A stretch of 54,663 nucleotides of DNA, taken from NCBI GenBank assembly GCA_016235815.1, contig JACRIM010000018.1, forward strand, positions 1 to 54,663, given 5' to 3'. Each line of letters begins with the position of its first letter. Positions within the stretch are counted from its first letter, which is position 1. A model generated the notes under the pieces. It worked only from the letters and a program-made list of their open reading frames with translations. It searched no databases and had not been told where the DNA came from. A program made the translations under genes and the position numbers. Below are positions 1-54,663 of the stretch, piece after piece. The DNA comes from Planctomycetota bacterium (lineage in GTDB: Bacteria > Planctomycetota > Phycisphaerae > UBA1845 > UTPLA1).

Positions 1-198
1 AAGCACCCCCGCAGCGGCAGCGGCTGAGATGGGCAGATTCGACCGATGCCGACGGCGACGGGACTGTTCGGAAGATGCTTCCCCACAAACCCGGAACGTC
101 CACCTTGACTCGCATCGCTTCATAGATGCTCGGTGTTTCACGCGGTTCTTTGTTTTTGGCGTGGGAATGGGGGTTGGGGGTTTGTAACATTTTTGGGG

Positions 199-226
199 AG
201 TCCTGAGACCTGAGTCCTGAGACTTG
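199..226. repeat. Two 14-bp direct repeats
   Basis: Two adjacent copies of AGTCCTGAGACYTG (199-212 and 213-226) differ at one base. They are non-coding as far as I can see. Confidence 0.7.
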
Positions 227-310
227 AGGCGCGGGCCATGGTGAATTGCGGCAGTTTGTCTGAATATGGCGTCGAGGGCTGCTTCGGCGGGTGGTGGGAA
301 GCGAAAAAGA

Positions 311-350
311 ACTGGGACAAAGTGGGATTAACTGGGATTAGGTGGGACGG
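311..350. repeat. Four imperfect 10-bp tandem repeats
   Basis: Four consecutive 10-bp units start at 311, 321, 331 and 341 and follow the pattern RSTGGGAYWA (the last unit ends in CGG). A GGGC-TTC-GCCC mini-hairpin follows. This looks like a short minisatellite in non-coding DNA. Confidence 0.65.
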
Positions 351-616
351 GCTTCGCCCAGAGGGTAGAGTTGGAGAGAGGCGACAGTGGAGGGGGGGAA
401 GCGACGGGATGTCAAAAAGCAGGCGCGAAGCGGGCGCGGCCGCTTGCGAGGATGGTTCGCGGCGATAGGCGCACTTTTTCCTCTTATCTATCAATCTTGA
501 TCAGTGTTTCTGAGCGGGCGTGGATTGTGATAGGTGTTTGTTTGGTAAGGAGTTAGAGCCAGAATCTAAGCATATTGGGCCGACTTGGCTGACAGTGGGC
601 GGTCAGCAATATTTAT

Positions 617-1675
617 TTATTTGGACAAGACGCTCTCGAACAACGCTTCCTCAGGTTTCTTGATCGCTGATAAGACGTTTTCTGCAACTTTGTCGACAAG
701 CTTCTGGCCCCAGAATGGATCGGAAGTATCGTAGTAGATCACGCGAATGTGCCGCAAGTCGAACGGCACGTCTTGTTCCGTAGCTGAAACGAGAACTACG
801 GGTTTTTTCAGCGCATGGGCAAGTCCAAGCTCGTAGAATACGTTGGCGTTCCGAGTAGTCAGCTCCGCGACAAGGACCTTTGCCGCAGTGATACCGCGCC
901 AGACCTGATCGATGATCTTGCCTGTACCAAAGATGTCACAGTCCGCGCGCACTGGCATCAACCCAGCTTTTCGAATGGCGGGCTCGTAAACGGTGCTGTA
1001 GTAGTTGCCAATCGGCGGGGCGAACGGCATTATGACGAAGCACGAGTCGCCCGACGAAACTTCTGCTTCCTTCCCAAGTTTCTGAAGCATCTTCGTATTG
1101 TCAGTCGGCGCAGCACTCGTATGCGTTACATCGAGAATGCGCGATTTGCCATCGCGCTCCTCAATCAGCTTGGCAGCCTGGAGAGACTCAACAAAAACAT
1201 CGAGAAACTCTTGGACCTTACTCGCCGGAACCTTGAACGTGTCAGTGAGTGCGTTTTGAAGGAACTTTGCTTCGGGAAGATTCTCGCCGCGATAGTGGGA
1301 GTAGACTGCCGACAGAACCGGCGCCTTCTGCACTGCCTCTCGAAGCCCGTCGACCTCATCCGTGGGCTTTTGGGGGCGCAGAATCTTCTTTGCAAGATCC
1401 GTAAGCCCGACCTCGCCATCAGTCGGGCGATCGAGAAGTCCGTACTTTATCGCAGAGCTGATTTCTAGCCGTGTTGGGCCGTGATAACCGACCTTGGCGT
1501 ATTCGGCCGCCTTCACTTCCGCGCATGACCTACCTGCGTTCTGATCTAAAATGGCACTTGGAATTCTGAGGGCCTTAGGGAGCGAGTGTCGCGGGTACTT
1601 TGAGCCTGGGCCGCCTTCGCCACCGTCTTTCGCTTCCTTTGATGACGCCGTTGGCTTCTTTTTCTTCTTTTCCAT
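617..1675 (-). CDS. Two-domain protein with C-terminal TIR/nucleoside-deoxyribosyltransferase-like domain
   Basis: The protein has 352 residues. After a Lys-rich start, residues about 28-180 look like a helical winged-helix-type region of the DUF5343 kind (my inference). Residues about 211-335 carry the pattern CFVIMPF (212-218), a Tyr-x-Pro-Ala-(x)3-AGL stretch near 230 and NANVFYELGLAHAL (276-289). This pattern is typical of the TIR/nucleoside 2-deoxyribosyltransferase-like fold, where a Glu equivalent to E282 cleaves a nucleotide glycosidic bond. NAD or nucleotide cleavage as a defence effector is inference. A TATAAT box (1682-1687, read on the minus strand) lies six bases before the ATG and leaves no room for a Shine-Dalgarno site, so the mRNA is probably leaderless. 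The gene sits 111 bp downstream of the PvuII-like methyltransferase on the same strand and shares its lower GC. Confidence 0.75.
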   Translation of the reverse strand: MEKKKKKPTASSKEAKDGGEGGPGSKYPRHSLPKALRIPSAILDQNAGRSCAEVKAAEYAKVGYHGPTRLEISSAIKYGLLDRPTDGEVGLTDLAKKILRPQKPTDEVDGLREAVQKAPVLSAVYSHYRGENLPEAKFLQNALTDTFKVPASKVQEFLDVFVESLQAAKLIEERDGKSRILDVTHTSAAPTDNTKMLQKLGKEAEVSSGDSCFVIMPFAPPIGNYYSTVYEPAIRKAGLMPVRADCDIFGTGKIIDQVWRGITAAKVLVAELTTRNANVFYELGLAHALKKPVVLVSATEQDVPFDLRHIRVIYYDTSDPFWGQKLVDKVAENVLSAIKKPEEALFESVLSK

Positions 1676-1786
1676 GATGACATTATATCATAAAAGAAAG
1701 CAACGTGAAGCTATTCGGCACTGACAACCTTGGGCGTGTCACGAGAGGTTCGCTCGCACTCTCTGGATTTTCTTGATCACTGCAAC

Positions 1787-2797
1787 TCAGATAAATAGCT
1801 TTTTCTGAACGAAATAGTCCCTCATATCTACTGGAAGTCCTGCCATGATTGCGGCATAAAGTTCTCGAAGTTGTTCCTCCGGTGTATTTGGTTGAACGAA
1901 TCGAAATGCCGAGGTTGCTAGATACTCCAAGTCAAGATCGAACGACAACCAACGACGGGCTTCCACCTCAGCGACGGACCCTGTTGTGTTGGATCCGGCA
2001 AACATGTCGACAACAAGATCGCCGGGCTGTGTCAGAAAGCGGATGAAAAACTCCGGAAGCTTTGTCGGGAATCGCGCAGGATGCCCTAGCATCTCAAGTA
2101 ATTTGCATCCGCGCAGGTACTGCCCATTTGATTCCGAGTTGGGGATCTGCAATAGATTTGATGGAATAGCACCACCATTGTCCTTGGCAAAGCCTTTGCT
2201 AATATCATGACCGGATGGCCGCTTCTTCGGACTGTAATAGCTCTCAGGGTCCTGCAATAGCTTTTTCATGCGGTCACTGTATTGGGTAAGAACTCTAGAA
2301 ACATCTGCCTTGGGCCATTCCGTTTTTGAGAGCCACCAAACAGTGTTGACCGAATCTTTCACGCGAATTTTGCGTTTGTTAACCCACTCGATCGGACTTG
2401 GGAGCTTTGAAGGGTTGAACCAATAGAAGTCCTCTGCGAGCTTAAAGCCGACTTCATCGCACGCACGAATTGCAAAGCGAAAAGGGTATAGGCTTCTCGT
2501 TGGTACGCCTTTCTCGTACGCGCCGCCAATATCGATTACGAAACTTCCATCCGGCGTGAGCTTGTGATAAACGAGGCGGGCAAACTGAAGCAGCCAATCG
2601 ACATACCGATCCTGAACCTCGTTGCCATACTCTTTCTGCCTTTGAAGGGCAAAAGGGGGGCTGGTCACAACAAGGTTTACGGTTCCATCCTTTAGGTCGG
2701 CCAAGAGTTCCAGCGAGTCACCACAGTAAGCTGCTCCATACTCGGCGCGGTACACCGGTTGGCGGCTTGAGTGAAAAGTGCTTGATACATTGTCCAT
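1787..2797 (-). CDS. pvuIIM: PvuII-type DNA (cytosine-N4) methyltransferase
   Basis: This enzyme transfers a methyl group to DNA and protects the PvuII-type site (CAGCTG in the known enzyme) from the endonuclease across the intergenic region. The catalytic motif TSPPF (residues 45-49) precedes the S-adenosylmethionine motif DMFAGS (264-269), which is the beta-class order. SPPFALQ, KEYGN, FYWFNPSKLPSPIEW and PEFFIR match M.PvuII almost word for word as I remember it. The ATG at 2797 gives 336 residues, the length of M.PvuII. It has a GGAG seven bases upstream, whereas a TTG at 2803 in the same frame does not. The gene is divergent from the controller and endonuclease genes. Base composition is more AT-rich than the genes further right, which suggests transfer. 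Confidence 0.95.
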   Translation of the reverse strand: MDNVSSTFHSSRQPVYRAEYGAAYCGDSLELLADLKDGTVNLVVTSPPFALQRQKEYGNEVQDRYVDWLLQFARLVYHKLTPDGSFVIDIGGAYEKGVPTRSLYPFRFAIRACDEVGFKLAEDFYWFNPSKLPSPIEWVNKRKIRVKDSVNTVWWLSKTEWPKADVSRVLTQYSDRMKKLLQDPESYYSPKKRPSGHDISKGFAKDNGGAIPSNLLQIPNSESNGQYLRGCKLLEMLGHPARFPTKLPEFFIRFLTQPGDLVVDMFAGSNTTGSVAEVEARRWLSFDLDLEYLATSAFRFVQPNTPEEQLRELYAAIMAGLPVDMRDYFVQKKLFI

Positions 2798-2867
2798 CGT
2801 CAAGCTCCACGATAGTGCTACTTTACGGCTGTAGGCGCAGAGTCATCAAGGCCCCACGCTAAACCTA
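2798..2867. promoter_or_regulatory. Divergent promoter region of the restriction-modification system
   Basis: These 70 bp separate the methyltransferase start from the controller start and must hold both promoters. Visible symmetry includes AGTGCTACT (2814-2822) and a CTAC (2818-2821) / GTAG (2831-2834) inverted pair. I see no clear match to the published C-box core GACTnnnAGTC, so the operator of this controller may differ. No good Shine-Dalgarno site stands before the controller ATG. Confidence 0.5.
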
Positions 2868-3104
2868 ATGGTAACGCGAAGGCCAAAGCAAATTGCGCGC
2901 CAGATCTTTGCAGGTAACGTCCGGCGGCATCGAGTGGCTCGTGGCATGTCCCAGGAAGGCCTTGCTGCGGCCGCCAAGCTTCACCGAACGTATGTCGGCT
3001 CCATCGAACGCGGCGAGCGGAACGTCTCTATCGACAATATGGACAAGCTTGCGACGGCGCTCGGAGTGTCACTCTCCGAGCTGCTGCGGGAGGTGGCCCA
3101 ATGA
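2868..3104 (+). CDS. pvuIIC: Restriction-modification controller protein (C protein, XRE-type HTH)
   Basis: This is a 78-residue helix-turn-helix protein. The HTH core [20 protein letters not shown] (residues 25-44), followed by IERGERNVS, is typical of C proteins (C.PvuII, C.AhdI). These bind as dimers upstream of their own gene, activate the C-R operon and delay endonuclease synthesis until the host DNA is methylated. Its stop overlaps the endonuclease start by four bases (ATGA at 3101-3104), the same C-R arrangement as in PvuII. That position, rather than similarity alone, makes the C-protein role likely. Confidence 0.9.
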
Positions 3105-3604
3105 AACCACACCCCGACTTTGAGGAACTTCGCAGGCTGTTTCCTGCGGTCCAGAAATACCAAGAACTTGCCACTCGGCACGGTATCAGCGATATTTTTC
3201 AGGACAACGGCGGTAAGTTGCTTCAAGTGCTGCTGTTGACCGGGCTTACGGGGATCAAAGGCCGCGAGGGCAACGACGCGCGCGATGCAACTGGACGCGA
3301 GTACGAGCTGAAGTCCGTCAACATTGAACTTACGTTGAGCTTCAGTACACATCACCACCTAAACCCTGTTATTATCGCCAAGTATCGGAAAGTGGATTGG
3401 ATTTTTGCGATCTACCGAAACATCGAGCTGCAAGAAGTCTATTTGATGACTCCGGTACAATTAGAGCCGTACTTTGGTGCTTGGGAGAAGAAATGGCATG
3501 AGAAGGGTGGCAAGGATGCCAATAACCCAAAGATTCCTGTAAATTTTGTAAAGAAAACGGGCAAACTGATTTACCCTGACGCAACCGCCTGTTCCAGTGG
3601 CTGA
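3101..3604 (+). CDS. pvuIIR: PvuII-type restriction endonuclease
   Basis: This is a Type IIP endonuclease of 167 residues (R.PvuII has 157). The full catalytic set is present one position later than in R.PvuII: D59 (GREGND), E69 and K71 (YELKS). The DNA-contact stretch [13 protein letters not shown] (33-45) and the His cluster STHHH (82-86) are also conserved. The known enzyme cuts CAG^CTG as a homodimer and leaves blunt ends. About nine extra residues extend the C-terminus. Translation is probably coupled to the controller through the ATGA overlap. Nothing suggests inactivation, so the system looks functional. Confidence 0.95.
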
Positions 3605-3796
3605 ACCCACTGGCAACCATCGCCCGCCCTCCGGGCGATTCTCGCGCACCGACCCAACCGCGCGAGCCTCGATCCACGAAATCCTCAGCAAAGGTGATCA
3701 ACACCGCCGCAAAAAACCAAACGATCGCACGCACCATCACAAAGGAATCCGCGTAGAAGAACTATCCGACAGAACATGATCGAGCCGCTGGCCGCT

Positions 3797-4020
3797 GGTG
3801 CGAGAATCCCTTCTCGCACCCAACTCGGCGGGAATCCCTTCCCGCGAATTGCGAGGAAGCCGCTGACGATTCCATGGGAAAGGATTCCCATCACATTCCG
3901 TGCGAGAAGGGAATCTCGCACGAGCACACCATGACCGGTTGAAAACCGGTCCCACAGGATACTTTGCGCTGCAAACGGCCTATCATCCTGTAACCGCTTT
4001 GCCTGCCAACCGTTTGCGGC
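3797..4020. repeat. Cluster of perfect hairpins (REP-like)
   Basis: At least five inverted repeats follow one another. They are 3797-3820 (10-bp arms, loop TCCC), 3828-3845 (7-bp arms, loop TCCC), 3874-3891 (7-bp arms, loop AGGA), 3899-3922 (9-bp arms) and 3933-3951 (8-bp arms). Two longer-range pairs follow: ACAGGAT 3954-3960 with ATCCTGT 3985-3991, and GCAAACGG 3971-3978 with CCGTTTGC 4010-4017. The open frame that runs through them is not credible coding sequence. The rest of 3605-3796 shows nothing I can name. Confidence 0.8.
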
Positions 4021-4034
4021 CACAATGCCTCCCT

Positions 4035-4547
4035 GTGATTACTGCTCGACCCATCCTGTCATCCGCCGCGCGAACCGTCGCACGATCCTGGCTCGGCCCG
4101 CGTGAGCGGCTCTCCGTTCAGGGGCGGATCGCGTGGCTTGGCGTCAGCGTCGTGTGCGGGGCGGTGCTCACGATGGCCACGATGCTCACGCCCGATGCAC
4201 GCGGCCATGGCACGCATGAGGCGCTTGGCCTGCCGCCGTGCAGCTTTGTGCTTGCCAGCGGGCTGCCCTGTCCGACCTGCGGGATGACGACGTCGTTCGC
4301 GGAGTTGATGCACGGCCACCCGTTCCGTGCAGCGCTGGCCCAGCCGGCCGGGGCGGTGCTGTGTGTGCTGACGGTGATCGTGCTGGTTGTCGGCCTGCGA
4401 GCGGCGATTCGCGGGTACCTTGTCGTGCTCAACTGGGATCGCATCGGCCCGGTGCGGCTCATGCTCGGATTTGGTTTGTTACTTCTTGGCGGCTGGGGGT
4501 TTAAGATCGCACACGGGCTGGCGACGGGGATACTCCCCTACAGGTGA
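4035..4547 (+). CDS. DUF2752 membrane protein
   Basis: This small integral membrane protein has two or three predicted membrane segments and, after the first, the DUF2752 signature GLPCPTCGMTTSF (Cys-Pro-x-Cys-Gly). The molecular function of the family is not established. The open frame reaches back to 3900, but its first 45 codons are made of the hairpin cluster. I therefore prefer the GTG at 4035, which gives 170 residues; its ribosome binding site is weak. The gene is followed after four bases by a lipoprotein gene in the same direction and probably opens an envelope operon. Confidence 0.7.
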   Translation: MITARPILSSAARTVARSWLGPRERLSVQGRIAWLGVSVVCGAVLTMATMLTPDARGHGTHEALGLPPCSFVLASGLPCPTCGMTTSFAELMHGHPFRAALAQPAGAVLCVLTVIVLVVGLRAAIRGYLVVLNWDRIGPVRLMLGFGLLLLGGWGFKIAHGLATGILPYR

Positions 4548-4551
4548 TCGC

Positions 4552-5268
4552 ATGAGTCGGATGTTTCGACAGGCTGCTTCAAAACCCGTTTTACACAGGC
4601 GAGACGCCCGTGCCACATGGGTTTTGAAACCGATTCTGCGCACGCGACTCCTGTTACTGGCGGTGTTGCCGATGCTGGTCGGCTGTCAGGCGATGTACTT
4701 CCTCACGCCGGAGAAGGGCAAGCCGGTCAAGGCGGAATACACCAAGATCGGTTCGCAGACGGTGGCCATCGTGGTGTGGGCGGACCGCCCGACGCTCGAC
4801 GTCGACCCGCTGGCGCGACGGCGGGTGTGCGACGCGATTGTGTATCACTTGAAGAAGAATCTGGAGAAGGCGACGTTTGTCTCAGGGCGCGATGTCGAGA
4901 CGCTGCAGGAGAAGTCGGGGCTGAACTGGGAGCAGATGCCCACCGAGGAGTTGTGCAAGCGGCTCAAGTGCGACATTGTGATTCGCGTTGATCTGCTGGA
5001 ATACACGGCCCGGGGCTCGGTGGCGCAGGAGCTGCGCAAGGGCAAGGTGCGTGGCACGATCAATGTGTATGAATGCGGGATCGGCAGCGGCGAGGAATCG
5101 ACGTATAACACGGATATCGCCTGCACCTATCCAAAGGCCACCGACAAGCACGTGAACGACCTGACCGATGGCGACCTGATCCGGGAGACCGTCGTCGAGT
5201 TCGGCCAGGTGGTGGCGCAGAAGTTTTACGATCATGAAGTTTCGTTACGCGGCCCCGGGGAGCGTTGA
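4552..5268 (+). CDS. Lipoprotein of unknown function
   Basis: A lipoprotein signal ends in LLLAVLPMLVGC, so the mature protein would be lipid-anchored at Cys 45 if translation starts at the ATG at 4552. A TTG at 4624 would give a much tidier 20-residue signal. The bases between the two starts form an inverted repeat (4578-4628), so the N-terminus is uncertain. The mature part contains CKRLKCDIVIRVDLLEY, resembling the GAEQVLYLNVERF segment of the next gene product. The two look like distant paralogues of a planctomycete lipoprotein family with no known function. Confidence 0.7.
   Translation: MSRMFRQAASKPVLHRRDARATWVLKPILRTRLLLLAVLPMLVGCQAMYFLTPEKGKPVKAEYTKIGSQTVAIVVWADRPTLDVDPLARRRVCDAIVYHLKKNLEKATFVSGRDVETLQEKSGLNWEQMPTEELCKRLKCDIVIRVDLLEYTARGSVAQELRKGKVRGTINVYECGIGSGEESTYNTDIACTYPKATDKHVNDLTDGDLIRETVVEFGQVVAQKFYDHEVSLRGPGER
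4578..4628. repeat. Nested inverted repeat at the 5' end of a lipoprotein gene
   Basis: The outer arms TTCAAAACCC (4578-4587) and GGGTTTTGAA (4619-4628) enclose an inner hairpin GGCG-AGA-CGCC (4598-4608). It either sits inside the first 25 codons of the lipoprotein gene or lies just before its true start. Confidence 0.75.
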
Positions 5269-5274
5269 GTGTTG

Positions 5275-5943
5275 ATGCGCGGGTGTAATCCACGGTCGAA
5301 TCGACTTCGCGGCGGGCTTGCCCTGAGTGCGGTGGTTGCGCTCTGCGTCATGATTCCGCTTTCATCCGGTTGCCAGCAAGTCGCGTCGGCGTGGGCCAAC
5401 ATGACCGGCGGCGACTGGATCCCCGCTGAATTCACGCTGACGAAGGAGCCGCTGCTGGTGCTGATTGATGATCGCAGCGCCATCGTCACCGAGCCGAAGT
5501 CCATTCGCGAGGCCCACAAGACCATCGCCGTGAACTTCGCCGAGTTCAAGGTGAATCAAAACGTCATCCCGTTTGAGGAGTGGCAGCGACTGGCGCAGAC
5601 CGACAAGAAATATGGTCGCTACAGCATTCGGCAGGTGGGCGAGAAACTCGGCGCCGAGCAGGTGCTGTACCTCAACGTCGAACGGTTTACGCTGCATGGC
5701 GAACCGGGCGCGCCGGTCTACAAGGGCGAGTTCACCGTCCGCGTGAAGGTGCTCTCGACCAATCGCGAGAAGGATGTCCGCGTCTGGCCGAGCGAGGAAT
5801 CGGGCAAGCGCGTCACCGTCACCTCGGCGCCGATTCCGATTGACAGCGAGAAGAGCGCCTCCGACATCGCCACCGAGCTTGGCATCAAGCTCGGCAAGCA
5901 AGTCGCCATGATGTTCTACGGCCACCGGGAACTTGAGAAGTGA
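5275..5943 (+). CDS. Lipoprotein of unknown function, paralogue of the preceding one
   Basis: This 222-residue protein has a signal and lipobox ending IPLSSGC, then a soluble domain with GAEQVLYLNVERF. The first stop codon of the preceding gene is seven bases before the ATG at 5275 (GTG and TTG codons lie between), so the two are co-transcribed. Its stop overlaps the GTG start of the glycosyltransferase (GTGA at 5940-5943). I infer an envelope role from the lipid anchor and neighbours; the biochemical role is unknown. Confidence 0.75.
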   Translation: MRGCNPRSNRLRGGLALSAVVALCVMIPLSSGCQQVASAWANMTGGDWIPAEFTLTKEPLLVLIDDRSAIVTEPKSIREAHKTIAVNFAEFKVNQNVIPFEEWQRLAQTDKKYGRYSIRQVGEKLGAEQVLYLNVERFTLHGEPGAPVYKGEFTVRVKVLSTNREKDVRVWPSEESGKRVTVTSAPIPIDSEKSASDIATELGIKLGKQVAMMFYGHRELEK

Positions 5944-7058
5944 CCCGCATTCTGCATCTGATCGACGAGACCACGGACGAGACGCAGCTTCAGACGCTGG
6001 CGACGCTTCGCGCGAAGTCCGGGTCGCTCGGCGTCGCGTCGACGGTCTGCGCGATGGACGGCGTCGATCGTTCGCCGGCTGCGGCCTTCCTTGGGCAGAG
6101 GCCGACGCCGACGCCGCGTCGCGTGCTGGCGGAGTTGAACTGGTCGCCGGGGCTGGGTCGGGCTGCGCGGCGCGACGGCGCGAATCTGGTGCACACGTGG
6201 GGGATCGATGCCGTGCGAACGGCGGCCGCGCGGCTCAAGGGAATGCCGCTCATCCTCACGATTAACGATCCGCTTCAGACGCGCGAGGCTGCGAAGTGGA
6301 TTCGCGCCCTGCCCGCGGGCGCGACCGTTGTGGCGGGCAGTCAGATCATTCGCACGCGCTTGCTCACGGCCGGGCTGTCGCCGGAGCGGGTGGTGGTGAT
6401 TCGCGGCGGCGTGGATTTTTCGGCGATCAACGATGCGCGAAAGTCGGGCGAACGCGCTGCGCTCGTGGGCGAGAGTGGTCCGGTGGTGCTCATGCACGGG
6501 CCGGCGAGCATGGGCGGTGGGCAATATGTCGGCTTGTGGGCGGCGGCCATCGTCGCCCAGATTCATCGCGGGATTCGCGTGATCCTGCCCTACGACTCCA
6601 CCGAGACCGCGCGGCTGCGGCGATTCGTCGCGAGCATTCGGATGGAGCACATGCTTGTGCTGCCGGAGTCGCGTTGGACATGGTCGCGACTCGCAGCGTG
6701 TGCCGACGTCTTTTGCGCGCCGGCTATCGAGGAGATCAACACCGAGCCGCTCGCGCACGCCATGGCGGCGGGTGTTGTTATCGTCGGGTCGGCGGTGCGG
6801 TCGGTCGCCGAGATCATCGCCGACCGGCACAACGGCCTGCTTTGCAAGGCGGGCGAGGCGCGCGTGCTCGCGGCGCGGCTGCTGACGGCGATCGAGGATG
6901 TCGAACTTCGGCGGAAAGTGACCGACACAGCCCGCGGCCAGGCGTACGAGGTCTTCAGCGTGCGGGCCTTCGCGGAGAATTACCATCGCGTGTATGAAAA
7001 TGTCGTGGCTTCCCGGCCGGCGGGCGAGGGGATCAGCGATACGGCGATGGTGGCGTAG
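5940..7058 (+). CDS. Glycosyltransferase family 4 (GT-B)
   Basis: This 372-residue protein resembles GT4 retaining glycosyltransferases, which move a sugar from an activated donor onto a lipid or glycan. The family donor-site pattern is seen as CAPAIEEINTEPLAHAMAAG (about residues 260-279), the EX7E-like stretch with a following small-residue helix. Earlier landmarks are LVHTWGIDAVRTA and VVVIRGGVDF. The GTG start overlaps the preceding lipoprotein stop. The acceptor is unknown; an envelope polysaccharide or glycolipid is a fair guess from the surrounding lipoprotein and acyltransferase genes. Confidence 0.85.
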   Translation: MTRILHLIDETTDETQLQTLATLRAKSGSLGVASTVCAMDGVDRSPAAAFLGQRPTPTPRRVLAELNWSPGLGRAARRDGANLVHTWGIDAVRTAAARLKGMPLILTINDPLQTREAAKWIRALPAGATVVAGSQIIRTRLLTAGLSPERVVVIRGGVDFSAINDARKSGERAALVGESGPVVLMHGPASMGGGQYVGLWAAAIVAQIHRGIRVILPYDSTETARLRRFVASIRMEHMLVLPESRWTWSRLAACADVFCAPAIEEINTEPLAHAMAAGVVIVGSAVRSVAEIIADRHNGLLCKAGEARVLAARLLTAIEDVELRRKVTDTARGQAYEVFSVRAFAENYHRVYENVVASRPAGEGISDTAMVA

Positions 7059-7102
7059 AATAGGCAACACACTAACGGCCACTGCTGGAGAGCGCGGATA
7101 TT

Positions 7103-7357
7103 ATGAAGACTAAACGAAAGCAGAATTCTCGTAGCGCTATGCGATCCGAGTATGATTTCAGCGGCGGTGTGAGGGGTAAATACGCCTCCCAATTTTCTGA
7201 GAAGGCCAACGTCGTCGTGCTTGCGCCAGACGTGGCGAAGGCATTTCCCAATTCCAATGCGGTCAACGCTGCACTACGCCTCTTGGTGAAATTGGCCCGC
7301 GTTTCGCGCCGCGACCTTACCCGGTCTGGTGGGCGCGGCCGCTCCACTGTCGAGTAG
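7103..7357 (+). CDS. Small conserved antitoxin-like protein
   Basis: This is an 84-residue protein with the pattern YDFSGGVRGKY followed by NVVVLAPDVAKAFPNSNAVN. I recognise this as a widespread small hypothetical family in cyanobacteria, planctomycetes and others, often suspected to be an antitoxin. No toxin gene is adjacent, so here it is an orphan. The start ATG has no strong ribosome binding site. Function is unassigned. Confidence 0.65.
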   Translation: MKTKRKQNSRSAMRSEYDFSGGVRGKYASQFSEKANVVVLAPDVAKAFPNSNAVNAALRLLVKLARVSRRDLTRSGGRGRSTVE

Positions 7358-7432
7358 CGATCGTTCGCCAGCGTTGATTCCGCCTTATTCCATCCACTCG
7401 CCCATTCGGGCGCTAATAGCCGATCCACATGG

Positions 7433-8377
7433 GTGGACCTTGAGACCCTTCGTTATTTTTATCTGCGGCGATTTGTTGCGCCGGCGTTTCGGTTGCTTGG
7501 CGTGAACCGGGCGGATCGGCTGGCGCGGCGGATTGGTCGGATGGTGCATTCGTTGAACACGCCGACGCGAGCGCGGGCGGAGACTCGGGCGCGAGACTGG
7601 TTGAATGAGTCGGCGGCCGCCGATCGCATCGTCGCGGGCATGTACGAACATGCGGGCCGGTTCTGTTCTGAGGTCCTGTTCGCCCGGGGGAAACTCCGCG
7701 AAGAGACGTGGCGTTCGATGATCTCGATGACGGGTGAGTCGCAGTTGCAGGCTCTGGCGAACGGCGATCGCGGGTGCATCGTGGCGACGCCGTACTTCGG
7801 TAACGTCGGCGTGCTTGCATGGGTGCTCGGGACCATTGGCCGGCCGATCCATGTCGTCGCTGATCGCTTCAATCATCCCGCGCTTCGGGCGTGGCAGGAT
7901 GACCTTTATTCGTTTCCGCAGGTTCACATCATTGACCGCGACGATGCAAGCCGGCGCGTGCCGGAGGTGCTCGATCAGCGCGGGATGGTGTTACTCGTTG
8001 CAGAGAATGAACGCCCGCGTGGCCCGGCATTGCACGCCGACTTTCTTGGCCGCACGCTTCGTTGTTACCCTACGATTCCGCGATTGGCGCGATGGCATCG
8101 AGTGCCGATTGCAGCGATGACCTGTCGCAGGCGCGACGAGGCATTCCACTTCGATGTCCGTCTGCACGGGGTGATCGAGCCGGATGCGTTCAGTGATGAT
8201 GAGTTGGTGATGCGCGAGATCCTGGCGCGCCTTGAAGGGGCCATCCGCGCGAACCCTGAGCAATACTGGTGGCCAATCCCGACGCAGTCGGAGTTGCAGG
8301 AGCACATCAAAGTCCCACGTCCTCAAGACTCACGCCTCGGGACTGAAGACCATTCACTCATGCATACGGGAACTTGA
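7433..8377 (+). CDS. LpxL/HtrB-family acyltransferase homologue lacking the catalytic dyad
   Basis: This 314-residue protein has the layout of lysophospholipid/lipid A acyltransferases (LpxL family), which add a secondary acyl chain to lipid A or related lipids at the inner membrane. The family motif HFGNWE (catalytic His with an acidic partner four residues on) appears here as YFGNVG (residues 121-126), so both catalytic residues are missing. Later family features survive in part (ADFLGRTLRCYP, PIAAM). It begins at a GTG with no clear ribosome binding site. It may be a non-catalytic relative or an enzyme with a changed mechanism. Confidence 0.75.
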   Translation: MDLETLRYFYLRRFVAPAFRLLGVNRADRLARRIGRMVHSLNTPTRARAETRARDWLNESAAADRIVAGMYEHAGRFCSEVLFARGKLREETWRSMISMTGESQLQALANGDRGCIVATPYFGNVGVLAWVLGTIGRPIHVVADRFNHPALRAWQDDLYSFPQVHIIDRDDASRRVPEVLDQRGMVLLVAENERPRGPALHADFLGRTLRCYPTIPRLARWHRVPIAAMTCRRRDEAFHFDVRLHGVIEPDAFSDDELVMREILARLEGAIRANPEQYWWPIPTQSELQEHIKVPRPQDSRLGTEDHSLMHTGT

Positions 8378-8576
8378 TCGGCGTCGTGCCGAAGATCAGG
8401 TTGAAAAGTGTCGGCTGCGCGAACGCGGTGAGCGGCGGGCAGAACGCCGGCAAGTCGGGCGTCGGAAGCTGGGCATTGGCCCAGGGTGTGACGCCAAGGA
8501 CAATGAGGCCGGCCGAGATGACGATGCCGCGCCACGATCGCGGCGCGGGTTCTTTCTGCGGAATGATCGGGTCCAT
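8358..8576 (-). CDS. Possible small exported protein
   Basis: This 72-residue frame has a plausible signal peptide (GIVISAGLIVLGVTPWANA-Q, residues 17-36) and a Pro/Phe-rich tail. The opposite-strand frame over the same stretch is low-complexity and less protein-like. There is no strong ribosome binding site. It overlaps the acyltransferase 3' end tail to tail by 20 bases. I do not recognise a family. Confidence 0.4.
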   Translation of the reverse strand: MDPIIPQKEPAPRSWRGIVISAGLIVLGVTPWANAQLPTPDLPAFCPPLTAFAQPTLFNLIFGTTPIKFPYA

Positions 8577-8634
8577 GATCCGGTATATCGGTCGAAGGGG
8601 CGGTGCAGGTAAGTACCTTCTCGGCCCGGCGCGT

Positions 8635-8646
8635 GATAACGTTATC
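8635..8646. promoter_or_regulatory. Perfect 12-bp palindrome upstream of the peptide transporter
   Basis: GATAACGTTATC lies in the spacer between the divergent small gene and the POT transporter gene, about 130 bp before the transporter ATG. It is a candidate operator. I see no regulator gene nearby. Confidence 0.35.
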
Positions 8647-8774
8647 GGTCGGGGGCGTCGTGCTTTGAAAAACGCTGCGGAAATGTCGCTCCCAATTCCC
8701 GCGGCAGTTCGTTACCCTACTCGCCACGTCCACACGCGCGGGGTGCCGCCCGCGAATTGAGGAGAGAACACTCC

Positions 8775-10295
8775 ATGTCGAACACCGCCTCCATGCCGGC
8801 TCCGGGATTTGGATCGCACCCTGCGGGTCAACGAGAAATTCTCGGCCACCCCGTCGGGCTTTTTGTGCTCTTCTTCGCCGAGCTGTGGGAGCGTTTCAAC
8901 TTTTACGGCATGAGAGCGCTGCTCATTTTCTATTTAACGAAGTCCTACCTTTTTAACAAAGAATTCAGCTCGCTTTCCTATGGCGCATTCAACGGACTCT
9001 TGTATGCGACGCCACTGCTCGGCGGTCTCCTTGCCGATCGCGTCCTCGGGTATCGTCGCGCCATCGTACTGGGTGGAATACTCATGGCCCTTGGCGAGTT
9101 TGGGCTAGCGCTGCCAGGCTTGGGATTCATCAAACAAACGAATCTCGCGCTCTATGCTGCGCTGGGGTTGATCATCATCGGCAACGGCTTTTTTAAGCCG
9201 AACATCTCGACCATGGTCGGCAGCCTCTACGCCCCCGGCGATGCCCGCCGTGATAGCGCGTTCACGATCTTCTATATGGGTATCAACATTGGCGCCACCA
9301 TCGCCCCCTTGGTCTGCGGCACGATTGGAGAGACCTACGGCTTCCATTATGGCTTTCTGCTCGCAGGCGCTGGTATGGTCCTCGGACTCATTTGCTTTAC
9401 AGCCTTCGGACATTTGCTTGGCGACAAGGGGCTGCCGCCAAAGAGCGCGGCGAACGATTTCGGCAAGAAGCGCTTTACGTCGAAGGATTTCCTCACGTTT
9501 GGCGGGGCATTCGTGTTCGTGCCCCTGGCGGCGTTGCTCGTATCGATGCCGGACAAGGTCTCCGAATGGGCTGCCCCCGGTGCCGCCATCGCATTCTTTT
9601 TCTTCATTTCTTATGAAGCTTCCAAATGCACAAAGGTCGAGCGGCAAGGCATCTATGTCGCCATCATCCTTTCCATTTCCTCACTGGCCTTCTGGGGCGC
9701 GTTTGAGCAGGCGGGTAGTTCGATCAGTATCTTCACGGATCAGCACGTGGATCGAACCATGTTTGGCTCTGAACGACCCGCGTCGAACTTCCAATCCGTC
9801 AATGCGATTTTCATCGTCCTTCTCGCCCCGGTCTTTTCCTGGCTCTGGGCGCGGCTTGGAAAAATGAATCTCAACCCCTCGTCGGTTATTAAGTTCGTAC
9901 TCGGCCTGCTGCAAGTAGGGGCGGGCTACATCTTCCTTGTCTGGGCGGCGAAGCAGGCGGATTCGGGCGGCAAGGCCGCTGTCGGGTTGCTCCTGGCGAC
10001 CTATTTTGTTCACACCATGGGAGAACTGTGTGTTTCGCCGGTTGGACTTTCAATGATCACCAAGATGGCTCCGCAGAGGCTCGGGGCATTCATGATGGGC
10101 TTCTGGTTCCTGACCACCAGCTTCGGCCACGTTGTCGCGGGTGAGTTCGCCAGTAAGCAGGAAAAATGGGGCTTTGGAACGTTGTTCTATCGCCTGATGA
10201 TCTGGGGCATCGTCGCGGGTGTTCTGCTGTTCCTGTTTTCACCCTGGGTGAAGAAATGGGAGCGGGCCAAGCTTGCTGAGAACTCGGCTACCTGA
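8775..10295 (+). CDS. POT/PTR-family proton-dependent oligopeptide transporter
   Basis: This 506-residue inner-membrane transporter has 12-14 predicted helices and brings in di- and tripeptides with protons. The POT signature ExxERFxYYG appears as ELWERFNFYGMR near the start of helix 1. Other typical features are NGFFKPNISTMVG, FYMGINIGA and GELCVSPVGLSMITKMAP. The ATG at 8775 has a GAGGAGA ribosome binding site. The frame opens 18 bases earlier at a TTG that overlaps that site and is not the start. The gene is apparently monocistronic. Confidence 0.92.
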   Translation: MSNTASMPAPGFGSHPAGQREILGHPVGLFVLFFAELWERFNFYGMRALLIFYLTKSYLFNKEFSSLSYGAFNGLLYATPLLGGLLADRVLGYRRAIVLGGILMALGEFGLALPGLGFIKQTNLALYAALGLIIIGNGFFKPNISTMVGSLYAPGDARRDSAFTIFYMGINIGATIAPLVCGTIGETYGFHYGFLLAGAGMVLGLICFTAFGHLLGDKGLPPKSAANDFGKKRFTSKDFLTFGGAFVFVPLAALLVSMPDKVSEWAAPGAAIAFFFFISYEASKCTKVERQGIYVAIILSISSLAFWGAFEQAGSSISIFTDQHVDRTMFGSERPASNFQSVNAIFIVLLAPVFSWLWARLGKMNLNPSSVIKFVLGLLQVGAGYIFLVWAAKQADSGGKAAVGLLLATYFVHTMGELCVSPVGLSMITKMAPQRLGAFMMGFWFLTTSFGHVVAGEFASKQEKWGFGTLFYRLMIWGIVAGVLLFLFSPWVKKWERAKLAENSAT

Positions 10296-10501
10296 TTACA
10301 GGCTCGTTTCCCTGTGATTAGGTCCGGTTAATTCGGGCGTTGCTTTATTACCGGCCCCTTGCGAAATCCCATCCAGTTCCATAAGATTAAGTATCGACCG
10401 CGACTTGCGCGCGGGGTGTCGGATGGTCTTCCTGCCTAGGCATGGGTCCCCGGCGTATGGGGTTCCGGGGAGTTCCTTCCACACAGTCCCGGAGTGATTC
10501 G

Positions 10502-11140
10502 ATGTCGCCCGCATTGGCGCACACCAAAGGCATGAGCTGCAACGTGCTGGTTCTGAACCGGCACTACCTCGCCGTGCGCGTCGTGGGTGTAAAGCGGGCA
10601 TTCAGCCTCCTGTTTCGCGATCTTGCCGAGGTCGTCCATGTTGAGGACGGCAAGTACATCTCCTACGACTATTCCGAATGGTGCGAGCTTTCCGACCTGG
10701 CCCGCGAATTCGAGCCGGATGCCCACGACTGGATTCGTACGGTTCGCTTCGACATCGCCGTGCCACGAATCATTCGACTTGCCATCTACGACCGGCTGCC
10801 GCAGCAATCGGTGAAGTTCAATCGGCGAAACATTTATGCCCGCGACGGCAATCGCTGCCAGTATTGCGGCAAGCGTTTTCCGACGACCGAGCTTTCGCTC
10901 GACCACGTCCACCCGCGCAGCCTTGGCGGCAAGACGTCGTGGGAGAACATCGTCTGCGCCTGCCTCAAGTGCAACATCCGCAAGGGCGGCCGCAACCCCG
11001 AGCAGGCCGGCATGCATTTGATCACGCCGCCCAAGAAGCCGAAGCGCAACCCCGTGCTGAGCCTGAAGTTGGCGGACGACCGGTACGCAAGCTGGAAGTC
11101 CTTCCTAGATAATGCGTATTGGTCGGTCGAGCTGAAATAA
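10502..11140 (+). CDS. HNH endonuclease family protein
   Basis: This 212-residue protein has a C-terminal HNH module: zinc Cys pairs CQYCGK and CACLKCN, the catalytic DHVHP and the middle Asn in SWENIVC. It belongs to a broadly distributed chromosomal HNH family whose biological role is not settled; it is not evidently part of a mobile element here. The ATG at 10502 has a GGAG ribosome binding site nearby and is preferred over an upstream ATG. The 206-bp spacer before it shows nothing clear. Confidence 0.88.
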   Translation: MSPALAHTKGMSCNVLVLNRHYLAVRVVGVKRAFSLLFRDLAEVVHVEDGKYISYDYSEWCELSDLAREFEPDAHDWIRTVRFDIAVPRIIRLAIYDRLPQQSVKFNRRNIYARDGNRCQYCGKRFPTTELSLDHVHPRSLGGKTSWENIVCACLKCNIRKGGRNPEQAGMHLITPPKKPKRNPVLSLKLADDRYASWKSFLDNAYWSVELK

Positions 11141-11157
11141 GCCCGATCCCGGGGCCA

Positions 11158-11188
11158 TTGCGCAATCCACCTCTGTTTGTGATATAAT
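11158..11188 (+). promoter_or_regulatory. Probable promoter of the PEP-CTERM gene
   Basis: A perfect -10 box TATAAT (11183-11188) has a weak -35 candidate TTGCGC (11158-11163) with a long 19-bp spacer. The start codon follows about 40 bp downstream behind a GAAAGGA ribosome binding site. Confidence 0.5.
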
Positions 11189-11228
11189 CCAGTCCGTACG
11201 GGAACGAGAGGGTTGAAAGGACGCCGTT

Positions 11229-11954
11229 ATGTTTCGCGCTATCACTCTCGCCGTTGTTTTGAGCCTCGCTACGACTGCGTCGGCCCGGCCGATCATCTTC
11301 GATAACATCACGCCGAACGGCGGGCCGCTCTTTACCTCCGGTGATATTCAAGCTTCGCAAAAAGATGCCGGATTTGGTTTCGATGCCGGCGTGGCCGATG
11401 ACTTCACGCTCGGCGCGAGTTCCGACATCTCCGGCGACTGGCGGATCACTGAGGTCAACTGGATCGGCCGCTTTATGACCGGCACGCCGACGCCGATCGA
11501 CACGTTCAATATCATTTTCTGGCCCGACGACAACACCGGCCATCCGGCCGGCAGTGATGCGGCGGGTCTGCCGCCGAAGTATTCGGAGGCGCTGGCGATC
11601 TACAACAACGTCCCCGCGACGAGTGCCCCCGGCGGCGGCGGGCCGACCAGCTTTGAGTATTCAGCAAGTTTGCCCGATGCCTTTTTCGCGGAAGATGGAG
11701 TTCAGTACTGGATCGAGATTCAGGCCAACGTGAATTATCCGCCGCTCTGGGGCGTCGAGATGACGAATCTCACGCAGCTCGGCCGGCCGCACAATGGTTT
11801 CGACCTTTTCTTCACGCCATTCTGGACCGAGTCCGGAGCCAAACACGACACGGCGTTTACGCTCGGCGGCGAGCCGGTGCCGGAGCCGGCGGCGGCGAGC
11901 ATGGTCATTCTGATGCTTGGGTTGCCGCTGCTTCGACGACGCAATCGGGCGTAA
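11229..11954 (+). CDS. PEP-CTERM sorting-signal protein
   Basis: This 241-residue exported protein has a signal peptide cleaved around ATTASA. The C-terminal tripartite signal is PVPEPAAASM, a hydrophobic stretch and RRRNRA. Such proteins are recognised by an exosortase, which is not in this window, and delivered to the surface. The body is rich in Asp, Gly and Trp, like the choice-of-anchor beta-sandwich proteins of planctomycetes. Function is unknown. It resembles the PEP-CTERM product at 36313 in its opening (a short signal, then IIFDN or VILDR) and general layout. Confidence 0.88.
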   Translation: MFRAITLAVVLSLATTASARPIIFDNITPNGGPLFTSGDIQASQKDAGFGFDAGVADDFTLGASSDISGDWRITEVNWIGRFMTGTPTPIDTFNIIFWPDDNTGHPAGSDAAGLPPKYSEALAIYNNVPATSAPGGGGPTSFEYSASLPDAFFAEDGVQYWIEIQANVNYPPLWGVEMTNLTQLGRPHNGFDLFFTPFWTESGAKHDTAFTLGGEPVPEPAAASMVILMLGLPLLRRRNRA

Positions 11955-12154
11955 CGGATTGCGGTGGTTGACGTTATGACTTGAGGCATTTCGAGCCGGC
12001 AATTCCCAACCACTAATTTTATTCTGGAATTTCAGGCAGGAACTACGTTGCGCGGAGGGCGGGTATGCGACTTCATGGGGTGGCTGGAGTATATCCGGCG
12101 TTCTGTGCTGGGGCACCTATGTCGTTGCAGTATTGATTTCTTAAGAGGTAACCG

Positions 12155-12856
12155 ATGAAAAGCCGCCCTGTTTTCCTGATCGTCCATGCCGTAACCATTC
12201 TGTGTTTGTCGACGGGATGCGTTGGAATAGGCGGTGGGCCGTCGCTCCTCGATATCCTACTTTTTCCGTGCATTATCTCCGGATGCTTTATTCCGCCATG
12301 TGACGTAGGCAACACACTTGTCCAAATGGACGCATCATCGATTCCCATCGTACCTGATCAAGAATTCACAGGCTGCTTTGAGGTGTCGATTGTTCGAACT
12401 TTTGAAAGTGATGCGGAGCGAGAATTGATTCAGCGAGCGGAGGACCTTGCGTCGACTATCGGGCCAACGTGGGTAAGCACAACGGCGATGTTGGGGTATT
12501 ACGAAGGGAACGGAGAGCCTGCATACCTGATCGGAGATGCGCTGGCGACCAATGCCGTTACGTCAGAGGCATTGGTGTATTATACATTTCGCATTCTTAC
12601 CTATCAGACATCGACCGAGCGGGGGAACATTCGGGGTGGCCTGACCTATACGGCACGCGTCGTGGACCAGCCCGTGGGGGCCAACTTCCAGAGCGCTGCG
12701 CGTAGAACAATTGTGCGCCTTACCCTGGGTTATTCAGAATGGTATGGACCACTCGCCGCCGCTGGGATTTATGTGTGGCGGGAAGTGGAGTTCGATGAAG
12801 CAGGCGATGTCATTGAGGTGCGTGGCGACGGTGATGTAAGTACTTCTGTGTCATGA
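12155..12856 (+). CDS. Lipoprotein of unknown function, tandem copy 1
   Basis: This 233-residue protein has a signal ending CLSTGC. It shares with the next gene the segments VPDQEFTGC, EDLASTIG, TSEALVYY, LTYTARVV and WREVEFDEAGDVIEVRGDG, so the two are a clear tandem duplication. The ribosome binding site AAGAGG is conserved in front of both genes. I recognise no family. The region is lower in GC than its surroundings. Confidence 0.75.
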   Translation: MKSRPVFLIVHAVTILCLSTGCVGIGGGPSLLDILLFPCIISGCFIPPCDVGNTLVQMDASSIPIVPDQEFTGCFEVSIVRTFESDAERELIQRAEDLASTIGPTWVSTTAMLGYYEGNGEPAYLIGDALATNAVTSEALVYYTFRILTYQTSTERGNIRGGLTYTARVVDQPVGANFQSAARRTIVRLTLGYSEWYGPLAAAGIYVWREVEFDEAGDVIEVRGDGDVSTSVS

Positions 12857-12883
12857 ACAACGGTGCTCTTTAAGAGGTGCGAT

Positions 12884-13552
12884 GTGAAGCGTTGGGTAGC
12901 ACGATCGCAAATCGCCGTGGTGGGCATTGCCTGTTTGATGGCCGGGTGCCAATTTGTAGTCCCTGGGTGTGATTACAGTTTTGTTGATGCGTGCGTCGTC
13001 GATCCGACACTGGTTGTGGTTGATGACGCGGCCAGTCCGGCTGTTCCTGATCAGGAGATCACCGGCTGTTCCACCGTTTCGATTAATCGCACCTATGCGA
13101 ATGAGACCGAGCGTGCAATGATTCAGACGTCCGAGGACCTCGCTTCGACCGTTGGGTCCACTTGGTATAGTGACCCATTGCAGGCACCATACTTTGATGG
13201 TGAACGACTCTCACAATATCCGGGTGCGGTGACATCGGAAGCTTTGTTCTATTACGCCCAGCGCGTTCTCTCGGTTCAAACATCGACAACCCCTGAGAAT
13301 CCTCGCGTCAATCTGACCTACACCGCGCGCCTCTTGGGTGAGCCTCGTGGGGCGCTCTATTACTATAATGGCGCGCTAATCAGGCCGACTGTGCGACATG
13401 AATTGCAGTATGGCGAAGGGTTTAGCCAAGTCATTGGAGCCAATTTCACAGCATGGCGAGAAGTGGAATTCGACCAAGCCGGCGTGGTGGCCCAGATACG
13501 CGGTGATGGCGAGATATCTATGACGGTGGCGCGAGTAGTGAATTCGGATTGA
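12884..13552 (+). CDS. Lipoprotein of unknown function, tandem copy 2
   Basis: The product is 222 residues with a signal and lipobox ending CLMAGC. It parallels copy 1 segment by segment (VPDQEITGC, EDLASTVGSTW, TSEALFYY, LTYTARLL, WREVEFDQAG). I chose the GTG at 12884 because the AAGAGG ribosome binding site sits where it does in copy 1. The frame itself opens at 12863. The products probably sit on the membrane; their role is unknown. Confidence 0.72.
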   Translation: MKRWVARSQIAVVGIACLMAGCQFVVPGCDYSFVDACVVDPTLVVVDDAASPAVPDQEITGCSTVSINRTYANETERAMIQTSEDLASTVGSTWYSDPLQAPYFDGERLSQYPGAVTSEALFYYAQRVLSVQTSTTPENPRVNLTYTARLLGEPRGALYYYNGALIRPTVRHELQYGEGFSQVIGANFTAWREVEFDQAGVVAQIRGDGEISMTVARVVNSD

Positions 13553-13661
13553 GGCGAGGGTGAGTTAATCGCAAGCCCACTTATCTATATCAACTTCTTC
13601 GCTCCGTAACATCAGCCTTGGAAAGATGTTACGAGTATTCGCTTACGGCCAGCCAAATTAC

Positions 13662-13704
13662 TTGACAACCTGCTCGTATTGCTGTATATTCTGTAAGGAC
13701 AGAA
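13662..13704 (+). promoter_or_regulatory. Sigma-70 promoter with overlapping operator of the GbsR/MarR regulator
   Basis: TTGACA (13662-13667), a 17-bp spacer and TATATT (13685-13690) make a near-consensus promoter. The inverted repeat TTCTGT-AAGG-ACAGAA (13689-13704) overlaps the -10 box and the likely start of transcription, the expected position for autorepression. The same palindrome is found before the membrane protein gene at 14316. Confidence 0.85.
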
Positions 13705-13718
13705 ATAACAGGAATACC

Positions 13719-14252
13719 ATGCAATCGCTCACGCCAACCGCTCGCAAGTTCATCCTTCACTGGGGGGAAATGGGGAATCGCTGGGGCATCAACCGCACGG
13801 TGGCCCAGATTCATGCACTGCTTTTTCTATCACCCGCCGCGCTCAATGCGGAGCAGATCGCCGAATTGCTCGGCGTCGCCCGGTCCAACGTTAGCAACAG
13901 CCTGAAGGAGCTTCAAGGGTGGGGCATCGTGCGCGTTGTGCATGAGATGGGGGACCGACGAGATCATTTTGAATCCATGAAGGACGTATGGGAGATGTTT
14001 CAGGTCATTATGGATGAGCGCAAGAAGCGAGAGTGCGATCCGACGCGGTGTTTTTTGAAGGAATGTGTTGAGGACGCCGCGAAGGCTGGGAAATCGGAGG
14101 CATTTGCGCATCAACGATTGTCCGAGATGCTGGAGTTTTTTGAAGTCATGTCCCGTTGGTACGGCGACATTCGGAGTCTGCCGAGCGGGGCCATCGTCAA
14201 GTTTGTCAAGCTGGGAGGCAAAGTGAGGCAACTGCTCGGCCGAGCCTCATGA
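13719..14252 (+). CDS. GbsR/MarR-family transcriptional regulator
   Basis: This 177-residue protein has a winged helix-turn-helix: NAEQIAELLGVARSNVSNSL is the recognition region and GDRRDHF the wing. A helical C-terminal part carries a Cys pair (ECDPTRCFLKEC). GbsR-type proteins repress small transport or membrane genes in response to a ligand. The ATG at 13719 lies behind the promoter and operator; the frame opens earlier at 13626 but that start precedes the promoter. The matching operator in front of the next gene makes that gene its probable target. Confidence 0.88.
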   Translation: MQSLTPTARKFILHWGEMGNRWGINRTVAQIHALLFLSPAALNAEQIAELLGVARSNVSNSLKELQGWGIVRVVHEMGDRRDHFESMKDVWEMFQVIMDERKKRECDPTRCFLKECVEDAAKAGKSEAFAHQRLSEMLEFFEVMSRWYGDIRSLPSGAIVKFVKLGGKVRQLLGRAS

Positions 14253-14268
14253 GTTTTTTTGGATGTAT

Positions 14269-14288
14269 ATTTCTGTCGTTACAGAAAT
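14269..14288 (+). promoter_or_regulatory. Second operator of the GbsR/MarR regulator
   Basis: ATTTCTGT-CGTT-ACAGAAAT is a perfect palindrome with 8-bp arms. It overlaps a -10-like TATATT (14266-14271), and the core TTCTGT-N4-ACAGAA is identical to the operator at 13689-13704. It lies 28 bp before the start of the membrane protein gene. Confidence 0.85.
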
Positions 14289-14315
14289 GACTGATGCATA
14301 GAAAGGATGGCAGTT

Positions 14316-14705
14316 ATGAACACGGTAGTTTGGACTTATGGGTTTTATATGGGAGTGAGCGTCATGTTAACCATTTGGGTTGCAAAGACGCTGCACAAGA
14401 ACGGCCGAGTCTTTCTCGTCGAGGCGTTTCACGGCAACGAAATGCTCGCTGACTCGGTCAATCACCTGCTTGTCGTAGGGTTCTATCTGATCAACATCGG
14501 GTTTGTAACCACGGCACTGAAGTACGGTGACAAGCCGACGGACGTTCAGCAGGCCGTGGAGTTTTTCAGCACGAAGATCGGGCTGGTTCTCGGCGTGTTG
14601 GGGTTCATGCACTTCGCGAATCTAGCAGTGTTCTCGAATATGCGACGTCAGGCGCGTGGCGAGATCCGTCGGCCACCGGAACACATTGAAGCGAATCCGT
14701 CGTGA
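14316..14705 (+). CDS. Small membrane protein under GbsR/MarR control
   Basis: This 129-residue protein has three predicted membrane helices (about residues 5-25, 50-70 and 90-110) and a basic C-terminal tail. Its gene follows the regulator gene and carries the same operator. I chose the ATG at 14316 over the one at 14307 because the sequence GAAAGGA is placed correctly for it. I do not recognise a family with a known role. A transporter-like or stress-related membrane function under ligand control is inference from the regulator type. Confidence 0.75.
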   Translation: MNTVVWTYGFYMGVSVMLTIWVAKTLHKNGRVFLVEAFHGNEMLADSVNHLLVVGFYLINIGFVTTALKYGDKPTDVQQAVEFFSTKIGLVLGVLGFMHFANLAVFSNMRRQARGEIRRPPEHIEANPS

Positions 14706-14722
14706 TACATCGCACGTTGTTT

Positions 14723-14752
14723 GTGGTGCGGCGGTTCTTTACGCCGCGCCAC
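14723..14752. other. Stem-loop after the membrane protein gene
   Basis: The 11-bp arms GTGGTGCGGCG and CGCCGCGCCAC pair with one G-U position around a 9-base loop. There is no T-run, so it is not a classical terminator. It may protect the 3' end or slow the two convergent transcripts. Confidence 0.45.
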
Positions 14753-14799
14753 GAAGCGGGAAAGGCAGGACACATGATCCCTCTCACAGGAACGGCAGG

Positions 14800-15036
14800 T
14801 TAGGCAGAAGCCCGCTGGCGGAGTTTGCGTTTTGCAGATCGTCGAAGTTCGATCTTCTTTACGGCCTCATAATCAAGCAAGACTTCGCCACAGTTGGAAC
14901 ACTCGTGGCGTCTCACGTTCGCCACGACGATAGGTTTTCCTCGGGCTGTCGTTTGGTAATTCCCCCGAACGAGTCCGATTTTTGTGCTACCGCAAGTTGG
15001 GCATTTCTTGAATTGGGGGCTAGCGCTATTGGTCAT
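14800..15036 (-). CDS. YgiT-type zinc-finger antitoxin (MqsA-like N-domain)
   Basis: This 78-residue protein has two CxxC pairs (C12/C15 in KCPTCG and C46/C49 in ECSNCG) that fit the YgiT-type zinc finger of MqsA-like antitoxins. It lacks the C-terminal DNA-binding helix-turn-helix of full MqsA. It starts one base after the stop of the upstream toxin-like gene, in the toxin-first order typical of mqsRA-type operons. It probably neutralises that partner. Confidence 0.8.
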   Translation of the reverse strand: MTNSASPQFKKCPTCGSTKIGLVRGNYQTTARGKPIVVANVRRHECSNCGEVLLDYEAVKKIELRRSAKRKLRQRASA

Positions 15037-15037
15037 G

Positions 15038-15379
15038 TCAGGTTGCTCGCTTGGATGAAATCAGTATATAGAACATTTCCTCGCCTGCGTCGCGAACGAT
15101 TTTCCCCTTTGTGTAGACAAGCAGGTTTCCAAACGTTTTGCCCTTCAAGACGTACAGTCTTTCCGAGCGACCCGCCGCGGACGAGCGAAGGGTTTTCTCA
15201 ATGCGTGGGGCATTCACGATGGACTCAATGACTTCGTCCGAGATGAACCTCGATGAACTAACCTCCTCTTTGGCTTTTCGCGTCAACACGATTCGCCTTG
15301 CAATGGCGAGTCGTTTGATTCGGATAGGATGTCCATCCAAGTAATTGTAGCTTGGTGACTCTCGTTGGATCAAACACAT
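15038..15379 (-). CDS. Probable toxin of the YgiT-linked module (DUF4258-like)
   Basis: The frame is open much further upstream, but only the last 90-110 codons look like protein. They include IVLTRKAKEEV, SDEVIESIVNAPRIEKTL, RLYVLKGKTFGNLLVYTKGK and FYILISSK, a small alpha-beta fold of the DUF4258/RelE-like kind. DUF4258 proteins are regular partners of YgiT zinc-finger antitoxins, where they are presumed mRNA interferases. The ATG at 15379 is my choice, without a good ribosome binding site. A TTG at 15340 is the alternative. Confidence 0.6.
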   Translation of the reverse strand: MCLIQRESPSYNYLDGHPIRIKRLAIARRIVLTRKAKEEVSSSRFISDEVIESIVNAPRIEKTLRSSAAGRSERLYVLKGKTFGNLLVYTKGKIVRDAGEEMFYILISSKRAT

Positions 15380-15650
15380 ACGGTCGTCCATACATGAGTG
15401 AAATAGTCCCAGAGTCATTGATTTGCCCGGTGCGGCCATTTCCGCTATCGAGGAATTCGGCCACGCAGAGGCGAGATTGTCATTCCAAGCCCCTTCCCCT
15501 ATCCTGCCCCTCAACCACCGGCCGGATTGCCGGGGTCTGTGAGACAGGGACGTGTCAGCCTCACCTCGCTCGCTGTCCCCAAATGAAAACGAAGGCCCGC
15601 CCTGACGCGTCGGCGGCCTCAGAACAATCCTCCACTCAGGAGAACATGGA

Positions 15651-16100
15651 ATGATCGGTCGGAATTGGAAAAGCCTTCTCGGCGGAATCTTCGCCTGCTT
15701 CGTCGTCGCGGTCAGCGTTGGTTGCCAGACGATTACCCCCGTCAACCTCACGCCGCCGCAATCGGCGATTGATCGGGACGGGACGTATCTCATTACTGTG
15801 ACCGGCGGCGGAGATCCGGGAGACCTCGGAACGGACCCTACGCTCGTCATTGCGGGCGGCCTGCTCACCAAGCTTGGTGCGACGGATATGACGCCGCAAG
15901 CCATTACCGTCACCGGCGCGAATTACATCTGGGTATCGGCGGCCTCAAAGGTTCTTTCGTCTCAGATTCCGTTTCCGGTGACCACGACGGTTACGCTGAA
16001 TGTCGATCTGCAGGGAAACGGAACGCTTGTGGGCACGATGACATTTTCGGCGTTGGGCCAGACATCGAATCCGCTAAGTGTCACCTTGGCGAAGCAGTAA
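15651..16100 (+). CDS. Small exported lipoprotein, pair member 1
   Basis: This 149-residue protein has a lipoprotein signal ending VAVSVGC and a beta-rich body (DGTYLITVTGG, TLVIAGGLLTKL, NVDLQGNGTLVGTMTFSALG). AGGAG precedes the ATG by eight bases. It shares the plan DGTY, an NGLLT or GGLLT turn and a TVTLNVD-type strand with the next gene, so the two are likely paralogues. I know no function. The 271 bp upstream (15380-15650) contain no convincing gene. Confidence 0.75.
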   Translation: MIGRNWKSLLGGIFACFVVAVSVGCQTITPVNLTPPQSAIDRDGTYLITVTGGGDPGDLGTDPTLVIAGGLLTKLGATDMTPQAITVTGANYIWVSAASKVLSSQIPFPVTTTVTLNVDLQGNGTLVGTMTFSALGQTSNPLSVTLAKQ

Positions 16101-16113
16101 GAAGGAAAACGTG

Positions 16114-16551
16114 ATGCCTCCGAATTCATGCCGCAAGTTTGCGTGGTCGATGCTGGTGGTTGCAACGTTTGCTGTCGGACAGGGCAGCAGTTGCGGCGCG
16201 CCGATCGATCTCTCCACGGCCATCGCACTCGATGGCACCTACACCATGGTGGTGAACAGCGCGCAACCGGGTTCGTTGCTGCCGGCGGGCACGACGGGGC
16301 CGGTGGTGATCACGAACGGCCTGTTGACGAGCTACCTCAATCAGCCGGTGACGAACCCGCAGACGCCGGTGATCAATGGGGCCATGTTTAAGTGGAGCGG
16401 GACCGTCGCATCGCCGAATGATCCTGCTCTGACCGCGTTGGTGACGCTGGATGTGACCAATCAGGGCGGCGGCGTGATGACGGGGACGGCGTTCTACACG
16501 ATCCTCGGGCTTGCGACTCCGTCGAGCACCATCACGATGACCAAGATGTAA
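16114..16551 (+). CDS. Small exported protein, pair member 2
   Basis: This 145-residue protein has a signal peptide ending near GQGSSC and the same beta-rich plan as its neighbour (LDGTYTMVVNSAQPG, VVITNGLLTSYL, GVMTGTAFYTILG). The ATG at 16114 has AAGGA at a good distance. The open frame begins 36 bases earlier, inside the previous gene. It is probably co-transcribed with pair member 1 and ends at a strong terminator. Confidence 0.72.
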   Translation: MPPNSCRKFAWSMLVVATFAVGQGSSCGAPIDLSTAIALDGTYTMVVNSAQPGSLLPAGTTGPVVITNGLLTSYLNQPVTNPQTPVINGAMFKWSGTVASPNDPALTALVTLDVTNQGGGVMTGTAFYTILGLATPSSTITMTKM

Positions 16552-16573
16552 GCTGGTCCGTTGTTTGTTGATT

Positions 16574-16618
16574 AAAAAAGGCCCCGACCGTGTGAGCGGC
16601 CGGGGCCTTTTCTTTTTT
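16574..16618. terminator. Bidirectional intrinsic terminator
   Basis: The stem has arms AAAAAGGCCCCG and CGGGGCC, with TTTTCTTTTTT on the plus side and a matching A-run on the other. It serves the small exported protein genes on the plus strand and the large convergent gene on the minus strand. Confidence 0.9.
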
Positions 16619-16648
16619 ATTGCGATAACACTAACTGGATGTCAGTGA

Positions 16649-18781
16649 TTATTCGTCCTCGTCTTCATCAGCCGCCGGCTTGGGCTTCTTCTTTGGGGCG
16701 GCGGCCTTCTTGTGTGCCGGCTTTGCGTCGTCGGTCGTCTTGGCCTCGTCCTCTTCGGCATCGGGCGGGCGCGGTCCCTTGTAGTTCTGGACACTGCGCT
16801 CGCGCCATGCACCGTTCTCGAAGGTGGTGTAGCTGCTCGTGGACTGGAAGAAATCCAGTTTGCCGGCGACGGGGCCGAGTTTGGCGAGGAGCGGCGGCAC
16901 CTTGGTCAAGAAGCCGCGAATCTCGGGAGGCATGTCCTGGCCGAACATGCCTGCCATGCCGAGTGCCATGGAGATTGCGCCGATGGCACTCTGAATCTGC
17001 TCGGCCTTGCCGGTTTCATCTTCAAAGCTGATCGACTCGAGGGCTCCCGACTTGGGCCGGACGGATTCATTCATGAATTGCTCGGACTTGGTGATGTTGG
17101 CATGTTTGCCGGCTGCGGTTTCGAGCACCATCTTGAGGCCTTTGGTGCTGGTGCCGATGCAGAGATAGCCTTCGGCACAACCGATGACCGGCGTCACTCC
17201 GCCGCCCATCATCATAAGCATGGGGTGGGAGAACTGTCGGAAACCGGCGTTGCCCGCGATTTCAACCTCGCTAATGACCAGGCCGCCTTCCTTGCCGGCC
17301 TTTTCGGTGACGAAGGCGAAAAGGCGATCGAGCTGGGCACCCATGCGCTTCACGTCCGTGACTTTGAGCATGAAGACCATGTCGTTCCCAGTCTCGACGG
17401 AAACGTAGCCGCCGGCAAAGAGCGACAGGATGTCCTTCTCAATGTTGAGATTCCACTGATCGGCTTGCATCGAATCGAGGTGGGCGATGTGATTCGGGCC
17501 GTCGGGGATGTTCTCGCTGACGAAATCGCGGATGGCATGGTAGAGCTGGGTCCAATTGCAGCCGTTGCCGACGGAGAAGTTCTTCGCCTCTTTGGGGATG
17601 AAGCGTTCGTAATTCTTGACAGGCTCCTGCCCCGTGAAGACTTTGCATAGTGCATTGTCTTTCGCGCCGGGGAGCAGGGTTGTGTAGCTTTCGGAATGGA
17701 CGGAGTGACCGTCGGTCCAACGTACCGACGCCATGAAGTCGATGAAGCTGACTTCATCGAGCGCTTTGGCGATGATGGCACCGCCGTCGGGGCCTTCGTC
17801 CTCTTCATCATCGTCGGCCTCTTCATCATCGGCCTCGTCGTTTGCGGGTTTCTTGGACTTCGCCTTGGATGGTTTTGCATCCTCGTCGTCAGCGTCGTCG
17901 TCGGCTGCCTTCGCCTTGGCCTTTGCGGGCTTGGCGTTTGCTGCGGCCTTCTTGGAGGGGCCGCCGTGGTTCCCAATGCCGCCAACCATGGTCTTTACCT
18001 GGCCGAACATGTTGGACATATCCCAGAAGACGAGTTCGTCTTCGGCGGGAGGGAGCTTGGCGAATGCGCCTTTGAAACGTTCGGAATCCACGAGGGCTTT
18101 TACATCTTTGGAGCCTTTAAGCAGCTTGACGGAATCTTCCATCATGCCGAGGCCGCCGAAGCCGAAGATGATGACATCCTTCCAGTAGCCGACGGCGACG
18201 CCGAGGCTCGGGAGCGCGCTCGGGCCGAAGACGGCCATGGTGAAGTCGTCCTTGTGGATTTCGGTGACGGCCATGCCCTGTCCGCCGTTTGCTTCAATGA
18301 GGCGAACGAGTTCTTCCATGATGGCCTTGACCGCGCCGTAGGCCTTGACGGACTTTTCTTTGTCGAGGCGGCCGAGAAGGATGCCCTCATAAGGAGAACC
18401 GGCGGCAGGCAGGACGTATCGGCCGGCGTGGACGCTTTCCTTGGCGAACAGCTCGCCCCAGTTCACGTCTTTGCAGAGGCCGGAGAACTTCTCGCGGATC
18501 TCATCGACCTTCTCCACCTGCTCGTCGTCCATGGCGTCGCTGATCATTTCCCAGACGTCGCCAACGACACCGCTCTCGTGGAACGCTTTGAAGACGCGGT
18601 GCCAATGTGCGTCAAGAAAATCGCGTTCGGCATTGCCTCGGGCCGCAACGGCAATGAAAACATCGGCCGGGATGGCGCGGGTGAGGGGGAATTTGCTCAG
18701 GTCGGTTTGGGCCATCGCCGGCTGAATCGCGATGGCGATGGTCAACATTCCGACGAAACGGCTTACGTTACGCTTGATCAT
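16649..18781 (-). CDS. Large secreted planctomycete protein with acidic Lys/Ala linker
   Basis: The 710-residue product starts with a signal peptide (cleavage after AIQPAMA). Two globular parts (IPADVFIAVAARGN opening, then repeated FGFGG and TLLPGAKD segments) are split by a long Lys/Ala/Asp/Glu-rich low-complexity linker around residues 270-335. A second charged tail ends the protein. The general plan resembles the DUF3352-like exported proteins seen in planctomycetes, whose function is unknown. The ATG at 18781 is chosen because GGGAG lies eight bases before it; the frame begins at 18889. Confidence 0.75.
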   Translation of the reverse strand: MIKRNVSRFVGMLTIAIAIQPAMAQTDLSKFPLTRAIPADVFIAVAARGNAERDFLDAHWHRVFKAFHESGVVGDVWEMISDAMDDEQVEKVDEIREKFSGLCKDVNWGELFAKESVHAGRYVLPAAGSPYEGILLGRLDKEKSVKAYGAVKAIMEELVRLIEANGGQGMAVTEIHKDDFTMAVFGPSALPSLGVAVGYWKDVIIFGFGGLGMMEDSVKLLKGSKDVKALVDSERFKGAFAKLPPAEDELVFWDMSNMFGQVKTMVGGIGNHGGPSKKAAANAKPAKAKAKAADDDADDEDAKPSKAKSKKPANDEADDEEADDDEEDEGPDGGAIIAKALDEVSFIDFMASVRWTDGHSVHSESYTTLLPGAKDNALCKVFTGQEPVKNYERFIPKEAKNFSVGNGCNWTQLYHAIRDFVSENIPDGPNHIAHLDSMQADQWNLNIEKDILSLFAGGYVSVETGNDMVFMLKVTDVKRMGAQLDRLFAFVTEKAGKEGGLVISEVEIAGNAGFRQFSHPMLMMMGGGVTPVIGCAEGYLCIGTSTKGLKMVLETAAGKHANITKSEQFMNESVRPKSGALESISFEDETGKAEQIQSAIGAISMALGMAGMFGQDMPPEIRGFLTKVPPLLAKLGPVAGKLDFFQSTSSYTTFENGAWRERSVQNYKGPRPPDAEEDEAKTTDDAKPAHKKAAAPKKKPKPAADEDEDE

Positions 18782-19028
18782 TTCGTGTGCTCCCATGAAA
18801 TAACTGCGAGTTGAGGTGAGACGCCGTCGCGCTCGCAACGCGGCGGCCGGTCCCAGTCGGGAAAAACGTGGAAGGGTAGTGGGGTTCACGCGCCGAGGCC
18901 AGCGGCCATTCCATCGGGCAGGAAAGGGACTATTCGGACCGCAATAAGGGGGGCGGGACGTCGTTTAGGTTGTTGGCAGCCAAGAGTTTAGGTGTCCCGC
19001 AAAGCGGGGCCGTTTGGAGGAGTTCATC

Positions 19029-19721
19029 ATGTTTACCATGGGTGTCATTGGAATTGTTTTGGCGACCGGAACGATCCCTTTTGAAGGGGGGCCGGGGCGG
19101 CCTCGCGATGGGGGTGACCGGTTTGAGCGTCTCGATCGGAATCACGACGGCGTGATTGATCGCGGCGAGTTCGACCGCGGAATGGAACAGCGGCGCGAAG
19201 GAATCGCAAGGCGCGGGCCGCGCGCGGATGGGCCGGGCACTCCGGGGATGGGGCAGATGGGTGAGCGGATTCGTCAACGGGTGCGCGAGCGCGTTCAGGA
19301 AGTGATGCGCGAGCGGTCGAGCGGATGTCCGAATTGCCCTATGAAGCGGAATGACGGAGAGCGCGGGGGGCGGGGAATGAATCGGCAAGGTCCGGGACCG
19401 CAGGCCGAAGGACGACATGGCGGACATGGCCACGGCGCTTTTGAACAGCCCGCGCCGCCACCGCGTGGCCCGGGTGCGCCGCCGTCGCCGCGTGATTTTC
19501 GATCGCGTGGTCCCGATCGCGATCCTGAGGCGCGCAGTGGAGAGCGAATGCGCGATCGACGAATTGAGCGGTTCTTCCATCGGTTTGATGATGACCACGA
19601 CGGCAAGATCGATCGTGACGAGGCGAGGGATACGGGCCGGGCGCGGATGCGGCATCACGGTGAACAGAGGCGACACGATGATGGTGAGCCGACGCGACGT
19701 CCGGAACATCGCGAGGATTGA
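19029..19721 (+). CDS. Secreted EF-hand calcium-binding protein
   Basis: This 230-residue Arg/Gly/Pro-rich protein has two EF-hand loops, DRNHDGVIDRGEF and DDDHDGKIDRDEA, each with the Asp/Asn/Asp/Glu ligand spacing. They are separated by a long disordered region containing CPNCP. A short hydrophobic N-terminus (MFTMGVIGIVLATG) may be a signal. GGAGGAG lies six bases before the ATG at 19029. EF-hand proteins of this sort are abundant in planctomycetes; a calcium-dependent envelope role is inference. Confidence 0.78.
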   Translation: MFTMGVIGIVLATGTIPFEGGPGRPRDGGDRFERLDRNHDGVIDRGEFDRGMEQRREGIARRGPRADGPGTPGMGQMGERIRQRVRERVQEVMRERSSGCPNCPMKRNDGERGGRGMNRQGPGPQAEGRHGGHGHGAFEQPAPPPRGPGAPPSPRDFRSRGPDRDPEARSGERMRDRRIERFFHRFDDDHDGKIDRDEARDTGRARMRHHGEQRRHDDGEPTRRPEHRED

Positions 19722-19748
19722 GTTCGTCAGTGAACGAGTTCGGTTGAT

Positions 19749-21230
19749 TTAGTTTGAGCGGGCCGAGGATTCGATGAAGTCCTCGGCTCGCTTTTTTTGT
19801 TTGATGGCGGCGGGGTCGGCGGCGAGGTTTTCGTATGCGTGCAGGAGGTCTTGCTGGATGGCGCGGCTTCGCGTCACAAGAGAATCCGCGAGTTGGGTTC
19901 TTTCCGAATCGACTCGTTTTGCGAGGGATTCGCGCTGAGTAGGAGGTTCGAGTGAGTTTCCGTGGGCGGCACCGATGACTGCGCCGAGTACTGCGGCAGA
20001 CTCGCGGACGTGTTTTTGTTTCTTGAGGTTCTTGTGGGAAAGCTCCTCGTTCCACGGATTCTTGGGGCGAACGAGGAAACCGGCTTCGTCGGTTTGCGTC
20101 CAGCCAACGAGCCACGGGGGCGGAGCAAGCGCGCGTCGGAACGCCTCAGCGACAAACTGGGCGCGTATCGGGCCGATTGGATTACCGAGGGATGATGCGC
20201 GCGTCGCGGCGGGTGTGGGTTCGCTCTTGAGTTCAAACATGATTGCATGGCGCGGTTCAATCGCGGGCGCGTTTAGCAACACGAGGAACTTTGGAATTCC
20301 CTGGCTGCCGCTGCTTTCGAGACGCGTCCAACGGGCCACATCGAGCACGGCAGCGCGACACGATGCCGCACTCCCCAGTTTTAGAGTATCTCGTTGGAGC
20401 GGTCGGTCCGCGTATTGGCAGAACGCGTCGACAAGCTTTTCGCGTGTTTCCGCGTCAACCAGCTCCATCAGATCCGTGGGGTGGTCTTTCTTGAAGCGAA
20501 CGGTGCGGAATCGGTTCGGATTCGCGGGATCGCAGAATTGAGCGACATAGTCCGCATGGTCTGACTCGCGCGCTTTAGCCAGCAAGTCGGCAACGGTGGA
20601 ATATTGCGTTGCCAGTTTTTTCGTTGAGGTGCCGTTGCTCACGCCGTGGACGTAGGCAGCAAGCAATTCGTCGGCCACCTCGTTCCAATCGTTGATGTCG
20701 ATGTCGCGCTCCTCGGCCGCAAAACGGAGTGCCGAAAGGGCGCGGAGGAGATCGAGCTGGAAGGGCCCGCGAACGGCTTCGTCGAAATCCACAAGGCCAA
20801 AGCCGAGGTCGTCGGAATCACGTCGGCCGGCGAGAAAAGTGCCGACGTTTCCAATGTGAACGTCGCCATGAAGAATGACGAGCACCGATGCGCCGCGCAG
20901 CCAGTCTTCCGCGTGATGATTGCTCCAATCGTAGAAGAGGTCGGCTGTGCCGCGGAAGAAGTTGTATGGCCCGACGAGGAGGCTGCGCACCTTCATGGGC
21001 AGGGCGCGCGGGTCGTCCTGGGTGAGATGGGGGTTGAGCGACTTGATTTGACCAAGGGTGGATTGGGATTTGAGTGCCACGTCGTCATCCGCGATTGCCG
21101 GGGCCGCAGAGGCCCAGAGACAAGGCATCATAAGCGAGGCGATGATCATCGTGCGCGTGGCATCGCGATAAGACCTTGCGGATACAAAGGATTCGTGAGT
21201 CTGGGCGTTATGGGTATCGGCTGACTTCAT
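19749..21230 (-). CDS. DUF2252 family protein, exported
   Basis: The family motif HGDVHIGNVGTF followed by FGLVDFDEAVRGPFQLDLLR is present. It recalls the HGD and DFD catalytic elements of aminoglycoside-kinase-like folds, although no DUF2252 activity is firmly known. A hydrophobic segment MIIASLMMPCLWASAAPAIA suggests export, unusual for a kinase-like domain. The frame opens at 21290; ATGs at 21230 and 21149 are alternatives and none has an ideal ribosome binding site, so the N-terminus is uncertain. The 3' end overlaps the terminator of the convergent gene. Confidence 0.8.
   Translation of the reverse strand: MKSADTHNAQTHESFVSARSYRDATRTMIIASLMMPCLWASAAPAIADDDVALKSQSTLGQIKSLNPHLTQDDPRALPMKVRSLLVGPYNFFRGTADLFYDWSNHHAEDWLRGASVLVILHGDVHIGNVGTFLAGRRDSDDLGFGLVDFDEAVRGPFQLDLLRALSALRFAAEERDIDINDWNEVADELLAAYVHGVSNGTSTKKLATQYSTVADLLAKARESDHADYVAQFCDPANPNRFRTVRFKKDHPTDLMELVDAETREKLVDAFCQYADRPLQRDTLKLGSAASCRAAVLDVARWTRLESSGSQGIPKFLVLLNAPAIEPRHAIMFELKSEPTPAATRASSLGNPIGPIRAQFVAEAFRRALAPPPWLVGWTQTDEAGFLVRPKNPWNEELSHKNLKKQKHVRESAAVLGAVIGAAHGNSLEPPTQRESLAKRVDSERTQLADSLVTRSRAIQQDLLHAYENLAADPAAIKQKKRAEDFIESSARSN
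19762..19798 (+). terminator. Intrinsic terminator inside the 3' end of the convergent gene
   Basis: GCCGAGGA (19762-19769) and TCCTCGGC (19780-19787) form a stem, and a run of seven T follows. It terminates the EF-hand gene on the plus strand and lies within the last 15 codons of the DUF2252 gene on the minus strand. Confidence 0.85.
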
Positions 21231-21376
21231 TCCTACAGAGTGTGGCTGGCCCGGTTTCTTCTGCCAAGTGCCGCCTTCACACTTAACCATTTCTTAGCGC
21301 TGGCTAAACGCGAAACAAATAAGTCCTTGACATGATTGGCGGGCCATCAGGCCGATGGCAGAGGACATTGAGCCAC

Positions 21377-22285
21377 ATGGAATACAAGCAATCTCCGCGT
21401 GCGCGGTCCGGGTTTACGCTCATCGAACTGCTGATCGTCATCAGCATCATATCGCTGCTTATTGCAATCCTACTGCCTGCATTATCCGCGGCCCGTGAAA
21501 GCGGCCTGGAGACGAAGTGCCGTGCTAATTTGAAGGCCTTTGGGCAGGGGGTGATGACCTATGCTCAGGCGAACGACGAGTTCCTCTGCAGTGGGGCATT
21601 TGATCCGCAGGTTTCGAACAGGCGCGACGGCCCTGTGGATCGTGTGGGATGGGTCGCGGATCAGGTGAATTCGAAAGCCTCCTTTCCCGCGACGATGCTG
21701 TGCCCTTCGAATGTCGCAATCTACAACCAGAAGTTGGGAACTGACGGCGGAACCTACACGCCGAATCAGGCCAAAGAACTTGTGCGCCGCGGCTACAACA
21801 CGAACTACACGCAGTCGTGGTACATGGGTCGCACGGAATACAAGCCCGGTGGAACCGGCAATTTGAAATCCATCACCGGAACTTTTTGGGCACTGCACAC
21901 CAGTTTCCTGCGAAGCGTGGATAGTTCGCGCGTGCCACTGCTCGGTGATGGGCGAACCGACTCGGGCGCCTTTGTGCTCGGACAGCGATGCGTAAAGACC
22001 ATGGGCGACGGTCCTTACGGTGGCGCCTACGGGCCACAGGATTATCGAGATTTTGGGCCTGCCCACGGGCGAGCGGGGTGGACCAGCAAAGGGCACGATC
22101 GCATCCGGGCAAACATGTTGTTCGCGGATGGGCACGCGGGGTTCTTCAAGGATTTGGATCGAGATGGCGAGTTTGCGCTGGAAGACACGGGGGACCAGCC
22201 ACGACAGAAGGACCTCGGAAGTGATGTATTTGACGGCGTGCTGACCCTCGGGCGTCGATCGATGACGGCGGCCGCGATGGAATAG
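21377..22285 (+). CDS. Type II secretion/prepilin-like pseudopilin of the planctomycete H-X9-DG type
   Basis: This 302-residue protein has a class III leader: SGFTLIELLIVISIISLLIA, cleaved before Phe by prepilin peptidase, with the +5 Glu. The C-terminal half has the NMLFADGHAGFF motif of the very large planctomycete DUF1559-type pseudopilin family. These proteins are numerous in this phylum and lie in the envelope; few have assigned roles. The ATG at 21377 matches the leader. A TTGACA at 21327-21332 could be a -35 element, but no clear -10 follows. Confidence 0.88.
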   Translation: MEYKQSPRARSGFTLIELLIVISIISLLIAILLPALSAARESGLETKCRANLKAFGQGVMTYAQANDEFLCSGAFDPQVSNRRDGPVDRVGWVADQVNSKASFPATMLCPSNVAIYNQKLGTDGGTYTPNQAKELVRRGYNTNYTQSWYMGRTEYKPGGTGNLKSITGTFWALHTSFLRSVDSSRVPLLGDGRTDSGAFVLGQRCVKTMGDGPYGGAYGPQDYRDFGPAHGRAGWTSKGHDRIRANMLFADGHAGFFKDLDRDGEFALEDTGDQPRQKDLGSDVFDGVLTLGRRSMTAAAME

Positions 22286-22364
22286 AGACGTTCCGTCCAA
22301 TGGGGGGATCGCGGGGCAGTAGGTTTCCATAACGAATCAACCTTCAAGGTATCAGGAGAGAAGA

Positions 22365-24572
22365 ATGAGCAAGCGGACAATTTTCGGCGCGGCGATTCTC
22401 TGTTCGATTGTCGCGGCGGTCGCGCGGGGCACGGTGTTTTTGAATGAAATCTATGTAAACCCGGCGAGCAGTTCCGACAATACCCAGGAATTCATCGAGC
22501 TCTTGGGCACGCCGGGTATGAAGTTGAATGGCTATGCGATTGCCATCATCAATGGTGCACAGCGTAAGAACCATCCGATTGATCAAATTCCACCGTTCTG
22601 TACGACAGAGCCGCCGGCGTGTGCGACGGTACCGGTGCCGACGGTGTGTTCGCAGGAGATCGATGAGTTCTTCAGCCTCGATGGGTTGACGCTTGGATCA
22701 AACGGATTGCTGGTGATTTGTCGCGGCGCAACGTCGGGTTACACACCGGCATTGACCCCGGATACGAACATTGTTCGATGGAATACGCTCTGGAACGGTT
22801 TTCTCGATACCACGGGCGGCATGGAAAACGACGGAAGCAACACGATCATGCTGATACGGAATCGCCCGGGTGCAACGCAGGCGACGTGTCCTGCCGGCCC
22901 GTGTGCCAATCTTCGTTGGGGCAAGGACATCAAGCAGGACCAGGAGATTATCTTTCTCGCGCCGCCGGATGACGCTTGTTATCAGTATGGAGACGGCAAC
23001 CTCGACAAAGGCGGGCCGGATGGCAATGGCGGTCAGTTACTCGATTTGAAGGGTGCGTCCACGGTTGGCGATATCTCGGATGACCTTGAGATTGTCGATG
23101 AAGTCAGTTACGAGCAGGATCAGGGCTGGGAATACGACGAAGACGATCGACACGTCGATAATGGAAGTCCGTCCCTCGGATTGCCGACACGGCGCGTGCA
23201 TCAGATCGGCGATACACAGGGGTTTACTCCGGACTGCCTGACGCGCGTGGACTATCGCACCAAGGGGCCGGGTTGGGCGCCGGTGGGCGGGGCGACGGGC
23301 GAGCAGGGAAACGGAAATAACTGGCAGGACACTGCGACTGAGCAGTGGATTCGCGGCGAGTCGGTGGGATCGGGCGCGGGGGGTATCAATCAGCCCTTCT
23401 TCTTCAGCAATCTTGCGAACCCCGATCCGAATGCCGTTCAGCCGTATGAAACCAATGTGCCGCTTTGGCTCGCCGACGGGCAGGGTACGGATTATGACTT
23501 CCTGACGGCAAACAGCTATCAGATCATGGCGGGGCGGATCAATCCGCTCGCGATACCCTGGATTCCCGGTGACGTGAATCGCGACGGGGCATGTGATTCC
23601 GCGGACATTTCGAAGCTCGCATCCGTATTCGGAAACGACAACTGGATTTTCAGTAATGGATGGGAAATGTCTCCGGAGGGTGACAGCGGCGACCCGGCCA
23701 CGCAGACGCGGCCGTGGGATGTCGAGGGCACCGGCGACAACGGGATGGAGCCGAGCGACTTGCAGTGGTGCCTGAACTTCCAGGGTAACACGAACGGCCG
23801 AATCGTCGGCGTGCGCTATGACAGCACGACGCCGACACCGGCGGGCGCAGGCGTTGCGTTGAACTCCAACGCGGGCACAACCGTCACGGTCTCAACGTCA
23901 TCGTCAAATCCCTGTGGACGGGCACTCAACGCACTGTTCATCGGTGACACGATTGAGATCACGGTGCGCGGGCAGGTGACAGCCGGTGCGAACAGCACGG
24001 CGGGCAATGAGAACGGTGTGATGCAGTTTGCGAATGACCTGACGATCAGCGCTGGTGGGGTGCTGAAGGTCGTTTCCGTGCAGCCTCTGGGTGCATTCAA
24101 TACGACACGGTCCGCGATTCAGGCTCCGCAGGGGATCGGCGGAGATTTGGGTATGAAGTCGATCAACGGGTATTCCACGTCGTTCACGCAAGGGGTGAGC
24201 GCGACGGCCGACATGTATCGCGTGACGCTGAAGGCGATCGGCCCGGGTAGCGCGAATGCGACGATCGGAGCTGCGACGTTGGCGAAGTTTGCGGCGAGTA
24301 CACCGGGCGGCATCAAGATTGGTCACACTGCAAGCAACGGCAACCCCGCGTCGGTGGTGCAGCCCGCGCCGGTGGCGGTCACAGTGACGACGACGCCATT
24401 GGGCGACGTTAACATCGATTCGATTCTGGATCTGGGCGACGTGACCGCGCTTGTTAACGTCTTGCTCGGCATTGATACCGATCCGCAGCGAGTCGCGCGG
24501 GCGGATATCAACTGCGACGGCGCAGCGAACGGTCGCGACGTGGCGGCGTTTGTGCCGTTGCTCGTGCCATAA
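22365..24572 (+). CDS. Large secreted protein with lamin-tail domain and dockerin-like segments
   Basis: The 735-residue product has a signal peptide, then a lamin-tail-like domain (VFLNEIYVNPASSSDNTQ, EFIELLGTPGMKLNGYAI, about residues 24-60). A first dockerin-like calcium segment is PGDVNRDGACDSADISKLAS (about 405-424). A cohesin-like beta domain follows, then a terminal dockerin-like pair (GDVNIDSILDLGDVTALVN and ADINCDGAANGRDVAAF). The architecture is extracellular and probably calcium-stabilised. A binding or anchoring role is likely; no catalytic motif is visible. A GGAGAG ribosome binding site precedes the ATG. Confidence 0.82.
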   Translation: MSKRTIFGAAILCSIVAAVARGTVFLNEIYVNPASSSDNTQEFIELLGTPGMKLNGYAIAIINGAQRKNHPIDQIPPFCTTEPPACATVPVPTVCSQEIDEFFSLDGLTLGSNGLLVICRGATSGYTPALTPDTNIVRWNTLWNGFLDTTGGMENDGSNTIMLIRNRPGATQATCPAGPCANLRWGKDIKQDQEIIFLAPPDDACYQYGDGNLDKGGPDGNGGQLLDLKGASTVGDISDDLEIVDEVSYEQDQGWEYDEDDRHVDNGSPSLGLPTRRVHQIGDTQGFTPDCLTRVDYRTKGPGWAPVGGATGEQGNGNNWQDTATEQWIRGESVGSGAGGINQPFFFSNLANPDPNAVQPYETNVPLWLADGQGTDYDFLTANSYQIMAGRINPLAIPWIPGDVNRDGACDSADISKLASVFGNDNWIFSNGWEMSPEGDSGDPATQTRPWDVEGTGDNGMEPSDLQWCLNFQGNTNGRIVGVRYDSTTPTPAGAGVALNSNAGTTVTVSTSSSNPCGRALNALFIGDTIEITVRGQVTAGANSTAGNENGVMQFANDLTISAGGVLKVVSVQPLGAFNTTRSAIQAPQGIGGDLGMKSINGYSTSFTQGVSATADMYRVTLKAIGPGSANATIGAATLAKFAASTPGGIKIGHTASNGNPASVVQPAPVAVTVTTTPLGDVNIDSILDLGDVTALVNVLLGIDTDPQRVARADINCDGAANGRDVAAFVPLLVP

Positions 24573-24591
24573 GTTACGCGGGTATTCGCTC

Positions 24592-24630
24592 GAAAAAGGG
24601 CCGTCGGCCGGAGGGGCGTGGACCTTTTTC
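24592..24630 (+). terminator. Terminator shared by convergent genes
   Basis: GAAAAAGG (24592-24599) and CCTTTTTC (24623-24630) frame a GC-rich inner hairpin (GGCCG-TCGGCC). The symmetry fits termination on both strands. On the minus side it touches the last codons of moeA. Confidence 0.75.
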
Positions 24631-25888
24631 ATGCGCCCAAGGCGCCAAGCGGGATAACGTCGACGTCAGCTCCAGCGGGCAATTGTGACATCGGCGAACT
24701 GCGAACGAGCAGTGCGTTCGCGAGTGCCAAACCGAATGGGTCGTCGGAACCTCGCCATGCCACCGGCTCGACCATAAGGCCATGCGATACGTCGTTCCAC
24801 ACTTTCGCCGGGACGTAAGCGGGTCGCAGGTCCTTTAAAGGTTTGACCTCCGCAGCGAGTCGTGCACGGATTGTGGGAGGCGGTTCGGCCGGGAAGCCAT
24901 GCAGTCCGCGCACGATCATGCGGGCAAAAAGCCAGGCGCAAACGAAGGAGCTTACGGGATTGCCGGGGAGGCCGACGATGTGCTGGCCGTTCGGACCGCG
25001 GCCATAGGCGATGGGCTTTCCGGGTCGCATGTTGACGCCGTGAAAGAGCCAGCGGACGCCGAGTTGTTCGAATGCGGCGGGAACGAGGTCGAGCGTGCCC
25101 ATGGACATTCCGCCGGAGGCGAGGACGACGGGGGATTGAAGCGCGGCGGTGAGCTTGGGGAGCAATTCATCGGGCGTATCGCGGGCGATTCCGAGGTCGC
25201 GTGGCGCGGCGTCAAATTGGCGCATCAAAGCGGCAAGCATGGGGCCGTTGGCTTCGTGGATTTGGCCAAGACTTCGCGGCTCGCCAACGGGAATGAGTTC
25301 ATCGCCGGTGGTGATAAGGGCGACTTCGACAATTCGCGAGACTGTGAGCTGCGCGGCTCCGGCGGTCGCGGCGGCGGCGAGCTGCGCGGCATTGAGCTGT
25401 ATCGGGGGGATGAGCACGGCGTCGCCGCGACGACGGATGGAACCGCAGGCGGCGGTGCATTGACCCGAGGTTGCGGCGTTCTTTATGTGTACCGTTGTGC
25501 CATCGGCGGACGGTGTCGTGTCCTCGATGCGTACGACGGCATCTGCACCGGCAGGTAGCGGGGCACCGGTGTTGATTCGAACCGCTTCACCGGTACCGAT
25601 GGATTGACCGGATTTTCCGCCCGCTGCGGCCAAGCCGAGTATTCGAAGCGTTGCTCCGGGCTGGGCACAGTCCGCCGCACGAACTGCAAAACCATCCATC
25701 ATGGCCTTGTCGAACGGCGGGGAGTCGTCGTCGGCCACGATCGGAGCGGCGAGGACGCGGCGATAGGCATTCGAAAGGGAGACGAGTTCGGAACCGAGCG
25801 GGGTGACTTCGGCGCGGATGATCTGCCACGCCTCTTGGATTGAGAGGAGGCGGTGGGCGTCGCGTCCCCAGGTTGTTGCGCCGCTCAT
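24629..25888 (-). CDS. moeA: Molybdopterin molybdenumtransferase MoeA
   Basis: MoeA inserts molybdate into adenylylated molybdopterin in the last step of molybdenum cofactor synthesis. The 419-residue length is normal. Motifs seen are PPFDKAMMDGFAVRA near the start, TGDEL, ASGGMSMGTLD and GLPGNPVSSFVCAW. It starts three bases after the galE stop, so the two are one transcript, although they belong to unrelated pathways. No other cofactor gene is in the window. Confidence 0.95.
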   Translation of the reverse strand: MSGATTWGRDAHRLLSIQEAWQIIRAEVTPLGSELVSLSNAYRRVLAAPIVADDDSPPFDKAMMDGFAVRAADCAQPGATLRILGLAAAGGKSGQSIGTGEAVRINTGAPLPAGADAVVRIEDTTPSADGTTVHIKNAATSGQCTAACGSIRRRGDAVLIPPIQLNAAQLAAAATAGAAQLTVSRIVEVALITTGDELIPVGEPRSLGQIHEANGPMLAALMRQFDAAPRDLGIARDTPDELLPKLTAALQSPVVLASGGMSMGTLDLVPAAFEQLGVRWLFHGVNMRPGKPIAYGRGPNGQHIVGLPGNPVSSFVCAWLFARMIVRGLHGFPAEPPPTIRARLAAEVKPLKDLRPAYVPAKVWNDVSHGLMVEPVAWRGSDDPFGLALANALLVRSSPMSQLPAGADVDVIPLGALGA

Positions 25889-25891
25889 GGG

Positions 25892-26893
25892 TCAGGCCTT
25901 TCGAGGGCGGTCGTCGAAGCCGTTGGGATGGTTTTTGTGCCAGTTCCATGCGGAACCGACGATGTCGTCGAGTTTGTCGTAGCGCGGGGTCCAGCCGAGT
26001 TCTGCACGGATCTTGGTGGAATCGGCGTACAACTCCGGCACGTCGCCGGCGCGACGCTCAACTTCCACGATCGGAATCGCGTGGCCTGTCACCCTTCGCG
26101 CGACATCCACCACTTCGCGCACGGTCGCTCCGCGGCCGGTTCCGGCGTTGTAGTAGCGCGCAGCGCCGGGGGACACGGTTTCGATCGCGCGGAGGTGTGC
26201 GACGGCAAGGTCGTCCACGTGAACATAATCGCGCACGCAGGTTCCGTCGCGCGTGGGGTAATCGGTGCCGAAGATCTTGACGCATTCGCGCTGGCCGAGT
26301 GCGACCTTGAGCACGTTGGGAATCAGGTGCGTCTCCGGGTCGTGGTCTTCGCCGATGGTTCCGTCGGGGGCCGCACCGGCGGCGTTGAAGTAGCGAAGGG
26401 CGGTGAAGCCGAGGCCCCACGCCGTTGCGGAATCGGCCAGCGCCCATTCGACGGCGAGTTTGGCGCGAGCGTAGGGGCTGGCGGGGATCTGGGCGAAATC
26501 TTCGGTGATCGGCATCTTGGGAGGGATGCCGTAGGTGGCGCAGGTGGAGCTGAAAACGAATCGCTTCACCGCGTGTTTCTGCATGGTCTGTAGCAGACGG
26601 ACGGAGTTGCCGACGTTGTTGTCGTAGAAGGCGAGCGGGTCGATGACGGATTGGCCGACTTCGATGAACGCCGCGAAGTGCAGCACGGCTTCAAAGCGCA
26701 CTGCAGAGAAGAGTTGATCGAGCAGAACGCGATCCACCAGATCGCCCACGACCAGCCGGGCCTTCGGATCGACCGCCTTCGCATGTCCGGCCGAGAGATT
26801 GTCCAGCACACACACGTCGTTCCCGGCCGCGACGAGGGCGCGGACACAGTGGCTGCCGACGTAGCCCGCTCCACCAGTGACCAATATTTTCAC
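25892..26893 (-). CDS. galE: UDP-glucose 4-epimerase GalE
   Basis: GalE interconverts UDP-glucose and UDP-galactose with bound NAD and supplies galactose units to surface glycans. This 333-residue member of the extended SDR family has the Rossmann motif VTGGAGYVGSH, the catalytic SSTCATYG Ser/Thr region and the YxxxK pair in SPYARAKLAVEW. FNAAGA and GTDYPTRDGTCVRDYVHV are also typical of GalE. It is first in a two-gene operon with moeA. Confidence 0.95.
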   Translation of the reverse strand: MKILVTGGAGYVGSHCVRALVAAGNDVCVLDNLSAGHAKAVDPKARLVVGDLVDRVLLDQLFSAVRFEAVLHFAAFIEVGQSVIDPLAFYDNNVGNSVRLLQTMQKHAVKRFVFSSTCATYGIPPKMPITEDFAQIPASPYARAKLAVEWALADSATAWGLGFTALRYFNAAGAAPDGTIGEDHDPETHLIPNVLKVALGQRECVKIFGTDYPTRDGTCVRDYVHVDDLAVAHLRAIETVSPGAARYYNAGTGRGATVREVVDVARRVTGHAIPIVEVERRAGDVPELYADSTKIRAELGWTPRYDKLDDIVGSAWNWHKNHPNGFDDRPRKA

Positions 26894-27122
26894 GCGTGCC
26901 GACCTCCGTGGTCTCGTTCGTAGCGCTTCAACACTGCCGACTCAGACGAATTCGGTCGCAAACCCGCGCAAAAACTGCCGATTGGGCCTGAAAACTCATC
27001 CGAGCAACGTCTGCTGCCGACGAACAATGAAGAGGATAGCGGAAGGCGTGCGGGGCACGCCACTCGCGGCGATCAGGTACGACCGGCCGCGTCTCGCAGG
27101 TGACTTTGACAAGGAGTACGAC

Positions 27123-27266
27123 ATGGATCTTTGCAGTCTTCTCAGCCCGATTTTTGACATCCTTCAGTTCCAGTACAACACCGTCTTCTTCTGGGCCAAC
27201 TGGGTCGGCTTCCAGGTTCCCAGTGCACGAACGCTGTTCGGCGGTCTGCTGGGCTGCACGGCCTAA
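27123..27266 (+). CDS. 47-residue hydrophobic peptide gene
   Basis: An AAGGAG site six bases before the ATG, a compact frame of 47 codons and a strong terminator 30 bases after the stop form a complete small gene. The peptide is aromatic and hydrophobic (IFDILQFQYNTVFFWANWVG) with Cys residues near each end, and could insert in a membrane. I know no family. The 229 bp between galE and this gene show nothing else. Confidence 0.65.
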   Translation: MDLCSLLSPIFDILQFQYNTVFFWANWVGFQVPSARTLFGGLLGCTA

Positions 27267-27296
27267 TCCGAACGCCTCGAATTGCAGATTGAATTC

Positions 27297-27339
27297 AACG
27301 GTCGCGTGTCGCAAAGGCGATGCGCGGCCGTTTCTTTTT
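27297..27339 (+). terminator. Intrinsic terminator of the small peptide gene
   Basis: AACGGTCGCG (27297-27306) and CGCGGCCGTT (27323-27332) form a 10-bp stem with one mismatch, followed by TCTTTTT. Confidence 0.85.
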
Positions 27340-27376
27340 GGCGAAACTTTTGATTGGCGAACCACGAGTGGCGCGA

Positions 27377-28990
27377 TTAGTTCAGCCGCATCGCCACGAT
27401 CGTGATGTCATCCGTCTGAGTGTGGTTACGGGTGAACTGTTTGATCGACCGGCGGACGCGGGCGATCATTTCGGCGGGCTGTTCGGCCAGATTGCCTTTC
27501 AACGATTCTTCCAATCGCTCCATGCCGTAGGGTTTACCGTCTTCGTTTTCGGCATCGGGAACGCCGTCGGTGTACATGAAGAGCGTGAGCGGGCCGGCGC
27601 TGAGGTCGGCGGTATAGGATTCGTAGACAAAGGAATCCTCGATGCCGAGCGGAAGGCTCGGGTCAACCTCGAACTTGTTGATCCCGCTCGGCCGAACGAT
27701 GTACGGCGGCAGGTGGCCGGCGTTGATGTAGGTGAACTTTTCGTTGGCCGGGTCGAGCAGGCCGAACATCGCGGTGATGAATCGGCCGTTGCTGACGTTT
27801 CGGCAGATGAGTTTGTTGAGTGCATCGGTTGCACGCACCAAGTCGGTTTCGTGGTTCAGCGTTACATGCACGGCGGCCTGCAGGTTGGCCATGAGCAGCG
27901 AGGCGGGTGTGCCCTTGCCTGATACGTCGGCGATGACCACGGTGATGAGGCCGTCGGGACGGACGAAGTAATCGTAATAGTCGCCGGAGACCGAGCGGCC
28001 GGGGTCGTTCAAGGCGTCGATGACGAGTGCGCCGGTGTTAAGCGGCTCGGCGGGGAAGAGGCGGGACTGAATCTCGCGGGCCGTGTGCAAATCCATTTCG
28101 GTCCGCTGGCGATTCTTGATTTCCTCCACCAGCTTCACATTGACCAGGCCCATCGCGGCCAACTGGCCCAGGGCGGCAAAAAAGTCGGCGTCTTCCTTTG
28201 TGTAGCCGCCGGCCGTGGTGATGCGGTCGCCGTAGATCACGCCATGCACTTGCTGGTGATACTGAATCGGCACGCACATGGCAGAGCGGATGTTGTTGGA
28301 GATCATGCTCATGGTCGGGTCGGCCTCGGCGGCGGTGTCGTTGATGAGCACGCGCTCTCCGCTGTGAAGCGATCGATCCACCACGCTGCGGCTGATGCGA
28401 AATTCGTTGCCCGCGTCGCCCTTCAGGTTCTTAAGCTTCACCCACTCAGGGAGCGATGTGCCACCCTTCCAAAGGGCCACGCCGGCACGCTCGAAGCGAA
28501 GCAGCTCGATGCAGATCTCCAGCACTTCGTTGAGCAGGTCGTCGCGGTCGAATCGGCCGGTCATGCGGCCATTCAGTTCGTATAGTTTTTCGAGGCGCAT
28601 CTGCGGCAGCACGAGGCGTTGGTCGGCGCCCCAGAAACTCGCGGCGGCGTAAGTCGTATCACTCTTTGCTTCGCTGAGTACGACCTTCGGGCCGGCGGCG
28701 GTCGCGTGAAAGGTGAGCAGGCAGGCGCCGATGACGATGCGATCCTTGTCGCGGAGGCGCGTCGGCGCCGCGAGGGCGGTCGAATTCAGCACGGTGCCGT
28801 TCTTGCTGCGCAGGTCCTGCAGCCAGAAGGCCCCGGTGCCGTCGCGATAGACGCGGGCATGACGACGGGAGGTGATGGTGTCTTCCAGCGGTATTTCGCA
28901 GGAGGCATCACGGCCAATAACGACCTCGGTCCCGTTAATGGGGTGCTCGGTGGCCCGGCCGTCCGTGTATTGAACCGTAATCGTGGGCAT
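27377..28990 (-). CDS. FHA-GAF-PP2C (SpoIIE/RsbU-type) serine phosphatase
   Basis: The 537-residue signalling protein has three domains. An FHA phosphothreonine-binding domain (about residues 1-95) carries VIGRD, TSRRHARV and DLRSKNGTVLN. A GAF-like sensor domain follows (about 130-300). A PPM phosphatase domain (about 310-537) has its metal ligands in SGDYYDYF, IADVSGKGTPASLL, YTDGVPDAENEDG and QTDDITIVAM. Such proteins dephosphorylate anti-sigma antagonists or other Ser/Thr-kinase targets. No kinase or anti-sigma partner lies next to it. Confidence 0.93.
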   Translation of the reverse strand: MPTITVQYTDGRATEHPINGTEVVIGRDASCEIPLEDTITSRRHARVYRDGTGAFWLQDLRSKNGTVLNSTALAAPTRLRDKDRIVIGACLLTFHATAAGPKVVLSEAKSDTTYAAASFWGADQRLVLPQMRLEKLYELNGRMTGRFDRDDLLNEVLEICIELLRFERAGVALWKGGTSLPEWVKLKNLKGDAGNEFRISRSVVDRSLHSGERVLINDTAAEADPTMSMISNNIRSAMCVPIQYHQQVHGVIYGDRITTAGGYTKEDADFFAALGQLAAMGLVNVKLVEEIKNRQRTEMDLHTAREIQSRLFPAEPLNTGALVIDALNDPGRSVSGDYYDYFVRPDGLITVVIADVSGKGTPASLLMANLQAAVHVTLNHETDLVRATDALNKLICRNVSNGRFITAMFGLLDPANEKFTYINAGHLPPYIVRPSGINKFEVDPSLPLGIEDSFVYESYTADLSAGPLTLFMYTDGVPDAENEDGKPYGMERLEESLKGNLAEQPAEMIARVRRSIKQFTRNHTQTDDITIVAMRLN

Positions 28991-29148
28991 TGGGTTACTC
29001 GCGCCGCCATCAAACCCCGTGGCAATGGCGGCAGCGTGAATTGTATCACAAGACCTGACGGTCGCTTAGTGCCACGATGCCGAAATGCAGCATCTGTGCT
29101 ACCATCCATTAATACCATTCTCAATCGGCACGAATCGAGTTCTCACCC

Positions 29149-29979
29149 ATGCCTACCATCAAACTGAACGACAGCACCACCATCTATTACAAAGACTGGG
29201 GCACGGGTCAGCCCATCGTCTTCAGCCACGGTTGGCCCCTCACCGCCGATGCCTGGGACGATCAGATGCTGTTCTTCGGGCAGCAGGGCTTTCGCGTGAT
29301 CGCCCACGACCGGCGCGGTCACGGTCGATCGAGCCAGTCCTGGGAAGGCAACGAGATGGATACGTACGCCGATGACCTCGGGTCACTGGTTGCGATGCTG
29401 AACGTCAAAGACGCCATCTTCGTCGGCCACTCCACCGGCGGCGGCGAAGTCGCGCGGTACATCGGTCGCAACGGCACGAAGCGCGTTGGCAAGGTCGTGC
29501 TGATCGGCGCGGTGACGCCGCTGATGCTCAAGACGCCGGGCAACCCCGCGGGGCTGTCGATGGATGTGTTTGATGGGATCCGAGCGGGCGTTCAGGCGGA
29601 TCGATCGCAGTTCTTCAAGGATCTGACGACGCCGTTCTATGGCGCGAATCGGCCCGGGGCGAAGGTGTCTCAGGGCCTGCGCGATTCATTTTGGATGCAG
29701 GGCATGATGGGCGGCATGAAGCCGCAGTACGACTGCATCAAGGCATTTTCGGAGACGGACTTCACCGACGATCTGAAGAAGATCGACAAGCCCACGCTGC
29801 TCCTTCACGGCGACGACGACCAGATCGTTCCCATCGCCGCCTCGGCGCAGCGCACGGCGAAACTGGTGAAGAACGCCAAGCTGATCGTGTACAAGGGCGG
29901 CGACCACGGAATGTGTGCGACGCATAAAGACAAGGTCAACAAGGACATTCTGGAGTTCATCAAGTCGAAGGCGGAGTGA
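29149..29979 (+). CDS. Alpha/beta hydrolase of the non-haem chloroperoxidase/arylesterase group
   Basis: The 276-residue enzyme has the triad Ser in GHSTGGGE (about 96), Asp in HGDDDQIVP and His in [10 protein letters not shown]. The early [15 protein letters not shown] and [11 protein letters not shown] are the signature of cofactor-free haloperoxidases, which in nature are mostly esterases. It is probably cytoplasmic, as no signal is seen. It is divergent from the phosphatase gene with a 158-bp spacer. Confidence 0.92.
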
Positions 29980-30112
29980 GCGACGACTTTGGGCCCGGGT
30001 TCAATCGGCGTGATGCGTGATTGCGCGTTCCCGCGCAGCTCGAGTTAGGCGAATATTCAGTCTCGAGCTCAGTCCGGCTCGTGACGGAGCCGCGAGAATC
30101 AACATGCGTCAT

Positions 30113-30376
30113 TCAAACATCGCGATAGACTTCGCGCCGATGCGCCACGATGCGAACGTCCACTTTCTTGTTCCCATCATCAATCGCGTAGACCACGCGA
30201 TAATCACCAATACGAATACGCCACAGGTTTGATCCGCCGGCGAGCTTTACGCTGCCTGACGGGCGCGGTTCGTGGCAAAGTGATGTGGTTTTTGCAAGTA
30301 TGCGCCCAGCAAGTGGCTTGGGCAGCTTGCGAAGCTGTTTGATGGCACTCGTCTTGAAGGATACGGTATAGGCCAC
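30113..30376 (-). CDS. RelE/ParE-family toxin
   Basis: The 87-residue product starts at a GTG one base after the antitoxin stop. It shows the family pattern: an N-terminal strand, IKQLRKLPKPLAGRI helix, then LWRIRIGDYRVVYAI and VRIVAHRREVYRD. RelE-type toxins cleave mRNA on the ribosome, and the Arg and Tyr residues of the C-terminal half are catalytic in that family. The longer frame up to 30460 overlaps the antitoxin and is not real. Confidence 0.85.
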   Translation of the reverse strand: MAYTVSFKTSAIKQLRKLPKPLAGRILAKTTSLCHEPRPSGSVKLAGGSNLWRIRIGDYRVVYAIDDGNKKVDVRIVAHRREVYRDV

Positions 30377-30377
30377 G

Positions 30378-30566
30378 TCAGACGCCCAGGCGCTTGCGGA
30401 CTTCGGCCAGCGGCACTGACCGCTCCCGTCCGCGACGGCGAGCTTCCGCCACATCCCCACGATCCTGTCGCGCCTGGCGATCCAACTCCGCCCGCATCCG
30501 GTCGTAATCGCGCTTCGGAATTAGAACGTACTGCTTTCCATCAAGTTTGACTGTTTGTGCCGCCAT
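30378..30566 (-). CDS. Antitoxin of the RelE-type module
   Basis: The 62-residue product begins MAAQTVKLDGKQYVLIPKRDYDRM, and a charged helical tail follows (LAEVRKRLGV at the end). The layout of a small N-terminal DNA-binding or strand region and an extended toxin-wrapping helix is normal for RelB/Phd-type antitoxins. The ATG at 30566 is preferred to the one at 30596. It is expected to repress its own promoter together with the toxin. Confidence 0.75.
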   Translation of the reverse strand: MAAQTVKLDGKQYVLIPKRDYDRMRAELDRQARQDRGDVAEARRRGRERSVPLAEVRKRLGV

Positions 30567-30730
30567 TGATCCTATCTCGCCTTCAGTCACCCCCAAGCCG
30601 CCACATCATTCCACGAGCCATTATACCGTCGTATTCCCAGCACCGTCGATGATGTTGCGGCCGGATTGCGCCAATTCGAACCCTCACCCTCTCCAACGGG
30701 GAGAGAGAATAGGAACACACAGCCCACGAA

Positions 30731-33124
30731 TCACGGCGCCAGGTACGCCGCGATGAATGGTCCGACGTCGTCGCCGTCCGGCGTGCCGCTGTTGTTGATG
30801 TCGCTGCGGGTCATGCGGCCGGGGTCGGTGTCGAGGCCGAGGAGGACTTGCACGAAGAGATCGACGTCGAGGTCGTTCTTCGCACAGTTCAGGTCGATGT
30901 CGGCCGCGACGGCGCAGGGCTGCACGGTGAACTGCATCACCGCGTTGCCGCCGGCCACGCCGTCACCCGAAGGCAGCGACGATGGAGAAAGCGGATTGGT
31001 GATTTCGCCGTCGAGTGCGTTGCCGCTGTTCACAGCGGTGACGCCGGTGGTGATGGTAAGCGTGTAATTGTCGGCCGGTAGGGGGCCGGCATGATTCAAC
31101 ACGGCCGGATTGACGTTTGATCCGCTGACGAGCGTGAGAGGATGTACACCGGTATTTGCGCCGACGAGCGAGAAGTTCGCGTCGGCACAATTGACCGGCG
31201 TGTGGAATGTGACCGTCAGTTGGCTCGGGCTTGAGATCGAAGGGATCAGCGCGCCGGGCGTCGGGCTGGCGGCGACAATCTTCGGCGGACCGGGGATGTA
31301 CGCACCGCTCGTTGCGTTGCCTCGCAGGATCCACGGTGCGGGGTCGAAGGCGAGCGCCGTTACAACGCCGCTTACGGGCACGACGAACCACTCGGTGCGA
31401 GCGTCGTTTTGCACGACGAGCGTCTGTGGACTGCCGCCGATGGTGGCAACGAGATCGACCGGCATTTCATAGATGTTTTGCACTTGCGGCGGGGAGCCGG
31501 CTGTCGCAGTTTGAGTCTGGGCAATGCGAGCGAGCAGGTAATTCTGCCCGGCGACGTTGACGGATTGCCAGCCGTATTGGTACGTGGGCGCGCCCTTTTG
31601 CTTCACCCATTGGTCAAAGAACTTCGTCAGGTTCTTGCCGGACACCGTGGATGCCACGGTCGCGAATTGGTCCGTGGTGGCTGCGCTGCCCTGATATTGC
31701 TGGCGATAGGCGTCGAGGATGGCGAAAAAAGTCGCGTCGCTGCCGACGGCGTGCCGGAGCATGTGGAGCACCCAACAGCCTTTGTCATACGAATAGACGC
31801 CGCTAAAAATGCGAGAGGCTGTCGTGGTGTATACATAGACAGAATCGTCGGCGCCGTTGTTGGTGGGGCGATTTGCGTTGAGGGTGGCGAAATAGGCCGT
31901 GGTGTTGATGCTGCCGGTCTTGCGTTCATCCCACAGGCATTGCGTATATGTGGCGAATCCTTCATTGAGCCAGATATCGCTCCATGTTTTGCAGGTGACG
32001 TTGTCACCCCACCATTGATGGCCGAGTTCGTGGGCGGTGACCCCTTCATCGAATGTTCCCTGGCCGGTCATGGTCTGATGTTCCATGCCGCCGCCGAAGT
32101 TGAAGTTGTAGATGCCGTACTTTTCGTTGACGAAGGGGTATTCGCCAAACACCGTGCGAAAGACAGGGAGCATGTTGACGCAATTACCCCAGGCGGCGCG
32201 GTTGACGGGCGTGTCGTTGCCGGGATAGATGTAGAACTGCACCGGCATCGTGCCGGCGGGGTTGAATGGACCAGCGGGGTAGTTGTAGTTGAGCGTCCAC
32301 GTGTTGTAGTTGGTCGCGGCGAAGCAGACGAGGTACGTCGCGATGGGATACGCCGACGACCAGCGGTACCGGCTGCGACCGCCCGAAAGGGCGTCGATGC
32401 CGAGCAAGGTGCCGTTTGATGGAGAAACGTAATTGTTCGGAGCGGTGACCGTCATCTGCAGCGTGAACTTGTCGGACATGTCGCCGGGCTGATCGATGTC
32501 GCCGTCCTTCGCGGGCCACCATGCGTAGGAATAGAACGGTTCGCTGAGCGTGGCGACGACGGGCGAGGCGCCGCTGTGTGTGCCGACGGAGATGGCGCCG
32601 AATGCGCCGGCGTTGAAGGACGTGCCCGTGTAGGAGACATTGAGATCGAAGACCTCGTCCATCGCGAAGGTGCGATTGAGCGTGACGATGCGTGTGCGAT
32701 TCGGCACGAGAGTGTGCGTTACGGGGTGATTGCCGGTGTTGTCGGTGACGCTGAGGCTGGTGATCGTGTAATTGTCGCGCAGTCGGAAGGTGAACTGTGT
32801 CAGGGCGGCGGATTTGCTCTTGATGGTCATGACGCTGCTGCCGAGCATGGTGCAGTTGTTCGCCGCGGGATTGAGATTCGAGACTTCGATGTCGAGGGCG
32901 ACGTTGAGCACATCGGTGTCGCCGAGGGCCTCGCGCGGCATGACGGTCGGCGGTTCCTCGGCGCCGGCCAGCAGGGCCGACATCATGGACTGGGCCTTGC
33001 CGCAGCCGACGATCGGGACCTGACAATCTCCGGGTTCGTGGGCTTGGAGGCTCGATGCACAGAGAAAGAGCATGAACGCCCCGAGGCGCGCTTGTCGACT
33101 ACAACTCATTGGCATACCCGCCAT
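30731..33124 (-). CDS. Secreted M1-family zinc metallopeptidase with dockerin tail, copy 2
   Basis: The 797-residue product has a signal peptide. The M1 core has GGGMEHQTM (the GAMEN-type exopeptidase element, about residue 345), the zinc site HELGHQWWGD (about 365) and the second ligand in WLNEGFAT (about 387). The C-terminus has a dockerin-like pair (DLNCAKNDLDVDLFVQ and DINNSGTPDGDDVGPF). It is an aminopeptidase-like enzyme acting outside the cell. It lies 13 bp behind a second copy at 33138 on the same strand. GTAAGGA precedes the ATG. Confidence 0.92.
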   Translation of the reverse strand: MAGMPMSCSRQARLGAFMLFLCASSLQAHEPGDCQVPIVGCGKAQSMMSALLAGAEEPPTVMPREALGDTDVLNVALDIEVSNLNPAANNCTMLGSSVMTIKSKSAALTQFTFRLRDNYTITSLSVTDNTGNHPVTHTLVPNRTRIVTLNRTFAMDEVFDLNVSYTGTSFNAGAFGAISVGTHSGASPVVATLSEPFYSYAWWPAKDGDIDQPGDMSDKFTLQMTVTAPNNYVSPSNGTLLGIDALSGGRSRYRWSSAYPIATYLVCFAATNYNTWTLNYNYPAGPFNPAGTMPVQFYIYPGNDTPVNRAAWGNCVNMLPVFRTVFGEYPFVNEKYGIYNFNFGGGMEHQTMTGQGTFDEGVTAHELGHQWWGDNVTCKTWSDIWLNEGFATYTQCLWDERKTGSINTTAYFATLNANRPTNNGADDSVYVYTTTASRIFSGVYSYDKGCWVLHMLRHAVGSDATFFAILDAYRQQYQGSAATTDQFATVASTVSGKNLTKFFDQWVKQKGAPTYQYGWQSVNVAGQNYLLARIAQTQTATAGSPPQVQNIYEMPVDLVATIGGSPQTLVVQNDARTEWFVVPVSGVVTALAFDPAPWILRGNATSGAYIPGPPKIVAASPTPGALIPSISSPSQLTVTFHTPVNCADANFSLVGANTGVHPLTLVSGSNVNPAVLNHAGPLPADNYTLTITTGVTAVNSGNALDGEITNPLSPSSLPSGDGVAGGNAVMQFTVQPCAVAADIDLNCAKNDLDVDLFVQVLLGLDTDPGRMTRSDINNSGTPDGDDVGPFIAAYLAP

Positions 33125-33137
33125 GTTAAATCCTTAC

Positions 33138-35498
33138 TTATGTTCCAGTGGTCGCGGCAACGAAGGCCGCGATGTCATCCCCATCCGCCTCGCCATTGTT
33201 ATTCATGTCACTTCGCGTCATGTGATCGGGATCGGAGTCCAGGCCAAGCAGGGTCTGCACGAATAATGCCACGTCGGCGCTGTCGTGGAGGCAGTTCGCA
33301 TCGATGTCGGCCGACGTCTCGCACGGCAGGATGGTAAATCGCACCACCGCATCGCCGCCCGGAAGCCCGTCACCACTTGGCAGAGCCGATGGGTTGTTTG
33401 CGTCGACCAGCTCACCATCGAGGGCAAGTCCGCTGTTCATGGCCGAGACGTTGTCAGCGACGGTGAGTGTGTAGGTGTCCGCAGGCAACGGTCCGGCCGA
33501 CGCGACGACGATCGGATTGTCCCCCAAAACGGAAAGAATCGAAATCGATTGTGGGCCGGTGGTATCACCGACAAGGGTGTAATCGCCGAGTGACGTGTAC
33601 ACCGGTGTGTGATATGTAACCGCGACTTGCGAAACACCGTAAGGGAGCACGGCACCCGGTGACGGACTTGTCGCAACGACTTTGGGCGGACCCGGCACGT
33701 AGGCAACGTTGCTTGTTGTGCCGCGGAGGATCCACGGCGTCGGGTCGAACGAAACGGCCGTCACCGGCGCGGTGGTAGGAACGACGAACCATTCAGATCG
33801 CGCGTCGTTTTGCAAGACAATTGTCTGCGGCACGCCGCCGATGATCGCTACCAAGTCGATCGGCATGACATATTCGTTGAGCGTTTGCGGAGGCGACCCT
33901 GCGGTTGCGGTTTGCGTTTGCGCGATTCGAGCGAGCAGGTAATTCTGTCCGGCGACGTTGGTGGATTGCCAACCCCAGTCATAGGTCGGGGCGCCCTTCT
34001 GATAGACCCATTGATCGAAGAACGCTGCGAGGTCTCTTCCGGAGACAGCTTCGGCGACCGCCCGGAAGTCTTCGGTGTCGGCTGCGCCATACGCGTATTG
34101 AGTGCGATAGGCGGCGAGAATATTGAAAAACGTTGCATCGCCGACAACATGGCGGAGCATGTGCAACACCCATGCGCCCTTGTTATACGAATACGTGGAG
34201 CTGAATATCGAGTTGAGGCTGGTCGCGTTGTACCGAAACGTGGAGCCTGTAGCGCCATTGCTGCTGGGCCTTCGGGCGTTGATCGCGGCGATGTAGGCTG
34301 CCGAGTTGATTCCCCCGGCCTTTCGCTCTTCCCACAAACATTCGCTGTAGGTTGCAAACCCTTCATTGAGCCAGATGTGCCCCCAATTCTTGCAGGTGAT
34401 CATGTCGCCCCACCATTGGTGGGCGAGTTCATGCGCGGTGAGGCTCTCGCTGAAGCTGCCCTGGCCAGTGATGGTTTGGTGCTCCATTCCGCCGCCGTAG
34501 TTGAAGTTGTAGATGCCGTACTTTTCGCTGACGAAGGGATATTCGCCGTAGATGCCGCGATAAGTCGCCATCATGTTCAGGCTTTTCTCCCAATTCGTGC
34601 GATTCGTGGGTGTGTCAAGCCCGGGGTAAATGTAAAACTCGACGGGCATGGTGCCGGCAGGGTTGTAGGGACCGGCGGGGAAGGTGTAGGTGCGCGTCCA
34701 TGTGTTGTAGTTCGTCGCGGCGAAACTCACGAGATAGGGCGTAATGGGGTAGTTCGTTGCCCAGCGATAGCGCTTGCGATTACCGCTGAGGGTATCCACC
34801 CCCTGCAAGGTGCCGTTGGATGGGACGACATAGTTGTTGGGTGTTGTGATCGAGAACTCCATCGTGGCTTTGTCCGAGTTGTCGCCGGGCTGGGCACGAT
34901 CGCCATCCTTGCAAGGCCACCAGGTGTATTCGCCGAAGGGTTCGCTCAGCGTGTAGACAATGGGCGTGCCGCCCTGCGTGGTGACGTCGATGGAGTCGTC
35001 GAGCGATATCGAGGTACCGGTGTAGCCGACGGTGAGGATGAATTCTTCGTCGAGGGCGTAAGGACGATTGAGGCTGACGACACGCGTGGTGTTGCTCGGC
35101 TGAGCGGCGGTGACGGGGATGACGGTCATGCCATCGGTGACGGTGAGGGTCGTCAGCGTGTAATTGCTGTGCAGGCGAAAGGTGAACTCCGACAGGCTTT
35201 CGGATTTGCTGCGAATCGTCATGACGTTCGTGCCGGTGACGGTGCAGTTGTTCGCGCCGGTGTTGAGGTTGGAGATTTCGAGGGTCAGGGCATAGTGCAG
35301 GACGTCGGTCTGGTCGTATGCGTCGCGGGCCGAGCGGCTTGAGGCATCGAGCACGGCGGGCGGCTCATCGGTGAGGGACTGGGCGGACAAGTGTGCGCGA
35401 CCGCAAAGGGTGGTCGGATGGTCTTGTGCAAGCGTCGGTCGCATTGCGGCACAAAGTACGGCAAGGCATCCGAAGGTTGTTCTTGAAAATGCGCGCAA
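33138..35498 (-). CDS. Secreted M1-family zinc metallopeptidase with dockerin tail, copy 1
   Basis: The 786-residue product is collinear with the downstream copy: GGGMEHQTI, HELAHQWWGD and WLNEGFAT, then the same beta domain and a terminal dockerin-like pair (DANCLHDSADVALFVQ, DMNNNGEADGDDIAAF). The start is a TTG with GGGAG seven bases before it. The two copies form a recent-looking tandem duplication and probably one operon, with this copy transcribed first. The substrate is likely extracellular peptide; the dockerin suggests a docking partner not found here. Confidence 0.92.
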   Translation of the reverse strand: MRAFSRTTFGCLAVLCAAMRPTLAQDHPTTLCGRAHLSAQSLTDEPPAVLDASSRSARDAYDQTDVLHYALTLEISNLNTGANNCTVTGTNVMTIRSKSESLSEFTFRLHSNYTLTTLTVTDGMTVIPVTAAQPSNTTRVVSLNRPYALDEEFILTVGYTGTSISLDDSIDVTTQGGTPIVYTLSEPFGEYTWWPCKDGDRAQPGDNSDKATMEFSITTPNNYVVPSNGTLQGVDTLSGNRKRYRWATNYPITPYLVSFAATNYNTWTRTYTFPAGPYNPAGTMPVEFYIYPGLDTPTNRTNWEKSLNMMATYRGIYGEYPFVSEKYGIYNFNYGGGMEHQTITGQGSFSESLTAHELAHQWWGDMITCKNWGHIWLNEGFATYSECLWEERKAGGINSAAYIAAINARRPSSNGATGSTFRYNATSLNSIFSSTYSYNKGAWVLHMLRHVVGDATFFNILAAYRTQYAYGAADTEDFRAVAEAVSGRDLAAFFDQWVYQKGAPTYDWGWQSTNVAGQNYLLARIAQTQTATAGSPPQTLNEYVMPIDLVAIIGGVPQTIVLQNDARSEWFVVPTTAPVTAVSFDPTPWILRGTTSNVAYVPGPPKVVATSPSPGAVLPYGVSQVAVTYHTPVYTSLGDYTLVGDTTGPQSISILSVLGDNPIVVASAGPLPADTYTLTVADNVSAMNSGLALDGELVDANNPSALPSGDGLPGGDAVVRFTILPCETSADIDANCLHDSADVALFVQTLLGLDSDPDHMTRSDMNNNGEADGDDIAAFVAATTGT

Positions 35499-35744
35499 CG
35501 ATCAGCTCCCGGCGACCTCTGTTGTTTGGTCGCTTTTTCCGTCGTTTGGAACCTTCAACGGGAGAGCAATTCCGGGGGGTCGATGCACCGGGTGTTGGGG
35601 TTCCCACTCCTATCCAATGATTATACCCAATCGGTCGGCCCGCTAATGCCTTGCTGTCCGATATTTCCGGGGCAATCAGGGGCGGTTCAGGCAGGCGTGA
35701 TTCGTTCGCGGAGTTCAGGCGGCACTTGGCCAGGGGACGCAGGC

Positions 35745-35993
35745 AGTCGTATGCATGGGCATGCAGGGAAGACGATCGGCGGGGAGATTCGCGGGGCGAT
35801 CGCCAAAGGTTTGCGCAATCCGAGCGACGGCCCGCGTGCGATGTTCGCGACGAGTTTTGGAGAGGCGATGACCATGTCGCGCGAGTCTGCGGCTAGCGGG
35901 GATGTGGTGTTGCTGTCGCTGGGCTGCGCGAGCGACGATTGGTTCAACAATTATGAAGTGCGGCGGCAGACGTTTCGGCGGCAAGGTCCGGGC
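35745..35993 (+). pseudogene. Remnant of the C-terminal end of murD
   Basis: The frame encodes HAGKTIGGEIRGAIAKGL and then SGDVVLLSLGCASDDWF-NNYEVRRQTF. This matches the end of the UDP-N-acetylmuramoyl-alanine:D-glutamate ligase family (typically GDVVLLSPACASFDxFxNYEERG). The remaining three quarters of MurD are missing and the frame upstream is not MurD-like, so I read it as a relic. The flanking 35499-35744 holds nothing else that I can name. Confidence 0.6.
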
Positions 35994-36051
35994 CGGATGC
36001 CAAGTGGTTTAAGTAATAGTACTTAGAGTATGATGACTCGGGCCGATTGCG

Positions 36052-36063
36052 ATCATTAATGAT
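36052..36063. other. Perfect 12-bp palindrome in an AT-rich spacer
   Basis: ATCATTAATGAT, extended by GCG/TGC on the flanks, lies in the spacer between the murD remnant and the next promoter. It may be an operator; nothing else supports this. Confidence 0.3.
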
Positions 36064-36236
36064 TGCCATCACAACAACATTTTTATCTAAATGGGGTTGA
36101 CTTTCGGCGTTCCATGTCTCATAATAGGTCAATTGAGCATGAGGTTAGCTCGCCTTGGAGGTAGGGCCTTGGGCCAAAATCGCCTAATTTCGCAGTGCCG
36201 CAGTGCCTTCTGCGCCTTTCCTCGACCTTGTAGTCT

Positions 36237-36300
36237 TTGCCGAACAGCCTCATTCATTGCGTATAATCTTGGTGGGTTCTTTTTCACACCTAAACCCACC
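36237..36300 (+). promoter_or_regulatory. Promoter and 5' leader hairpin of the second PEP-CTERM gene
   Basis: TATAAT (36262-36267) has a weak -35 TTGCCG (36237-36242, 19-bp spacer). A leader stem GGTGGGTT (36271-36278) / AACCCACC (36293-36300) is formed by the first transcribed bases. It ends exactly where the GGGAGG ribosome binding site begins (36301), so it may stabilise the mRNA or control ribosome access. Confidence 0.6.
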
Positions 36301-36312
36301 GGGAGGATTCGC

Positions 36313-37080
36313 ATGACGCCTGCGCGCATTTCTTGTTTGGCACTTTCCTTGGTCATTGTTTCCGCATCGACAACGACGGCGGGCGTCATCCTCGACCGCC
36401 AGCCGCATAATACTGGTGGCCCCTCAGCCGATACAGCGTATCTCGATGGCTTTGGCGACTTAGGATGGCAGGAAGTGGCGGAGGACTTCGCGCTTCCGCA
36501 ACAATCCATCATCAACCGCATTGATTGGTGGGGATTCTACGGAAGCAGTTTCGGTGGAGGCACAACTCCACCTATTAGTGACGAAGTATTCCGAATTCGA
36601 ATTTATTCAGCCCGTGTTAGCGACGGATTTCCTGGTGCGGTAATACACGAGGAATATCATACAAATCCAATGCGAACGCTTACGGGTCGAAATGTGTCAT
36701 CCAACAGTGCTTTTCCAGAGAGAAAATATCGAGCAGATCTCACAACGCCAATTGCGCTTGAAGCCAATACCACATTCTGGCTGAACATTACTCAAATTGG
36801 TGCGCCGGAAAGCAAATTTCGTTGGGAATATTCCCTTACTCCGCCGGCACACGACTTTGCCTTCCTAGACAATTTTAGCACAGATTGGGAATTAGCGGGA
36901 GCGGTTTCGGGTCTGGCATTCCAGTTGTATGACGTGCCTGAACCGGGATCGATGAGTTTTTTCGCCGTTATCGCGATGTTCGGGTTCAGCGTGAACTCAA
37001 AACGCGCTCACGGAAATTATTTTTGCAGGAGGCAAAACCATGCTGTCACGGACCGACGTATCTCAAGCCGTTCACCTTAG
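36313..37080 (+). CDS. PEP-CTERM-type exported protein
   Basis: The 255-residue product has a signal peptide ending ASTTTAG. The body opens VILDRQPHNTGGPS, and a C-terminal VPEPGSM motif with a hydrophobic stretch follows. The usual Arg-rich end is replaced by a 25-residue hydrophilic tail that overlaps the next gene by 41 bases. Base composition is more AT-rich than most of the window. It resembles the PEP-CTERM protein at 11229 in plan. Confidence 0.75.
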   Translation: MTPARISCLALSLVIVSASTTTAGVILDRQPHNTGGPSADTAYLDGFGDLGWQEVAEDFALPQQSIINRIDWWGFYGSSFGGGTTPPISDEVFRIRIYSARVSDGFPGAVIHEEYHTNPMRTLTGRNVSSNSAFPERKYRADLTTPIALEANTTFWLNITQIGAPESKFRWEYSLTPPAHDFAFLDNFSTDWELAGAVSGLAFQLYDVPEPGSMSFFAVIAMFGFSVNSKRAHGNYFCRRQNHAVTDRRISSRSP

Positions 37081-39373
37081 TATTCCCCTCAAACCGCCGC
37101 TTGGTGTAATGCTCTCAATACTCGTTTTTAGCTCGCCGGCATTTCTGCTTGCTCAAAGCGCCCCGCCCACACCAGACGACTATCCAATCGAAGACGTGGG
37201 CGTGATTTATGAAGGCCTCATTGTGTCGCCGTCTGGTTCCGTTTCATACACCTCAGTTCCTTCTGTATCATTTGAAGTACCCGAATCTGGTTCGGCTCGC
37301 TTTGTCGTATCCTGCATGGCCAACGAGGTCACCTCGGGCACACTTCACAATTTTATTGTGGCTACCGCATTCTCCGGTTACTCGGCATCTGTGCCTCCGA
37401 ATGCCGATGTTGGCCCAATTATTATTTCATCGCACTCCTCGATTTATGTGAATACGCATCTGCTTCCGTCTACCGCGATGAACGCCGAAGGGGCGGCCCG
37501 CGTGGGTTGGTACACATCGATTTGGGGTGCGGGGTTGGAAACGGGATCGGGTCTGTTCCTGAATCGGCCGGAACTTACATTAAATGATTTTGACATCGAC
37601 TCCTCGGCGTCAACGTGGCCGGTGAGCCCGGCTCCTTCGACCGACGGTACACAAGAACTCAGCCCGTCGGTGGGCATTTCTGGGGATTCCGTCAGCAAGA
37701 AGACAGTGATCTGTCCCCGCTCCACCAATGTCTGCCCCATTAACGGCGATGCGAAAGGGCTTGTTTACCATCTAACCGGGGGCAGCTTTACGAGCATTCG
37801 GTCCTGTACCAACTCCGGATGTAGCAGCGCACAGTGTAGTTATCGAGTGGTTCAGTGGCAGCCAAGCACGGCGATGCGCGATGATGGATATTTTGTTCAG
37901 GTTTTTGCGGATGCCGAATCGTCGGGGAATGAACCTGCGTTTGATATTAGAATGCGTATCTATGAGCCGGATGGAGATGTTGTAAGTCTGTTGGCGCCAA
38001 ATCTTTCCTCGTTGGGCACTGAGATTCTCGTCAACACTCCAGGGCAAGAACAGACAGACTCAATCCAGAAGCAGCCATCGGTAGCATTTGATTCGCAGGG
38101 CAATATTGTTGTTGTGTGGTTAGGCCCTGAGAACGATGGATGCGCTTCGCGAGAACATGTGTATGCCCGAGTCTACAATTTCGAATCACTATCAAGCGTT
38201 TTGCGCACACGATCGGGTAGCCTTATTGTTGATAATGATTCGGCATGGGTCCCCAGCGCCAATTCAATTCCATTGACCGCCTATGCCAATCCCACCGTAG
38301 CACTCTCCAAGGCCGCCGATGGAAAGTTCGTCGTTGCCTGGACTACCAGCGGTGCATCGCCATCATTCGATCCGGATGAAATCCACGGGCAATACTTCAA
38401 TGCCGAGATGGCCCCGAGGGGCAGCGAGTTCCGAATTAATCAGGACACAAGCCAGCCAGGCTCAGGTCCGTTGCGAAACCGCCGACTTGGAACAGGGGCA
38501 CAGCACACGCTTGATTATGGTCCGGATGGTGAAGTGGTCTGTGTATGGTCTGTGTTGCTGAACGACAGTAGCAACATCCTGCCCGACGATAGCGAGGAGC
38601 AGGCCTACTTCACCATGTTGCCGCCGGGTTATGACGACTATCTATTCGAAGTTGCAAGCGCGACATGCTGTAAGGGCGATTTTGATTCTGACGAAGATGT
38701 GGACGGGCTCGATATTCAGGGCTTCGTCGATATCTGGTCCGGTTACGATCAGCCATGCCTCTCGCACGTGGAGAACTTCTGCCGTGCCGACATCAACGCC
38801 GATGGCGTATTTGATTATTACGATGTGGATGCGTTTGTCGTTCTGTTGCTCGCTGACGATCCGCCAACAGGCTGTGCAGAGGCCATTGCTGCCATTTATG
38901 ACTGCAACGGCAACGAAGTCGCCGACGCCACCGATATCGCCAACGAGACCAGCGCCGATTGCAACAACAACGGCTTCCCCGACGAATGCGATACGGCTCT
39001 ATGGGCACCATTCGGCGCCACAGACTGTAATGAAAACAGCGTGCCTGACGAATGCGACATAAAGGCCGAAACCAGTGCCGATTGCAACGTGAACGGCATC
39101 CCGGATGAATGCGACATTGCCAGTCATACCAGCCCGGACTGGGACGAAGACGGCATTCCAGACGAGTGCGCATTCGAGCGTTCAATGATGTCCGGCGAAG
39201 GCGGATCGGGATGCGCCGATACGCCAGAGAATATCGACGCCGCTTGGCTCGAGTTCTACGAGTGGTCGATCCAGCAATGTTGGGGGCCAGGCTGCACGCT
39301 CACCGGATCAGAGCAGTATCAGGCCATCGTGGATAAGAAGTGCGAACTAGGATTGCAGGGTCTAAACCCGTAA
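37040..39373 (+). CDS. Large secreted protein with dockerin-like segment and DCNxNGxPDECD repeats
   Basis: The 777-residue product has a long signal (hydrophobic LGVMLSILVFSSPAFLLA). A beta-rich N-terminal region is followed by a middle part that resembles a propeller of short strands (no firm family). A dockerin-like stretch (FDSDEDVDGLDIQGF, ADINADGVFDYYDVDAF) precedes about four Asp/Asn/Cys repeats, each near DCNxNGIPDECDIA (about residues 625-715). The repeats are calcium-binding-like, as in thrombospondin type 3. An AGGAGG site in the tail of the preceding gene sets the start at 37040. Confidence 0.78.
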   Translation: MLSRTDVSQAVHLSIPLKPPLGVMLSILVFSSPAFLLAQSAPPTPDDYPIEDVGVIYEGLIVSPSGSVSYTSVPSVSFEVPESGSARFVVSCMANEVTSGTLHNFIVATAFSGYSASVPPNADVGPIIISSHSSIYVNTHLLPSTAMNAEGAARVGWYTSIWGAGLETGSGLFLNRPELTLNDFDIDSSASTWPVSPAPSTDGTQELSPSVGISGDSVSKKTVICPRSTNVCPINGDAKGLVYHLTGGSFTSIRSCTNSGCSSAQCSYRVVQWQPSTAMRDDGYFVQVFADAESSGNEPAFDIRMRIYEPDGDVVSLLAPNLSSLGTEILVNTPGQEQTDSIQKQPSVAFDSQGNIVVVWLGPENDGCASREHVYARVYNFESLSSVLRTRSGSLIVDNDSAWVPSANSIPLTAYANPTVALSKAADGKFVVAWTTSGASPSFDPDEIHGQYFNAEMAPRGSEFRINQDTSQPGSGPLRNRRLGTGAQHTLDYGPDGEVVCVWSVLLNDSSNILPDDSEEQAYFTMLPPGYDDYLFEVASATCCKGDFDSDEDVDGLDIQGFVDIWSGYDQPCLSHVENFCRADINADGVFDYYDVDAFVVLLLADDPPTGCAEAIAAIYDCNGNEVADATDIANETSADCNNNGFPDECDTALWAPFGATDCNENSVPDECDIKAETSADCNVNGIPDECDIASHTSPDWDEDGIPDECAFERSMMSGEGGSGCADTPENIDAAWLEFYEWSIQQCWGPGCTLTGSEQYQAIVDKKCELGLQGLNP

Positions 39374-39402
39374 GCCAATTCGTACTATTGATACGTCAAC
39401 AC

Positions 39403-39435
39403 AAGGCCCGCGCGGTACGCCGTGCGGGCCTTCTT
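39403..39435 (+). terminator. Terminator after the repeat-protein gene
   Basis: AAGGCCCGC and GCGGGCCTT form a stem (39403-39432) with a short inner hairpin, followed by a weak T-run. Confidence 0.75.
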
Positions 39436-39454
39436 ATTGCGCCGTTGCCATCCA

Positions 39455-40657
39455 CTACTCGCTCTCAATCCCAAGCACCGGGCGTTTTAGCTGTCGATCA
39501 ATAAATGGCACGAAGGAGTTTGCACCGAGGATGGCCCAGTAGCATTCACCTTCGGGCAGGCCGTAGAGGCGCATGAAGATGGTGACTGCGCCGATGAGTG
39601 CGCCGAAAACGATCTGGGCGCGTGCCCGTTTCGGCGAGGTGATCATGTCGCCGGCGAGCAAAAAAGCGCCGAGCATGATCTGGCCGCTGGTGAGGTGATA
39701 GAGAACGTAGGCCAGTCCGACGGCGCGGCCGTTCTCCGCCGCCACGATCGGAAGCCAGCGAAAGCCGCCAGTGTTCGGCGACGCGACCGGCAGAATTGCA
39801 GCGGCCATCGCGGCGCCGGCGAGCAAGGCGACGGGCAATTGCCAGCGAAGATACCCGCGATAGATGAGATACAAACCGGCCACGAGGACGGCGAGCGTTG
39901 ATGCCTCGCCGATTCCGCCGGGGACCGCGCCGACGAGCGTGTCCTGCCACGGTGGAAGATAGTCGCGCAAGAGTGGCGTGAATCGAAGACTGCCCTCGAG
40001 CTTCATTTGGCCGTCGGCAAAACGATGCAGGACGCGTTGGGGGCGCTCCATCGTGAAGGCATCGATGCCGGCCGGACCGCGGGTTTCCGCCCAACCGTCG
40101 TAGGCCGGTATTTCCAGCGGCGTGCTCTTTCGCAGGTCGCCAAATAGTAGGTGATCGCGCGTCAGCACGGGTTCGGGCGCGTAGGACGCGCCGAGCGTCA
40201 AGGTTGAGTTGAAGAGCAATTGAACGAAGACACGGCCGACCAGCGCGGGCTGCCAGATGTAATGCCCTAGTCCGCCGAACGGCGCTTTTCCAAGAAGGAT
40301 TGCGGAGAGCGAGCCGACGGCGGGCACGTACCAATTGACCGTGGCCGGTAGCGTGAGGCCGATCAACATGCCGGTCAGAGCAGCGTGCCACAATCCGCCG
40401 AGCACAGGTCGGCGAATCGACAGGCCGATGAGCAGGTCGGCGGCAATCGCGGTGGCAACGGAGATGACGATGACGGCCGTTGCGGCAGAACCAAAAAAGA
40501 GAATGCCCCAAACGGCGACGAGACCGGCGGCCATGGTCTGAGCGCGGATGATCTCCTGATGTGTGTAGCCCGCGGATCGGCTGACCGGCGCGTGACCAAC
40601 GCCGGAATTTCTGGACGAAGGAGCGTGTGAAAGTGGAAGGAGCGTTGCCTGGCTCAT
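39455..40657 (-). CDS. rnfD: RnfD/NqrB-family membrane subunit without the usual flavin-attachment motif
   Basis: The 400-residue protein has about nine membrane helices and the RnfD C-terminal landmarks GQIMLGAFLLAGDMITSP and YGLPEGECYWAILGANSFVPFIDR. In Rnf/Nqr complexes this subunit carries a covalent FMN on the Thr of an SGAT-type motif. At the expected place I read IDAFTMERP instead. The ATG at 40657 overlaps the rnfC stop by four bases; the much longer upstream frame is a shadow. Rnf normally has six subunits, but only C and D are here. Confidence 0.85.
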   Translation of the reverse strand: MSQATLLPLSHAPSSRNSGVGHAPVSRSAGYTHQEIIRAQTMAAGLVAVWGILFFGSAATAVIVISVATAIAADLLIGLSIRRPVLGGLWHAALTGMLIGLTLPATVNWYVPAVGSLSAILLGKAPFGGLGHYIWQPALVGRVFVQLLFNSTLTLGASYAPEPVLTRDHLLFGDLRKSTPLEIPAYDGWAETRGPAGIDAFTMERPQRVLHRFADGQMKLEGSLRFTPLLRDYLPPWQDTLVGAVPGGIGEASTLAVLVAGLYLIYRGYLRWQLPVALLAGAAMAAAILPVASPNTGGFRWLPIVAAENGRAVGLAYVLYHLTSGQIMLGAFLLAGDMITSPKRARAQIVFGALIGAVTIFMRLYGLPEGECYWAILGANSFVPFIDRQLKRPVLGIESE

Positions 40658-41964
40658 GCCGACGGCCCTCCTTCGAAGCGCTGCCTTGCACGCCAGATGG
40701 ATTGGGCCAGCGGTAATTGCGACGGACAGACGTGGCTGCACAACCCGCAATCGACGCAGGCGCGGAGGTGGTTCAGGTCTTCGCTGCGACAGGTTTCTTC
40801 GGCTTCGAGGTGAATGAGCGCGGTCGGGTCGAGGCCTACCGGGCAGTCTTCGACGCACCAGCCGCAACGAATGCACGGCACCGGAGCATTTTCGGGCGGA
40901 TCGAGAAACAAAAGCATGGCCGTCGAGTCAATCGTGACGACGGCCTCCTCGCGCTGAAGAGCGATGCCGGAGAGCGGCCCGCCCCAGGTGACTTGATGTG
41001 GAGTGCCGAGTATTCCCACGCGCTGGGCCAGATCGGTTGCGGTCATTCCGATTGGAACGCGATAGGTACCCGGGTGTTCGACCGCATCACCGGCCACGCT
41101 CATGATGACGTGGGTTACGGGGCGAGCGTTCAAGATGGCGTCCGCGGTCATGCGCACCACCGAGAGCGGCAGCACGAGAGTCTGCACGTCGAGCGGGCTG
41201 CCGCCGGGAGGGACCTCGCGGTCGAGGAGCGTCTTGGTTAGTACGATGGGATTGCACTGCGGATACTTGTGGGCCAGCGGCATGACCTGGATGAACCGGC
41301 CGCGCGCCTCGGTTTCGATTCGCTTCACCACGCGGCGATGGCGATAGGGCAGTGCGAAAAAGACCTCGAAGACGCCCATGGCGTCGGCGATTTCCCCGAC
41401 GGCGTCGATCAGGCGGCCTGGCTCTTCAACAAGTGTTCGCAAGTCTGCTGTGAGATACGGCTCGGTCTCCACGGCGTTAATGATGAGGTCGGTGACGCCT
41501 GCGGCCGCGGCCCGGGCCAGTAGAACATGAAGGGGTTCCCGCGGGTCCGGGCACATCACGCCCAAGTCCGCTACTTCAAATGAGAAGGAGTCATCCTCCC
41601 AGCGCGACGGCGGTGGGACTGCTTCGTCCCGGGCGTCAGGCTCGAGCACAGCGCAAGGTACGAAACCATCGCGGACCGACCAGGTGCGGGAAAATTCGAC
41701 GATCTCGCCGGACGTCGGCGCGTGGACCGGCAGGGAACCGGAGGTCGTCGGAATGGCGATGCGTTGCCCGGCGAGAACACGGTCTCCGACGCGAACGCAC
41801 GGTTGAGTCGGTAGGTCGCGGCGCGTGACGAGTGGGACTCGGAGGGCCCGCTGTGCCGCAAGCGTCTCAATGGGGCGCTTGGCCGTGGCGGATTTGTAAT
41901 CCGTCAGAAAAAGTCCGCCCTCGAAGGATTGTCGTGGGCCAAGAAGATCGAGGAGGATGGACAA
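40654..41964 (-). CDS. rnfC: RnfC-family iron-sulfur subunit without the FMN/NADH glycine loop
   Basis: The 436-residue protein has an N-terminal RnfC domain (FEGGLFLTDYKSAT, VRVGDRVLAGQRIA, PVHAPTSGEIVEF). The centre has LIINAVETEPYLTAD (about residues 160-174), and two 4Fe-4S sites follow at C364/C367/C370/C374 and C403/C406/C409/C413. In canonical RnfC a GxGGAGFPT loop binding FMN and NADH precedes the EPYLT segment. Here that stretch reads DLGVMCPDPREPLHV and the loop is absent. The pair may be an electron-transfer device that takes electrons from something other than NADH. Confidence 0.88.
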   Translation of the reverse strand: MSILLDLLGPRQSFEGGLFLTDYKSATAKRPIETLAAQRALRVPLVTRRDLPTQPCVRVGDRVLAGQRIAIPTTSGSLPVHAPTSGEIVEFSRTWSVRDGFVPCAVLEPDARDEAVPPPSRWEDDSFSFEVADLGVMCPDPREPLHVLLARAAAAGVTDLIINAVETEPYLTADLRTLVEEPGRLIDAVGEIADAMGVFEVFFALPYRHRRVVKRIETEARGRFIQVMPLAHKYPQCNPIVLTKTLLDREVPPGGSPLDVQTLVLPLSVVRMTADAILNARPVTHVIMSVAGDAVEHPGTYRVPIGMTATDLAQRVGILGTPHQVTWGGPLSGIALQREEAVVTIDSTAMLLFLDPPENAPVPCIRCGWCVEDCPVGLDPTALIHLEAEETCRSEDLNHLRACVDCGLCSHVCPSQLPLAQSIWRARQRFEGGPSA

Positions 41965-42088
41965 GGGTAGTTAGGTCTCCTGTCCGATTCTCAGGGAGCG
42001 GTACCGGACTGGCAAGAATGTCCGACCGAGAATAATACGATCATGTGTTGAGTTCTGCCGGAGCTGGTTCATTTCCTCGCAGATTCGC

Positions 42089-42094
42089 TATAAT
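42089..42094 (+). promoter_or_regulatory. -10 box of hicAB, predicted leaderless start
   Basis: TATAAT ends seven bases before the hicA ATG, and no Shine-Dalgarno site is present. The transcript would begin at or next to the start codon. Confidence 0.6.
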
Positions 42095-42101
42095 TGGCTG
42101 G

Positions 42102-42356
42102 ATGTCGCGGTCAAGGAAGACGCTGGAAAAAGTACTAAGCGGGCACTCGGATGCGAATATCAGCTTTCGTGAACTTCGCGGATTGCTTGTTTCCCTCGGG
42201 TTTGCGGAACGAATAAAAGGCGATCACCACATTTTCTTCCGGGATGGGATCGCTGAGATCATCAACCTTCAGCCGAAGGGGTCTTCGTCGAAGCCGTATC
42301 AAGTTAAACAAGTGCGCGAGTTGATCAACCGATACCAACTACGAGCCAAGCCATGA
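42102..42356 (+). CDS. hicA: HicA-type mRNA interferase toxin
   Basis: The 84-residue protein has the HicA fold signature SFRELRGLLVSLGF and the catalytic His in KGDHHIFFRDG (the usual GSHHIF element with Asp for Ser). HicA cleaves mRNA and is held inactive by HicB. The start at 42102 agrees with the -10 box just upstream; the frame itself opens at 42045. The stop overlaps the hicB start by four bases. Confidence 0.9.
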   Translation: MSRSRKTLEKVLSGHSDANISFRELRGLLVSLGFAERIKGDHHIFFRDGIAEIINLQPKGSSSKPYQVKQVRELINRYQLRAKP

Positions 42357-42559
42357 AGTACGAAGTCATCATTTACTGGTCAAACGAAGATCGAGCCTTT
42401 ATCGCCGAAGTGCCGGAGCTTCCCGGCTGCATGGCCGACGGCAAGACGCACCAAGCCGCCCTCAAGGCTGTATATCGCGTTGCTCGGGAATGGTTGGAAA
42501 CGGCCAAGCAGCTTGATCGACCAATTCCTACCCCCCGCGGTAGGCTGATGTATGCGTAA
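42353..42559 (+). CDS. hicB: HicB-type antitoxin
   Basis: The 68-residue partial-RNase-H-fold antitoxin has the signature YEVIIYWSNEDRAFIAEVPE followed by LPGCMADGKTHQAALKAV. It neutralises HicA. It is the short form, without an appended DNA-binding domain. It overlaps hicA by four bases (ATGA). Confidence 0.92.
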   Translation: MKYEVIIYWSNEDRAFIAEVPELPGCMADGKTHQAALKAVYRVAREWLETAKQLDRPIPTPRGRLMYA

Positions 42560-42568
42560 GTCTGTTCC

Positions 42569-43663
42569 TCAGCGCGGCACGAAGCTAACCGTGATGTGCA
42601 TGATGGTCCAGTAGAGGAAGGCCTCCGGCGCCAGCAACCACTTCAGATAGGGCGTCTGGTCGAGGGCCAATGTCCACACCAGACCGACGGCCATTAACGC
42701 GACAGCCATGCCGATGTGCAATGTCTTGAAGCCGGCGGGGGTCGTGCGCATCCACATCCAAAGTCCATTCGGAGCGGTCTTCGGCGGGTATTTCGAATAC
42801 TGATAGGAAGCGAAGATATACCAGGCAACGACGTGGAAGAGGATGAGCGCGTACGGACGTTGCACGATGAGCAGGGCAAGACCCAGCACGGCAATGACGC
42901 CGCTCATGACGCGGAAGAGCGTCGCATGGGTGTGCACCAATTCGGTGGCGCTGTTGTATCCAAGCCCTTTCGCAAATCGCTTCAGCGCGACGTGAAATCC
43001 CCCCGCGATAATCGCGAGCGGTACCGCCGAGAGCGCGACTTTCGCGGCAAGGGGCAATGAGCCGTTGAACAGGGCGAGGTCGTGCGTGTTCGTCTTGGCA
43101 CTGTAGATGCCCCACGGGACGAGCGCCCAGACGAGGCACGCCATGGCCGCGACCGTGAGCGCGATGAGCGTTCGGACCATCCGTTCGAAGACGGCTCGAT
43201 CCTTGATTGCCGCGGCATCGCCCAACAAGGTATAGAACATGGCCTCATCGCGCAACTCATGGACAAGAAACGCCAGATAGACACCAAGGTAAAGAATGAC
43301 ATTCGTCTTGCCGCCGCCCCATCCATAGAGCGTGCAGAGCACGGCGCCGAGGGCGAGGAGGCCGAAGATCCAGGCCCGCTTTTCAGCCGAGCGATTCTTC
43401 GGACTGGACCACATGAAAAGGAATCCGATGATGACATGCGGAATGGTGATGTAACGCATCGCGGCTTCGGAGGCCTCGCGGATGAAACGAATGCTCTCGG
43501 GGTGACGATGAAGTACGTTTCGCTCGATGTAGTAGCCGATCCAGAATACGAATACGATGAGCGCCGTTCCGAGCATGGCCTTGAGGAAGTGGATTTCCGT
43601 GCGGTTAACGCCGCGCGGCCTTCCGTCGACCGCCAGACTGCCTGAAATCGGTGTGTCCGCCAT
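42569..43663 (-). CDS. His-rich polytopic membrane protein of unknown function
   Basis: The 364-residue protein has about nine or ten membrane helices. Histidines recur at or near helix ends: IPHVIIGF, LVHELRDEAMFY, GGFHVALK, ELVHTHATLF, LFHVVAWYIF, LHIGMAV and MHITVSF. Such a pattern suggests bound metal or haem, as in membrane oxidoreductases or di-iron hydroxylases, but I can name no family. The ATG at 43663 has AGGA at a proper distance. It lies 35 bp after lpxA on the same strand. Confidence 0.7.
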   Translation of the reverse strand: MADTPISGSLAVDGRPRGVNRTEIHFLKAMLGTALIVFVFWIGYYIERNVLHRHPESIRFIREASEAAMRYITIPHVIIGFLFMWSSPKNRSAEKRAWIFGLLALGAVLCTLYGWGGGKTNVILYLGVYLAFLVHELRDEAMFYTLLGDAAAIKDRAVFERMVRTLIALTVAAMACLVWALVPWGIYSAKTNTHDLALFNGSLPLAAKVALSAVPLAIIAGGFHVALKRFAKGLGYNSATELVHTHATLFRVMSGVIAVLGLALLIVQRPYALILFHVVAWYIFASYQYSKYPPKTAPNGLWMWMRTTPAGFKTLHIGMAVALMAVGLVWTLALDQTPYLKWLLAPEAFLYWTIMHITVSFVPR

Positions 43664-43698
43664 GACTTTTCCTATCTCGCGAGGCGATGATACTCCGT

Positions 43699-44517
43699 TC
43701 AATCCTCGTCGCCGCCATTTTCATCTACATCGGCTGCTGACCGTCTTCCGCCCGCGATGCCTAGTTTCGATGCGCCATTGACGAATTCGAGGACGCGCTT
43801 TCCGGTCGCCGTTTTGGCCTGTCCGGCAAATTCTTCCACGGCCGATCGGAACGGTTTGTCGGTGTGATACAGGATCCGGTAGGCGAGGCGAGCCTCATCG
43901 ATCTCCTCCTTGGAAAACTTCCCGGCGCGTCGAAGCCCGATGCTGTTGTAACCCACGCACTTCGATTCGTGCAACGCCTTCATGAACGGTGGGATGTCTT
44001 TCGTAATCCGGGTGCCGCCACCGATCATGACGTACTCGCCGATTCGGGCGAATTGGTGAACAAGACCGTAGCCGCCGACAATGGAGTTTTCCCCGACGGT
44101 GACGTGACCAGCCAAGGCGCCGCAGTTGTAAAGCTTGACCCCGTTGCCGAGCTCACAGTTGTGGCCGATGTGAGCGTAGCCAAGGATGAAGCAGTTCTTA
44201 CCGAGGATCGTCCAGGATTCGGGCTGCGTTCCCCGATGGATGCTGGCGAACTCTCGAATGATGGTCCCCGCGCCAATCTTGCAATACGACCGTTCGCCGC
44301 CGAAGTGGAAATCCTGCGGCAGGTGGCCGACGACCGCGCCGGGATGAATCTGCACGCGGTCGCCGATTTCGGTCCAGCCGGAAAGATAGGCGTTCGGGTA
44401 AATCTTGACGTTCTCGCCAAGCTTGACCGGTCCCTCGATGACGACGTTCGGTCCGATGTCGCATGAGGGGGGTACGTGTGCCTGTTTATCGATAATGGCG
44501 GTCGGATGAATGGGCAT
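43699..44517 (-). CDS. lpxA: UDP-N-acetylglucosamine acyltransferase LpxA
   Basis: LpxA moves a hydroxyacyl chain from acyl carrier protein to UDP-GlcNAc, the first step of lipid A synthesis. The 272-residue protein shows the left-handed beta-helix hexapeptide pattern (IGPNVVIEGPVKLGENVKIY onwards). It has the catalytic His in YAHIGHNC (H119; the second position here is Asn where E. coli has Asp) and the typical C-terminal helical domain. It supports an outer membrane with lipid A. FabI, which feeds acyl-ACP, is encoded next door on the other strand. Confidence 0.96.
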   Translation of the reverse strand: MPIHPTAIIDKQAHVPPSCDIGPNVVIEGPVKLGENVKIYPNAYLSGWTEIGDRVQIHPGAVVGHLPQDFHFGGERSYCKIGAGTIIREFASIHRGTQPESWTILGKNCFILGYAHIGHNCELGNGVKLYNCGALAGHVTVGENSIVGGYGLVHQFARIGEYVMIGGGTRITKDIPPFMKALHESKCVGYNSIGLRRAGKFSKEEIDEARLAYRILYHTDKPFRSAVEEFAGQAKTATGKRVLEFVNGASKLGIAGGRRSAADVDENGGDED

Positions 44518-44643
44518 GGTCGAATTCTCTGTGTCATGCTTTCGCGCGACTACCGCGCGCCGGCAATGCCCTTATTTAACGGGGTTGTTCAACTCGCCGC
44601 AAACGCGCCTTCCCGATTGTAGTTGCGAGCGGAACCTCTTGCG

Positions 44644-44665
44644 CCGCCGTAAGTTGCAACGGCGG
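44644..44665. other. Hairpin in the lpxA-fabI intergenic region
   Basis: CCGCCGT (44644-44650) and ACGGCGG (44659-44665) form a perfect stem with an 8-base loop. It lies in the 271-bp divergent spacer between lpxA and fabI. No T-run follows. I see no other clear signal in the spacer. Confidence 0.4.
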
Positions 44666-44788
44666 GGCTGAACCTCGCAATGATAGCCCGTACTGGACTT
44701 CCCGGCCGTCGGCCCATACATTATTCCAAATCCAAGGCCGTCGAAACGTAATGTGAACCGTCGGCCGTTTCATTATGGAGTCCATCGC

Positions 44789-45562
44789 ATGGGTCTGATG
44801 ACCGGCAAAAAGGGCGTCGTCGTCGGCGTGGCCAACGACCACAGTCTCGCATGGTATATCGCCGAAATGTTGCACAAAGAGGGTGCCGAGATTGCCTTCA
44901 ATTACCTCCCCGGCGAGAAAATGGAACGGCGAGTCCGCAAGCTGGCCGAGCCGATTGGGGCCAAGCTGATCCTTCCCTGCGACGTTTCCAAGGATGAAGA
45001 CGTCGAGCGCTTCATGGGCGAGGTTCATCAGGCCTACGACAAGATCGACTTTTTGGTCCACGCCGTTGCGTTCGCCAACCGCGACTGTCTGACGAATCGC
45101 TTCTGGGAGACGCGGCGCGAGGACTTCAAGCAGGCCATGGACATCAGCTGCTACTCGTTGGTGTCGCTTTGCCAGAAGGGCTTCAACATGTTCCGCGAGG
45201 GGGCCAGCGTTCTGACGCTCAGCTACCTCGGTTCAGTGAAGTTCGTTCCCGGTTACAACGTCATGGGCGTCTGCAAGGCGGCTTTGGAAAGTACGGTTCG
45301 ATACCTTGCGGCAGACATGGGTGACTTGCGTCGAGTACGCGTGAACGCGATCTCTGCGGGACCGTGTCGCACGCTCAGTTCGGCGGGCATCGGCGGATTC
45401 GACAAGATACTCGAACACTATCCCACCAAAAGCCCGCTTCGCCGCAACATCGAATCCGATGAAGTCGGCAAATCGGGGCTGTACCTCTGCAGCGATCTCT
45501 CAAGTGGTGTGACCGGCGAAATTCACTATGTGGATGCCGGTTACAACATGGTCGGCTGGTAG
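44789..45562 (+). CDS. fabI: Enoyl-ACP reductase FabI
   Basis: FabI reduces the enoyl-ACP in each turn of fatty acid elongation with NAD(P)H. The 257-residue protein has the catalytic Y146 (LSYLG), Y156 and K163 (YNVMGVCKAALE) at the same numbers as in E. coli FabI. It also has the nucleotide region GVANDHSLAW. The ATG at 44789 has GGAG eight bases upstream; the frame begins 36 bases earlier. It lies divergent from lpxA. Confidence 0.96.
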   Translation: MGLMTGKKGVVVGVANDHSLAWYIAEMLHKEGAEIAFNYLPGEKMERRVRKLAEPIGAKLILPCDVSKDEDVERFMGEVHQAYDKIDFLVHAVAFANRDCLTNRFWETRREDFKQAMDISCYSLVSLCQKGFNMFREGASVLTLSYLGSVKFVPGYNVMGVCKAALESTVRYLAADMGDLRRVRVNAISAGPCRTLSSAGIGGFDKILEHYPTKSPLRRNIESDEVGKSGLYLCSDLSSGVTGEIHYVDAGYNMVGW

Positions 45563-45629
45563 GTTTGTCGTCCCGGGAATATTCGATCCAAGATTTCAAG
45601 GCAGGCGCTTCAGTGCGATAGCCACTCCC

Positions 45630-47279
45630 TCAGGGGCACGCTGAATTCACGCGCAAGAGCTTCGTGACAAACTCGGCCATGTCGTCGTCCGTGTCGACAT
45701 TGGCCGGCAGCGAATCTGCATCGAGGTCGCTGGCTGCGCATGCGGTGCCGGTGAGGATGCAATCAACAAAGCGCGACACGTCGTGGCCGTCGACCTTTGC
45801 GTCGGCAAACATATCGCCGGCGCAGGCGGGAACAATCTGCAAGTTGAAGGATTGGCTCTGGGCTTGACCGCAGGTATTCGACGCGACTGCGTGGTACAGG
45901 CCATTGTCGTTTGCGGTCGTCGAAATCACGGTAAGCGTATTGGTCGTCGCCCCGCTGATGTGGGCGTCGTCCGAAAGTGGTGAATTATTTCGATACCAGA
46001 GAATCGACGTGCCGGGACCGCCGACAGCCTGAATACTTAGTACGGCGGAACCACCCGCAACACCGCCGCTGAGGATGGGTTGTTGGGTTATGGCTGGCGC
46101 GGGGGACGGCATCCACCTTGCGACGTGCACACAGGCCGCTCCACCGGCAGTGGTGAATGAACCGCCGACGCAAAGCGACGGCCCTTCGCCGGTTCCAAAG
46201 TCGTGTGTGACAGCGGCGTACACATTGTTGTTGAGGCCGGTGCCGAGGGACTGCCAGACCGATCCGTTCCAAACGCCGATGTACGGAACCGGAGTCAGTC
46301 CTGATGCATTGAAGTCGCCCCCGACATAGAGCCGTGCGCCAGTGCCCGTACGATCATCGAAGTTTGCATAGGCCTTCGGCTCACTGTTGAATCCGTTGTG
46401 GAACGGCTGATACGACGTGCCATTCCATCGGGTGACGTGGCGAACCAACTGTTGATCGGCGTTTGCGAAAAAACCGCCGATGTAAAGGCGCGGGATGCCG
46501 TTGTCGAAAAACAATCCCATCGAATGGGCGTGATCGGACGTCAAATCACCGAGTTGGCCCAGTCCTGAGAAGTTGTTGCCGTCCCATTTTGCGATGTGGG
46601 CGATCGGTAACCCGTTGGCGGTGGTGAAGCGTCCACCGTAGTAGACGGCCGGGCCATTTCCATCGTCAAAGGTCGTGAGGGCATACACTTGATCGTTCAC
46701 ACCGGTGCCGAGCGGTGTCCACGTGTTGTTCTTCCATTTGGCGGCGTTGTTCACCGGCTGGCCGCCGGCGGAGACGATGTTGCCGCCGACATAAAGCGCT
46801 GGTACGCCGTTCTCCACGATCGAGGTCATGGCGTACACGGTGCCGGTGACGCCGGCTCCAAGGGGGGACCACGTCAACCCATTCCATTTGGCGATGCAAT
46901 TCGCGGTAACACCGTCGATGGATTGGAAAAAGCCTCCGACAAAAAGCGCCGGGCCGGATCCATCGTCGAAGACCAGCATGGATGACAGGCCCGAGGTGTT
47001 CAGCCCCGTACCGTTGACGCCGGACCACGAGATTCCGTTCCACCGGGCGATGCCGCGCGTCGTGCTTGCGCCGGCTGTCGTGAAGAAGCCGCCGGCATAG
47101 ACGGCCGGTCCGGAGCCGTCGTTGAACGATGCGATTGCAAAGACCGTGTTATTGGGTCCCTGTGTTCCGATGTCGGTGTTCCATGCGGGTTGGCACTGGG
47201 AATGGACGGGAGCGGCGGACCACGCAATCAGTAGAAGCGCGAAACAAATGGGGCATCGAAGAAATCGGGATTTGGACAT
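45630..47279 (-). CDS. Secreted repeat protein with Ig-like and dockerin-like ends
   Basis: The 549-residue product has a signal peptide ending APVHS. About six repeats of 50-60 residues have the pattern GPALYVGGxFxxAxG, then IAKWNGxxWxxLGxG, probably a beta-propeller (about residues 30-385). An Ig-like domain follows (QQPILSGGVAGGSAVLSIQA, TLTVISTTANDNGLYHAVAS, about 390-475). The C-terminus has a dockerin-like segment (CAGDMFADAKVDGHDVSRFV). It is extracellular, with an adhesive or structural role likely; no catalytic site is seen. Confidence 0.82.
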   Translation of the reverse strand: MSKSRFLRCPICFALLLIAWSAAPVHSQCQPAWNTDIGTQGPNNTVFAIASFNDGSGPAVYAGGFFTTAGASTTRGIARWNGISWSGVNGTGLNTSGLSSMLVFDDGSGPALFVGGFFQSIDGVTANCIAKWNGLTWSPLGAGVTGTVYAMTSIVENGVPALYVGGNIVSAGGQPVNNAAKWKNNTWTPLGTGVNDQVYALTTFDDGNGPAVYYGGRFTTANGLPIAHIAKWDGNNFSGLGQLGDLTSDHAHSMGLFFDNGIPRLYIGGFFANADQQLVRHVTRWNGTSYQPFHNGFNSEPKAYANFDDRTGTGARLYVGGDFNASGLTPVPYIGVWNGSVWQSLGTGLNNNVYAAVTHDFGTGEGPSLCVGGSFTTAGGAACVHVARWMPSPAPAITQQPILSGGVAGGSAVLSIQAVGGPGTSILWYRNNSPLSDDAHISGATTNTLTVISTTANDNGLYHAVASNTCGQAQSQSFNLQIVPACAGDMFADAKVDGHDVSRFVDCILTGTACAASDLDADSLPANVDTDDDMAEFVTKLLRVNSACP

Positions 47280-47432
47280 GCTGCGAACCTCCTCGATGAT
47301 GAATGGTGGCCGATCAGGGGGAGCCGCGGCTTGAGATGCTATTCTAGCGTTTCAGACTCGGAAAGCAAAGAACGTCCGCAGGTGATGCAGAAAATGCTCC
47401 ACGGTTCCTGGAGGCACTACAATCAGGCCGCC

Positions 47433-49328
47433 ATGGAACCGACGACGATCGAGGTCAAGAATGCCCGCGTGCACAATCTGCAGAGCGTGTCGGTGTCGCT
47501 GCCGCGGAACAGCTTGATCGTCTTTACCGGTGTTTCGGGCAGCGGCAAGTCATCGTTGGCGTTCGATACGCTCTATGCCGAAGGGCAGCGGCGGTACATC
47601 GAGTCGCTCTCATCGTATGCCCGGCAGTTCATGGGCCAGATGCAGAAGCCGGACTGCGATCAGATCACCGGTCTTTCTCCGGCAATCGCGATTCAACAGA
47701 AGACTACCGGCTGGAATCCGCGAAGCACGGTCGGCACCGTGACGGCCATTTACGACTTTCTGCGTGTGCTGTATGCCCGAATTGGTACACAGCATTGCAC
47801 CGAATGCGGAAGGCCGATCGCGGCCCAGTCGCGCGAACAGATTGTCGCCGGGTTGTATAGCGCATTTGGAGACAAGGGAGCGAAGGTGCTGGTACTCGCC
47901 CCGGTTGCGCGCGGGCAAAAAGGTGAGTTCCGTGACCTCTTTGATGATCTGATTCGTGCCGGGTATGTGCGTGCCCGCGTCGACGGCGAGATCGTTGAGC
48001 TGCGCGAGAATCAATCGCTGGAGAAAAACCGGCGGCACGACATCGAGGTCGTCATCGACCGGTTGGTTCTCAATGATTCGAGCCGTGGTCGGGTGGCTGA
48101 AGCGGTGGAGGGCGCGCTTCGTGTTGGGAATGGGTCGCTTCTGATCGCGCCGATGGATGGTGAGAAAGGGAAGCCGGCCGAGCGGGTGTTTTCATCGAAG
48201 TACGCCTGTGCCGATTGTGGGATTTCGTATGAGCCGCCGACGCCGCAGCTTTTTTCATTCAACGCACCGAGTGGGATGTGTTTGACCTGCGACGGCTTGG
48301 GCGAATTGACGGACTTTGATCCTGCGTTGCTCGTGCCCGATCCGACGTTGAGATTCTACGACCCGTGCGTCGCTCCGATGCGAACCAAAATCGGCAAATG
48401 GCGACGACATGTGTTTGAGGGTGTGGCCAAGGCTGTTGGGTTTGACATTGACAAGCCGTGGAACGAACTGCCGCAAAAGGCCCGCGATGCATTGCTGTTC
48501 GGCACCGGTGACCGTCACATCACGTATGAGTGGAAGTGGTCCGGCGGAGTGTGGAAGCACGGCGGCACGTTTGACGGCGTGATTGAAGAACTGCGCGACA
48601 AGTATCGAAAAGCCAAGGCGGGCTTCGTGCGCGAGTATTACGAGAAATACATGCGCCGCGGACCGTGCCCGGATTGCAAAGGTACTCGGTTGAACAAGCA
48701 GGCGTCGGCCGTGCGGCTGGCAGTGGGGGGCAAGCCGGGGCCGACGATTCAGGAGTTGTGCGCGATGTCAGTCGCACGCACCGTAGACACCATTTCGCGC
48801 CTGACGCTTACGTCGGTGCAACAGATCGTCGCGGAAGAGGTGCTAAAGGAAGTTCGTACGCGGCTGGCATTTCTGCGAAACGTCGGACTTGATTACATCA
48901 CCCTGGATCGCACGGCTCCAACGCTCTCCGGCGGCGAGTTGCAGCGCATTCGACTGGCCGGACAAATCGGATCGGGCCTGACCGGCGTGTTGTACATTCT
49001 CGACGAGCCGTCGATTGGGTTGCACGCGCGCGACAATGAAAAGTTGCTGGCGAGCCTGATCGCACTTCGCGACATGGGGAATACGGTCGTCGTGGTCGAA
49101 CACGACGAAGCAACCATGCGGGCCGCCGACTACATCGTGGATTTCGGCCCCGGCCCCGGCGTGCGCGGCGGGCATGTGGTGGCCAAGGGAGATTACGACG
49201 ATGTAACCAACACGGGCGAATCGCTGACCGGGCAGTATCTGTCGGGGAAACGGGCGATTGACGTGCCTGCAAAACGGAGGCCGGTCGCGCGGATTGACGA
49301 TCGGCCGCATCGATCTGCGTCACGCTGA
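47433..49328 (+). CDS. uvrA: Half-length UvrA (first ATPase half only)
   Basis: UvrA recognises DNA damage in nucleotide excision repair and normally has about 940 residues with two ABC ATPase halves. This protein has 631. Walker A is GVSGSGKSS (about 33-41). UvrB-binding and insertion regions follow, then a CxxC pair set (CADCG and CLTCDG). The signature LSGGELQRIRLAGQ and Walker B VLYILDEPSIGLHARDN complete NBD1. It ends about 30 residues after LTGQYLSGKRAI, where full UvrA continues into NBD2. Its stop overlaps the convergent pfp gene by nine bases, so no second half follows. The start at 47433 precedes VKNARVHNLQ. Confidence 0.88.
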   Translation: MEPTTIEVKNARVHNLQSVSVSLPRNSLIVFTGVSGSGKSSLAFDTLYAEGQRRYIESLSSYARQFMGQMQKPDCDQITGLSPAIAIQQKTTGWNPRSTVGTVTAIYDFLRVLYARIGTQHCTECGRPIAAQSREQIVAGLYSAFGDKGAKVLVLAPVARGQKGEFRDLFDDLIRAGYVRARVDGEIVELRENQSLEKNRRHDIEVVIDRLVLNDSSRGRVAEAVEGALRVGNGSLLIAPMDGEKGKPAERVFSSKYACADCGISYEPPTPQLFSFNAPSGMCLTCDGLGELTDFDPALLVPDPTLRFYDPCVAPMRTKIGKWRRHVFEGVAKAVGFDIDKPWNELPQKARDALLFGTGDRHITYEWKWSGGVWKHGGTFDGVIEELRDKYRKAKAGFVREYYEKYMRRGPCPDCKGTRLNKQASAVRLAVGGKPGPTIQELCAMSVARTVDTISRLTLTSVQQIVAEEVLKEVRTRLAFLRNVGLDYITLDRTAPTLSGGELQRIRLAGQIGSGLTGVLYILDEPSIGLHARDNEKLLASLIALRDMGNTVVVVEHDEATMRAADYIVDFGPGPGVRGGHVVAKGDYDDVTNTGESLTGQYLSGKRAIDVPAKRRPVARIDDRPHRSASR

Positions 49329-50720
49329 ATCGTTGACGGACAGGTTGGCCTTGCCATTTCCGATGTCGGCATTCATGGGCATCGCCAAGCTGGTGCGTTG
49401 AGGAACGAACAGCCGCGTCGCTGCGCGCTGGAACTTTCTCTTGAAATCGGCCTCGGTCATTTTGGCGGCCGTTGAAAGTTTGGCGAGCATGACGGGGTTT
49501 TCCATGTCCTGGGACTCAAGTCGAATCATGTAGGCGCGGGCAACCTGATAGGCGTCGGATGTGACGTCCACCTGTCGAATGGCCGTGCGATTGGTCTTGG
49601 GGTCAACCATTTGCGAGAAGTACATCGGGACCAGGTTGTTGCCCTGGATCGACACCATGACGCCGCCGGTTACGTTTACGGCAGGATCAAGCAACAGCCG
49701 AACCGCGCCGTTTCCCAACTCACGGCAATACGCCATGTCGAGCGGCGTCGGCGGCGCGCAGCGGAGCATGTAGCCGATGGTTTGGGGGATGACGGTGATT
49801 TTCTCGCCGCGGTCACCGAAACGACGGGCGAGTTCATCGGTCAACATGCGGGCCAGGGGAACATCGGCGAGGCGCAGGTGGCCGGCGGCGTCTAGCTCGA
49901 CCTTTTTGCCCAATAGGTTTTCCAGCTCTTCACGATCGCCGAGGCGATAGGCGAGACCTTCGGCAACGATGGCAACGCCGTCGGCACGTCCCATCGCTTT
50001 GCGCTTGATGATGGCGCCTTCGAGCACATCGGTGATTTGACCGAGCGTAACGGTCTCGGCGAACTCCTCGGGGATAAGGGTGAGCGTTGCGCCGGTGGCC
50101 TTGCCCATTCCGAGCGCAAGGAAGCCGGCATGTCGCCCCATGGCGACGACAAGATACCAACGCCCGGTTGTCTTTGCGTCTTCCATGAGATTCGCAATCA
50201 ACTCGGAGCCGAGGTGTCGCGCGGTGTTGTAGCCAAACGTGGGAATCTCGGCCGGCAACGGAAGATCGTTGTCGATGGTCTTGGGGACATGCACCACACG
50301 AATGCGGCCGCCGGTGCGCGCCGCGACGAATCGCGCGGAAAGCGCTGTGTCATCGCCGCCGATGGTGATCAGGTGCGTCACACCCATTTCGGTGAAATGC
50401 TTGAGTACGAGATTGACTTTGGTGTCGTCCGGGTGAACGACCGTCGACTCGTCCAATTTCTTCTCATCGAGCAGCGTCGTGCGGCTGGTGCGGAGGATGG
50501 ATCCGCCGTCGAAATGGATGCGGGCGACATCGGCGATCTTCAGCTCTTCGGTATGGCGCTCGCAGACGAATCGCTCCGAGGCGAGATGCTTGAAGCCGTC
50601 GTAGATGCCGACGACGGACATGCCATGGTTGATGGCTTCAATCGCTGCTGCACCGATGACGGCATTAATCCCGGGTGCGGGTCCGCCGCCGACGAGGATG
50701 GCGAGTTTTCGCGTGTTCAA
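49320..50720 (-). CDS. pfp: 6-phosphofructokinase, pyrophosphate-dependent type
   Basis: This enzyme phosphorylates fructose 6-phosphate in glycolysis. The 466-residue protein has GGGPAPGIN (11-19), GGDDT (121-125), where the second Asp replaces the Gly of ATP-dependent enzymes, and PKTIDND (146-152) with the Lys of pyrophosphate-dependent enzymes. So it probably uses pyrophosphate and runs reversibly. The family pattern MGRHAGFLALG is also present. Confidence 0.93.
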   Translation of the reverse strand: MNTRKLAILVGGGPAPGINAVIGAAAIEAINHGMSVVGIYDGFKHLASERFVCERHTEELKIADVARIHFDGGSILRTSRTTLLDEKKLDESTVVHPDDTKVNLVLKHFTEMGVTHLITIGGDDTALSARFVAARTGGRIRVVHVPKTIDNDLPLPAEIPTFGYNTARHLGSELIANLMEDAKTTGRWYLVVAMGRHAGFLALGMGKATGATLTLIPEEFAETVTLGQITDVLEGAIIKRKAMGRADGVAIVAEGLAYRLGDREELENLLGKKVELDAAGHLRLADVPLARMLTDELARRFGDRGEKITVIPQTIGYMLRCAPPTPLDMAYCRELGNGAVRLLLDPAVNVTGGVMVSIQGNNLVPMYFSQMVDPKTNRTAIRQVDVTSDAYQVARAYMIRLESQDMENPVMLAKLSTAAKMTEADFKRKFQRAATRLFVPQRTSLAMPMNADIGNGKANLSVNDSA

Positions 50721-50816
50721 AGCTGCGATCTCCGGTTAGATAAAACGTTTCACCTGCAGATTGTACTGGTTTCTCAAGGAATGAGGAATTCACATTTGTG
50801 GCATTGATCAAACGGC

Positions 50817-51323
50817 TCATCCTCCCGCCCACCGCTGTATTGCAGCTGAAATAGGCAAGAATAGCGTTTGCGGCTCGTGGCGAAATCGAATGAACCCATG
50901 GTGCTCGTAATACTCAACGGCGGTTACGTCCTTGGCATCCACGACCAGGGCATACGCCGCAATCCCGGATCGGCAAGTTCGCTGTAGCGCGTCGAACAAC
51001 ATAACGCCTCCCAGTTTCAGCCCTCGGTATGCGAGGTCGACGGCAAGTCGGCCGAGTCGGACCGCCGGAACGCTTGGGTAGCGTGGCAGCTTTTTTGTGA
51101 TATCAGCCGGGAGATCGGGCAGCGCGATTCCGCAGGCCGCCAGTGTGTTATACGCCGCGAGGCGTCCGGTTTGCGCATCAACCGCGACAAAGCAGGCCGT
51201 CATGCCTCGCCGCATGTCCTGTCCGACTCGCCGACGGAAGTAGTCATTGAGGGCGTCAACTCCACAATCGAAATTGCGTCGGTCGTGTTCGTCGAGTCGT
51301 TCAATTCGGAAGGGGGGCTTCAA
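50817..51323 (-). CDS. GNAT acetyltransferase toxin (TacT-like)
   Basis: The 168-residue acetyltransferase has the TacT-type opening DFCGVDALNDYF-like segment (here FDCGVDALNDYFRRR), the acetyl-CoA-binding region VRLGRLAVDLAYRGLKLGGVML and the Tyr in VEYYEHHGFIRF. TacT-type toxins acetylate aminoacyl-tRNA and stop translation. The start overlaps the antitoxin stop by four bases. Confidence 0.88.
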   Translation of the reverse strand: MKPPFRIERLDEHDRRNFDCGVDALNDYFRRRVGQDMRRGMTACFVAVDAQTGRLAAYNTLAACGIALPDLPADITKKLPRYPSVPAVRLGRLAVDLAYRGLKLGGVMLFDALQRTCRSGIAAYALVVDAKDVTAVEYYEHHGFIRFRHEPQTLFLPISAAIQRWAGG

Positions 51324-51592
51324 TGTCGTCCCACAAGTTTACGCCTTGCCCGGGCGGCACGCCGCAGCGCGGGGGGGATCGGCGCCGGCCTCAAAAACGC
51401 GGCAGCGAACTGCTCCTGGTCGCCCTGCGCGAGATGGAGAATGTTCTGTTCGTTAATGGTTCGCTCAGCAGCCTGTCGTGACGCGGCAACAACAAAATCA
51501 GACACGGTTCGCCCCTGCAGGGCTGCAGCGCGTTGCAAGAGTTTGAATGCCGCGGGGGTCAGGCGGGCTTCCAGTCGTTTGGTCTTGGCCAT
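51320..51592 (-). CDS. DUF1778 antitoxin (TacA-like)
   Basis: The 90-residue protein has an RHH-type N-terminus (KRLEARLTPAAFKLLQRAA, then GRTVSDFVV) and a tail that would wrap the acetyltransferase. DUF1778/GNAT pairs form a known toxin-antitoxin class in which the antitoxin also represses the operon. The ATG at 51592 is preferred to the one 12 bases upstream. Confidence 0.87.
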   Translation of the reverse strand: MAKTKRLEARLTPAAFKLLQRAAALQGRTVSDFVVAASRQAAERTINEQNILHLAQGDQEQFAAAFLRPAPIPPALRRAARARRKLVGRH

Positions 51593-51677
51593 GATGTCCC
51601 TCAATCAGGATTGTACGGCGAAATGCCGTACATGGCAAGCCTTCGAACGGCCGATGGGCCGTGACAGCGGACGCGGC

Positions 51678-52847
51678 CTATTTGATTCGCGTCGCCACGT
51701 TGTCCAGCACGTTCATAAAATTGATGTAGCTGTCGTAGGGAGACTCGTAGGGGTTGAAGTATTTGTGAACGTCGCCGTCGGCGAAGTATTTCGTGCACAT
51801 GTAGTAGAAATGATCCGACGTGGTCAGGCGTCGCCAATCGTGCAGCAGCTCAGGGTCCTTCTTCGCCTTAACGGCCTTCTCCAGATTGAAAAGCTCCTGC
51901 AGCGCGTTGGACTGCATCGCGTTACCCAGCCACGCCGACAAGTCGCGCTCGGTATCGGCCCAACTAATGAGATGCGGCGCGTCGAACTCACCGATGGGCG
52001 GATAGGCAGCCACCACTTCACTTGGTTTCTTGAAGTCGTTGTCCGGCAGGCTCATCACAGCGCCGGGCAGGTGGTAGAGAAAATCAAAAATGCCCGTGTC
52101 AGACCACTGGTGCTCGCCAAACGTCTCGTAGTCCATGAACAGGTTGACTGTGTAACCACAGCCGTTCACCTGATTCACCCAGCCGGCAAATTTCTCTGTG
52201 CTCAGCGGCCACTCGGCCCATCCGCGATTACCGAAGCGGAAGGCGATGTCATCCGACAATCGATAGTTTTTCAAGAGCACGCTGATCGGCAGGCCCGGCG
52301 GGTGATACACAAAGTTCGGCGAGCGGTAGCCGAGCAGGTGATCGGCTCCTTCGGCGATGACGGCCTTGTAGCCCAACTCATGCGCGGCCCTGGCGACGTC
52401 GTTGCTGTAAATCAGTTCGGTGTCGCGGAAGACGGTGCTCTTCTGACCGAACAGCTCCATCATTTTTTGCTGGTGCAACTCGATCTGAGCGTTGAATTCC
52501 TCGCGCGAATAGAGGAATGACAGGCTGTGGTAGTACGTTTCGGCAAGAAATTCAACGCAGCCGGTGTCAGCCAGCCGCTTGAAGCTGTCCAGCACCTCGG
52601 GGTGATAGGCCGCGAACTGATCGAGCGCGACACCGGTGATGGAGTAGGCGCAGCGAAAGCGCCCCTCATGCACGCGGATCATGTCGAGGATGCACTGATT
52701 CGCGGGCAGGTAACACTTGGTGGCGACCTTACGGCAGATTTCACCGTTCTTCTGGTCGTCGAAATAATTGTGATCGGTGTCGAAGACCGAGTATCGCCGC
52801 AGACGATAGGGCTGATGCACCTGAAAGTAAAAGCACACCGATGCCAT
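51678..52847 (-). CDS. Glycoside hydrolase family 57 (alpha-amylase/glucanotransferase-type)
   Basis: The 389-residue GH57 enzyme has the five family motifs: HQPYR (11-15), EFLAETYYHSLS (about 99-110), the nucleophile region FRDTELIY (E144), the acid MDYETFGEHQWSD (D239) and SWADTERDLSAWLGNAMQ. Family members act on alpha-1,4-glucans such as glycogen or starch. It lies 16 bp after a GT4 glycosyltransferase gene and is probably co-transcribed. No signal peptide is present, so it acts in the cytoplasm. Confidence 0.94.
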   Translation of the reverse strand: MASVCFYFQVHQPYRLRRYSVFDTDHNYFDDQKNGEICRKVATKCYLPANQCILDMIRVHEGRFRCAYSITGVALDQFAAYHPEVLDSFKRLADTGCVEFLAETYYHSLSFLYSREEFNAQIELHQQKMMELFGQKSTVFRDTELIYSNDVARAAHELGYKAVIAEGADHLLGYRSPNFVYHPPGLPISVLLKNYRLSDDIAFRFGNRGWAEWPLSTEKFAGWVNQVNGCGYTVNLFMDYETFGEHQWSDTGIFDFLYHLPGAVMSLPDNDFKKPSEVVAAYPPIGEFDAPHLISWADTERDLSAWLGNAMQSNALQELFNLEKAVKAKKDPELLHDWRRLTTSDHFYYMCTKYFADGDVHKYFNPYESPYDSYINFMNVLDNVATRIK

Positions 52848-52863
52848 AACCCGCGAACTCCTC

Positions 52864-54210
52864 TTACTTCCGCTTCCCGTATTGCCCGATCGCCATGCCG
52901 TACACCTGCACGCAGCCCTCTGCGGCGTCCTTCCACGTCAGCCGATTCACCTCGAAGCTGCCGTGCTCGCGAAGCGTCGCCTGCAGCGGCGGATGACGCA
53001 AGATCGCGATAATTTTGTTGGCCATCTCCCGCGTGTCCCAGAAATCAACCTTCAACACATGCGTCAGGATTTCGGAGACGCCCGACTGCTTGCTGATGAT
53101 GACCGGCACGTCGTGCGACAGCGCCTCCAAGGGAGCGATGCCGAACGGCTCGCTCACACTGGGCATTACATAAATGTCCGCCATCTTATAGACACGCTCC
53201 ACGTCATGGCCGCGGAGGAAGCCGGTGAACACGACCTTCTGCCCGATGCCGAGTTCGGCCGCCAGCTCGATCATGCTTCGGGCCATGTCGCCGCTGCCGG
53301 CCATAACGAAGCGGACGTTCTTCACGTGATCGAGTACCATCCGCGCCGCGTGCAGAAAATACTCCGGGCCTTTCTGCATCGTGATTCGGCCGAGGAACAG
53401 CACGATCTTCTCATCGCGCCGGATGGTCGATGGAAGCGGCAGCTTCCCGTTTGTATCAATGGCGTTATACACAACCTCGACCCGATCCGGGGCAATCGCA
53501 TAGCGGCCGAGCAGAATATTCCGCGTGAAGTGGCTGACGGCGATGACCTTGTCGGCCATGTGGACGCCTCGCCGTTCGATATCGTAGATCCGCTGATTCA
53601 CGTGCTCGCCGCTACGGTCGAATTCCGTCGAATGGACATGTACGACCAGCGGCTTGTTGAATGCCCTGGCCACGGCGATACCGGCGGGATAGGTCATCCA
53701 GTCGTGAGCGTGGACGACGTCGAACTTTTCATTTCGCGCAAGCGCCACGGCAATGGCCGCGTAGCGTTCCGTTTCGCCGATCATGTCGCCGTCGTAGTGC
53801 GCCGACGCGTTAACCGTCGAACGTCCGGTGATGACCGATCCTGAGACGCCGGCGGTGGTCGGCGCGTTGGGGTCGGTCATGCTCGTGAGCGACGATCCGT
53901 GTTGGTGAACTTCGGTGACGCCGCCGGGGCCGGCCGGGCCGTATGCCTGAAGTGTGGACGGCACGCTGCGAAATTCCACATTGTTGAATTCATCGAGGCG
54001 ATAGGATGTCACGCCGGGAATGTGGCCCTTGATGGCGGCCGGCGTTCGCAGGGCGACGTGCGTCGTGAATTCGGTGGTAACCGATTGCGGCAGCACGAAG
54101 ATGACATGATGCCCGATGTCGTTCAGGGCGCGCGTCAGCCCGTAGCAGGCGGTGCCCAGACCGCCGCTGATAAATGGTGGAAATTCCCATCCGAGCATGA
54201 AGATGTTCAT
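52864..54210 (-). CDS. GT4 glycosyltransferase (glycogen synthase-like)
   Basis: The 448-residue GT-B enzyme has the glucan-synthase-type start MNIFMLGWEFPPFISGGLG, then HAHDWMTYPAGIAVARAF, VVYNAIDTNGK, LFLGRITMQKGPEYFLHA and the donor motif MPSVSEPFGIAPLEALSHDV. The opening resembles glycogen/starch synthases of the GT4/GT5 boundary. Its gene neighbour is a GH57, a common pairing for glucan synthesis and branching or turnover. The ATG at 54210 fits the Rossmann start; the upstream frame is not homologous. Confidence 0.92.
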   Translation of the reverse strand: MNIFMLGWEFPPFISGGLGTACYGLTRALNDIGHHVIFVLPQSVTTEFTTHVALRTPAAIKGHIPGVTSYRLDEFNNVEFRSVPSTLQAYGPAGPGGVTEVHQHGSSLTSMTDPNAPTTAGVSGSVITGRSTVNASAHYDGDMIGETERYAAIAVALARNEKFDVVHAHDWMTYPAGIAVARAFNKPLVVHVHSTEFDRSGEHVNQRIYDIERRGVHMADKVIAVSHFTRNILLGRYAIAPDRVEVVYNAIDTNGKLPLPSTIRRDEKIVLFLGRITMQKGPEYFLHAARMVLDHVKNVRFVMAGSGDMARSMIELAAELGIGQKVVFTGFLRGHDVERVYKMADIYVMPSVSEPFGIAPLEALSHDVPVIISKQSGVSEILTHVLKVDFWDTREMANKIIAILRHPPLQATLREHGSFEVNRLTWKDAAEGCVQVYGMAIGQYGKRK

Positions 54211-54509
54211 GGCTCTTTCACGACGACTATTACGTGTCGGTACACGCCGACGGTTCGCGCCGGGCGAAAAACTCGCCCGACCGCGCGCGGAGTTCTCCGG
54301 TTGACGCGACAATTCCGCACGAGTTCGGCGAAGAAAAGGATCGCAGGACGCGCCAATCGACAGTCGGGGAGTATGCGGGACGCGGGGCGTCCTGTCAATA
54401 AAGATTTCGTTAAGACGTGTCTGCGGCGGGATTTGCGCTCGCTTTCACAGTCCCTTGATGCGACACGAAGGGTCTATTAATCGCGTACCCCTAGTCGCGT
54501 ACCCCGGCG
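54211..54509. other. Spacer before the glucan operon
   Basis: About 300 bp without a convincing gene. It contains two direct copies of TCGCGTACCCC (54481-54491 and 54495-54505, period 14). The glucan operon promoter must lie here but I see no clear boxes. Confidence 0.5.
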
Positions 54510-54663
54510 CTACTTCTTTTCGCCAATCGCGAACAAATGCTTCTGCCCACGAACGATCAGCGTGTTGCCGATGATGGCCGGTGTGGCCATGGAAGGTTCG
54601 CCGATGGAGTTCTTGCCGAGCAGCTTGAACTCGGGGCCGTCCTGCACGACATACACGTCGCCA
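54510..54663 (-). CDS. C-terminal end of a PQQ-propeller-like protein (truncated by the window)
   Basis: The last 50 codons read GDVYVVQDGPEFKLLGKN, then GEPSMATPAIIGNTLIVRG and QKHLFAIGEKK before a TAG stop. This is a typical final blade of PQQ-binding-like beta-propeller repeat proteins (BamB-like), which planctomycetes have in many copies. The start lies beyond the right edge. Confidence 0.8.
   Translation of the reverse strand, partial: GDVYVVQDGPEFKLLGKNSIGEPSMATPAIIGNTLIVRGQKHLFAIGEKK

Follow-up and report, generated by a model that had tools for sequence, protein, structure and literature searches.

A gene pair in the window (the whole stretch of DNA that was analysed, 54,663 nucleotides of a Phycisphaerae contig, JACRIM010000018.1) encodes a reduced RNF pair of a kind found in some uncultured planctomycete bacteria: two of the six parts, with the flavin attachment sites apparently gone. 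RNF is a six-part membrane electron pump (RnfABCDGE). Descriptions of RNF and NQR present both as rich in flavins, which in RNF are found in RnfC, RnfD and RnfG. Judged from its sequence, the first protein of the pair (hereafter star RnfC) is an RnfC homologue that lacks the FMN/NADH loop and retains both 4Fe-4S motifs. According to the alignments, this loss and that of the flavin sites in its partner (star RnfD) are shared by a group of relatives and are not the oddity of one genome. We tentatively propose that the two proteins form a stand-alone, ferredoxin:quinone-like electron-transfer unit that descends from the RnfC and RnfD portion of RNF, a reading that is plausible but somewhat short of probable.

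Star RnfC exhibits RnfC_N and Complex1_51K domain matches and two copies of the CxxCxxCxxxCP motif. Its TIGR01945 score (246.2 bits) exceeds the cut-off (245.95) by 0.25 bits, so automated annotation might assign to this organism an NADH-linked RNF, which seems to be absent from it. At the loop site the sequence reads CPDPREPLHVLL, against G(L/M)GGATFPTHVKL in most aligned planctomycete RnfCs. The flanks align with canonical RnfC (NAVETEPYLTADLR corresponding to NGAECEPYLTCDYR); thus the loop has been replaced and the motif has not been shifted.

The listed reading frame of the second gene (39455..40876) is too long. Its start was placed at an ATG (40657) that overlaps the stop codon of rnfC, which gives a gene of 400 codons (Table 1). 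Star RnfD scores 216 bits against PF03116, its sole domain (a PF00175 fusion is absent), and 158.5 against TIGR01946, under the cut-off of 207.05. In the alignment it exhibits DAFTMERPQ where canonical rows have DAVTxATPL; the column of the flavinylated threonine is occupied by Arg205 and sits in a loosely aligned loop. The asparagine that binds riboflavin (N123 in Acetobacterium woodii RnfD) is replaced by Gln136, a change that the original prediction had missed, and the riboflavin-ligand aspartate is kept (Asp337). The prediction had otherwise described both proteins well, as an RnfC with both 4Fe-4S sites but no FMN/NADH loop and an RnfD core devoid of the flavin-attachment motif; shifted motifs, sought by alignment of both subunits, were not found. 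The N-terminal arm of RnfD, which is buried in RnfC in RNF (PMC9588780), reads APVSR in the window and lacks the PH that is retained in 12 of 14 rows of the window's family. The predicted structure of star RnfD has a pLDDT of 89.4 and a pTM of 0.88, with residues 1-27 under pLDDT 50.

Table 1. Features of the rnfC-rnfD locus and its surroundings (window positions).
Feature	Position	Strand	Description
star rnfD	39455..40657	minus	400 aa; RnfD/NqrB-fold membrane protein without flavinylated Thr
star RnfD residues 198-207	40037..40066	minus	IDAFTMERPQ, replacing DxxTxATP; alignments, computed coordinates
star RnfD residues 132-140	40238..40264	minus	HYIWQPALV, Gln136 at riboflavin-ligand Asn; alignments, computed coordinates
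rnfC stop / rnfD start overlap	40654..40657	minus	ATGA, 4 nt
star rnfC	40654..41964	minus	436 aa, TTG start; RnfC homologue, two 4Fe-4S motifs, no FMN/NADH glycine loop
second 4Fe-4S motif, residues 403-414	40723..40758	minus	CVDCGLCSHVCP; computed coordinates, alignment
first 4Fe-4S motif, residues 364-375	40840..40875	minus	CIRCGWCVEDCP; computed coordinates, alignment
star RnfC residues 138-153	41506..41553	minus	CPDPREPLHVLLARAA, site of canonical GxGGAxFPTHVKL; alignments, computed coordinates
membrane protein of unknown family	42569..43702	minus	377 aa, His-rich; optional neighbour, about 600 bp from rnfC
lpxA	43699..44517	minus	upstream, same strand in 11/15 family loci; taken as shared context only

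We compared 86 RnfC rows selected by hand (49 star, 37 canonical), which were labelled from their motifs, also by hand. Labelling involved judgement that was not made blind to the riboflavin asparagine, and the motif counts are partly circular since the star label was itself assigned from motifs. Two rows lacking a normal loop (L200, L152) were labelled canonical for their RnfD motifs (and for the RnfA/E beside L200). Left out before counting were two RnfC-like proteins with an intact loop (L127, L128), another iron-sulfur protein (L130), apparent duplicates of G-labelled loci (L131-L138, L141, L142, L148) and the near-copies L092 and L095; star loci L167, L181, L206, L216-L218, L220, L222-L225 and L228, and canonical loci L036, L040 and many more, were also left out. 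Searches by regular expression overlooked the canonical loops in L192 and L203 and picked up an N-terminal stretch of L154; a loose T-x-A/P-T/S pattern hit 10 star rows and overlooked 3 canonical ones. Because such patterns mis-score some rows, we quote alignment columns. In a tree of RnfC built without the loop columns, all star rows fall on one side of a single branch (SH-aLRT 98); shuffling of the labels gave a mean of 28.1 changes, and none of 500 shuffles was as low as observed. The loop is present in 0/49 star and 35/37 canonical RnfC rows, and all eight cysteines of the two 4Fe-4S motifs are present in 49/49 star rows. At the column of the flavinylated threonine, four of the 45 star RnfD rows hold T (one row) or S (three rows), against all 37 canonical rows (31 T, 6 S). 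Among 29 other loci from the search for relatives, 27 lack the loop and two (L081, L083) possess it.

The riboflavin asparagine is found in all 37 canonical RnfD rows and in none of the 45 star rows. This bears on an alternative in which only the two FMNs were lost: riboflavin would still be bound in star RnfD, and electrons from star RnfC would pass by way of the riboflavin to a periplasmic acceptor. The aspartate position holds D in 25/45 and E in 11/45 star rows, the former FMN region is ordered and partly strand-forming in the model, and a truncated-haemoglobin-like protein is encoded directly upstream in 5 of 7 loci of family f100 (PF01152 in the two tested; lipobox by eye). Against it, aspartate or glutamate is missing from 9/45 star rows as well as the asparagine from all, the A. 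woodii N123A mutant is described as having no growth and no activity (PMC11889175), and the window's family exhibits neither ApbE (0/17 genomes) nor FMN_bind (0/12). We consider this alternative unlikely.

A fold search with the star RnfD model returned RnfD and NqrB chains at Z scores of 29.8-36.8, followed by ammonium, Rh and urea channels at about 11-13.5; scores under about 13 may reflect only a common helical arrangement. Star RnfD could thus be imagined as a channel or transporter of the ammonium/urea fold, gated by star RnfC as a redox sensor, and the replacement of the riboflavin asparagine by histidine in 23/45 star rows would fit such a role. However, ordinary RnfD has a known kinship to the same fold (PMC9588780), and no transport gene context appears among the neighbours tested. 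We hold a channel to be decidedly improbable.

A four-nucleotide overlap of the two genes (ATGA, GTGA or TTGA) was found in 14 of 16 pairs checked, and one genome (G480) holds both proteins in a single 878-aa frame. An adjacent rnfD was not found beside rnfC in four of the 49 star tree rows (L213, L214, L215, L230; 4.7-8.9 kb downstream examined), nor beside that of L181, outside the tree (5.0 kb downstream examined). Several f100 RnfC frames are short (367-403 aa), their N-terminal barrel seemingly gone. With NqrA as the precedent of a cofactor-free RnfC relative (PMC12174285, PMC4014512), the pair might be a scaffold or remnant devoid of redox function, serving assembly or anchoring as NqrA may. 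The conserved cluster cysteines, in contrast to NqrA, which lost its clusters, and the low dN/dS of both genes (0.025-0.246, five pairs per gene) argue against this view, which we likewise regard as decidedly improbable.

Neighbouring genes vary between families, and none of those tested points to ferredoxin or quinone enzymes. The original prediction had proposed the His-rich membrane protein upstream as a partner; a homologue adjoins rnfC in only 6 of 15 family loci, the window included, so it is not an obligate one. The protein exhibits no Pfam match and was modelled at pLDDT 56.5 only. A HicA/HicB-like pair lies on the plus strand between this gene and rnfC. QueE-like and QueD-like genes are found downstream in 6 star loci (one of each Pfam-checked). 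Star RnfC might accordingly be supplying reductant to one enzyme, such as the radical-SAM protein QueE, with star RnfD a mere anchor; but within 9 kb no match to either gene occurs at loci of f100, f102, f5 or the window's own family, and the idea is very improbable. Some star loci share their neighbours with canonical planctomycete rnfC-rnfD(-rnfG)-scpB loci: canonical L034 and L051 and star L102 alike exhibit a PPIase and an aminotransferase gene upstream and scpB downstream, and star L146 and L170 also neighbour an aminotransferase gene and scpB. The canonical loci differ in keeping the glycine loop, the FMN threonine or serine and the riboflavin asparagine, and 11 of the 12 canonical genomes searched do encode RnfA/E, either at a distance from the rnfC-rnfD locus taken or on a different contig. 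This synteny suggests that the star pair arose in place from a split RNF.

The window genome (95.5% complete, 60 contigs) encodes one RnfC_N protein, one strong NQR2_RnfD_RnfE protein and one weak RnfD-like protein. Profile searches of it found no RnfA/E, ApbE, FMN_bind, or RnfB over the cut-off, extending to the genome the earlier claim that no other rnf gene lies nearby. We rely on profiles for these absences because tblastn with two RNF operons misses RnfA/E in some planctomycetes. In the window's family, profiles for RnfA/E, equivalent to NqrD/E (PF02508), ApbE (PF02424) and RnfB over the cut-off (TIGR01944) matched in 0/17 genomes, and RnfG/NqrC-type FMN_bind (PF04205) in 0/12; PF02508 matched in 4 of 14 named control genomes. 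Sub-threshold RnfB matches, to ferredoxin-like 4Fe-4S proteins, occur in all 17. A dispersed RNF, the case that the original prediction had named as its own refutation and a genuine possibility in this phylum, is therefore rejected for this family. Outside it, RnfA/E was not found in 23 of 27 star genomes; G532, one of these 27, was confirmed as star. That the pair is part of an ordinary RNF with its other subunits elsewhere or missing from the assembly is hardly credible: canonical planctomycetes often keep RnfA/E away from rnfC-rnfD and 4 of the 27 genomes carry RnfA/E, but three of the 17 family genomes that lack it are single-contig (G295, G323, G565), and the matches to FMN_bind, RnfA/E and ApbE in G300 are grouped on one contig, C10, apart from the star pair on C35.

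In the stand-alone electron-transfer unit that we favour, the N-terminal arm of star RnfD would serve to anchor star RnfC, as in RNF. A small ferredoxin, a cytoplasmic one-electron carrier, would exchange electrons with that cluster of star RnfC which adjoins the former FMN cleft. From there the electron would move to the membrane-facing cluster and on to an acceptor in what was the riboflavin pocket of star RnfD, most likely a quinone, a substrate served by NqrB in NQR. The pair would thereby work as a small ferredoxin:quinone oxidoreductase free of NAD(H), covalent flavin and the RnfA/E pumping step. In RNF, riboflavin is described as passing electrons to [4Fe-4S]-2 of RnfC over 11.7 A (PMC9588780), and in NQR riboflavin passes the electron to quinone in NqrB (PMC12174285). 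Besides these precedents, we count in its favour the joint motif changes on one branch with both 4Fe-4S motifs kept, the RNF genes missing from the family and RnfA/E from most star genomes outside it, the single frame of G480, the four-nucleotide overlap, the low dN/dS, the PH kept in most family arms, the RnfD/NqrB fold match and the ferredoxin-like proteins in all 17 family genomes. For its quinone site, NqrB relies on two additional helices at the N terminus, which RnfD does not have (PMC12174285). We count this against the mechanism, together with the low pLDDT of residues 1-27, the window arm without PH, the possible binding of riboflavin beside Gln or His (Asp/Glu kept in 36/45), the loci in which rnfC has no adjacent rnfD, the neighbours devoid of ferredoxin or quinone enzymes, and the partial circularity of the motif counts.

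Compared with the RNFs of A. woodii, C. tetanomorphum and A. vinelandii, the star pair shares the RnfC/RnfD homology, the two 4Fe-4S motifs, the RnfD fold and, in most family rows, the arm. It differs in the altered flavin sites of both proteins and, in the window's family, in the missing RnfA/E, RnfB over the cut-off, FMN_bind and ApbE. It resembles NQR in that NqrA is RnfC-like, has lost its NADH/FMN sites and is held by the RnfD-like NqrB. However, the iron-sulfur clusters are gone from NqrA, and covalent FMN and riboflavin are retained in NqrB (PMC12174285), the reverse of the star pair, and NqrD/E and NqrC are absent from the family genomes searched. NQR/RNF-like two-subunit complexes are likewise two-gene units having an NqrB/RnfD-like subunit without flavinylated threonine, but they are described with an NqrC/RnfG-like partner that carries a flavinylation site and with a PF00175 NAD-binding domain, whereas the window's star RnfD has no PF00175 and the 12 family genomes searched gave no FMN_bind match, and in the parts of these reports that we consulted no RnfC is described for them (PMC8238504; PMC10979944). 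Among the matches listed in the open-licence literature, titles and abstracts name neither an RnfC-RnfD-only nor a flavin-free pair. A nitrogenase-associated rnf reported from a Phycisphaerae population (PMC4897734) counts against a class-wide absence of RNF.

The original prediction saw in the joint losses a separate complex coupling electron transfer to ion transport. The separate unit stands for the window's family, and the losses go together across the relatives. The coupling finds no such backing: RnfA/E is absent from the family, and the literature conflicts on RnfD, with the RnfA/E pair of A. woodii described as carrying Na+ and no ion path in RnfD (PMC11889175), contrary to PMC9588780, where RnfD is called the Na+-translocating subunit. 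More broadly, a branch of RNF/NQR may have shed all flavins and all other subunits, leaving an iron-sulfur ferredoxin:quinone (or redox-gated) pair that replaces RNF or stands beside it in several apparent Phycisphaerae families; we hold this wider proposal to be rather unlikely as it stands. The star pair separates roles that are fused in the full pump, and so bears on what RnfC and RnfD do alone and on whether RnfD moves ions.

Where the original prediction had placed an rnfC-rnfD pair without flavin motifs, the window's RnfC homologue indeed keeps both 4Fe-4S sites, in two CxxCxxCxxxCP motifs, and lacks the FMN/NADH loop, reading CPDPREPLHVLL against GLGGATFPTHVKL in canonical sequences. 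The surrounding region aligns well in the planctomycete RnfC alignment, so the loop is replaced rather than shifted. In the RnfD homologue, DAFTMERP stands at the aligned position of the canonical DAVTxATP; the flavin motif is thus absent as predicted, but the ORF had been started too far upstream, the ATG lying at 40657 in an ATGA overlap with the rnfC stop. The riboflavin ligands of A. woodii RnfD are N123 and D249, and the N123A and D249A strains are described as unable to grow, with an enzyme devoid of ferredoxin:NAD activity (PMC11889175). Gln136 and Asp337 of the window occupy these positions, both in a direct alignment with A. woodii RnfD and in the family alignment. Of the three flavin sites, two are thus gone and one is changed. 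Below, "star" denotes this pair and its like relatives, and "canonical" the rows with the usual flavin motifs.

Features located in the window
Feature	Position	Strand	Evidence
star rnfC	40654..41964	minus	TIGR01945 match 246.2 bits (cut-off 245.95)
star rnfD	39455..40657	minus	PF03116 match 216 bits; below TIGR01946 cut-off
HicA-like and HicB-like ORFs	42045..42560	plus	HicA-like: PF07927 22 bits (cut-off 27); HicB-like: by eye
Membrane protein, 377 aa	42569..43702		Invariant His, Glu, Asp (6 aligned rows); no Pfam match in window
Two large tandem ORFs	30731..35498		HELGHQWWGD / HELAHQWWGD (peptidase-like) motifs, dockerin-like ends (by eye)

A search with the window RnfC over 397 genomes of the class matched 231. 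Sixteen same-family genomes are listed with a match: its own, 14 relatives at 42-62% identity and the far more divergent G480. No family genome seems to have been missed, the non-matches (20 of 166 listed) starting with the order. Star relatives occur in six other groups of the class (f94, f104, f100, f102, f5, f4) and among records whose titles name Phycisphaerae, Planctomycetales or Planctomycetota. Two records titled Actinomycetota (L146, L170) also carry the star pair; since the RnfC loop region of L146 is identical to that of locus L079 from G305, a genome placed in the window's class, these titles are probably wrong.

The sequences indicate that flavin-site loss is a trait of a group, not an accident. 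In an RnfC tree of 86 hand-picked rows, built by a quick method without bootstraps, midpoint rooted and with the loop columns dropped, a single change separates the star rows (49) from the canonical ones (37; SH-aLRT 98); label shuffling gave a mean of 28.1 changes, and none of 500 shuffles was as low. The tree is a more independent test than the motif counts, which are partly circular because the labels were assigned from the loop and RnfD motifs: the glycine loop occurs in 0/49 star and 35/37 canonical RnfC rows (exceptions L200, L152), the RnfD riboflavin Asn in 0/45 star (20 Gln, 23 His, 1 Met, 1 Val) and 37/37 canonical rows, the riboflavin Asp in 25 of 45 star (11 Glu, 9 other or gap) and 37/37 canonical rows, and the FMN Thr column holds 1 Thr, 3 Ser and 41 others in star against 31 Thr and 6 Ser in canonical rows. 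Both 4Fe-4S motifs are present in 49/49 star and 36/37 canonical RnfC rows, and a CxxC(G/A)WC signature in 47/49 and 7/37, respectively. L200, a Galloscillospira RNF locus, has RnfA/E and normal RnfD motifs with an RnfC lacking the glycine loop. L152 presents a different partial loss, with GGKGGFP in RnfC and an RnfD having NPA and Asp and no FMN Thr motif.

To judge from sequence, the star pair looks like a working unit. In five pairs of family members dN/dS ranges over 0.040-0.246 (rnfC) and 0.025-0.194 (rnfD); because several of these pairs have a synonymous distance above 1, the values are reliable for the closest pairs alone. Of 16 gene pairs, 14 retain the 4-nt overlap, and in G480 both genes form one 878-aa frame (Fer4 397-447, NQR2_RnfD 514-868). 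Counting against a strict pair, no star rnfD was detected within 4.7-8.9 kb downstream of star rnfC at L213, L214, L215 (f102), L230 (f5) and L181; L167, L206 and L126 have too little downstream sequence to judge.

A star RnfD model computed from 27 star and 6 canonical rows (33 in all) has pLDDT 89.4 and pTM 0.88, residues 1-27 being low. In a fold search, and also by Foldseek, it matches RnfD and NqrB chains (Z 29.8-36.8), with ammonium/Rh and urea channels much lower (Z ~11-13.5). The stretch bearing FMN in RNF is ordered, with short strands at 162-165, 178-180 and 200-203. The RnfD arm, buried in RnfC in RNF, keeps PH in 12/14 family rows; the window reads APVSR. The AlphaFold model of the 377-aa membrane protein was too poor for use.

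Profile searches of 17 genomes of the window's family, three of them single contigs, found PF02508 (RnfA/E, NqrD/E) in none, ApbE in none and RnfB above cut-off in none, with weak ferredoxin-like matches in 17/17; FMN_bind was found in 0/12. The separate complex suggested in the original prediction is thus supported for this family. The absence does not extend to all star genomes: outside the family PF02508 is absent in 23/27 and present in G624, G639, G300 and G308. ApbE occurs there in 0/7 (f100), 3/7 (f102), 0/5 (f5), 1/1 (f4), 5/5 (f94) and 2/2 (f104) genomes, and FMN_bind in 0/3 (f100), 1/5 (f102), 0/5 (f5) and 1/1 each for G198, G639 and G300. Strict absence of these partners is therefore not a feature of every star genome; it applies to the window's family and, within the scope of the searches, to groups f100 and f5. 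Besides star RnfD, the window's own genome encodes another RnfD-like protein, 674 aa long (contig 41, L002:781-2805); by eye, its C-terminal half is Sel1-type-repeat-like, and NPSAFG and DPATSP apparently keep both riboflavin ligands, with no SGAT motif. In the 94% complete G206 (L049), rnfC-rnfD-rnfG carry flavin motifs, and RnfA/E and ApbE were not found.

Canonical planctomycete RNF often looks split into rnfCD(G) and RnfA/E (L034, L035/L037, L036, L039, L041, L051, L053). RnfA/E lie away from rnfC-rnfD in 11/12 canonical planctomycete genomes searched, most of these being drafts; eight of the 11 have a single RnfD locus (G093, G169, G124, G098, G010, G041, G160, G248), and in G248 the two places are ~530 kb apart on one contig. 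With representative neighbours named by Pfam, scpB, an aminotransferase or a PPIase stands in the same place beside rnfC-rnfD at 8/17 canonical planctomycete loci, all three at L034 and L051. Star L102 likewise lies between a PPIase-aminotransferase pair and scpB; the same pair of genes precedes L144, L168 and L175, and L146 and L170 have the aminotransferase on one side and scpB on the other. This shared context supports derivation of the star pair in situ from an RNF already split between loci; the flavin sites would then have been lost, and several families would have lost other subunits as well. The context is lpxA at 11/15 loci of the window's family. The distance between centres of star rnfC and the membrane protein gene is 1826 in the window versus 1252-1430 in five relatives, as if the HicA-like/HicB-like pair had been inserted between them. 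Elsewhere, a truncated-haemoglobin-like protein is encoded directly upstream of star rnfC in 5/7 f100 loci (L216, L217, L221, L222, L225; PF01152 in two tested), and QueE-like (radical-SAM) and QueD-like genes lie downstream of six star pairs (L144, L145, L154, L175, L201, L202).

Among the matches listed in literature searches, no published description of a flavin-free RnfC-RnfD pair was found. The known two-subunit NQR/RNF-like complexes are rejected as an identity, since those described carry an NqrC/RnfG-like partner and an NAD-binding domain (PMC8238504, PMC10979944), from which the star pair differs. RNF itself is ruled out on RnfA/E, RnfB, RnfG/ApbE, the RnfC loop and the RnfD Thr. NQR identity is likewise rejected.

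Electrons in RNF pass through FMN(G), FMN(D), riboflavin(D), [4Fe-4S]-2 and [4Fe-4S]-1 of RnfC, FMN(C) and NAD (PMC9588780). Minus both FMN and RnfG, the remaining wire would connect the former NAD/FMN cleft, on the cytoplasmic side, with the membrane-embedded riboflavin pocket. Most simply, such a wire would serve electron transfer linking soluble ferredoxin and a membrane acceptor. NqrB exemplifies an RnfD-related subunit able to serve quinone (PMC12174285). Where RnfA/E are absent, ion pumping is not expected of the star pair, although RnfD's own transport role is disputed in print. Tentatively, and at somewhat less than even chances, the star pair may move electrons between soluble ferredoxin and a membrane acceptor, a quinone step included, where we infer both the ferredoxin and the quinone ends.
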